Shown here piece after piece: positions 1-33,222 of a stretch of DNA of 33,222 nt (positions within the stretch are counted from its first letter, which is position 1; each line of letters begins with the position of its first letter). The stretch is taken from contig JAFLUP010000003.1 in assembly GCA_022508745.1 (NCBI GenBank), positions 1 through 33,222 on the forward strand, written 5' to 3'. A program made the position numbers and the translations under genes. The notes below the pieces were generated by a model that worked only from the letters and a program-made list of their open reading frames with translations, ran no database searches and was not told where the DNA came from. Source of the stretch: Oscillospiraceae bacterium. GTDB lineage: Bacteria; Bacillota; Clostridia; Oscillospirales; CAG-382.

Positions 1-84
1 AACATCACATTTCATATTGTAGTACATTTTTCTGTTGTTCAGTTTTCAATGTCCGATCTCGCTACCCCCCTTCTGGGGGACAGC
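1..84 (-). other. Probable leader of an rRNA operon running off the left edge
   Basis: Read on the minus strand, this stretch follows two tandem strong promoters, contains a short C5/G5 hairpin (around 65-78) and then the string CATTGAAAACTGAAC (around 36-50). That string resembles the boxA-like leader commonly seen just upstream of 16S rRNA in Firmicutes. There is no open frame of note. The 16S gene itself is outside the window, so the call is inference from the leader and promoters. Confidence 0.5.
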
Positions 85-90
85 TTAAGC

Positions 91-119
91 AGTTTACCAC
101 ACCGCTCCCCGTTTGTCAA
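91..119 (-). promoter_or_regulatory. Sigma-A promoter P2 of the putative rRNA operon
   Basis: On the minus strand a perfect -35 TTGACA (114-119) is separated by 17 bases from a -10 TAAACT (91-96). It is the proximal one of two tandem promoters pointing out of the left edge, an arrangement typical of rRNA operons. A GCTTAAGC palindrome lies at the expected transcription start. Confidence 0.7.
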
Positions 120-173
120 GGGGTTTTGGAAAAAATTTTCGACATTTTTTCAGAATTCAGTGCGGTGTTACGT

Positions 174-203
174 ATTCTAACCTATTCTTCCCACATTTGT
201 CAA
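174..203 (-). promoter_or_regulatory. Sigma-A promoter P1 of the putative rRNA operon
   Basis: On the minus strand, TTGACA (198-203) is followed after 18 bases by TAGAAT (174-179). It lies about 80 bases upstream of P2 in the same direction, with AT-rich sequence on its upstream side (T/A tracts around 204-245). Confidence 0.65.
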
Positions 204-237
204 GACTTTTTCAAAAGTTTCTGCATAACTTTCGTCG

Positions 238-270
238 AAAAAAGGCGAAGTCGCAAAAAGCGACCCCGCC
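238..270 (-). terminator. Rho-independent terminator after the XRE regulator gene
   Basis: On the minus strand an 11-bp stem (GGCGGGGTCGC pairing with GCGACTTCGCC, two G-U pairs) with a TTTTT loop is followed directly by six T. It lies 21 bases past the stop of the regulator gene and separates it from the rRNA-type promoters. Confidence 0.8.
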
Positions 271-290
271 GGAACGGTTCGGGCGCGCAA

Positions 291-668
291 TCAGCTCCAC
301 CCATATTTAATAATGTAGTAAATCACGTAGATCCAGTTGAGCAGTCCGTGCAGGAGCGCCCAGCCGATGGACTGCCACTTGACGTAGGAAATGATCATCG
401 CCAGCGCCGCGCCGACGGTGAGGCCGTCGCTTCCTATTTTAATGGACAACTCCCGGGACGGTCCTTTCTTTGCCTTCTCGCCGTAGATCAATTCCTCGAC
501 GGAAACCTCCAGCACCTCCGAAAGCCGTTGCAGCATTTCGATATCCGGCTGCGTCTTTCCGCGTTCCCAATTAGAGACCGCCTGGCGCGTCACATTCAAA
601 CGCTCGGCGAGCTGTTCCTGCGAAAGTCCCTTTCCCTCCCGCGCTTTTTTGATATTCTTTCCGACCAT
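291..668 (-). CDS. XRE-family HTH regulator with a membrane-anchored C terminus
   Basis: A 125-residue DNA-binding regulator. Residues about 4-60 form a classic Cro/C1-type helix-turn-helix: IKKAREGKGLSQEQLAERL, then VTRQAVSNWERGKTQPD, the recognition helix region. The region after residue 80 is hydrophobic and aromatic (roughly 85-122, ending IYVIYYIIKYGWS) and can form one or two membrane segments, so the repressor may be tethered to the membrane. The ATG start is preceded by an AGAGGAAA ribosome site and a promoter at 701-729, and the gene ends at its own terminator, so it is monocistronic. Its target and signal cannot be told from sequence. Small XRE proteins with hydrophobic tails are common in Firmicutes. 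Confidence 0.85.
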   Translation of the reverse strand: MVGKNIKKAREGKGLSQEQLAERLNVTRQAVSNWERGKTQPDIEMLQRLSEVLEVSVEELIYGEKAKKGPSRELSIKIGSDGLTVGAALAMIISYVKWQSIGWALLHGLLNWIYVIYYIIKYGWS

Positions 669-700
669 AGCAGTTTCCTCTCTTTCCGTTTCTGCCCCCC

Positions 701-729
701 ATTTTACACGACCTCACGCGAAAATGCAA
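701..729 (-). promoter_or_regulatory. Promoter of the XRE regulator gene
   Basis: On the minus strand TTGCAT (724-729), a 17-base spacer and TAAAAT (701-706) lie 32 bases upstream of the regulator ATG. The segment between this promoter and the ferredoxin stop (730-812) shows only a weak 4-bp hairpin. Confidence 0.65.
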
Positions 730-812
730 GCAACAATTTCTTGCGCAGGCAAAAATGAGCACCGGATCATCCGATTTCCGAGGTTCAATTCCGCAACAAC
801 TGCTTGCCCTAC

Positions 813-998
813 TCAATTCTCCCGGTCGGGATCATAAAGGCATTGCTCGATGCACTTCCCGCAGCCGGTGCAGGATTGATCCACTACAGGAGCGGGAACG
901 CCGTACGCGTTCTTTTCAAAATGGATGTGTTCGCAGACCGCACAGGCGTTACAGCCCGTGCAGGCGCCGATTTTTACGATGCGTGCGACGTTGTTCAT
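813..998 (-). CDS. Small ferredoxin-type iron-sulfur protein
   Basis: A 61-residue protein with two cysteine clusters. The first half has CTGCNACAVC, in which the cysteines are spaced C-x2-C-x2-C-x2-C, so it differs from the usual C-x2-C-x2-C-x3-CP. The second has CTGCGKCIEQC, the usual C-x2-C-x2-C-x3-C. It probably carries two [4Fe-4S] clusters and acts as a small electron carrier or an electron-transfer module for an unknown partner. ATG start with GGAGGATG seven bases upstream. It begins 16 bases after the stop of the PH-like membrane protein gene on the same strand, so the two form a small operon from the promoter at 1457-1485. Confidence 0.8.
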   Translation of the reverse strand: MNNVARIVKIGACTGCNACAVCEHIHFEKNAYGVPAPVVDQSCTGCGKCIEQCLYDPDREN

Positions 999-1014
999 TT
1001 GTACATCCTCCGTA

Positions 1015-1422
1015 TCAGTTGACCTTTCCGTGCCAATAGGTTTGCAGCAGCCGTGTGGTTTTCTTTGTTTTGGAGATCACGCCTCTTCTATATATAGGAA
1101 ACTTCGACACAAACCCCTCGATGCGATAATGCCGCCATCCGTGATACCCATATGCTTCGGAAACGGATTTGATCGCTGCCCACTTCACTCGCTTGCGAAT
1201 ACCAAAGCCATAATAAACAGTCAAGCCATCTTTATCAAAAGAATAGACAAGCGGGCAAACCAGAGAGAACAGCGCCGCGCACAAAATGACCGTTCCGATC
1301 ACAATCGCACCCTGCCGCCATGCAGACGGATGGCAAAAAACCAAAATCGTGCCGAGAAAGATCCATATAAAAAAGATAGCGAGCGGTATGACGCTCCAAC
1401 GATTCCAGACCATCTTTCTCAT
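1015..1422 (-). CDS. PH-like domain membrane protein
   Basis: A 135-residue membrane protein. Two hydrophobic segments (about residues 6-30 and 38-60) form a hairpin. The soluble C-terminal half starts VYSFDKDGLTVYYGFGIRK and continues with a W-x-x-I-KSV-x-E pattern, the layout of bacterial PH-like domain (YcxB/YdbT-type) proteins. The frame is open 60 codons further upstream, but I chose the ATG at 1422 because AGGAGAGG sits five bases before it and a near-perfect promoter (1457-1485) lies inside the longer frame. It is followed after 16 bases by the ferredoxin gene. No specific function can be assigned. Confidence 0.7.
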   Translation of the reverse strand: MRKMVWNRWSVIPLAIFFIWIFLGTILVFCHPSAWRQGAIVIGTVILCAALFSLVCPLVYSFDKDGLTVYYGFGIRKRVKWAAIKSVSEAYGYHGWRHYRIEGFVSKFPIYRRGVISKTKKTTRLLQTYWHGKVN

Positions 1423-1456
1423 GTGTTCCTCTCCTGCCAAAATCCTTCCATTGCGC

Positions 1457-1485
1457 AGTATAACAAAAATGCGGTCCGTTGTCAA
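1457..1485 (-). promoter_or_regulatory. Promoter of the PH-like protein/ferredoxin operon
   Basis: On the minus strand a perfect TTGACA (1480-1485), a 17-base spacer and TATACT (1457-1462). The -10 ends 34 bases before the chosen ATG at 1422, which supports that start over the longer frame. Confidence 0.8.
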
Positions 1486-1607
1486 TAAACGTCGAGTTGC
1501 ATGCAAGGGCATTTTCCCTTGACTTTTTTCGTTTCGCACCCAAGAATTGTACAACATGACCAAAAAATCCACAAAAATTTCTGTTTGTTTGTCCCCCTCC
1601 AAACCCG

Positions 1608-1636
1608 TTGCATTTATACACGGAATCCGTTATAAT
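1608..1636 (+). promoter_or_regulatory. Promoter of the EF-G-like gene
   Basis: TTGCAT (1608-1613), a 17-base spacer and a perfect TATAAT (1631-1636), 44 bases upstream of the ATG at 1681. It is divergent from the promoter at 1457-1485. The sequence between the two is AT-rich and holds no other obvious site. Confidence 0.8.
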
Positions 1637-1680
1637 AAAAGAAGCGATTCATACCATACATAGAAAGGATCAAAAACGAT

Positions 1681-3741
1681 ATGTCGACAGTCGAAATGAA
1701 GCAGATCCGCAACGTGGCGCTGCTGGGGCACAGCGGATCGGGAAAAACCTCCCTTGCAGAGGCCATGCTGTATCTTTCCGGCGGAAGCGACCGGCTGGGA
1801 AAAACGGCGGAAGGCAACTCCGTTCTGGACTATGATCCCGAAGCGGTCCGGCGGAAGATCTCCATCTCCGCAAACTTCGCGCCGGCGCAATGGAAGGACA
1901 CCAAGATCAACGTGATCGATACCCCCGGTCATCCGGGTTTTGTAGGGGAAGTCGCGCAGGCGCTCCGCGTCGCGGACAGTGCCATCATCGTCGTGGACGC
2001 GAAGTCCGGTATCCAGGTGGGTACGGAGCTGGCGTGGTCCAGAGCGGTGGACGCGGGGATCCCGCGTGCGTTCTTCCTGAATAAGTTCGACGATAACGAA
2101 GCGCGGTTTGCAAAGCTGCTGGACGCGCTGCATGAGCAGTTCGGGCGTTCCGTCTGCCCCATCACCATCCCCATGGTGAAGGACGGCGAAGTGCGCGGCG
2201 CCATCGACCTTGTGGACATGGAAGCCCACACCTTTGACGCGAAGGGTCAGCACAGCGTGCAGGCCATTCCGGAGGAATCCGGCGAGGCGGTGGAGAAATT
2301 CCGCGATATGCTGCTGGAAGCGGTGGCGGGCACCAATGAAGAGCTGATGGAGAAATACTTCTCCGGCGAAACCATCTCCCACATGGAGATCAACAACGCC
2401 ATCCACGAAGGGATCATCCACGGCGACATCGTTCCCTGCTTCTGCGGCTGCGCGACCCAGCTCTGGGGCGTCTGGACGCTGATGAACGCCATCTCCGAAT
2501 CCTTCCCGCGGCACTCCGCAAAAGGCACGGAGACCAGCGTGGACGGCGACGAAATCGCCATCCAGCCGGAAAGTGCGCCGGCGTTGTTCATCTTCAAAAC
2601 GGTCGCCGACCCGTTCGTGGGCAAAATGTCCTTCTTCAAGGTCATGAACGGCACCCTCAAGGCAGATACCACCCTTCGCAACGCGCGGGACGGCGCTTCC
2701 GAGCGTCTCGGCAAGCTCTTCACCGTACGCGGAAAGGCACAAACCGAAGTGGATTCCCTCGCTTGCGGGGATATCGGCATGGTATCCAAGTTGTCCTCCG
2801 CCGCCACGGGCGACACCCTCTCCTGGTCCGGCGACGTGCAGTACGCCAAGACGGAATATCCCGCTGCCTGCTACACCCAGGCCATCCTTCCCACCGCCAA
2901 GGGCGACGAGGATAAAATTTCCTCCGGCATCGCCCGTCTGCTGGAAGAGGATATGACTCTGCGGTACGAAGTGGATCCGGAAACAAAGCAAATGCTGCTT
3001 TCCGGCATGGGCGGCACCCATCTGGAGCTGGCGCTGGCCAAGCTGAAATCCCGCTACGGCGTCACCGTCAAGCTGGAAGAAAAGCGCATCGCTTACCGTG
3101 AGACCATCCGCAAGTCCTGCAAGGTGGAAGGCAAACATAAGAAGCAGTCCGGCGGTCACGGGCAGTACGGACACGTCAAGATCGAGTTCTCCCCCGGCGA
3201 GGACGAAGGGCTGACCTTCACCGAAACCATTTTCGGCGGGTCCGTGCCGAAGAACTTCCACCCGGCGGTGGAAAAGGGTTTGCAGGAGTGCATGCAGAAG
3301 GGCGTCCTGGCGGGATACCCGGTGGTCCATCTGGCGGCGAACCTGTTCGACGGCTCCTACCACGACGTGGACTCCTCGGAAATGGCGTTCAAGACCGCTG
3401 CTGCCATCGCGTTCCGCGACGGTCTGCCCCAGTGCTCCCCCGTTCTGCTGGAGCCCATCGGCGAGCTGCACGTGCTCATCCCCGATGGACAGGTGGGCGA
3501 CGTCATCGGCGACCTGAACAAGAGACGCGGGCGCATCATGGGCATGAACCCCGACGAACATAAGCGCGGCTACAGCATCGTGGACGCGGAAGTGCCGGAA
3601 TCGGAAATGAGCGATTACGTCCATACCCTTCGGGCGCTGTCCCAGGGACGCGGCAGCTTCACCTTCAAAACCACCAGCTACGCGGAAGTGCCCGCCAACA
3701 TCGCGGAAAAGATCATCGCGGACGCCAAAGCGGAAGCATAA
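1681..3741 (+). CDS. Elongation factor G-like translational GTPase (EF-G paralogue)
   Basis: A 686-residue EF-G-family GTPase of full length. The P-loop is GHSGSGKTS (16-24), switch II is DTPGHPGF (80-87) with the catalytic His84, and the base-recognition motif is NKFD (134-137). Canonical EF-G has AHIDAGKTT, DTPGHVDF and NKMD, so this is the diverged EF-G-like subfamily (EF-G2 type) rather than the main factor. Domain II, the KHKKQSGGHGQYGHV loop of domain IV and a full domain V follow. The main fusA normally sits with rpsL/rpsG; here the gene stands alone behind its own promoter and a weak hairpin terminator. ATG start with AAAGGA about 12 bases upstream; the ATG five codons on is an alternative. 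Its role could be translocation under special conditions or ribosome rescue/recycling; sequence cannot decide. Confidence 0.9.
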   Translation: MSTVEMKQIRNVALLGHSGSGKTSLAEAMLYLSGGSDRLGKTAEGNSVLDYDPEAVRRKISISANFAPAQWKDTKINVIDTPGHPGFVGEVAQALRVADSAIIVVDAKSGIQVGTELAWSRAVDAGIPRAFFLNKFDDNEARFAKLLDALHEQFGRSVCPITIPMVKDGEVRGAIDLVDMEAHTFDAKGQHSVQAIPEESGEAVEKFRDMLLEAVAGTNEELMEKYFSGETISHMEINNAIHEGIIHGDIVPCFCGCATQLWGVWTLMNAISESFPRHSAKGTETSVDGDEIAIQPESAPALFIFKTVADPFVGKMSFFKVMNGTLKADTTLRNARDGASERLGKLFTVRGKAQTEVDSLACGDIGMVSKLSSAATGDTLSWSGDVQYAKTEYPAACYTQAILPTAKGDEDKISSGIARLLEEDMTLRYEVDPETKQMLLSGMGGTHLELALAKLKSRYGVTVKLEEKRIAYRETIRKSCKVEGKHKKQSGGHGQYGHVKIEFSPGEDEGLTFTETIFGGSVPKNFHPAVEKGLQECMQKGVLAGYPVVHLAANLFDGSYHDVDSSEMAFKTAAAIAFRDGLPQCSPVLLEPIGELHVLIPDGQVGDVIGDLNKRRGRIMGMNPDEHKRGYSIVDAEVPESEMSDYVHTLRALSQGRGSFTFKTTSYAEVPANIAEKIIADAKAEA

Positions 3742-3761
3742 ACATCCAGTTTCATCAACAG

Positions 3762-3795
3762 AGAAGGAGCGACGAACGCCGCTCCTTCTTTCCTG
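3762..3795 (+). terminator. Probable terminator after the EF-G-like gene
   Basis: A perfect 10-bp stem AGAAGGAGCG/CGCTCCTTCT (3762-3771 with 3780-3789) starts 20 bases after the stop codon. The T-run behind it is short and interrupted (TTCC), so termination may be incomplete. Confidence 0.55.
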
Positions 3796-3816
3796 CGGCT
3801 TTTTCCCTGTGGGGGG

Positions 3817-3845
3817 TTGACTTTTCCGGCGTTCTGTGGTATGCT
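3817..3845 (+). promoter_or_regulatory. Promoter of the SGNH hydrolase/lipoprotein operon
   Basis: TTGACT (3817-3822), a 17-base spacer and TATGCT (3840-3845). The -10 ends 70 bases before the chosen ATG at 3916. It lies inside the longer open frame, supporting the later start. Confidence 0.75.
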
Positions 3846-3915
3846 ATATGCGCAATTCAGCATCATTTCCTATTATATATTACAATACAATGTTTTGAGA
3901 AGGAGCGTGTTTTCT

Positions 3916-4962
3916 ATGCGGAAAGTACGGCGCGCAGGTACCGCCCTGTCGATCCTGTTCGCGTTGCTGACCCTCTCGTTTTCCTCTTTCGCCGCGCTTG
4001 CTGAAGAACCGCCTGCGGAGGATCCGCTGGAAGGAAAGAGCGTTCTGTTCGTCGGAGATTCCATCTGCGAGGCGCTGTGTGAATGGTCCAATGGCCGGTG
4101 GCCCTACGGCAAGGACATCGTAGGCTGGGCGGGTCGCATCATCTACGGGCACAACATGACGGGGAAAAACCTCGGCAGAAGCGGCGCTTCCCTCTCCAAC
4201 TGCCGCGGCGCCAACACGGTGATCAGCCAGCTGGCGCAGGAGAAAAACAACGTGTACGATTACGTGATCATGCACGGCGGCGCCAACGACGCGTGGGACA
4301 GTGCCCCTGTGGGCGAGATGACCGAAGGGTTCGAAGGTCCCTTCGACCTGACCACCTTTGCCGGCGGTCTGGAGGATATGTTCCGCTACGCAAAGGAAGC
4401 TTTCCCGAGCGCACAGCTTGGCTTTATCATCAATTTCCGGCTCCCGAAGGGAACCTACGGCAGGCTCAGCGATATGTCGGAGTACATGGATCTTGCCATC
4501 CGCATCTGCGAGAAGTGGGAAATCCCCTATCTGGATCTGTACCACGACGACGCCTTCAACGAAGAGCTGAAAGTGACCACCAACACCTATCTCCACGATT
4601 ATATTCACCCCAACGGCGAAGGATATGACGTGATCGCTCCCCATGTGGACGCTTGGCTGCAAACGGTTGCCGACGGCTCCTATGTCTACCCGAGCCAGGA
4701 TCCCTCCGGTGAGGAATCCGGCAGCGAGGAAGGGTCTGAACCCGGCGAAGGCACGGAATCCGACGAAGGAACCGGCTCCGACGCGACGTCCGGCACGGAA
4801 GATTCGGCAAAAGATCCCTCGGCAGGAGAAAACGAGGAATCCGGCGACGCCGATTCCGACGGCTCCGGTAACCTCCTGCTGATCGTTGTAATCATCGCCT
4901 GCGTAGTTGTCGTGGGCGCTGTCGCGGCGTTCCTGATCCTGCACAGCCGCAAAGCCAAATAA
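3916..4962 (+). CDS. Surface-anchored SGNH/GDSL hydrolase
   Basis: A 348-residue exported esterase-type protein. A signal peptide (about 1-29, with ALA before EE) is followed by the SGNH blocks: VGDS with nucleophile Ser49, Gly87 in block II, HGGAND with Asn124-Asp125, and D227-Y-I-H230. That is a complete catalytic set, probably removing acyl groups (for example acetyl) from an extracellular glycan or lipid. Residues about 255-318 are an acidic, Ser/Gly/Glu-rich linker and 319-348 a membrane helix ending HSRKAK, so the enzyme hangs off the outer membrane face of the cell. No LPXTG is present. AGAAGGAG precedes the chosen ATG; 33 further upstream codons are open but include the promoter. Two lipoprotein genes follow at 61 and 50 bases. 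The substrate is unknown. Confidence 0.85.
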   Translation: MRKVRRAGTALSILFALLTLSFSSFAALAEEPPAEDPLEGKSVLFVGDSICEALCEWSNGRWPYGKDIVGWAGRIIYGHNMTGKNLGRSGASLSNCRGANTVISQLAQEKNNVYDYVIMHGGANDAWDSAPVGEMTEGFEGPFDLTTFAGGLEDMFRYAKEAFPSAQLGFIINFRLPKGTYGRLSDMSEYMDLAIRICEKWEIPYLDLYHDDAFNEELKVTTNTYLHDYIHPNGEGYDVIAPHVDAWLQTVADGSYVYPSQDPSGEESGSEEGSEPGEGTESDEGTGSDATSGTEDSAKDPSAGENEESGDADSDGSGNLLLIVVIIACVVVVGAVAAFLILHSRKAK

Positions 4963-5023
4963 CCTCTTTTCAAAAAACTCTCGCAAATCATAGCAAAAAA
5001 CAAAAACGAAAGGAACGATTTCT

Positions 5024-5788
5024 ATGAAAAAGTTAGCAATCCTGCTTCTCGCTTTCGTGCTCGTGTGCAGCTGCTGCCTGCTTGCAGCCTGCGGCGGCGA
5101 CGGCGAGGAGTCCTCCACTGCCGACACGACCTCTGAAGCCGGCAAACCGTCCACTCCGGACACCTCGTCCAAGGATGAGAATTCCTCGGCTACATCTGCC
5201 GACGAACCCTCTGAGGAACCCTCGAACGAACCCTCCAGCGGTCCTGTCGAAGATCCTTCCGACGAGACTTCTGAACCAGACGAGACCTCCGAACCCGATG
5301 AGACCTCCGAACCCTCCGACGAGCCCACGGATCCCGAAACGAAACTGCTCTGGCTGACCCACTACAACACGCTGGGGAACGAAGGGTCCGGCGTCGTCCT
5401 GAGCCAGCCGTACGAAGGCGGCGAATGGTGGTTCCACTGCTCCTTCGCACCTGTTGAGGGCGAGGACGGCGTGTACGAACTCGTGGAGATCCTCGACGGC
5501 ACCAGTGGCTCCGGACATCCGCTCGACATTCCGGAAGGCGGTTTCGTCTATGCGCTCCATCCCGGCAACAACAACCCGGGCGGCATCGACTACACCACCG
5601 AGGCCTGCGCAACCGTGCTCAACGACACGAGAAACTGGAAGCCCGGCAATAAGTTCATCTTCACCGGCATCGATTTCGAAAACTTCACGGATGTTCCGAC
5701 CGAGACGCCGAATCTGTACTGGTATGAAGACGGGGACAACGACACCGGCCACTACATCTGCACCGCGACCTACGCCATCATCGGCTGA
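5024..5788 (+). CDS. Lipoprotein of unknown family with Ser/Glu/Pro linker (first of two paralogues)
   Basis: A 254-residue secreted lipoprotein. The signal peptide ends in a lipobox, LLAAC, at about residues 19-23, so Cys23 should be lipidated. Residues about 24-105 are low-complexity Ser/Thr/Glu/Asp/Pro including three 18-bp repeats of DETSEP. The C-terminal domain (about 106-254) has no fold I recognise. It shares with the neighbouring paralogue W-x-THYN, PEGGFVYA, GIDY with a following Ala-Cys, WK-x-G and YEDG with CTAT. Both copies keep one Cys in the AC motif and one in the CTA motif, so a disulfide is possible. ATG start with GAAAGGA 9 bases upstream. It lies in an operon with the SGNH hydrolase, which suggests a shared surface substrate. 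Confidence 0.75.
   Translation: MKKLAILLLAFVLVCSCCLLAACGGDGEESSTADTTSEAGKPSTPDTSSKDENSSATSADEPSEEPSNEPSSGPVEDPSDETSEPDETSEPDETSEPSDEPTDPETKLLWLTHYNTLGNEGSGVVLSQPYEGGEWWFHCSFAPVEGEDGVYELVEILDGTSGSGHPLDIPEGGFVYALHPGNNNPGGIDYTTEACATVLNDTRNWKPGNKFIFTGIDFENFTDVPTETPNLYWYEDGDNDTGHYICTATYAIIG
5261..5314 (+). repeat. Three tandem 18-bp repeats coding DETSEP
   Basis: Three in-frame near-identical 18-bp units code DETSEP three times in the lipoprotein linker. Copies differ only at silent third bases, so the amino-acid repeat is kept while the DNA drifts. Confidence 0.8.
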
Positions 5789-5838
5789 TCGCGCAACGCA
5801 AAGGAATCAAACAACACATACATACAAAGGAGATTCTT

Positions 5839-6594
5839 ATGAAAAAACTTTCCATTCTGCTGCTTGCGGCTGTGATGCTCTTCACTTGCTTCGCACTGGC
5901 AGCCTGCGGCGGTGACGAGGATACTTCCTCCTCCGCGACCGACACCTCTTCCGCTTCTTCCGACGACGGCAAGTCCAACAGCACCTCCGTGAGCGAGCCC
6001 TCCTCCGAGACGGAAGAAACCTCCGAGCCGGAAGAGACCTCCGAACCGGATGCTTCCGAGCCGGAGACCTCTGAGCCGGAGACCTCCGAGCCGGACGACG
6101 ATCCCGTCGTGAACGCCGATCCCAGCCCGTTCTGGATCACGCATTACAATGATCCGGCTCCGGAAGCTGCCGGCATCATCCTCACTGGAACGGATACGGT
6201 TGGTGAATGGTCCGACCACTACGCGTTCAAGCCCATCGAGGGTGTGGAAAACGGCTACGAGCTGGTTGCGTTCTCTTACGGAACCATCGCTGACGGCGAC
6301 GACACCTACAACGGTCACGGCGAAAAGCTGGAAATGCCCGAAGGCGGCTTCGTGTATGCCACCAGCATCGGCAACAACTGGAAGACCGACGAGGGACAGG
6401 CGGACGGCATCGACTACGTCAACGATGCCTGCAACGCCCAGATCTCCCGCTGCCGCACCTGGAAGGTCGGCGATCAGTTCATCATCGAAGGTATGGATCT
6501 TGACGGTCAGACCATCCCGAAGTCCTCTGCGGATGACATCATGTGGTACGAAGACGGCTACGTCTGCACCGCAACCATCACCCCCATCGTCTAA
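5839..6594 (+). CDS. Lipoprotein of unknown family (second paralogue)
   Basis: A 251-residue paralogue of the preceding lipoprotein. It has a lipobox ALAAC at about residues 19-23, an acidic Ser/Glu/Pro linker to about residue 95 with repeated ETSEP units, and a C-terminal domain carrying the same landmarks: WITHYN, EGGFVYA, GIDY, the AC pair, WKVG, YEDG and CTAT. The start ATG is preceded by AAAGGAG, and the gene starts 50 bases after its paralogue and ends 16 bases before a strong terminator. The pair looks like a tandem duplication followed by divergence of the substrate-facing loops. Likely role: cell-surface binding protein working with the SGNH hydrolase; this is inference from the operon only. 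Confidence 0.75.
   Translation: MKKLSILLLAAVMLFTCFALAACGGDEDTSSSATDTSSASSDDGKSNSTSVSEPSSETEETSEPEETSEPDASEPETSEPETSEPDDDPVVNADPSPFWITHYNDPAPEAAGIILTGTDTVGEWSDHYAFKPIEGVENGYELVAFSYGTIADGDDTYNGHGEKLEMPEGGFVYATSIGNNWKTDEGQADGIDYVNDACNAQISRCRTWKVGDQFIIEGMDLDGQTIPKSSADDIMWYEDGYVCTATITPIV
6016..6093 (+). repeat. In-frame ETSEP-type repeats in the lipoprotein linker
   Basis: Five units of 15-18 bp encode ETSEP, EETSEP, DASEP, ETSEP and ETSEP in a row. They match in style, but not exactly in length, the 18-bp repeats of the upstream paralogue. Confidence 0.75.
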
Positions 6595-6610
6595 ACGGTA
6601 ACGATAAAGA

Positions 6611-6645
6611 AGGAAGCCCATCGAGCAAGATGGGCTTCCTTTTTC
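6611..6645 (+). terminator. Strong rho-independent terminator, possibly bidirectional
   Basis: A perfect 12-bp stem AGGAAGCCCATC/GATGGGCTTCCT (6611-6622 with 6629-6640), loop GAGCAA, followed by TTTTC. It lies between the convergent lipoprotein and ricT genes. On the minus strand it is followed by TCTTTA, so it may also stop ricT transcripts. Confidence 0.9.
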
Positions 6646-6662
6646 TTGTATTTTCTGCTGTT

Positions 6663-8318
6663 TCAGGCGTTTTCCTGCGGGGAGGGCTCCCCTGCGGCTT
6701 CCTCCGTCGCGGCAACCGCCGCTGTGTCCGCATCGTTCTGCCCGCGGTGATTTCCGCCTTTCCCGCGGGGGGGCTCCAGCAGTTGGACTTCCGTCGTGGA
6801 GAAAACGCGGACGGCGTTTTCCTCCGTGAGCAGCACCTTGACGTTTCCGGTCAAAAAGCTGCTTTCCAACACCGTGGCGCGTCCCTTCGGGGTGTTTACG
6901 ATGCTGTTCGGACGGGGAAGGGCGGCATTTTCCCGTTCGTAGGTGTCCTGCTCATAACGCAGGCAGCACATGAGCCTGCCGCAGGAGCCGCTAATCTTCG
7001 CGGAAGCGAGGGAGAGGTTCTGCTCCTTTGCCATCTTGATGGACACCTGCACGAAGTCGGAAAGGAAGCTCTTGCAGCAGAAGGGCCTGCCGCAGACGCC
7101 TAAACCCCCGAACATCCGCGCCTCATCCCGCACGCCGATCTGACGCAGCTCGATGCGGGTGCGGAAAACGGAAGCCAGATCCTTGACCAGCTCGCGGAAG
7201 TCCACGCGTCCCTCCGCCGTAAAGTAGAAGCAGAGCTTGGTGTTGTCGAAGGTATATTCCACGTCCACCAGCTGCATTTCCAGCCGGTTTTTGCTGACCT
7301 TTTCTTCAAAGATCGGGCGAGCGTTGCGCTCCCGCTCCAGATTTGCGCGGTAGTGCTCGTCATCCTCCGCCGTCGCCTTACGCAGAACCGGCTTAAGGGG
7401 CTGTACCACCTCGGAGGCGCTCACCATCAGGTTGCCGTGGGCCACTTCGCCGTATTCCATGCCCCGGACCGTCTCCAGCACCGCGTGCTCTCCCTCGGAG
7501 AAGGTGATCCCGTTGGGGGAGAAGTAGTACACCTTTCCCGCGCCGCGGAAACGGATCCCCACCACTTCGAATTGCTCCTGCGCGCCATCCTGATCAGACG
7601 GAGCCGCAACGGCGGAGGTCGGCGACGTCGTCTCCTCCGGTTCGTCCAGCAGAAAGAGCAGCCCGTCCGCGCGGAGTTCCTCATCGGTGAAGGTCAGCTC
7701 CGAAGGCTCCGGCGCCGCCTCCGTCCGGCGGAACAGCTCCGCCGATTCTACGGCCGCCTCCCGCTTCCGGCGGGCGTTTGCAACGCCCCGATCCCCACGG
7801 TCGTTTTGCCCGGAACGCTCCGGGTGCTTCCCCTGGGATTTCTGCGGGTTCTCCCGCTTTCCGTCGGTGTGCTGGGGCGCTTCCTCCCTGCGGGCGTCGT
7901 CATGACGGGGGTCGTTGCGGCGCTTCTCCCCCCGGGAGCGGCGGTCGTTCCGCGAGCGCTTCCCCTGCTGGGAAGCCTGCGCAGGCTGTTCCCCGCGCGA
8001 AGCGCGAGCGGGAGTTTCCGCCCGTTCGGTTTCGGGACGTTCTGCTTTCGCTTCCCGCGTTTGAGACGCTGCCGAAGATGCTTCCTGCTTGCGATCCCTG
8101 CGATCGTGACGATTCCGCTTTTCCCCGCGGTCAAAGCGACGCCTCTCTCTGCCCTCGCCTCCCTTTTTGCCATCGGCGGCGGACTGGGAATCCTCCGCCA
8201 TGCGCACCTGCGGGCGCTTCATGGACGGGCGGGAAGCGCGGTCCTTCTCCGGGGACTTCGGCGCGATCCGTTCCTCTTGATTTCCGGTCAGATCCCGGAT
8301 TTTTTTCTCTTTTTCCAC
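6663..8318 (-). CDS. ricT: PSP1-domain protein RicT (YaaT) with long charged N-terminal extension
   Basis: A 551-residue protein whose C-terminal part is a PSP1 domain. It starts near residue 250 (VVGIRFRGAGKVYYFSP) and contains the cysteine sets CGRPFCC (409-415) and CGRLMCC (446-452). In Bacillus RicT joins RicA and RicF in an Fe-S complex that promotes RNase Y-dependent mRNA maturation and affects sporulation and biofilm choices. The order holB then ricT on one strand is the usual Firmicutes arrangement. Residues about 1-248 are Arg/Glu/Lys/Ser-rich and probably disordered, an extension nearly as long as the whole Bacillus protein. The start codon appears to be GTG at 8318 with AAAGGAAAGGCGG upstream; a later start such as residue 33 cannot be excluded. 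Confidence 0.85.
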   Translation of the reverse strand: MEKEKKIRDLTGNQEERIAPKSPEKDRASRPSMKRPQVRMAEDSQSAADGKKGGEGRERRRFDRGEKRNRHDRRDRKQEASSAASQTREAKAERPETERAETPARASRGEQPAQASQQGKRSRNDRRSRGEKRRNDPRHDDARREEAPQHTDGKRENPQKSQGKHPERSGQNDRGDRGVANARRKREAAVESAELFRRTEAAPEPSELTFTDEELRADGLLFLLDEPEETTSPTSAVAAPSDQDGAQEQFEVVGIRFRGAGKVYYFSPNGITFSEGEHAVLETVRGMEYGEVAHGNLMVSASEVVQPLKPVLRKATAEDDEHYRANLERERNARPIFEEKVSKNRLEMQLVDVEYTFDNTKLCFYFTAEGRVDFRELVKDLASVFRTRIELRQIGVRDEARMFGGLGVCGRPFCCKSFLSDFVQVSIKMAKEQNLSLASAKISGSCGRLMCCLRYEQDTYERENAALPRPNSIVNTPKGRATVLESSFLTGNVKVLLTEENAVRVFSTTEVQLLEPPRGKGGNHRGQNDADTAAVAATEEAAGEPSPQENA

Positions 8319-8350
8319 TTGGGCATTCCGCCTTTCCTTTTCACTTCATT

Positions 8351-9370
8351 TCACACGCTTCCCCGCGCGGGGTCACGCGTTACCGTCCGACCGGCGATGG
8401 CATACAGCTCCGACGCGAGGCCGGACAGCGCCGCCGTGACGTTTCCGTTTGCTTCCAAGCGTTCCCGGCAGACGACGGTCCGTTCACACATCCGGGAGAG
8501 CGCACGGCGCGTGGTTCTCTGTGCGAGCGCCCTCGCTTCCTCACGCTCCAGCAGGAGCGGTTCTCCGCCGGTCCTGATCAGCAGCAGATCGAACAGCATC
8601 CGCAGGAACGCATCGAACAGCGGCAGGAGGTTTTCCCGCTTCTCCTTCGACAGGGACACGGCGACCGTTCCCACCAGCCGGTATGCATCGCCGGAAAACA
8701 GCGCGTCCAGCCATTCTCGGGCGGTTTCCCGCTGTTTTCGGGCATTTTTCCCGAGGAAATCCACCGCTTCGCCCAGACTCCCCCTCGCCACCCGCACGGC
8801 GGCGTCAAGCTCGTCCGAGGGCAAGCGCGGCTCCCGGCGGCGCAGTTCCTCCCGCAGCTGCCCGTCCGTCAGACCGGACAGGGTGATCCGCTGTCCCCGG
8901 GAACGAACCGTGGGAAGCAGAGCGCGTCGGCTTTCCGTCAGCAGGATGATGGTCACGCCGGAGGGCGGTTCCTCGAAGATTTTCAACAGCGCGTTCTGCG
9001 CCGCAGCCTGCATCTTCTCCCCGTGAAACAGTACATACACGCTGCGATCCCCTTCCACGGGGACCAGGCTTGTCTCCCGAATCAGCTCCCGCACATCCCC
9101 GATCCCGATGGTTTCCTCCCCCCCGTAGAGATGGAGATCCGGATGGAATCCGTTCAGCACCCGTTTGCAGCCGGCACATTCCCCGCAGGGACGGCGAGCA
9201 TGGGAGGTGCAGAGCAGCGCGCGGGCGCACCAGAGCGCAAACTCCCGCTTGCCGCATCCGCGGGGACCTTCGATGATCAGCGCATGGGGAATCGCGCCGT
9301 TTTCCAGCTTTTCCGCAAACGCGGTCCGCTCCGGCGAAAGCGCCGGATTCCCTGCTGCAAAGCCTTCCAA
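8351..9370 (-). CDS. holB: DNA polymerase III delta' subunit
   Basis: A 339-residue clamp-loader subunit. The P-loop is GPRGCGKR (35-42), lacking the usual Ser/Thr after Lys as is frequent in delta'. A zinc-type cluster C54, C62, C65, C68 follows. NALLKIFEEPP is a clear clamp-loader signature and TVRSRG replaces the usual SRC motif: the arginine is kept, the Cys is Gly. It helps load the sliding clamp at primer ends. The start is a TTG at 9370 with AGAAGGGGG seven bases upstream, behind a promoter at 9407-9435. ricT follows after 32 bases. Confidence 0.9.
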   Translation of the reverse strand: MEGFAAGNPALSPERTAFAEKLENGAIPHALIIEGPRGCGKREFALWCARALLCTSHARRPCGECAGCKRVLNGFHPDLHLYGGEETIGIGDVRELIRETSLVPVEGDRSVYVLFHGEKMQAAAQNALLKIFEEPPSGVTIILLTESRRALLPTVRSRGQRITLSGLTDGQLREELRRREPRLPSDELDAAVRVARGSLGEAVDFLGKNARKQRETAREWLDALFSGDAYRLVGTVAVSLSKEKRENLLPLFDAFLRMLFDLLLIRTGGEPLLLEREEARALAQRTTRRALSRMCERTVVCRERLEANGNVTAALSGLASELYAIAGRTVTRDPARGSV

Positions 9371-9406
9371 CGCCCGAACCCCCTTCTGTTACTCTAATCC
9401 ATTCTT

Positions 9407-9435
9407 ATTATATCACATTTTTTCTTTTTTGGGAA
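9407..9435 (-). promoter_or_regulatory. Promoter of holB-ricT
   Basis: On the minus strand TTCCCA (9430-9435), a 17-base A-rich spacer and a perfect TATAAT (9407-9412), 36 bases before the TTG start. The -35 is weak (4 of 6). Confidence 0.55.
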
Positions 9436-9517
9436 GAGGCTTTTTGAAAAATTCACGGGAGTTTTTTAAGACCTTGTGGCAAAACGGTAAAATCCTTTTT
9501 TGTATCCAAAAAACACA

Positions 9518-9545
9518 TTGACTTTTTCAAAAAACGTGGTACAAT
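9518..9545 (+). promoter_or_regulatory. Promoter of coaW
   Basis: TTGACT (9518-9523), a 16-base spacer and TACAAT (9540-9545), 40 bases before the ATG. It is divergent from the holB promoter within the 215-base AT-rich gap 9371-9585, which holds no other feature I can support. Confidence 0.7.
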
Positions 9546-9585
9546 AAGGAAAAAGTCCCTTTTAACGGAAAAAGGAGGCGTTCCC

Positions 9586-10407
9586 ATGAGTATCATCATC
9601 GGCATCGATGTGGGCGGAAGCACCACCAAGATCGTCGGCTTCGACGGCGACCGGCTTCTGCCGCCGCTGATGGTCCGCGCTACCGACCCGATCGCTTCGG
9701 TGTACGGCGCATTCGGCAAATTCACCAGTGAAAACCGGATCTCCCTGTCGGACGTCCGGGAGGTGCGGATCACAGGCGTGGGCGCCGCCTTTCTGGAGGA
9801 CCGCATCTACGGTCTCCCCACCGTGCGGATCCACGAATTCACCGCCAACGCCCGGGGCGGGCTGTACTTAAGTAAACTGCCGCGCGCCATCATCGTCAGC
9901 ATGGGCACCGGCACGGCTTACGTCTATGCGGACGAGACCGGCGGGGAATACCTGGGCGGCACCGGGGTGGGCGGCGGCACGCTGATCGGCTTGTCCAAGA
10001 AGCTGTTGGGCGTCTCCGACCCGGAGCAGATCGCCGTTCTGGCGAAAACCGGCAACCTTTCCAACATTGATCTGCGCATCAACGATATTTCCCGTTCCGC
10101 CATCAACCATATCCTGTCCGACAACGCCACCGCCGCCAACTTCGGCAAGGCGAGCGACCTCGCCTCCCGGGAGGACATCGCGCTGGGCATCTTCAACATG
10201 GTGTACGAGACCATCGGCATGATGGCGGTCTTCGCCGCAAGGCAGAAGGAGCTGCGGGACGTGGTGCTGATCGGCAACCTCGCCGGGCTTCCCCATGCTC
10301 ACGTCACCTTCGAATCGCTGGACAAGATGTTCGGCATGCACTTCGTCATTCCCGAGCTTGCCACTTACGGCACGGTCATCGGAGCCGCCCTCACCGAGGG
10401 CACATAA
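9586..10407 (+). CDS. coaW: Type II pantothenate kinase
   Basis: A 273-residue ASKHA-fold kinase that phosphorylates pantothenate, the first step of coenzyme A synthesis. IGIDVGGSTTKIVG at the N terminus is the phosphate-1 motif, SMGTGTAYV and GGTGVGGGT (about 106-127) form the second nucleotide-binding loops, and VLIGNLAG (about 225) the adenosine motif. This matches the staphylococcal/eukaryotic-type (type II) enzyme; type II kinases are often less sensitive to CoA feedback. ATG start with AAAGGAGG. A small HTH-like gene follows after 31 bases. coaD, a later step of the same pathway, is also in this window at 19.3 kb. Confidence 0.9.
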   Translation: MSIIIGIDVGGSTTKIVGFDGDRLLPPLMVRATDPIASVYGAFGKFTSENRISLSDVREVRITGVGAAFLEDRIYGLPTVRIHEFTANARGGLYLSKLPRAIIVSMGTGTAYVYADETGGEYLGGTGVGGGTLIGLSKKLLGVSDPEQIAVLAKTGNLSNIDLRINDISRSAINHILSDNATAANFGKASDLASREDIALGIFNMVYETIGMMAVFAARQKELRDVVLIGNLAGLPHAHVTFESLDKMFGMHFVIPELATYGTVIGAALTEGT

Positions 10408-10438
10408 ACAGCAGACAAAAAGGAAAGGATACTTCCCC

Positions 10439-10867
10439 ATGGCAGAAAATACCCATTGGAACAAAAAAGTCTTTGCAATCCTGCTGGAACGGGCGAAGGG
10501 CGTCCGCTCCTGGCGGCAATTTGCCGCGGAGTGCGGGATCAGCTATGTGCAGATGCGCAAGCTGGCAAGTATGTCCCAGGAAAACCCTCCCCGTCCGAAG
10601 CTGATCCGCAAGGTCACGGACAACGCCTTCAATGACGTCGATCTGGAGGATCTGCTGTTCGCGGCAGGCATGAGCAACTCCGGCAGGCAACGTGTCCGCA
10701 AGCAAGCAGAGCAGCCGCAGGAGGAAACGGCCTACGACCGCTTCCGCGCCCTGCCCGCCCGCGACCGACGCATCGTGGAGGAGTACATCGACTTTCTCAC
10801 CCAGAAGCGGTTGTCGCAGACTGCTGCCTCAAAACAGCAAAAGAAGCCCAACCAGAAGAAACAGTAA
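10439..10867 (+). CDS. Small HTH-like protein downstream of coaW
   Basis: A 142-residue protein. Residues about 8-75 look like an XRE-type helical domain: RSWRQFAAECGISYVQMRKL reads as helix-turn-helix and NAFNDVDLEDLLFAAGMS as the final helix. Residues about 98-120 (YDRFRALPARDRRIVEEYIDFL) are a second helix, and the tail is Gln/Lys-rich (QQKKPNQKKQ). The start ATG follows AAGGAAAGGA; the frame is open upstream into coaW. Its last 39 bases overlap, in antisense, the end of the gene on the opposite strand. Likely co-transcribed with coaW; a role in DNA binding is inference. Confidence 0.65.
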   Translation: MAENTHWNKKVFAILLERAKGVRSWRQFAAECGISYVQMRKLASMSQENPPRPKLIRKVTDNAFNDVDLEDLLFAAGMSNSGRQRVRKQAEQPQEETAYDRFRALPARDRRIVEEYIDFLTQKRLSQTAASKQQKKPNQKKQ

Positions 10868-11158
10868 GTCGTTCCGCTCCTGCCCGCTGTCCGTGAACAG
10901 CAGGAAGGCGATGGCAAGCAGCAGCAGATCGTCCATCTTCAGATCCCGCAGGAAGGACAGGTTCAAGAACCCGCCCCGATCCGGCGCTTTCGGCGGCACA
11001 GGGTGCGCCATGGTCTCCTGCACGGGTTCCTCCCGCGGCGGAGCCGGCTCCTGCTGCGGAGGCGGAGGCGGCTCCTGCTGCAATCTGCGTTGCAGCTCAT
11101 AAAGCTGCCCGTCGCTGCGTATTCCGCCCATTTCACGGCTGTATGTAGGCACATCCAT
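10829..11158 (-). CDS. Small protein with C-terminal hydrophobic hairpin (third of a trio)
   Basis: A 109-residue protein of no family I can name with certainty. The N terminus (about 1-35) is polar, followed by a Pro/Glu-rich stretch with PPPPP. The C-terminal 40 residues hold two very hydrophobic segments, DDLLLLAIAFLLF and DLLFLLVGLLLLF, separated by a short polar turn (TDSGQERN), a layout I have seen in small clostridial proteins of unknown role. ATG start; an AAGGAAGG lies 14 bases upstream, which is distant. It starts 24 bases after the second gene of the trio. The last 39 bases overlap the convergent gene on the plus strand. Confidence 0.6.
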   Translation of the reverse strand: MDVPTYSREMGGIRSDGQLYELQRRLQQEPPPPPQQEPAPPREEPVQETMAHPVPPKAPDRGGFLNLSFLRDLKMDDLLLLAIAFLLFTDSGQERNDLLFLLVGLLLLF

Positions 11159-11182
11159 CGTGAGTCACCATACCTTCCTTTC

Positions 11183-11470
11183 TCATCTCTTGAAGTTTCC
11201 AAGCAGGGAGGCGACGGAAGCGATGCGGAGGAGGTCCTCCAGCCGCTCCCGCTTTTCCTCCGCCACCAGCGGACGAAGGGCGCGAAGCAGATCCAGCCTG
11301 GGGTCGGGCGGAGGTCCCTGCGGCAGATTGACGGTCGGCGGCGCCGGCGGGGCAGGCTCCGACGGTTCGCCGGGAGAAGCGCCCAACGTCCCCGCGATAG
11401 CGGCGATGCGCTCCACCGCTTGCGGATCCGCCAGCAATGCGCGGATCTTTTCGGTCAAATTGTCCTCCAT
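11183..11470 (-). CDS. Small helical protein (second of a trio)
   Basis: A 95-residue protein. The N-terminal 25 residues (NLTEKIRALLADPQAVERIA) and the C-terminal 30 (LLRALRPLVAEEKRERLEDL and onwards) are amphipathic helices, joined by a Pro-rich linker (SEPAPPAPPTV). The second helix resembles the LL-ALKP-x-L-EERQ pattern I associate with unannotated clostridial proteins, but I cannot name a family. The ATG is one base after the upstream stop (TGATATG), so translation should be coupled. An 11-codon longer start exists but lacks that coupling. Confidence 0.6.
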   Translation of the reverse strand: MEDNLTEKIRALLADPQAVERIAAIAGTLGASPGEPSEPAPPAPPTVNLPQGPPPDPRLDLLRALRPLVAEEKRERLEDLLRIASVASLLGNFKR

Positions 11471-11471
11471 A

Positions 11472-11738
11472 TCAGCGATTCCCGTTCTTTCGCAGGATCT
11501 CATAGATCTCGCTGCTCTTTTCCTCGCCTGCGCGGTCGAGAAGTTGCTTCGCCTGCTCCGGCGTGAGCCCTTTCAGGCTGTTCCGCAGCGCATCCAGATT
11601 GCCCAGCAGCGCTTCCGTTTTGCCCCGGTCCGCGCCGGCGGCGGATGCGATCCGGGAAACAAGATCCGCCAGTTGCCGGTCGTTCAACCGTTGCAGCAGA
11701 GCCGGATCAAACTGCATTTGGTCCTTTTGCATACCCAT
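11472..11738 (-). CDS. Small helical protein (first of a trio)
   Basis: An 88-residue protein, entirely helical in appearance: FDPALLQRLNDRQLADLVSR followed by a Leu-rich region and LTPEQAKQLLDRAGEEKSSE. No cysteine, signal peptide or membrane segment. ATG start with AAGGAAGAGG seven bases upstream. It leads a three-gene minus-strand cassette with one base to the next gene. The 44-base gap to the divergent gene at 11783 is too short for two separate promoters outside coding sequence, so at least one promoter lies inside a neighbouring gene. Confidence 0.6.
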   Translation of the reverse strand: MGMQKDQMQFDPALLQRLNDRQLADLVSRIASAAGADRGKTEALLGNLDALRNSLKGLTPEQAKQLLDRAGEEKSSEIYEILRKNGNR

Positions 11739-11782
11739 ATATCCTCTTCCTTTCGAAATGTTTGAATAAAGGAGCGGTCCCC

Positions 11783-12325
11783 ATGTATAAGTGCAAGCCT
11801 GAACGCAATGTCCGGCAGGTGGTGTTGCTGATGACCGTCAGCATCGGTCTGACCGTCGGCACCTTTGTGCTGGCCAATTTTTTGCCCCAACAGGCGGGGA
11901 TTATCCGCTTTGCCGCCTTTCTGCTTGCCATCCTCGCGCTGTACGTCATCGTCCGTTTTACCATGACGGAAATGGAGTACACGCTGGACAACGGCTGCTT
12001 CGTGATTACCAAGATCGTCGGGAACAAGCGAACGGATCAAGGGGTGCTGGATCTGGCGGACACCGTCGCGCTGGTCACGCGGGAGGAGTATCGCGCACAG
12101 GGGCTGAACAAGAACCTTTCCACCATTTGCAATTACTCCCAAAACATCGGCGGCAAGCACTGGTTTTACGTGTTTGAATTCGGCGGCAAGCGCGCGGTCG
12201 TCGAATTTGAGCCCAACGACGCGTTTGTTGCGATCTTCCAAGAGGAGATCGAGCGCGCCAAGTCCGGCGACAACCCGGGCGGTGCGTCCGGCGGAAACCC
12301 GCCCGATGACGGCATTTTGATCTGA
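11783..12325 (+). CDS. Small membrane protein with a PH-like soluble domain
   Basis: A 180-residue protein. Two membrane helices (about 13-33 and 42-60) are followed by a soluble domain that begins MEYTLDNGCFVITKIVGNKR, the beta-strand-rich opening seen in bacterial PH-like membrane proteins. The last 20 residues are Gly/Asn/Pro-rich. It resembles in architecture, not in clear sequence, the PH-like protein at 1015-1422. ATG start with AAAGGAG; the frame is open upstream into the opposite gene's territory. It is divergent from the three-gene cassette and ends just before a terminator. Confidence 0.65.
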   Translation: MYKCKPERNVRQVVLLMTVSIGLTVGTFVLANFLPQQAGIIRFAAFLLAILALYVIVRFTMTEMEYTLDNGCFVITKIVGNKRTDQGVLDLADTVALVTREEYRAQGLNKNLSTICNYSQNIGGKHWFYVFEFGGKRAVVEFEPNDAFVAIFQEEIERAKSGDNPGGASGGNPPDDGILI

Positions 12326-12337
12326 CAAGACCTTTTC

Positions 12338-12366
12338 AAACGTCGGCATACAGCCGGCGTTTTTTA
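12338..12366 (+). terminator. Rho-independent terminator
   Basis: The stem AAACGTCGGC/GCCGGCGTTT (one T-G pair) with loop ATACA is followed by a T-run of seven. It starts 12 bases after the stop of the membrane protein gene. Confidence 0.8.
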
Positions 12367-12403
12367 ACTATACTATGATGCATTTGCGGGCGGAACTGCA
12401 TAT

Positions 12404-12432
12404 CGTTGTAACGAACGCAGTGCGTTACAACG
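12404..12432. repeat. Perfect 10-bp inverted repeat after the SleC-like gene
   Basis: CGTTGTAACG (12404-12413) and CGTTACAACG (12423-12432) are perfect inverted copies around a nine-base loop. On the minus strand it lies five bases past the SleC-like stop but is followed by ATATGC, not T, so it is no classical terminator. It may protect the mRNA 3' end or be a dispersed palindromic repeat. Confidence 0.6.
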
Positions 12433-12437
12433 GGAAT

Positions 12438-14267
12438 TTAGTTGCCGTTCGCCGCAGAAATGCGCTCGTACTCCCGGGTGAGGGATTCCCATGTGAGCGG
12501 GCCGACGATGCCGTCCGCTTCCAACCCGTAGTTCTGTTGGAAACGGCGGACGTTCTGCTCGGTGCGTTCCCCGAAGATCCCGTCCACCGCCAGCGTAGGC
12601 AGGGAAAGATCCACGGTGGAAACGGTGTTGAGCATGGTTTGCACCCAAGAAACATCCTCCCCGGTGGAACCGCGGCGCAGGGGCGTTCCGGGATACGGAC
12701 GGGAGGGGACCACTTCCCCGCCGCCCAGCGCGTAGTAGCTGGTGACGATGGCGTTCCACGTTGCCTCGTTGACCGTTCCGGTCTGCACCAGCCCGTAGTA
12801 GTTCTGGAAAGCGCGTACCGCGTCACGCGTCACGTTTCCGAACACGCCGTCCACCGTCGGCGGGGTGTACATCCCCGGCATGGCGGACGCGATATAGGAC
12901 AGGTAGCTTTGCACCCGCAGAACTTCGCTTCCCCGGTCTCCCACCTGCAAGGTGCGCCCGTTGAAGGCGTCCGATTGGGGGAATTCTCCCTCGCTCCCCA
13001 GCTCCGCCAGCTTTTTGACCGCGGTATAGATGTATTGGATGCGGTACCAAGTCTCCCGGTTGACCGTTCCGGTTTCCTCCAGACGAAACAGCCGTTGGAA
13101 GGCGCGGACCGCCGTAGCGGTAGTCTCCCCGTAGGTGCCGTCTGCCGGCAGGATGAAGGGGATCGCCGGGAAGGAGATGGCGATGCGATTGAGCCGGTTT
13201 TGCAGGGTCGTCACCTCTGTGGACGCGTCCCCGGATTGTAGCGGTCCGGGGAAGGAGTCCGGCACAACCTCCGCTGTCTCCGCCTCGCGGATCTCCACCT
13301 CTGTGCCGTAATAGTATTGCAGGATCTGCAGCGGCGTGTAGTCCCTTCTGGCGAGGGCGACGGTCCCCCATTGGCTCATCCCGTCACAGGTGGTGTTGGC
13401 CCCGTCGCAGTATTCCGCGAACAGCGGCTCCAGCTGCCGCCCGCGGGCGATGTAGTTGGTGAAGTAGCCATCCACGATGGTGTCGATGATGTCGAAAATG
13501 CCCCGCTCGTGGACGTAGTATTGGTCGTACGCCGTGTTGTTGGTGATATCGAAGTCGTATCCTTGAGACGGATACCACTCGGTATACAAACGGTTGAGCG
13601 CCAGAGAGACCTGCGCGATGACGTTGGAAATGATGGAAGTTTCCGGCCATGTGGGGTAAATCTCACTGCACGCCACGTTTTTGATGTAATCCAGAAAGGG
13701 AACGGTCACGTTCTGCGCGTTTGCCCCCGGCGGACCGAGATGCACACGGATCGTCTCCGGCACGACTACCCGTCGAGGCGTTTCCGCGATCGCGGCGGCG
13801 GGAACCGACCGCATGGTACGCATGGTGCTGACCAGCTCCGGTCCCTGTTGGTTCTGCACCCGGGGCGCGTCCCCTCCGCTGTAAAGGTGATGTTCCGGGA
13901 TGACGATCACCCGCTCCAACTGCGTAGGCGTTCCGTTTGCCGACGGGCGATCCAGCGTGCCCATCATCACCGTCTGCCGGGTGGTCTGCCCCGGGAAGAT
14001 CTGCTCCCCGACGATGCTCACCGTCACATATCCTGCGATCACGATGCGCAGGTCCACGGTGGAATACGGACGTTCCCGAGGATTGGGGGTCATACCGGCG
14101 GACATGGGCGGCGTCTGGACGGAAAACGTCACCGCCCCGTCCGTGTCGCTGATACCGGTGCTGCTCCCGCGCCCGCCCCCCGTCAGGATCACGGCCGCAC
14201 CCTGCAGCACGCCGCCCCCCTCCGCTTCCCGAACGGTGACGACTAATGTTCCTCTGCTCTCTGCCAA
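12438..14267 (-). CDS. sleC: SleC-like spore cortex-lytic enzyme (SpoIID-type lytic transglycosylase with three peptidoglycan-binding repeats)
   Basis: A 609-residue protein. Residues about 1-105 are a beta-rich N-terminal domain (pro-region in SleC), 106-190 a linker, and 190-320 a SpoIID-type transglycosylase domain: FLDYIKNVACSEIYPTWPE with the presumed catalytic Glu202, then CDGANTTCDGMSQWG (287-301) and LQILQYYYG. Three peptidoglycan-binding type 1 repeats lie at about 345-410, 440-505 and 528-595, each with a VDG-x-F/Y-G and T-W pattern. SleC of clostridia cleaves spore cortex during germination after activation by Csp proteases; csp genes are not in this window. No signal peptide, in line with spore-located enzymes. 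The start appears to be TTG with AAAGGAG 10 bases upstream, an arrangement copied in the upstream paralogue. Confidence 0.85.
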   Translation of the reverse strand: MAESRGTLVVTVREAEGGGVLQGAAVILTGGGRGSSTGISDTDGAVTFSVQTPPMSAGMTPNPRERPYSTVDLRIVIAGYVTVSIVGEQIFPGQTTRQTVMMGTLDRPSANGTPTQLERVIVIPEHHLYSGGDAPRVQNQQGPELVSTMRTMRSVPAAAIAETPRRVVVPETIRVHLGPPGANAQNVTVPFLDYIKNVACSEIYPTWPETSIISNVIAQVSLALNRLYTEWYPSQGYDFDITNNTAYDQYYVHERGIFDIIDTIVDGYFTNYIARGRQLEPLFAEYCDGANTTCDGMSQWGTVALARRDYTPLQILQYYYGTEVEIREAETAEVVPDSFPGPLQSGDASTEVTTLQNRLNRIAISFPAIPFILPADGTYGETTATAVRAFQRLFRLEETGTVNRETWYRIQYIYTAVKKLAELGSEGEFPQSDAFNGRTLQVGDRGSEVLRVQSYLSYIASAMPGMYTPPTVDGVFGNVTRDAVRAFQNYYGLVQTGTVNEATWNAIVTSYYALGGGEVVPSRPYPGTPLRRGSTGEDVSWVQTMLNTVSTVDLSLPTLAVDGIFGERTEQNVRRFQQNYGLEADGIVGPLTWESLTREYERISAANGN

Positions 14268-14324
14268 ATCGGATCTGCTCCTTTACTCCAGTATTTCCGA
14301 ATCCCTGCGATCGGGAGGATTTTT

Positions 14325-15155
14325 CTATTCGTTTTCATTCCATCCGCAGGGGGATCCTCCCCCGTTTTCCGAAAGCCATTCGTCCACAAGCCTGCAAATG
14401 CGGTCGAACAGACCCCGATCATGGACGTATTGCAGGTCATATGCGGGGGAATCGGTGATATCAAACGCATACCCCTGCGACGGATACTGGTTGGTGCGCA
14501 GGCGATCCAATACAAGGGCGGCCAGCTTTTCGATGTTGTTCCGCAGGGACTGTTCCGGCCAGGTGGGGTACAGCTGGCTGCTGGCGACATTCTTCATGTA
14601 CTCCGAAAACGGAACCTTCACGGTCGGAGCCTCCGCGTCCGGCGGACCCTCATGCACGCGGATGGCGGACGGCAGGGGCGCTCTCTTCATGGCGGGCAGC
14701 GCTTCCGGGGAATTTGACGACGCGGGCTCCGGCTCCGAAAGGTTCTCCACCCGCGGCTCGTCGCTGCCGGTGTAAAGATGATGCTGCGGAATGACAATCA
14801 CCCGTTCCAACTGCATGGGCGTACCATCCTCGCTCGGGCGGTCCAGGGTGCCCATCATCACCGTCTGCCGGGTGGTTTCACTGGAAAAAACCTGCTCCCC
14901 GACGATGCTCACCGTCACATATCCCGCCAGAACGATGCGGAGATCCACCGCCGTGTACGGGCGCTCCCGGGGTTTCGGGGTGTAGCTGTTCGCCACGGAG
15001 GGCGTCGGGATGGAAAAGCTCACGACTCCGTTCGTATCGCTGACGCCGGTGCAGCTTCCACGCTCGCAGGACATGCTCACGGTCGCACCCTGCAACACCC
15101 GGCCGCAATCCGCATTTCGGATGGTGACCACCAAAATTCCTCTGCTTTCTGCCAA
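14325..15155 (-). CDS. Truncated SleC-like paralogue with Gln in place of the catalytic Glu
   Basis: A 276-residue paralogue of the next gene. The N-terminal domain (1-107) is highly similar (VDLRIV-x-AGYVTVSIVGEQ, QTVMMGTLDRPS), and the transglycosylase domain starts with FSEYMKNVASSQLYPTWPE. Gln194 (codon at 14574-14576) stands where the active copy has Glu202, the residue equivalent to the catalytic Glu of SpoIID. The frame stops after a shortened domain, ending GWNENE, so the MSQWG motif and all three peptidoglycan-binding repeats are absent. The N-terminal domain carries three cysteines lacking in the longer copy. TTG start with AAAGGAG as in the paralogue. It is promoter-proximal and 57 bases upstream of the active gene. 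It may be a pseudoenzyme regulator or a decaying copy; the well-kept frame favours a functional protein. Confidence 0.8.
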   Translation of the reverse strand: MAESRGILVVTIRNADCGRVLQGATVSMSCERGSCTGVSDTNGVVSFSIPTPSVANSYTPKPRERPYTAVDLRIVLAGYVTVSIVGEQVFSSETTRQTVMMGTLDRPSEDGTPMQLERVIVIPQHHLYTGSDEPRVENLSEPEPASSNSPEALPAMKRAPLPSAIRVHEGPPDAEAPTVKVPFSEYMKNVASSQLYPTWPEQSLRNNIEKLAALVLDRLRTNQYPSQGYAFDITDSPAYDLQYVHDRGLFDRICRLVDEWLSENGGGSPCGWNENE

Positions 15156-15219
15156 ATCGGTTCTGCTCCTTTGCCACGAAGTTGGATTCTGCGGAATTCC
15201 TTCCGACAGTCTCTGCTTC

Positions 15220-15248
15220 TACTATATGCAAAGCGGGTTTTCCTTGTG
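15220..15248 (-). promoter_or_regulatory. Sigma-K/E-like sporulation promoter of the SleC-like pair
   Basis: On the minus strand CATATAGTA (15220-15228) matches the mother-cell -10 CATANNNTA, and CACA (15245-15248) supplies the sigma-K-type -35 AC after 17 bases. It lies about 65 bases before the first TTG start and just past the upstream operon's terminator. No sigma-A promoter of comparable quality is visible in this gap. Confidence 0.55.
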
Positions 15249-15255
15249 CATGGGC

Positions 15256-15286
15256 AAAAAGAAAAAGGCACCGCGCGCGGCACCTT
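15256..15286 (-). terminator. Terminator of the uvrC-to-Fe-S directon
   Basis: On the minus strand AAGGTGCCG and CGGTGCCTT form a stem with two G-U pairs, followed by TTTTTCTTTTT. It lies about 18 bases after the Fe-S protein stop. The stem is poorer on the other strand, where the two G-U pairs become A-C mismatches. Confidence 0.75.
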
Positions 15287-15303
15287 CTCTATCCGGTTGT
15301 TTC

Positions 15304-16008
15304 TTACGCGTCCAGGATCGTCCCGTCGATGGAAATCGTGACAACTTGGAACGGCAGCGCTTTTCCGCTGTCCTGTGCTGCCTTTTGCGCCGCCATGGCG
15401 AGCCCGCCGCAGCAGGGCACCTCCATGCGCAGGACAGTCACACTGCGGACGTCGTTCTGCCGGAGGATCGCCGTCAGCTTTTCGCTGTAATCCACCGCGT
15501 CCAGCTTCGGGCAGCCGATCAGCGTGATCTTACCCTTCATGTAGGCGGCATGGATGTTCGCATACGCGAAGGCGGTGCAGTCCGCCGCAATGAGCAGGTC
15601 TGCGCCGGCAAAATAGGGCGCGTTCACCGGCAGGAGCTTAATCTGACAGGGCCACTGCCGGAGCTGGGAGGGAAATTCCCCCGCGTCCGCCGAGCAAGCA
15701 GACTCGTCCCACTGCATCTGCCGCATCCGGGAGCCCGGGCAAGCGTGGGTATGGGTGTGCTCCTGCGCTTTCTTCTGTTTGGAAGCCAGCACAGCGGCCT
15801 CATCGTAAGCGGGAGCTTCCCGCTCCTCAAAGCTGATGGCGCCGGTGGGACATTCCGGCAGACAGTCCCCCAACCCGTCACAGTAGGACTCCCGTGCGAG
15901 TATCGCCTTGCCGTTCACCATCTCGATGGCGCCCTCATGGCAAGCCGACGCGCACGAGCCGCAGCCGTTGCATTTGTCGCTGTCAATTTTGATGATTTTT
16001 CGGATCAT
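15304..16008 (-). CDS. 4Fe-4S binding protein with CCGG-type C-terminal domain
   Basis: A 234-residue cytosolic iron-sulfur protein. Residues about 10-60 form a ferredoxin-like domain: CNGCGSCASAC binds one [4Fe-4S] cluster, while the second set, CDGLGDCLPECP, has only three cysteines, a spacing also common in clostridial relatives. A His-rich spot HTHTHAC (about residue 83) with a later Cys follows. The C-terminal domain (about 115-234) has ADLLIAADCTAFAYA, LIGCPKLD and VPCCGGLAMAA, which suggests more metal or cluster ligands. The chosen ATG overlaps the previous stop by four bases (ATGA); a longer frame exists but would overlap that gene further. Probably an electron carrier for a reductase; last gene of the directon. 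Confidence 0.8.
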   Translation of the reverse strand: MIRKIIKIDSDKCNGCGSCASACHEGAIEMVNGKAILARESYCDGLGDCLPECPTGAISFEEREAPAYDEAAVLASKQKKAQEHTHTHACPGSRMRQMQWDESACSADAGEFPSQLRQWPCQIKLLPVNAPYFAGADLLIAADCTAFAYANIHAAYMKGKITLIGCPKLDAVDYSEKLTAILRQNDVRSVTVLRMEVPCCGGLAMAAQKAAQDSGKALPFQVVTISIDGTILDA

Positions 16009-16451
16009 ACCCTTCGATTCCCTTCGATTCTCTGTAAAAATGCCTGCAATTCCTCCAAAAGTGTACAAAGGGTGTCGGCATCCAGGTCGCTTCCCACATA
16101 CAGGAGCGCCTTGTAAAAGAGGTCGATCTCCGTCTGTTGCTGATGCAGGAGGATCGCCGCCGCTTCCCGCAGGACGGCAAGGATCCGCAGTTTTGCCTCA
16201 CGGACCGCCGCGTCGGCGTTGTAGAGATGTTGCAAATCGTAATCGGAAGTGTTTCCGCAGGGATTGGCGCACACCGCGCAATCCGGCGCGACGGCGAATT
16301 TCTCCGCCCGGACCGCCTCCGCGTCCTGTTCCCCTATGAGCGCCTCCAACAGCAGGCGGTCGGTCCGCGGGGTTTTGGGATTATTGTTGCAGGCTCCCGC
16401 GAGACCGATCAGCGCGCTGACGACCGCTTCGTTCTGTATGCTTTCGACCAT
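16005..16451 (-). CDS. Cysteine-motif helical protein, hydroxylamine-reductase-like annotation possible
   Basis: A 148-residue helical protein. ACNNNPKTPRTDRLLLEALIG near residue 20 and CAVCANPCGNTSDYDL near residue 60 are the landmarks. The cysteine set C-x2-C-x3-C could hold a cluster. I recall relatives paired with 4Fe-4S proteins in clostridia and labelled hydroxylamine reductase, but it is far shorter than a true hybrid-cluster protein, so that name should be treated with care. It ends with a four-base overlap into the Fe-S gene, so the two are probably made together. ATG start, nine bases after the dehydrogenase stop. Confidence 0.6.
   Translation of the reverse strand: MVESIQNEAVVSALIGLAGACNNNPKTPRTDRLLLEALIGEQDAEAVRAEKFAVAPDCAVCANPCGNTSDYDLQHLYNADAAVREAKLRILAVLREAAAILLHQQQTEIDLFYKALLYVGSDLDADTLCTLLEELQAFLQRIEGNRRV
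16011..16030. repeat. Two tandem copies of a 10-bp unit at a gene junction
   Basis: CCTTCGATTC occurs twice in a row. On the minus strand it gives GAATCGAAGG twice, putting two AAGGG-like ribosome sites just before the overlapping ATG of the Fe-S gene and coding the last residues of the upstream gene. Confidence 0.75.
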
Positions 16452-16460
16452 GGAACGCCC

Positions 16461-17450
16461 TTACGCCATGGTGGCGAGCATTTCCTTGGTAACTTCCGCC
16501 AGCATGGGCGTACCGGCAAGGAAGCGCTCCAATTCTTCGCAGACGTGCTGCCCGATCTTCTTCAGCCCGTTGTTGGCAAGCCCCGCCAGATGCGGCGTCA
16601 TGATGACGTTGGGCAGGGTGCGCAGGGGGTTGTCCACTGCCGGGGGTTCCGGGTCGTACACATCCAGGCAGGCATACTTGAGGTTCCCCGCCTTCATGTG
16701 GTCGTACAGCGCCGCTTCGTCGATGACGGAGCCGCGAGCGGTGTTGATCAGCACGGCGTCCTTCTTCATGAGGGCGAGCGTTTCCGCATTGAACATGTGG
16801 AAGGTTTCCGGGATGGAGGGCGCGTGAATGGAAATGATGTCCGACTGCTTCAGCACTTCCTCAAAGCTCGCCTTGCGGCAGCCCATGGCAGCGGCGCGTT
16901 CCTCCGTGATGAAGGGATCATACAGCAGAATATCCACGTCGAAGGGGCGCAGCAGCTCGATGTAATGCCGCCCGGCCCAGCCGCCGCTGATGACGCCGAC
17001 GGTCAGATCGTACAGCTCGCGGATGTCCTCTTTCCCTTCCGCCCAGCCGCCTGCGTGCAGGTTGGCATTGAGGTTGAAAAAGTTCTTCGACGCCGCGATG
17101 GTAAAGCCCAGCGCCGTTTCGGAAACCCCCATGGAGAGCATCGGCGCACTGGAGGACACCCGCACGCCCTTCTCCCAGAGGTCATCAGAGACAACCGGCT
17201 TGACACTCCCCGCCGCGTGGATGAGGATCTTCAGATCCGGGCAGACGGAAAGTACGTCCGCGTCCAACGGCTGATTGCCCCAGGAGGTGACGCAGACGGT
17301 CGCCCCTGCCAACACCTTCTTGACTTCCTCGGCGCTCGTGCCGCCCTCGTTGATCACCACCTCGCCGATCTTGCTCAGCCGGTCGATGGTCTTTTGGTTG
17401 ATCACCATGTCCCGCGTACCGGGATTCATGATCAATGCGATTTTTTCCAT
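16461..17450 (-). CDS. D-isomer-specific 2-hydroxyacid dehydrogenase
   Basis: A 329-residue NAD(P)-dependent oxidoreductase of the D-2-hydroxyacid dehydrogenase family. The Rossmann stretch near residue 150 is VGVISGGWAGRHYIELL, an altered G-x-G-x2-G. NTARGSVIDE carries the substrate-binding Arg, DVYDPEPP the Glu of the relay, and TPHLAG the catalytic His. Substrates of the family include glyoxylate, hydroxypyruvate, phosphoglycerate and D-lactate; sequence alone does not separate them here. I chose the ATG at 17450 since AAAGGATG lies six bases upstream; the ATG three codons earlier falls inside that site. It lies 31 bases after the GNAT gene. Confidence 0.85.
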   Translation of the reverse strand: MEKIALIMNPGTRDMVINQKTIDRLSKIGEVVINEGGTSAEEVKKVLAGATVCVTSWGNQPLDADVLSVCPDLKILIHAAGSVKPVVSDDLWEKGVRVSSSAPMLSMGVSETALGFTIAASKNFFNLNANLHAGGWAEGKEDIRELYDLTVGVISGGWAGRHYIELLRPFDVDILLYDPFITEERAAAMGCRKASFEEVLKQSDIISIHAPSIPETFHMFNAETLALMKKDAVLINTARGSVIDEAALYDHMKAGNLKYACLDVYDPEPPAVDNPLRTLPNVIMTPHLAGLANNGLKKIGQHVCEELERFLAGTPMLAEVTKEMLATMA

Positions 17451-17481
17451 AGTGAACATCCTTTCTTGTGATTACATTCGA

Positions 17482-18015
17482 TTATATAAGCGTGATCCAG
17501 TAGCGTTGCAGGATATTTCCGTCCTTTTCCACGATCTCGTCCTCCAGCACGCCGCCGTTGTTCCTCGCAACCTTGGCGCTTGCGAGGTTTGCCTTATCGC
17601 AGGTAACCAGCACCTTTTCGACTTGCCATTCGCGGTATGTTTCCAGCGCCAGCGCAAGCTGCCGGGTACCGTAGCCCTTCCCTCTCTCGGACGGGCGGAT
17701 GCCGTAGCCGATATGCCCGCCGCTCACGAGAAGGTCATCAGACAGCGCATGCCGGAGCGACACCATCCCGTAGATCCTGCCCGCGTCGTCTTTCAGCACA
17801 AGTGTATCGCTCGCGACATATCTCGGCGGGATACGATTCGAGTCCGCCCATTCCTCAAGCAGGGCAAGGTAGGCGGGAAAATTTCCTTGATATTTGCGCA
17901 GCACGCCCGGATGGATCCTGCCGCCCGCCTGCATGAATTCGTCGTAGAAGGCGACAAACTCCGTCTCATCCGCAGGCGTCAGCGGGCACAGCCGCACCGG
18001 TTTTCTGTTTGACAT
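17482..18015 (-). CDS. GNAT-family N-acetyltransferase
   Basis: A 177-residue acetyltransferase. The acetyl-CoA pyrophosphate loop is IRPSERGKGYGTRQLALALE (about 108-127), and the later part has VLVTCDKANLASAKVARNNG, the motif B region. The C terminus RYWITLI is typical of GNAT proteins that modify small molecules or amino groups. ATG start with GAGGAAAGG just upstream. It lies between the enolase-superfamily and dehydrogenase genes, 12 and 31 bases away. Substrate unknown. Confidence 0.85.
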   Translation of the reverse strand: MSNRKPVRLCPLTPADETEFVAFYDEFMQAGGRIHPGVLRKYQGNFPAYLALLEEWADSNRIPPRYVASDTLVLKDDAGRIYGMVSLRHALSDDLLVSGGHIGYGIRPSERGKGYGTRQLALALETYREWQVEKVLVTCDKANLASAKVARNNGGVLEDEIVEKDGNILQRYWITLI

Positions 18016-18027
18016 GACCTTTCCTCG

Positions 18028-19329
18028 CTATATGCTTTTAAAATAGCCTTCATATCCGTTTGACCGGAACAGGCGCTCCCCTTGGGCATAGAACATCCCG
18101 TCCAGCGGGAACACGCCGTTTTGCTGGGGCGCGGGGTGAAGCCCTTCCGGCAGAAGATCCTGCAAGCCCTTCCAGTGGGTATAATTCTGGTCGCCGTTGA
18201 TCTCCACGCAGCCCACCTTCATGCCTGCAAGCGCCGGTACCCGGGCGGCGAACTGCTTGTTCCATTCCGCCAGCAGGGGGTTGACGGTCAGATCCGCGCA
18301 CAGGCATTGCCCGCCTGCGGCGTGGATGGCCTCCGCCATGCGGAAGGAAACGGACACTGTCTTTGCGATGGGCTTGAGCGCCACGGCTTTGTACCCCAGC
18401 GCCAGCCGTTCCTGCACGTCCTCCAGAGAGTGGGCGGATTCGTCCGCGTTGACGCACACCGGCAGATCGCCCACAAAGGCGCGGTTTTCCGGCGCGAAGG
18501 GCTCCTCCAGCAGGGCGATGCGATCCAGCGCGCCCATTTGGTCGGCGGCGTCCAGCAGCGCTTCCACCCGGGAAAGGCTGTCGTACCGCCCGTTGGCGTC
18601 CAGATAGTAAAGCACCTTGCCGCTCTTGGTGTGGGGCGTCTCATATTGCGACGCGATCGCATGGATCTGTTTCAAGCGGGCAATATCCCATTTCAGCATC
18701 TCCGCCATGTCCTCTTCGGGAGTGGAAACCCCGGGGACGGCCTTGCCGATCTTGATTTTCAGCAAGGAAATGCCGCTGTCCAGCACCGAACGGATCTCCT
18801 CCTCCGGCACCGCGTAGGAAAGCAGCGGGATCTGCGCCAACGCCTCGTGGCGGCAGGAAAGCGCCTCCTTCGCCGAGGGCGGAATCAGCCCGTCGAAGGA
18901 CGTGATCCCGTTTTCCCGGGCATAGAGCATCCAGAGGGCTATGTCCACTCCCACCAGCGAATTCAGCACGAAGGTGGTGGCAACCGGGTGCCCGCAGACC
19001 TGCTCCGCGTAGCGCTTCAGCTCCGGCAGAAGCCCGTCGATGACCTCCGGCGGCGTGGTGAAGGATTCCCCCTCCAACAGTTTCAGCGCACGGTTGGTCA
19101 CCAGCATCATCATGGCGGAGGACACCGCAGGCGGGTTCTCCCCGAACACCCGCCCGTCCGACCACAGCACGCTCTCCACGCAGGGAGCGACAGCGGTAAA
19201 TGACTCGCTTTCCAGCTTCGCCACCGTCTGCCACAGCTCCGTCAGGCTTCTTCCCTTAAAGCCGAAGGGCGCACGAAGCGGTTCCCGGACGAATTCCAGA
19301 TCAGTTCGACGAATGTGTATCTTTTTCAT
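18028..19329 (-). CDS. Enolase-superfamily enzyme (mandelate racemase/muconate lactonizing type)
   Basis: A 433-residue enzyme of the enolase superfamily. KIKIGK (about 193) gives the two barrel lysines, YLDANGRY the first metal Asp, LLEEPF the metal Glu, VNADES the third metal ligand and ALKPIAKT the opposite Lys, matching the muconate-lactonizing/dipeptide-epimerase layout with Lys on both faces. The reaction starts by taking a proton alpha to a carboxylate. At 433 residues it is longer than typical epimerases, with an N-terminal addition that may define the substrate pocket. ATG start with GGGAGA seven bases upstream inside coaD; the genes overlap by 29 bases. Possible roles are racemase, epimerase or dehydratase. 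Confidence 0.85.
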   Translation of the reverse strand: MKKIHIRRTDLEFVREPLRAPFGFKGRSLTELWQTVAKLESESFTAVAPCVESVLWSDGRVFGENPPAVSSAMMMLVTNRALKLLEGESFTTPPEVIDGLLPELKRYAEQVCGHPVATTFVLNSLVGVDIALWMLYARENGITSFDGLIPPSAKEALSCRHEALAQIPLLSYAVPEEEIRSVLDSGISLLKIKIGKAVPGVSTPEEDMAEMLKWDIARLKQIHAIASQYETPHTKSGKVLYYLDANGRYDSLSRVEALLDAADQMGALDRIALLEEPFAPENRAFVGDLPVCVNADESAHSLEDVQERLALGYKAVALKPIAKTVSVSFRMAEAIHAAGGQCLCADLTVNPLLAEWNKQFAARVPALAGMKVGCVEINGDQNYTHWKGLQDLLPEGLHPAPQQNGVFPLDGMFYAQGERLFRSNGYEGYFKSI

Positions 19330-19795
19330 GTAAGTATCTCCCGATGATCTCCGCCGCCGGCGCGGGCAGGGCGCCCTCCAGCGGCTTTCCGTAGCGAATC
19401 AGCTCCCGCGCGTAGGTGGAGCTGATATGCGAAAGCGCCCCGGATGCCGGAAGCACCACCGTGTCCACTCCGCCCAGTTCCAGATTGATAGCGCGCAGCT
19501 GCGCTTCGTAAGCGAAATCCACGCCGCTCCGCGCGCCCCGCACCAGTACCGGCGATTCATATTTCTGCACGAAGTCCGCAAGCAGACCCTCCAGCGGGAC
19601 GACTTCCACATCCTCACCGGCAAAGCAGGCGCGAATGGCTTCCATGCGCACCTCTTCCGGCAACAGCGGTCGTTTCTCCGCATTGCGGCTTACCAGAATC
19701 ACCACCCGGTCAAACAGTGCCGCCGCGCGGCGGACAAGATCCTCGTGCCCCCGGGTGAAGGGGTCGAACATACCGGTGATAACAGCGGTTTTCAT
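19301..19795 (-). CDS. coaD: Pantetheine-phosphate adenylyltransferase
   Basis: A 164-residue nucleotidyltransferase that makes dephospho-CoA from 4'-phosphopantetheine and ATP. TGMFDPFTRGHEDL at the N terminus holds the TxGH-type nucleotide motif (canonical GSFDPxTxGH), VRGARSGVDFAYEAQ the pantetheine region and ISSTYARE the ISS(S/T) motif. Length is normal. It overlaps rsmD upstream by four bases (ATGA), the common rsmD-coaD pairing, and the enolase-superfamily gene downstream by 29 bases. Confidence 0.95.
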   Translation of the reverse strand: MKTAVITGMFDPFTRGHEDLVRRAAALFDRVVILVSRNAEKRPLLPEEVRMEAIRACFAGEDVEVVPLEGLLADFVQKYESPVLVRGARSGVDFAYEAQLRAINLELGGVDTVVLPASGALSHISSTYARELIRYGKPLEGALPAPAAEIIGRYLHEKDTHSSN

Positions 19796-20346
19796 GCGTT
19801 TTCGTCATCCTTCCGATAAATAGAGACGTAGGTTTTCCCGTAGCGGTGCAGCTTCTGCCGATAGCCTTCCCGGGGCAGCGGGATGCCGTCCTCGGCGCTT
19901 TCGCAGATGAGGATGGCGTCCTCCGCAAGCAGTTCCGCGCTCTCCAGCGCTTCCAGCACTTCATCCAACAGTCCCGGCTGATACGGCGGGTCCAGCAGCA
20001 CCAGATCGAAGGTTTCCCGCCCTTTCGCCCCGCGGACATATTCCTTCCAATCCGCCGTCAAGATCCGGCATTGGGGCATCAACTGGGTTTTTTGGGCGTT
20101 TTCCTTGATGATCGCCGCCGCTTCCCGGGAGGAATCGCAGATCACCGCCGTCGCCGCTCCGCGGGACAGCGCTTCCAGCGCCAACTGCCCGCTGCCGCCG
20201 AACAGATCCAGCACCCGCCGGTCATGCAGTTCGAACTGGATGGCGGAAAACATCCCCTCCTTGGCGGCCTCTGTGGTGGGACGGGTCTCCGTCCCCTCCG
20301 GCGAGATCAGCTTGCGCCCCCGCGCTTTGCCTGTAATGATACGCAT
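19792..20346 (-). CDS. rsmD: 16S rRNA (guanine966-N2)-methyltransferase
   Basis: A 184-residue SAM-dependent methyltransferase acting on G966 of 16S rRNA. MRIITGKARGRKL, RPTTEAAKEGMFSAI, VLDLFGGSGQLALEAL (SAM motif I) and LVLLDPPY (catalytic D/NPPY) are all present. Length and start are standard. It begins 19 bases after uvrC and is coupled to coaD by an ATGA overlap. Confidence 0.95.
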   Translation of the reverse strand: MRIITGKARGRKLISPEGTETRPTTEAAKEGMFSAIQFELHDRRVLDLFGGSGQLALEALSRGAATAVICDSSREAAAIIKENAQKTQLMPQCRILTADWKEYVRGAKGRETFDLVLLDPPYQPGLLDEVLEALESAELLAEDAILICESAEDGIPLPREGYRQKLHRYGKTYVSIYRKDDENA

Positions 20347-20365
20347 AATGAACCCCTGCCTTTCT

Positions 20366-22189
20366 TTACCTATGAAAATGCAGATAAATGTTATGAGCCG
20401 TCTCCGCGTTGATCCCTTTGACTTCCTGCAATTCTTCTTCCGTGGCGGTTTTCAGCTTCTCGTAGGTGCCGAAGTGGGCAAGCAGCGCCTGCGCTTTGGC
20501 CTCTCCGACGCCCCTGATGGCGGTCAGGCTGGACTGCTTGACCGTCTTTCGCCGCCTTGCATCCATACGGGAAAGGGAAAAGCGGTGGACTTCCTCTTGA
20601 ATTTTATACAGAAATACGAACACGTCCTGCCGCCGGTTGAGGGAAAGCTCGTTTTCCCCGTCGGTCAGCGTGCGGGTTTTGTGATGCTCGTCCTTGACCA
20701 TGCCGAGCACCGGGATGGAAAGTCCCCGCTGCGCCAACACCGCCTGCGCCGCGTGCACCTGCGCCACGCCGCCGTCCATGAGGATCAGATCCGGATATTC
20801 CCAGCCCGCCTCCGCGCCGTCATGGGCGAATCGCCGCGTCAGCGCCTCCGTCAGGGAGGCGATGTCGTTCTGCCCCTCCACTTCCCGCATGGAGAAGGAA
20901 CGGTACTGCCGTTTGGCAAACTTCCCGTGCTCCAGCACGATCATGCCGCAGGAGGTATGCTCGCCGCCGCTGTTGGAGATGTCGTATGCCTCGATCCGGT
21001 CGGGGACCACCTCCAGATGCAGGAACTGCGCGAAGGAAAGCAGAAAGCCTCCCTGCTTTTCCTCCTCGGCGCGGCGGTGCAGCAAAAGCTGCTTGGCGTT
21101 CTCATCGGCGCGGTCCGTGAGCGCCCGGAACTCCCCACGCTTGGGTCGGTACAGCTGCACCTTCCCTCCCGCCTTTTCGGAAAGCCAGCTTGTCAGCAGC
21201 GTGCTTTCCTCTTCCGGCAGCTCCATGGAAAGGCAGATCCGCCGCGGGACGAACCCCCGCAGCTCGTAAAACCGTTGCAGTAACCCTTCCAGCGCGGCGG
21301 GGTTCAGGATCTCGTCCGCGCCGAAGAAGAAACAATCCCGATCGGTGATGGCGCCGCCCCGCACGAAGAGCAGAGCCACCGCACTGCCCAAATCGTCCTG
21401 ATACAGCCCGACGATATCCGCTTCCACGTCCGGATCTGCCACGATTTGCTGCTTATCTCCCAGCTTTTTCACCGCACGGATGCAATCCCGGTAGCGCGCC
21501 GCCCGCTCGTACTGTTCGCTTTCGCTGGCCTGCTCCATCTGCTCCGCCAGCTGTTTCAAAAGACCGCCGTACTCCCCGCGGAGCAGTTGGGTCGCCCCCG
21601 CCACCCGCTCGCGGTATTCCCCGGCGGAGACCTGCCCGCGGATACACAGCCCGCAACACTGCCCGATGTGATAGTTCAGGCAGGGGCGTCCTTTTCCGAT
21701 GTCCTTGGGGAACGCTTTGCGGCAGGTGGGCAGCCCGAAGGCGCGGGACGCGGCGGAAACGATCTCATACGCCACGTGAGAGGAGGAAAACGGACCGAAA
21801 TAGCGGTCCTTTTCGTTCCCACCGGAGCGGTTGTAGACCACCGAAAGGGCGGGATACTCCCCTGCGGACAGACGGATATACGGATAGACCACGCTGTCCT
21901 TCAGCTTGATGTTATAGTGGGGCTGAAACTGCTTGATGAAGGCGTTCTCTTGCAGGAGGGCTTCCAGCTCCGTCGCCGTGTGGTAGACCTCAAAATCGCA
22001 CACCGAGCGGATCATCTTCTCCGTCTTGCCGTAATGGGGCACGGAGGGAGAAAAATAGCTGGAAACGCGGTTGCGCAGCGCTTTGGACTTGCCCACATAG
22101 ATGACCGTCCCCGCCCGGTTGCGCATCAGGTACACCCCCGGCGTCAGCGGGAGCAGCTTTGCCTTCTCCAGCAATTCTTCCTTGGTCAT
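20366..22189 (-). CDS. uvrC: Excinuclease ABC subunit C
   Basis: A 607-residue nucleotide-excision-repair nuclease of full length. The GIY-YIG domain starts TPGVYLM (16-22) and IYVGKSKALRNRV; a four-cysteine set C-x13-C-x7-CC-x2-C (about residue 155-185), known in UvrC as an Fe-S site, is present. The UVR segment lies near residue 210-240, the RNase H-like nuclease half has EAYDISNSGGEHTSCGMIV, and the C terminus holds a helix-hairpin-helix pair (IRGVGEAKAQALLAHF). It cuts on both sides of a lesion with UvrAB. ATG start with GAAGGGGG about 11 bases upstream. It opens the long minus-strand directon after the HPr terminator. Confidence 0.95.
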   Translation of the reverse strand: MTKEELLEKAKLLPLTPGVYLMRNRAGTVIYVGKSKALRNRVSSYFSPSVPHYGKTEKMIRSVCDFEVYHTATELEALLQENAFIKQFQPHYNIKLKDSVVYPYIRLSAGEYPALSVVYNRSGGNEKDRYFGPFSSSHVAYEIVSAASRAFGLPTCRKAFPKDIGKGRPCLNYHIGQCCGLCIRGQVSAGEYRERVAGATQLLRGEYGGLLKQLAEQMEQASESEQYERAARYRDCIRAVKKLGDKQQIVADPDVEADIVGLYQDDLGSAVALLFVRGGAITDRDCFFFGADEILNPAALEGLLQRFYELRGFVPRRICLSMELPEEESTLLTSWLSEKAGGKVQLYRPKRGEFRALTDRADENAKQLLLHRRAEEEKQGGFLLSFAQFLHLEVVPDRIEAYDISNSGGEHTSCGMIVLEHGKFAKRQYRSFSMREVEGQNDIASLTEALTRRFAHDGAEAGWEYPDLILMDGGVAQVHAAQAVLAQRGLSIPVLGMVKDEHHKTRTLTDGENELSLNRRQDVFVFLYKIQEEVHRFSLSRMDARRRKTVKQSSLTAIRGVGEAKAQALLAHFGTYEKLKTATEEELQEVKGINAETAHNIYLHFHR

Positions 22190-22215
22190 ACGGTCCCGAG
22201 CACCCCCTTCATGAC

Positions 22216-22245
22216 AAAAATCCGCCCGGCGGTCCGGACGGATTT
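22216..22245 (-). terminator. Terminator after the HPr gene
   Basis: On the minus strand AAATCCGTCCGG and CCGGGCGGATTT form a stem with one mismatch, followed by TTTG; the T-run totals five. It lies about 90 bases after the HPr stop and 27 bases before the uvrC ATG. Confidence 0.65.
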
Positions 22246-22335
22246 CACCCTTATAGGTTCCTCTCTCAGTTGGCGGGGCGGAAACAGCGGGTCGAAAAAA
22301 CAGATCCGGATCCGTCGCGCACGTCTGCCGTGCGT

Positions 22336-22596
22336 TTAGTCCGCAAAGCCCTCGATCAGCTCGGTAAGACCGGCGATCGCCTGCTCCTCATCGACGCCGT
22401 CCGCGATCAGCGTGACCACGTCGCCTTTGGAAACGGCCAGGGAAAGCACGCCAAGCAGACTCTTTGCGTTGGCCGTGCGGTCACTGTTTTCCACCCAGAT
22501 AGAGCTACGATAAGAATTGGCTTTCTGGATAAAGAAGGTCGCAGGGCGCGCATGAAGTCCCTTCTCATTCTGAATCGTTACATCTTTTCTCGTCAT
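22336..22596 (-). CDS. ptsH: Phosphocarrier protein HPr
   Basis: An 86-residue PTS phosphocarrier. GLHARPA places the phospho-acceptor at His15, and NAKSLLGVLSL places the HPr-kinase site at Ser46, so both catalytic and regulatory sites are kept. This fits HPr rather than the His-less Crh. It moves phosphate from enzyme I to sugar-specific EIIA and, as Ser46-P, helps CcpA-type repression. ATG start with AGGGGAG eight bases upstream, its own promoter at 22629-22657 and a terminator, so it is a single-gene unit with no enzyme I gene nearby. Confidence 0.95.
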   Translation of the reverse strand: MTRKDVTIQNEKGLHARPATFFIQKANSYRSSIWVENSDRTANAKSLLGVLSLAVSKGDVVTLIADGVDEEQAIAGLTELIEGFAD

Positions 22597-22628
22597 GACA
22601 CAAACTCCCCTGACTTATGATTATCAAT

Positions 22629-22657
22629 AGTATACCAAGTTTTTGCAGGAAAATCAA
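22629..22657 (-). promoter_or_regulatory. Promoter of the HPr gene
   Basis: On the minus strand TTGATT (22652-22657), a 17-base spacer and TATACT (22629-22634), 32 bases before the ATG. The stretch up to 22727 also holds a weak hairpin (GCCGTT/AACGGC) without a T-run that may end the DUF4330 operon. Confidence 0.7.
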
Positions 22658-22727
22658 TAGCGCCGTTCCAGAAAAAACGGCAACTATCCCCTCGTTTTTT
22701 GGTGATTTCCGACGATGAGAAGCCTTT

Positions 22728-23243
22728 TTAAGAGCCGGAAACGGTCACGCCCGTGATTTGCAGGGCGAAAAACGCGTCCACGGTGGAAACATACACCGTT
22801 TCTCCCGGCACCAACAACATGCCGCCGTTGAGGTAGACAAAGCCGTCCACTTCGTACCCGGTCGCCGTGACCGTGCCGGAAAGCAGCGACAGTCCGTTGC
22901 GCACCTTGACCATCTGCCCGTTGGGAAGCGCCCGTTCATCGGTGGCGCTTTCGGAGGTGCATACCAGCACTTCCCCCATGGGCATACCGTCCTCGCTGTA
23001 CAGGATGACCCCCTGCTGCATGGATGCGGCGGTCACAGGCTCCACGTCCGTTACCCGGAAGGTATACGTCACCACGGAGGTGCCTTCCTCGGCAAACAGC
23101 CGCTGGATTCGTCCCCGCAGAAAGAACGCGGCGACGGCGGCGACGATCAAAAGCAGGATCAGCACGTCCAGCGCGCCGACGCGAAAAGACCCCCGCTTTG
23201 CCTTCTTTTCCGGCTGGTTTACGGTCGTATTCGTTCCGTTCAT
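22728..23243 (-). CDS. DUF4330-like membrane protein (second copy)
   Basis: A 171-residue protein with a short charged N terminus, one membrane helix (about 24-44, VGALDVLILLLIVAAVAAFF) and an extracellular beta-rich domain. The layout, a LDVLILLLI helix followed by TYTFRVTDVEP and a GVILYSEDGMPMGEV strand pair, is what I know from DUF4330 proteins of clostridia. It resembles the neighbouring copy in order of strands but not in close sequence. ATG start with a GAAAGGAAAGG site. It begins 27 bases after its paralogue and is last in the operon. Function unknown. Confidence 0.7.
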   Translation of the reverse strand: MNGTNTTVNQPEKKAKRGSFRVGALDVLILLLIVAAVAAFFLRGRIQRLFAEEGTSVVTYTFRVTDVEPVTAASMQQGVILYSEDGMPMGEVLVCTSESATDERALPNGQMVKVRNGLSLLSGTVTATGYEVDGFVYLNGGMLLVPGETVYVSTVDAFFALQITGVTVSGS

Positions 23244-23270
23244 ACTTGCGGCCTTTCCTTTCTGCTTGCG

Positions 23271-23792
23271 TTACTCTTCAAGCGGTTCCTCTGCCGGTGC
23301 CTGAACCAACGTCAGGACCAAGCCCTCCCCGCGGTAGCCAAACACCATTGCGTCCAGCATGGCGCCCGCCGCGACCCGGTGATCCCCGACGAAATAGCCC
23401 CCGTCGCGCACCTCCGCCGTCACACGGACGGTCAGAAGAATATCGCTCCGCTCACCGGAACGGGCGTATGTATACGCGTACAGACCGTTTTCGTCCGGCT
23501 CCGCCGCGTCCCCGTCGAAAAATGCCTCTATCGAACGGGAAACCGTCACCGACCGGATCTCGCCCAAAGGCTCGCCGGAAGCGGTATAGAGCATCGCGCC
23601 CTCCGTAAAGGTTCCGCTGTAGGTGTTATCCACCCCGGAGAACCGCACCGTGCAGAGCAGCTCCTCCGTAGGCTGATCCTCCCGGTTGGTCGCCCAGTAA
23701 ACACCTGCGGCGACCACAAGGGCGAGCAGCAACAGCAGCACGATGTCAAACAGCGGAAACCGCCGTTTCTTTCCCTTCGTTTTCAGATCCAT
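23271..23792 (-). CDS. DUF4330-like membrane protein (first copy)
   Basis: A 173-residue protein with a basic start (KTKGKKRRF), one membrane helix (about 15-34) and an outside domain containing TVRFSGVDNTYSGTF, GAMLYTASGEPLGEI and a later Gly-rich strand pair. It fits the DUF4330 layout. Its ATG lies inside the end of the O-antigen-ligase-like gene with a 10-base overlap (ATGGATCTGA), so the two are translated together. This suggests a complex or shared pathway with that membrane protein. Function unknown. Confidence 0.7.
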   Translation of the reverse strand: MDLKTKGKKRRFPLFDIVLLLLLALVVAAGVYWATNREDQPTEELLCTVRFSGVDNTYSGTFTEGAMLYTASGEPLGEIRSVTVSRSIEAFFDGDAAEPDENGLYAYTYARSGERSDILLTVRVTAEVRDGGYFVGDHRVAAGAMLDAMVFGYRGEGLVLTLVQAPAEEPLEE

Positions 23793-25642
23793 TGCTCTTC
23801 TCTCGCCTCCTTTTCACGTTGAAAGCCATACAGATCACCGGTCAGCGACGCTGCCGGGCAAAGACACCAGAAGATCCCGAGGATGCGCAGATCCCCCCAG
23901 ACGTTCGTCACCGCCGCGGCAAGTAGGAACATCACCGCTGCCGCCACCAATCCGCCGAAGCGCCGCATCCGCGTGCGGTCGGTTTCCTGACGCATACAGG
24001 TGAACAACCGCTGCAAAGCACAGAATGCGCTTCCGAGGAACAATAGCAGCGTCACCACGCCGCCATCCAGTACCAGACGGGTATACAGGCCCGCCGCAAA
24101 GCCGTCCGGGAGCATCCCGTTTGCCAGCGCAGCAGCGGTCAGCGCGCCGTCTCCGGCGCCTACGCCGGTGAAGAAATACTTCTGCGCCAGCAGTTTTGCC
24201 TGCTCCGAAAACCCGGAAGCGATATTTCCCAGCCGTCCCCCCATCACCAGCGCCATCGCCGGGAACCCGGCACAGCCCGCCAGCACGGCTCCCGCAGGAG
24301 CGCCGTGGGCGAAGGTGGCGTACAGAAGAAGGGCAAGGAACAGCCCCGGCAGAACCCACAAGGAACGCAGCAGCACGGCATTGAGGGCGATCAGGACGAG
24401 CGCCAGCGCCCCGCTGCGGCATTTCCCCCGGGCAAGCACCACCGGTAGGATCACCACCAGATAGCAGCCCAGCACTTCACCGGAAAGCCCGGACCGGAAC
24501 AGCCAATCCGGCAGGGGCAGCGCCGCCGCCCACTCCGGCAGAAATTCCGGCAAACGGCTGACAAGCAGCGGATAGGACAGCCGCAACGCGGAAAGCAGCA
24601 GCGTGACGACTCCGCCGTAAACCAGCGCCGTTTGATACGCGCAAAAGAGTTTTTCCGTAGTCAGCAGACTGGCGGTCAGCATCCACAGGCAGCCGAACAG
24701 CAAAACCCGCAGGAAAACCGACGAATCCCCTCCCGTCAGCGCGGAAAGGCCGCAAGCACCGATGGTCATGAACAGAAACCATTCCGGCAGCCGCGTGCGC
24801 AGCACCCGTTTGAGCCGGAAATACTTTTGTAGGTATCCCGCCAGCGCAAGCAGGGTCAGAAATGCGGTCACGCGGAGCCGCGCAAAGGGCAGCAGGAACA
24901 CCGCCGACAGCAGCCCCGTCTCCGGCGACGCGGGAATACACAGGCAAAACAGCGTGGCGAACACGAAAAGCAGCACTCGATGCGGCGCGAACCACACCGT
25001 CGCAAGCCCCGCCAGCGTTCCCGCCACAAACGCGATCCCGCCCCGGGCACTCACCCGCTCCTTGCCCTGGCGCAGATCCTCCGGGCAGAAGCCCAGCATA
25101 TCAATAAAGAGGGTTTTGAACAGCGCGCTGTTTCCGCAGAAGGCATTGATCGGTCTGCCGCAGAACAACAGCAGCAGGGAGACCAATAATGTCACGGCAG
25201 CGGTGCAGAGATCCGTGGGATCCGCCGTTCCGATGCCGGGCATCACATAGCGCTTGGTCAGGAAAATGCCCGCGGTATACAGGGCAAATACCGTGCCCGC
25301 GATACCGAAAAACCGCGCCCGCATATGCAGAAACCCCCGCCGCACTCGCTCCGCGAGGTTGAAAAGGGAACTTCTGCCGGCGCCGGCGGCGATCTCCATC
25401 CGCAGCGGACCGGAAACCGTCTCCCGGAAGCCGATGGATTGCAGCAGCCGCGCACCAAACCCGGAACGGAACGCTTCGTCCGCCCGGTCGGCGGAGCAAA
25501 GCACTTTCGACGCCAACCCGTTCCGGAAGGACCAGACGCACCGCGCGGACACTCTGGATGTGCACGACAAAAGGAGGCCGGCGGAACCGGACCGTCTGCG
25601 GGGGGTACTCCGCTCCCGGCGCGAGCCGGTTTTCGCGCGCAT
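23783..25642 (-). CDS. O-antigen-ligase-like polytopic membrane protein
   Basis: About 619 residues with roughly ten or more membrane helices. After a basic, soluble N-terminal region (about 1-110) come hydrophobic segments separated by short loops, and a large loop before GLSGEVLGCYLVVILPVVLA, which recalls the Wzy/WaaL ligase and polymerase type. Another region, QKYFFTGVGAGDGALTAAAL, resembles the conserved G-x-G part of these proteins. It could join or polymerise a surface polysaccharide. The start is uncertain: the frame is open to 25780, but that overlaps the upstream gene; I chose the ATG at 25642, with GAAGAGAAA as a poor ribosome site, and a GTG near 25693 is an alternative. A DUF4330 gene overlaps its end by 10 bases. 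Confidence 0.65.
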   Translation of the reverse strand: MRAKTGSRRERSTPRRRSGSAGLLLSCTSRVSARCVWSFRNGLASKVLCSADRADEAFRSGFGARLLQSIGFRETVSGPLRMEIAAGAGRSSLFNLAERVRRGFLHMRARFFGIAGTVFALYTAGIFLTKRYVMPGIGTADPTDLCTAAVTLLVSLLLLFCGRPINAFCGNSALFKTLFIDMLGFCPEDLRQGKERVSARGGIAFVAGTLAGLATVWFAPHRVLLFVFATLFCLCIPASPETGLLSAVFLLPFARLRVTAFLTLLALAGYLQKYFRLKRVLRTRLPEWFLFMTIGACGLSALTGGDSSVFLRVLLFGCLWMLTASLLTTEKLFCAYQTALVYGGVVTLLLSALRLSYPLLVSRLPEFLPEWAAALPLPDWLFRSGLSGEVLGCYLVVILPVVLARGKCRSGALALVLIALNAVLLRSLWVLPGLFLALLLYATFAHGAPAGAVLAGCAGFPAMALVMGGRLGNIASGFSEQAKLLAQKYFFTGVGAGDGALTAAALANGMLPDGFAAGLYTRLVLDGGVVTLLLFLGSAFCALQRLFTCMRQETDRTRMRRFGGLVAAAVMFLLAAAVTNVWGDLRILGIFWCLCPAASLTGDLYGFQREKEAREEQWI

Positions 25643-25737
25643 TTTCTCTTCGCGCACGTCCGACTTTTCCTTCGCTGTCGCTTTCGCCACGTGATACCAT
25701 GCCTTTCGAGGGTTGAAAACGTCGTTAAAATACGTAC

Positions 25738-26241
25738 TTATAAACTTTGTTTTAATTCTGTAAGCTCCGTCTCCAGCCATGTCCGATGTGTTTCGATCAT
25801 GGCAGGAACGTCGCTCACCTTAACATATTCAGCGGTTCTCGGGTCCCACGGATAATGCTTCGGGAATCCCAAATAACACCACAGATCTCCAAACGCAAAC
25901 AGATCGTCAAAAGAGGGTTCCCCCGGAAAGTCGCAGAGAAACTGATACAGCGCGTACGCGATCCATTTTCGGTTCTCCGTCTCCAAAGAAACGCTGCCGG
26001 ACGAACATTCCTGTTCCGACAAATCACGAACAATATGCAAAACTTCCGCATCCGTATCGGCGTTCAGCAGGGAAAGGCAGACGTCACACGCCGGCTCGGT
26101 TTCCAGCCTTACCGCCGCGTAGGCACGCACGTCCTCCGGCTTGATCCGATAGGAATACTCGATCAACTCCGAACCGATCTTGATGAATGTCCAGGAAATA
26201 CGAATCTCCCATTCGGGAAGCTGCATATAAAACGGTTTCAT
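25738..26241 (-). CDS. Unrecognised cytosolic protein downstream of trmD
   Basis: A 167-residue protein with no signal peptide or membrane helix. The N terminus is strand-rich and amphipathic (WEIRISWTFIKIGSELIEYS). The middle is acidic with a few cysteines, and the C-terminal third has FGDLWCYLGFPKHYPWDPRT followed by a helix. I do not recognise the family. ATG chosen at 26241, with GGGAG upstream, rather than a GTG four codons earlier. It starts 15 bases after the trmD stop, so it is likely a tail gene of that operon. Aromatic-rich small proteins of this size are sometimes immunity or SUKH/SMI1-like, but I see no decisive motif. Confidence 0.6.
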   Translation of the reverse strand: MKPFYMQLPEWEIRISWTFIKIGSELIEYSYRIKPEDVRAYAAVRLETEPACDVCLSLLNADTDAEVLHIVRDLSEQECSSGSVSLETENRKWIAYALYQFLCDFPGEPSFDDLFAFGDLWCYLGFPKHYPWDPRTAEYVKVSDVPAMIETHRTWLETELTELKQSL

Positions 26242-26256
26242 GCGGACTCCCACTTT

Positions 26257-26952
26257 CTATTCGTCTTTTGTTTCCTCTTTCAGCAAATCCGGTCGTTTCC
26301 GGCGGGTGCGCTCCAGAGATTGCTCCCGCTTCCACTGCTCTTGCAAAGCGTGGTTGCCGTTGACCAGCACCTCCGGCACTTCCAGACCTTCAAAGACCCT
26401 TGGACGGGTATACTGCGGATGCTCCAGCAGTCCGTCCGAAAGACTCTCCTTTTCGTAACATTCCCGGTTGGCGAGGACGCCGTCCTGCAAGCGGGCGATA
26501 CAATCCACCACGATGGCAGCCGGCAGTTCCCCGCCGGTCAACACATAGTCCCCGACGGAAAGCTCCTCGTCCACTTCCAATTCCAGAATCCGCTCGTCGA
26601 TCCCTTCGTAATGTCCGCAAAGCAAAATCAGCCGGTCATAGCTGCAAAGCTCCCGTGCTTTTTGCTGTGTAAACACTTCCCCTTGGGGGGAAAGGTAGAT
26701 CGTCCGGGTCTTTCCCGCGTCCTGTGCCTTGACGGCACGGATGCAGTCCACCGCGGGCTGGCACATCATGACCATGCCGTAGCCGCCGCCGTAGGGGGTA
26801 TCGTCCACCCGGCGGTGCTTGTCCTTGGTGTAATCGCGGATATCCGTACAGCGGATGTCCACGATGCCCGCGCTCCTTGCGCGGCCCACGATGCTGGAGG
26901 AAAAGATGGCCTCCATCATCTCCGGGAACAGCGTCAAAACGTCAAAGCGCAT
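26257..26952 (-). CDS. trmD: tRNA (guanine37-N1)-methyltransferase
   Basis: A 231-residue SPOUT methyltransferase that makes m1G37 in tRNAs and prevents frameshifts. The knot motifs LSPQGEVF, CGHYEGIDER and SVGDYVLTGGELPA are all present, as is the N-terminal MRFDVLTLFPEM. The ATG at 26952 lies one base after the rimM stop (TGATATG), so translation is coupled; an eight-codon longer frame lies inside rimM. GGAGAG is five bases upstream. Position after rimM is the standard order. Confidence 0.95.
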   Translation of the reverse strand: MRFDVLTLFPEMMEAIFSSSIVGRARSAGIVDIRCTDIRDYTKDKHRRVDDTPYGGGYGMVMMCQPAVDCIRAVKAQDAGKTRTIYLSPQGEVFTQQKARELCSYDRLILLCGHYEGIDERILELEVDEELSVGDYVLTGGELPAAIVVDCIARLQDGVLANRECYEKESLSDGLLEHPQYTRPRVFEGLEVPEVLVNGNHALQEQWKREQSLERTRRKRPDLLKEETKDE

Positions 26953-26953
26953 A

Positions 26954-27460
26954 TCAGCTCTCCGTCCCCGGGGCAAACCCGTCGATCAGCCGGATGCGGA
27001 TCTCCTCGCCCGGTTTCACCGAAACCAGATATTCCGGCGCCGGCGGGAACAGAAACTCCGTTTCCCCGTCGCCGATGAGCCACAGGAAGCGACCGCCCCG
27101 TTCCTCCACGGCGCGGACGACCCCCACCGTGCGTTCCGAGCGCAGGTCAAAAACCGGCGTCCCGATCAGGTCGTCGTTGAACCAGCTCCCCGCCGGCAGG
27201 GTCACATCCTCCCGGTCGAACCAGAGGGTGCGCCCATTCAGCGCGGAAGCGGAGGTGCGGTCCCCGTACCCCTTGAACACGATGGTCCCGAGGTGCGGAA
27301 GCATCCGCTCCACCTCCAGATATGCCTTTCCCTCCGGGTCCAGATAGAGCTTGGACACACCGGAGAGAAATTCCATGCTGTCGCACCAGCAGCTGAAGCG
27401 CACTTCGCCCTTCAGCCCGCGGGGAGCGTTCAGACGCCCCGCCTCCAGGTAGCGTTTCAT
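26954..27460 (-). CDS. rimM: 16S rRNA processing protein RimM
   Basis: A 168-residue ribosome maturation factor. RLNAPRGLKGEVRF is the N-terminal signature, the PRC-barrel part has WFNDDLIGTPVFDLRSERTV, and it ends with IRIRLIDGFAPG. It binds S19 and helps assemble the 30S head. The ATG at 27460 shares one base with the khpA stop (TGATG); a GTG one codon earlier is possible. Confidence 0.95.
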   Translation of the reverse strand: MKRYLEAGRLNAPRGLKGEVRFSCWCDSMEFLSGVSKLYLDPEGKAYLEVERMLPHLGTIVFKGYGDRTSASALNGRTLWFDREDVTLPAGSWFNDDLIGTPVFDLRSERTVGVVRAVEERGGRFLWLIGDGETEFLFPPAPEYLVSVKPGEEIRIRLIDGFAPGTES

Positions 27461-27687
27461 CACAGGATATCGACGATGACCCGCTTATTCTCCCGAACCG
27501 CCTGCGCGCGCATGACCGTGCGGATGCTCCGCGCGATCTTGCCTTCCTTGCCGATCACGCGGCCCACGTCCCGCTTGGCGACCCGCAGTTCCAGCACCAC
27601 CGTATCGCCGCTGACGCGCTCCTCGACGGAAACCTCATCCGGATACTCCACGAGCCCCCGAACAAGGTCAAGAAGCATCTGTCTCAT
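27460..27687 (-). CDS. khpA: KH-domain RNA-binding protein KhpA
   Basis: A 75-residue single-KH protein. [16 protein letters not shown] contains the GxxG loop that grips RNA, and the alpha/beta order fits a type II KH domain. KhpA pairs with KhpB in Gram-positive bacteria to bind many RNAs and affect cell division. Its ATG overlaps the rpsP stop (ATGA), and the stop overlaps rimM by one base. khpB is not in the window. Confidence 0.95.
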
Positions 27688-27929
27688 TCGATGACTCCGT
27701 TTTTCTTGAGCAGGTCACGAACCGTATCCGTCGGCTGTGCGCCGTTGGCGATCCACTTCTTTGCTTTTTCCGCGTCCACCGTCACGGTCGAGGGGTTGGT
27801 CATGGGGTTGTAGGTGCCGATCTCCTCGATGAAACGGCCGTCACGGGGTGCGCGGGAATCCGCGACGACGATGCGGTAAAAGGGCGCCTTCTTTGCGCCG
27901 AGTCTTCTGAGTCTGATTTTCACTGCCAT
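27684..27929 (-). CDS. rpsP: 30S ribosomal protein S16
   Basis: An 81-residue ribosomal protein: [20 protein letters not shown] and [13 protein letters not shown] are textbook S16. ATG start with GGAGGAAA eight bases upstream. The 70-base gap to ffh contains a perfect 6-bp hairpin (ATAGGG/CCCTAT at about 27949-27966) between ffh and the ribosome site, without a T-run, so transcription should continue from ffh. Confidence 0.97.
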
Positions 27930-27999
27930 GGTTGTGTTTCCTCCAAATGGATAGGGAATTTGCCCTATATGTTATTTTTTCTTTTTTCGTTTGGAATGG

Positions 28000-29346
28000 T
28001 TAGCCGAACAGACGGCCGAACCCGCCAGGGTTCTTGCCGCCCTTGCGGCCGCGCTTCTTGCCGCCCATGAATTTCTTCATCATGTCGCGGGTCTGTTCGT
28101 ACTGCTTGAGCAGGCGGTTGATCTCCTCCACGGAGGTGCCGCTTCCGGCGGCGATGCGCTTCTTCCGGGAGGAATTGAGCACCTGCGGATGCGCCCGTTC
28201 GTAGGGCGTCATGGAAAGGATGATGGCCTCCGTGTGGGAGAGCGCTTTTTCGTCGATCTTCGCGTCCTTCAATGCACCGGGCTTGACGCCGGGCATCATC
28301 CCGATGAGCTGATCCATGGAGCCCATGTTGCGCAGCTGCTCTAACTGGTCGAGAAAATCCTCCAGCGTGAAGGATTGCTCCCGCATCTTGCGCTCCAACT
28401 CGGCGGCCTTCTTTTCGTCGATGGCGGCCTCCGCCTTTTCGATGAGGGTCAGCACGTCCCCCATGCCCAGGATACGGGAAGCCATGCGGTCCGGGTAGAA
28501 AGGCTCAATGGCGTCCAGCTTTTCGCCGGTTCCGATGAACTTGATGGGCTTGCCGGTGACGTAGCGCACAGAAAGCGCCGCGCCGCCGCGGGTATCGCCG
28601 TCCAACTTCGTGAGGATGACGCCGGTGATGTCCAACAGCTCGTTGAAGCGTTCCGCCACGTTGACCGCGTCCTGACCGGTCATGGCGTCCACCACCAGCA
28701 GGATCTCCGTGGGTTCCACCGCGTCGCGAACCTCTTTGAGTTCTTCCATGAGCGCTTCGTCCACGTGGAGCCGCCCGGCGGTATCAATGAACACGGTGTC
28801 AAAACCGTACTTGACGGCGTGCTTGATGGCTTCCTTCGCCGTCTGCGCCGGGTTCTGCGTTCCCCGCTCGAACACCGGAACGCCCACCTGCTCCGCGACC
28901 ACCTGCAACTGCTTGATGGCGGCGGGGCGGTAGATATCGCAGGCCACCAGCAGCGGGTTCTTGCCCTGCTTCTTGACCAGCTTTGCCAGTTTTGCGGTAT
29001 GGGTGGTTTTACCGGAACCCTGAAGCCCGCACATGAGCACCACCGTGGGCGGTTTAGACGCCACGGTCAGTTTGGAATTGCTCCCGCCCATGAGCGCGGT
29101 GAGTTCCTCGTTGACGATCTTGACGATCTGTTGACCGGGCAGCAGGCTTTCCAGCACCTCCGACCCGACGGCGCGCTCGGACACCTTGTTCACGAACGCC
29201 TTGACCACCTTGAAGTTGACGTCCGCTTCCAGCAGCGCGAGCTTGATCTCCCGCATACCCGCTTTGACGTCCGCCTCCGTCAGTTTGCCCTTGTTCCGAA
29301 ACTTCTTGAATGCTTCGGAGAGTTTATCTGCCAGATTGGAAAACAT
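28000..29346 (-). CDS. ffh: Signal recognition particle protein Ffh
   Basis: A 448-residue SRP54 GTPase of full length. The N domain starts MFSNLADKLSEAFKK; the G domain has CGLQGSGKTTHTAKL (P-loop), FIDTAGRLHVDE and TKLDGDTRGG; the M domain from about residue 300 is Met-rich and ends in a Gly/Lys-rich tail. It binds signal peptides and SRP RNA and delivers ribosomes to FtsY. It starts 23 bases after ylxM; ATG with GAAGGAGAAAC upstream. Confidence 0.97.
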   Translation of the reverse strand: MFSNLADKLSEAFKKFRNKGKLTEADVKAGMREIKLALLEADVNFKVVKAFVNKVSERAVGSEVLESLLPGQQIVKIVNEELTALMGGSNSKLTVASKPPTVVLMCGLQGSGKTTHTAKLAKLVKKQGKNPLLVACDIYRPAAIKQLQVVAEQVGVPVFERGTQNPAQTAKEAIKHAVKYGFDTVFIDTAGRLHVDEALMEELKEVRDAVEPTEILLVVDAMTGQDAVNVAERFNELLDITGVILTKLDGDTRGGAALSVRYVTGKPIKFIGTGEKLDAIEPFYPDRMASRILGMGDVLTLIEKAEAAIDEKKAAELERKMREQSFTLEDFLDQLEQLRNMGSMDQLIGMMPGVKPGALKDAKIDEKALSHTEAIILSMTPYERAHPQVLNSSRKKRIAAGSGTSVEEINRLLKQYEQTRDMMKKFMGGKKRGRKGGKNPGGFGRLFG

Positions 29347-29369
29347 CCGTGTTTCTCCTTCCTTACACG

Positions 29370-29696
29370 CTAATGATCACCCGTCAGGATCTCCGTCAGT
29401 TCCCCTGCGAGCGCTCGCTCCTCCGCCCGTCCGCTGCCGGACAGACGGTCGATGACGGCGAACAGCCTTTCCCGCTTTTCCAGCAGACCCAGCGCCTGCT
29501 CCCACGCCGTCAGCTCCGTTTCGCCCCGGCGCAGTGCATCGTGGACCCCCTGCCGCGTGATCCCGCAGTTTTCCGCGATCTCCGCCAGGGAGAGGTCGTC
29601 CGCGTAATAGGAGGTCATCACGTCCCGGCAGCGCGCCGAAAGCGCTTCGCCGTAGCAATCCAGCAGCCTGCAAAGCCGCTCGCGCTTTTCCTCCAT
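29370..29696 (-). CDS. ylxM: YlxM-family SRP-associated HTH protein
   Basis: A 108-residue YlxM/p13-like protein. LLDCYGEALSARCRDVMTSY and YADDLSLAEIAENCGITRQG are the family signature; the second part is a sigma-70 region 4-type helix-turn-helix. In streptococci it modulates SRP GTPase activity. The chosen ATG follows GGGAGG by six bases; a 14-codon longer frame runs into the palindrome upstream and lacks a ribosome site. First gene of the ffh operon. Confidence 0.93.
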   Translation of the reverse strand: MEEKRERLCRLLDCYGEALSARCRDVMTSYYADDLSLAEIAENCGITRQGVHDALRRGETELTAWEQALGLLEKRERLFAVIDRLSGSGRAEERALAGELTEILTGDH

Positions 29697-29717
29697 GGTA
29701 GCCTCCCAAATACACAG

Positions 29718-29750
29718 TAAGCCTGTAAAGCAAATCACTTTACAGGCTTA
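29718..29750. promoter_or_regulatory. Perfect 13-bp palindrome at the ylxM-ffh transcription start
   Basis: TAAGCCTGTAAAG (29718-29730) and CTTTACAGGCTTA (29738-29750) are perfect inverted copies around CAAATCA. It touches the -10 of the minus-strand promoter and covers the expected start site, so it may be an operator. It has no T-run on the minus strand to make it a terminator. Confidence 0.6.
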
Positions 29751-29777
29751 TTATACACATTTTTTTCCGCTTGTCAA
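29750..29777 (-). promoter_or_regulatory. Promoter of the ylxM-ffh-rpsP-khpA-rimM-trmD operon
   Basis: On the minus strand a perfect TTGACA (29772-29777), a 16-base spacer and a perfect TATAAT (29750-29755). The -35 begins seven bases after the clpC-like stop. The -10 overlaps the palindrome by one base. Confidence 0.85.
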
Positions 29778-29783
29778 GGGGAT

Positions 29784-32054
29784 TCAGCAGCTTTTTTGCG
29801 AAATTTTCATCCGATACTGCCCGTTTTCCGCGCAAAGCAGCACGTCGCAATCGGTTCCGACGCTTCCGTCGAGGATCCCGCCGGAGATCAGCTCCTCCGC
29901 CGCCCGAACCGCCTGTCTGCGCACCTCCCGCGCACTGCCGTGTTCGCTCCCCTGCGCCGGTGACTGCGTCTGCGAGCATACCAGCGCCTGTGCAAGGAAG
30001 CTGTCGTCGAACCGGACGCCGATGCCCTTCTGCCGCAAGCGCTCCGCAAAGGAGTGCACGCCGCCCCTTGCCACCTGCTCCAGCGCTTCCCTCCCCAGCA
30101 GACGGAACACGGCGAGTTCATCAACGCGATCCACCAGCTCGCGGGAGAGCAACGCTTCCGCACGCGCACGCGCTGCTGCGATCGCCGCCGTTTGCGGCGA
30201 GGAGGCAAACCCGATCCCCGTCGCGGTTTCTCCCATGTTGGCGGTCAGCACCACCGCCGCGTTGCGGAAGCTGACGGTCAATCCCGCGGAATCGGTCAGT
30301 TTTCCCTCGTCGAGGATCTGTAACAGCAGCGCTCGAACCTCCGGGTGCGCCTTTTCTACCTCGTCGAACAGCACCAGCGAATAGGGACGGCGGCGGATGC
30401 GCTCAGTCAGGAGACCTCCCTCCCCGTAACCGCTGTATCCCGGCGGCGCGCCGATGAGTTTGGAAACGCTGTGGGACTCCGCGTATTCGGTCATATCCAG
30501 CCGCAGGAAGGCGTCCTTGCCGTAGAGCAGCTCCGCCAGCGCCTTGGCACAGGCGGTTTTCCCTACGCCGGAGGGACCGATCAGCAGGAAGCTGCAGGCA
30601 GGCTTCTCCGCCTCCCGCACCCCCGTCCCCGCCCGCCGCAGGGCGGAGCAGACGGCCTCTACCGCCGCATCCTGTCCGAGGATGCGCTCCTTCAACCCGG
30701 CTTCCAACCTGCGCAGCCGTTCCGCCTCGCTGTCGCTCATGGAGGTCAGGGGGATGCCGGTTTTTTCCTGTGCGGCGGCGGCAATATCCTCCCCCGTCAC
30801 CGCCGTCCCCCCGCGCATCCGTTTGCAGGCCGCCGCCTCGTCGATCAGGTCGATGGCCTTATCCGGCAGGTAGCGGTCGCTGATATACCGGGCGGAGAGC
30901 CGCACCGCGCTTTCCAGCGCCTCCGGCAGCAGCCGCACCCCGTGAAAGTTCTCGTATTTTTCCCGCAGCCCGTACAGGATGCGCAGGCACTCGGCTTCCG
31001 TGGGCTCCTCCACCGAAACGCGGCGGAACCGCCGGTCGAGGGCGGCGTCCTTTTCGATGCAGCGCTTGTATTCCTTCTGGGTGGTAGCGCCGATGAGCTT
31101 GATCTCCCCCCGCGCAAGGGAGGGCTTGAGGATGTTGGAAGCGTCGATCGCCCCTTCCGCCGCGCCCGCGCCCACGATGGTGTGGATCTCGTCGATGAAC
31201 AGGATCACGTCCTCCGCCTCCCGCGCTTCCGCAAGGATGGAACGGATCTTTTCTTCGAATTCCCCCCGGTATTTGGTCCCCGCCACGATGGAAGCAAGCT
31301 CCAGACTCATAATCCGCTTGCCCAGCAACGGCTCCGGCACCCGCCCTTCCGCGATACGCGCCGCGACGGATTCCACGATGGCGGTTTTGCCCACGCCCGC
31401 TTCCCCCACCAGGCAGGGGTTGTTCTTGGTACGGCGGAGCAGGATGCTGATAACCTGCTCCTCCTCCTTTTCCCGCCCGACCACCGGGTCGGTATGCCCG
31501 AACAGGGCTTTTTCGGTGAGATTGGTGGCGTTTTTGTCCAGCGTGGGCGTGCTTTTGCGCACCCGTTCCGGCTCCCGGCGCTCCTGCCGCACGTCTCCCC
31601 CTTTTTCACGCCCGTACAGCTCTTCGAGGATGTCCAGCAGCTCGTTGGCGTCCGCGCCGCAGCCTTCCGCCAGCCGCTTGCCCACACATTCCTCGTTGAG
31701 CAGCGCCATGAGCAGATGCTCCGTGCCGATGAGCGCGTTCCGCCCGCCGCCCCGCGCCGTCAGGGACGCCCGCATGAGGATGCGCCGGCAGGTGGGCGTC
31801 AGATCCTCGGTGGTGACGGTACTGCGCACGCCCGTCCCCACGATGCCCACGATTCGCCTGCGCAGCTCCGATTCCGTCACGCCCCGTTCCGAAAGCAGCC
31901 GCGACGCGGTGCTTTCCCCCTCGGCTACGATCCCGGCAAGCAGATGCTCGCTGCCGATATAGGTATGTCCCAGTTCCTTCGCAAGGGAGAGCGCCGAACC
32001 CAGCACCCGCTTTGCGCCGTCGGAAAATCGTTTGGTCAGATCACTCAAGTTCAA
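29784..32054 (-). CDS. Clp-family AAA+ ATPase (ClpC/ClpA type, no middle domain)
   Basis: A 756-residue double-AAA+ unfoldase. Two Clp N repeats (about 1-145) are followed by D1 with GEAGVGKT (217-224), FIDEIH (286-291) and pore loop KYRG (261-264), and D2 with GPSGVGKT (493-500), pore loop GYSGYGEGG (539-547) and LFDEVE. IGF (614-616) fits the loop that docks onto ClpP. Between D1 and D2 the coiled-coil middle domain of ClpC is missing, so it is built like ClpA/ClpE-less forms and should not use MecA/McsB in the usual way. The TTG at 32054 is chosen as AAAGGAG lies five bases upstream and MNLSDLTKRF matches family starts. No CtsR or CIRCE site is visible, and no mcsAB or ctsR gene is adjacent. 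Confidence 0.88.
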   Translation of the reverse strand: MNLSDLTKRFSDGAKRVLGSALSLAKELGHTYIGSEHLLAGIVAEGESTASRLLSERGVTESELRRRIVGIVGTGVRSTVTTEDLTPTCRRILMRASLTARGGGRNALIGTEHLLMALLNEECVGKRLAEGCGADANELLDILEELYGREKGGDVRQERREPERVRKSTPTLDKNATNLTEKALFGHTDPVVGREKEEEQVISILLRRTKNNPCLVGEAGVGKTAIVESVAARIAEGRVPEPLLGKRIMSLELASIVAGTKYRGEFEEKIRSILAEAREAEDVILFIDEIHTIVGAGAAEGAIDASNILKPSLARGEIKLIGATTQKEYKRCIEKDAALDRRFRRVSVEEPTEAECLRILYGLREKYENFHGVRLLPEALESAVRLSARYISDRYLPDKAIDLIDEAAACKRMRGGTAVTGEDIAAAAQEKTGIPLTSMSDSEAERLRRLEAGLKERILGQDAAVEAVCSALRRAGTGVREAEKPACSFLLIGPSGVGKTACAKALAELLYGKDAFLRLDMTEYAESHSVSKLIGAPPGYSGYGEGGLLTERIRRRPYSLVLFDEVEKAHPEVRALLLQILDEGKLTDSAGLTVSFRNAAVVLTANMGETATGIGFASSPQTAAIAAARARAEALLSRELVDRVDELAVFRLLGREALEQVARGGVHSFAERLRQKGIGVRFDDSFLAQALVCSQTQSPAQGSEHGSAREVRRQAVRAAEELISGGILDGSVGTDCDVLLCAENGQYRMKISQKSC

Positions 32055-32152
32055 GAAAACTCCTTTCGTTCGGGCTCCGTGCCCTCTCCGCAAAAAATGC
32101 GGGACGATAATACATCCTATGAAAAAAAATCGAAAAGGTTCCGCCAAAGCTC

Positions 32153-32181
32153 TTTACTTCTTCCGTTGTTTCCGCTATAAT
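32153..32181 (+). promoter_or_regulatory. Promoter of the stalk-domain membrane protein gene
   Basis: TTTACT (32153-32158), a 17-base spacer and a perfect TATAAT (32176-32181), 47 bases before the ATG. It is divergent from the clp gene; the gap 32055-32228 shows no good clp promoter beyond a TATTAT near 32109-32114. Confidence 0.6.
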
Positions 32182-32228
32182 AGAGGGGAAAGAACCCATC
32201 ATCCGCGAAAGGGAGAGGAGGAACGCAC

Positions 32229-33077
32229 ATGCAGACGCCGGTCAAGGAGCCGCAAAAAGCGCAAAAACACCCTGTAAGCAACGAGCAGACGCGCCGGCAG
32301 GACCCTAAACAGGCGCAGAAGCGCCCGCAGCAGAAGCAGGAGCAGAAGCCGCAGGAGCAGCACCGGAAAGCCGCGCAGCCGCAAACCGCCAAACAGAAGA
32401 AAAAGCACTCCCTTTCCGCCGGGGAAAAGCGCGGCGCCCAGATGCTGCTGGCCATCCTGTTCGTTGCGGCGGTGATCTATGTGGTTCTCGTGTTGATTAT
32501 CGCCTTCTTTCTCTGGTATTCATTCGGAACGCTTTCGGAAAATACCACGCTTTACGCCCTGCGGGTGATGGAAAGCGACGGGGAAACGCGCATTGCGTCT
32601 TTTTCCGTCGAAGAAGCCAACAACCGCTACGGGCTGTACATCCCCTATTCCACCCTCGCGCCCCTTTGCGATTTCGGCATCGCGGGGGACGGCGATCAGG
32701 TCACGATCTATCTGCCGGACGCCGGCGGCAGCATCGGAAGCATCCTCTGCCACCGGGATTCCTCCCTCGTGGAGATCAACGGCAGCTCCGTCCGGCTGTC
32801 CGCTCCCGTCCTCTTTCAAGGGGACGACTACCTGCTTCCCGTCTCCTTATTTGAAAGCTACCTGTCCGGGCTGGACGTCTCCTATGACGACGACAAGCAG
32901 ATCTGCAGCCTGACCATACCGGCGAAGCCAATCTTTTCCCTCAAGCTGCACCGCCCGGAGCCTGCCACCCCCTGCACCGCCGAACAGCTCGCCCTAGCGG
33001 AGATGTCGCCGGGCGGTCACGGCACTTCGGAACCGGAGTCCTCCGATGTCACCGACGAGCCGGACGAGCAATCCTGA
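32229..33077 (+). CDS. Membrane protein with copper-amine-oxidase-N-like stalk domain
   Basis: A 282-residue protein. Residues 1-68 are a Gln/Lys/Pro-rich basic cytoplasmic tail, 70-97 a membrane helix, and about 105-235 an outside beta domain: VEEANNRYGLYIPYSTLAPL, VTIYLPDAGGSIGSIL and LLPVSLFESYLSGLDVSYDDD recall the Cu_amine_oxidN1-type repeat common on clostridial surfaces. The C terminus is acidic (SEPESSDVTDEPDEQS), like the linkers of the lipoproteins at 5-6.6 kb. ATG start with GGGAGAGGAGGA. The stop is followed in +1 by a His-rich open stretch (see findings). Function unknown; likely a cell-surface structural or sensing protein. Confidence 0.65.
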   Translation: MQTPVKEPQKAQKHPVSNEQTRRQDPKQAQKRPQQKQEQKPQEQHRKAAQPQTAKQKKKHSLSAGEKRGAQMLLAILFVAAVIYVVLVLIIAFFLWYSFGTLSENTTLYALRVMESDGETRIASFSVEEANNRYGLYIPYSTLAPLCDFGIAGDGDQVTIYLPDAGGSIGSILCHRDSSLVEINGSSVRLSAPVLFQGDDYLLPVSLFESYLSGLDVSYDDDKQICSLTIPAKPIFSLKLHRPEPATPCTAEQLALAEMSPGGHGTSEPESSDVTDEPDEQS

Positions 33078-33142
33078 CCACAGCCATGGCCACGACCATG
33101 GCCGCGAAAACGCAAAATCCCGCAATTCTCTGCGCTTTACTC

Positions 33143-33171
33143 TTGACAAGGTACTTTTCTTGTGCTATGCT
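33143..33171 (+). promoter_or_regulatory. Near-consensus promoter at the right edge
   Basis: A perfect TTGACA (33143-33148), a 17-base spacer and TATGCT (33166-33171). Its -10 overlaps the first base pairs of the 24-bp tandem repeat, so the repeat would be transcribed at the very 5' end. The gene it serves is outside the window. Confidence 0.7.
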
Positions 33172-33222
33172 ATTGCGAAGCAGTAGCATATTGCTATTGC
33201 GAAGCAGTAGCATATTGCTATT
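33169..33222. repeat. 24-bp tandem repeat cut by the window end
   Basis: The unit starting GCTATTGCGAAGCAGTAGCA and ending TATT (24 bp) occurs 2.25 times (33169-33192, 33193-33216, 33217-33222) without a mismatch. Each unit contains inverted halves (GCTA with TAGC; TAGCA with TGCTA), so the transcript could fold into repeated hairpins. The array probably continues. Confidence 0.85.

Follow-up and report, generated by a model that had tools for sequence, protein, structure and literature searches.

A candidate non-catalytic SleC paralogue encoded directly upstream of sleC in an Oscillospiraceae genome

SleC is the main cortex-opening enzyme in the spores of C. difficile and C. perfringens; to our knowledge, the task of its N-terminal pre-domain is poorly known. 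In the window analysed here, a stretch of 33,222 nucleotides from an Oscillospiraceae bacterium, the gene of a full-length SleC (P0001) is directly preceded by that of a shorter SleC-like protein (P0002), which raises the question of what a relative of this enzyme that ends within its own catalytic domain could be kept for. The original prediction saw in it a dedicated dead copy, serving perhaps as inhibitor, chaperone, pro-domain partner or protease decoy. The best reading of the sequences is that P0002 is a conserved non-catalytic paralogue of SleC; what it would do for the enzyme is proposed more tentatively below.

The gene pair and the full-length SleC

Both open reading frames are intact and lie on the minus strand, with boundaries that agree with the original prediction. 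The short gene stands upstream of sleC, separated from it by a gap of 57 bp (14268-14324), and the features of the locus are as follows.

15220..15247, minus strand: sigmaK-like promoter AC-N17-CATATAGTA, single copy in the window (pattern match to the consensus)
15166..15172, minus strand: AAAGGAG, ribosome-binding site for P0002 (from the sequence; similar site in 8 relatives)
15155..14325, minus strand: open reading frame of the short SleC-like putative pseudoenzyme P0002, 276 aa, TTG start (clade of 17)
14841..15146, minus strand: transthyretin-like N-terminal (SleC "pre") domain of P0002, residues 4-105
15105..15107, minus strand: P0002 Cys17, fixed in 17/17 short proteins
15066..15068, minus strand: P0002 Cys30, present in 14/17 short proteins
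15051..15053, minus strand: P0002 Cys35, fixed in 17/17 short proteins
14367..14672, minus strand: N-terminal half of the SpoIID/SleC catalytic domain in P0002, residues 162-263
14574..14576, minus strand: P0002 Gln194, in the position of the catalytic Glu of SpoIID and SleC
14278..14284, minus strand: AAAGGAG ribosome-binding site of sleC, inside the 57-bp gap
14267..12438, minus strand: open reading frame of full-length SleC P0001, 609 aa, TTG start (by homology)
13662..13664, minus strand: P0001 catalytic Glu202
13365..13379, minus strand: P0001 MSQWG motif
12468..13265, minus strand: three peptidoglycan-binding repeats of P0001 (three PF01471 stretches; outer limits approximate)

Both proteins matched PDB 9h68, the pre-pro-form of SleC, P0001 with an E value of 1e-75 over residues 6-423 and P0002 with 1.3e-32 over residues 6-258, and they are 60% identical to each other, which bears out the predicted adjacency of two SleC-family genes with like N-terminal domains. 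P0001 combines the pre-domain, a SpoIID-type domain with the catalytic Glu and MSQWG, and the peptidoglycan-binding domain (PG_binding_1). Its score against the SpoIID/LytB family PF08486 was 15.2 bits, under the Pfam cut-off of 23; the SleCs of several relatives exceeded that cut-off. P0001 is likely the enzyme that opens the spore wall and the host is likely a spore-former, with a GerA receptor protein also present in its genome.

The common ribosome-binding site and TTG start had been taken as a mark of the pair. They are present in both copies, but they do not tie the two together: among eight relatives of the P0001-type SleC sub-clade the start is TTG in seven and ATG in one, each preceded by a similar site, so that a stretch this common in the genus implies no special link. 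A few bases past the sleC stop codon lies an inverted repeat (12404..12432) with perfect 10-base arms (CGTTGTAACG / CGTTACAACG) and no T run after it.

Several other candidate SleC pieces were considered. Frameshifted remains of the missing catalytic half were rejected, as only 57 bp lie between the genes and tblastn gave no further SleC piece there. An apparent second short copy in genome G001 (contig C93) was also set aside; with an N-terminal piece that shares 75% identity with P0001 and 58% with P0002, it most likely represents the SleC of that genome split across two contigs. Another family of the same order has a SleC-like open frame that is just 334 aa long (G061:C1:164975-165703).

The short proteins as a group

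A search with P0002, under a length filter admitting about 152-483 aa, returned 33 proteins, 17 of which (P0002 included) are 257-280 aa long and 60-100% identical. The short set used throughout consists of P0002 and P0004-P0019 (n = 17), P0003 being P0002 itself and dropped; the annotations of P0013, P0014 and P0017 begin at residue 9. A profile search found no further short member among its best 120 matches, the scores dropping from 488 to 367 bits, and past this drop the matches that were read were fragments of SleC or belonged to other lineages. Twelve of the 102 newly listed proteins (P0155, P0160, P0165, P0169, P0174, P0180, P0186, P0192, P0198, P0226, P0228 and P0245) were rejected as other lineages or as apparently cut or frameshifted, and the cysteine set described below was not seen by eye in any of these 12. 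In the tree the 17 short proteins form one group (support 100/98) beside the P0001-type long SleCs of the genus, which are held together with 92/60 only.

All 17 end inside the SpoIID-type domain, as P0002 does, stopping 4-22 residues past the same Asp. P0002 had no Pfam match, the peptidoglycan-binding repeat and PF08486 included; PF01471 matched 0/17 short proteins, and PF08486 gave weak matches under the cut-off in 9/17 (best E 0.0032). The motif and Pfam scans thus confirmed that the upstream copy is without MSQWG and without peptidoglycan-binding repeats. S[QE]WG occurs in 76 of the 92 long proteins and in none of the 17 short ones; since 16 long proteins are also without it, lack of the motif says little by itself. 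Among the top 50 Foldseek and VIA-align matches no SpoIID entry appeared beside 9h68, and a first AF2 model, being poor (pLDDT 53.4), was left unused.

The position of the catalytic residue was settled with a SpoIID profile built from 14 SpoIID-domain proteins of relatives, the motif rule having given a protein at 14/31 loci. Profile-profile alignment placed P0001 Glu202 on the SpoIID Glu with 96.6% probability, and Gln194 of P0002 occupies the same column, so that, by alignment with both SpoIID and SleC, the residue singled out originally is the right one. This SpoIID Glu is, we take it, E101 of C. difficile SpoIID. The E101A mutation reportedly abolished the activity of that enzyme (PMC6221140). 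The position holds Glu in 92/92 long proteins (alignment A3, made up of P0001, P0020-P0035 and 75 of 119 newly listed proteins) and at 29/29 loci from relatives' genomes; in the short set it holds Glu in 12, Gln in 4 and Gly in 1. By parsimony the Glu was changed at least three times within the short clade, perhaps four, the grouping of P0009 with P0010 being weak (84/51).

A second Glu, that of the SleC TEW motif (position 222 of P0002), is present in 91/92 long proteins and in 0/17 short ones. The catalytic half has 24 columns in which a single residue occurs in 90 or more of the 92 long proteins; at 13 of these the residue is retained throughout the short set, at 11 it is not. Tyr196, Pro197, Trp199 and Pro200, beside the catalytic site, are retained in 17/17, and positions 207, 216, 217, 221 and 222, on the helix past it, are unconserved among the short proteins. 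The pattern indicates that the fold has been retained in the short clade and the active site let go. With an incomplete SpoIID-type domain, no peptidoglycan-binding repeat and Gln194, P0002 does not have the make-up of an active SleC, and it is predicted to be dead chiefly because the domain lacks its second half, rather than because of the Gln. The claim that Gln for Glu should abolish catalysis therefore pointed to the correct residue and misplaced the emphasis: truncation and loss of the TEW Glu are found in 17/17, the Gln in 4/17. Elsewhere in the genome of the window, a second SpoIID-domain protein (L002 1366..2247, G000:C57) carries TAKCYPEE at the place of the SpoIID Glu; by eye it may have Lys at that site and could be a second dead SpoIID relative.

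The short proteins evolve faster than SleC, and differently along their length. Their catalytic half diverges 1.44 times as much as their N-domain (median of 135 of 136 pairs), against 0.39 times in eight SleCs of the genus (27 of 28 pairs). The same holds when species in which both proteins are known or likely known are compared: for P0002 and P0016 identity is 73.2% over the N-domain and 64.6% over the catalytic half, against 82.8% and 94.8% for the SleCs P0001 and P0037, and P0016 and P0017 share 91.6% and 88.5%, against 93.0% and 96.9% for P0037 and P0039. For the pair in the window, NG86 gave dN 0.181 and dS 0.749 in the N-domain and dN 0.373 and dS 1.106 in the catalytic half; for P0001 and its counterpart in G023 the values were 0.212 and 0.834, and 0.066 and 1.486. 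The dN/dS comparison of the two copies, proposed originally, thus came to about 0.24-0.34, a sign of purifying selection read from dS values near saturation. Judged from these comparisons, constraint in the short clade has shifted from the catalytic half to the transthyretin-like N-domain.

Within residues 81-100, 15 of 16 synonymous codons are identical between P0001 and P0002. Gene conversion between the copies was considered and is not claimed, this identity being marginal over 13 windows. Two stretches of 33 and 29 bp whose DNA is identical between the copies (13957..14033 / 14848..14924) hint weakly in the same direction.

The N-domain of the short proteins has also acquired cysteines. 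Cys17 and Cys35 are each present in 17/17 short and 0/92 long proteins (with a gap at the respective position in 38 and 17 of the 92), and a third stands at residue 30 in 14 short proteins and at residue 32 in the other 3; Cys30 occurs in 1/92 long proteins, and 17/92 have one to five cysteines of any kind in this domain. In a predicted model, Cys17 falls in the loop joining strands 1 and 2, Cys30 lies where strand 2 ends, and strand 3 contains Cys35. The three may form a disulfide, a metal site or a cross-link.

Altogether, P0002 and its relatives have the profile of a pseudoenzyme: a conserved paralogue with a disabled active site and purifying selection elsewhere. The original idea of a dedicated dead copy gains support from the clade of 17, the nearly uniform truncation point, the newly fixed residues and the signs of purifying selection. 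That the short copy is a random fragment, which would have spoken against it, was rejected on the 17 frames with nearly one end point. With 16 further proteins of this form in public assemblies, it is likely a kept non-cutting partner, not debris.

Promoter, linkage and processing proteases

A sigmaK promoter drives sleC in C. difficile (PMC3789822). Here the sigmaK consensus was matched as a plain pattern and not with a trained model. In the form AC-N16-18-CATANNNTA it occurs once over the two strands of the window together, with 0.55 sites expected from 40 simulated sequences, and in the form AC-N17-CATATAGT also once, ahead of the short gene (15247..15220), with 0.025 expected. No sigmaK-like site was found within 250 bp upstream of the P0001 sleC gene. 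The same element precedes sleC in 8/8 of the sub-clade relatives read, so that the short gene very likely lies between sleC and its old promoter. In nine further relatives, for which the start of the match was used as gene start, the element was found at that place in 0/9; four had a CATA-type -10 only, and one a looser, farther site. Because the only sigmaK-like promoter of the window precedes the short gene, the two genes are probably co-transcribed.

One check named originally was whether the Gln copy stays beside sleC in relatives. Among the reference genomes a short copy was found in 1/24 of the genus and 1/63 of the family, the window's own in both cases, with many of these genomes incomplete. 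The expectation is thus not borne out there, although the short form recurs in other assemblies, in two of them apparently on one contig with SleC. These are the short P0016 with the SleC P0037 (longest contig 20,245 bases for both) and the short P0017 with the SleC P0039 (8,159 bases for both); outside the genome of the window, linkage thus concerns 2/16 cases and is read from equal longest-contig sizes. A third coincidence, P0008 and P0142 with equal contigs of 2,926 bases, was taken as chance, given that P0142 and P0001 share just 49% identity. The eight sub-clade relatives all have SleC and yielded no short copy, and a P0001-type SleC therefore needs no short partner.

Processing of SleC is a further point. 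In C. difficile, the SleC pre-peptide is taken off by YabG (PMC6464247). YabG (PF05582) was not found in the genome of the window (G000, 93% complete), nor over the cut-off in any of the 24 genus genomes, where one weak match with three stops was seen in G002. No Csp-sized subtilase was found in G000 either, where subtilase domains occurred only in open frames of 1836 and 2061 aa (G000:C50:3635 and G000:C26:15810); frames of similar size are present in many genomes of the genus. At 93% completeness, a protease gene could have been missed. Some other members of the genus have subtilase frames of 370-665 aa. Those of 570-665 aa occur in 5 of the 12 genomes of the genus whose SleC frames span 776-936 aa (G002, G009, G012, G021 and G022) and in 0/9 genus genomes with a P0001-type SleC, a split that may mark two ways of SleC control.

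Possible roles of the short protein and known systems

We tentatively favour, at somewhat less than even odds, a reading of P0002 as a SleC paralogue with half a catalytic domain that does not cut and acts in trans as a partner of the SleC encoded directly behind it. The mother cell would express both genes jointly at a late stage of sporulation, beginning with the short one. The N-terminal domain of P0002 would bind the same target as that of SleC, either SleC itself or a docking place in the spore, with the cysteines fixing P0002 there through a disulfide or metal site, and P0002 would keep SleC in place and inactive until germination. A separate subunit would in this way take over in trans part of the task of the cleavable pre-/pro-peptide of C. 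difficile SleC. The one line of support for such a holding partner, comparable to YpeB, would be the shared upstream promoter together with the linkage. It speaks against the partner reading that SleC retains its own N-terminal domain, so that a pro-domain in trans would be redundant. A stricter version appears unlikely; in it the TTR-like domain, its three cysteines serving as a disulfide or metal switch, is a detached pro-domain that locks SleC in the dormant spore and frees it at germination, replacing the cleavage by YabG and Csp that C. difficile uses.

The cysteines may equally be turned against a partner role, as they may cross-link P0002 into the coat with no part in SleC function. P0002 would then have left the business of SleC and become a TTR-like, cysteine-cross-linked coat or cortex protein that merely inherited the promoter and place of sleC. 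The constraint on the N-domain, the new cysteines and the sigmaK-like promoter would all suit such a protein, C. difficile coat genes being part of the sigmaK regulon (PMC3789822). On the other hand, 13 residues of the SleC catalytic half are invariant in 17/17, more than a free-standing TTR-like domain seems to need, and the short form lies with a SleC here and apparently on two other contigs; we regard this alternative as rather unlikely, if not lightly dismissed. The invariant Tyr196, Pro197, Trp199 and Pro200 would also fit a competitive inhibitor on the substrate side, a dead half-domain sitting on the cortex glycan and shielding it from SleC, which is nonetheless improbable for a protein in which no peptidoglycan-binding repeat was found, in which several helix residues (207, 216, 217, 221 and 222) are unconserved and whose second domain half is missing.

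The remaining explanations fare worse. Truncation, faster evolution than SleC and presence in 1/24 genus genomes might be expected of a decaying, functionless tandem duplicate, a very unlikely history for 17 open frames that stop at almost the same point and carry newly fixed cysteines, with a dN/dS of about 0.24-0.34 in the window pair. The stretch P-x-x-[IV]-R-VH-x-G-x-P, near which Csp presumably cuts C. perfringens SleC, is retained in 17/17 and could make P0002 a decoy or sink for the SleC-activating protease. However, with no YabG found in the 93% complete G000 or over the cut-off in the 24 genus genomes and subtilase domains of G000 only in very large frames, this originally listed role is weak and just as hard to credit. 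That the short protein still cuts, alone or paired with another half-domain, is the least plausible of all: the catalytic Glu persists in 12/17, but half of the SpoIID domain and Glu222 are gone from all 17, the catalytic Glu has itself been replaced repeatedly, and the E101A mutant of SpoIID is reportedly inactive (PMC6221140).

No dead SleC paralogue appeared among the open-licence papers listed by the literature searches. Compared with the SleCs of C. difficile (PDB 9h68) and C. perfringens, P0002 is without the second catalytic half, MSQWG and the peptidoglycan-binding repeats, and differs by the replaced catalytic Glu and the three new cysteines. A second SleC-family gene beside SleC is likewise found in Group II C. 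botulinum (SleC2a/SleC2b), whose products are longer, about 698-792 residues with 4-5 peptidoglycan-binding domains, and are not described as truncated or dead in the available part of that report (PMC5083711). Dead paralogues of germination enzymes acting as regulators in the same pathway are also represented by the C. difficile pseudoproteases CspC and CspA, as reported (PMC12880746, PMC6636752); these are relatives of subtilases, unlike the SleC-related P0002. A pre-domain freed on a half-dead copy, kept there with added cysteines and placed before sleC, points to a task of the pre-domain's own, and the locus may be a case of SleC being controlled though the known processing proteases were not found. 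The working analogy is YpeB, the partner of Bacillus SleB, a protein of its own that is proposed to keep a cortex-lytic enzyme from acting before germination (PMC13393411); its enzyme is SleB and not SleC, and the likeness to P0002 is one of analogy.
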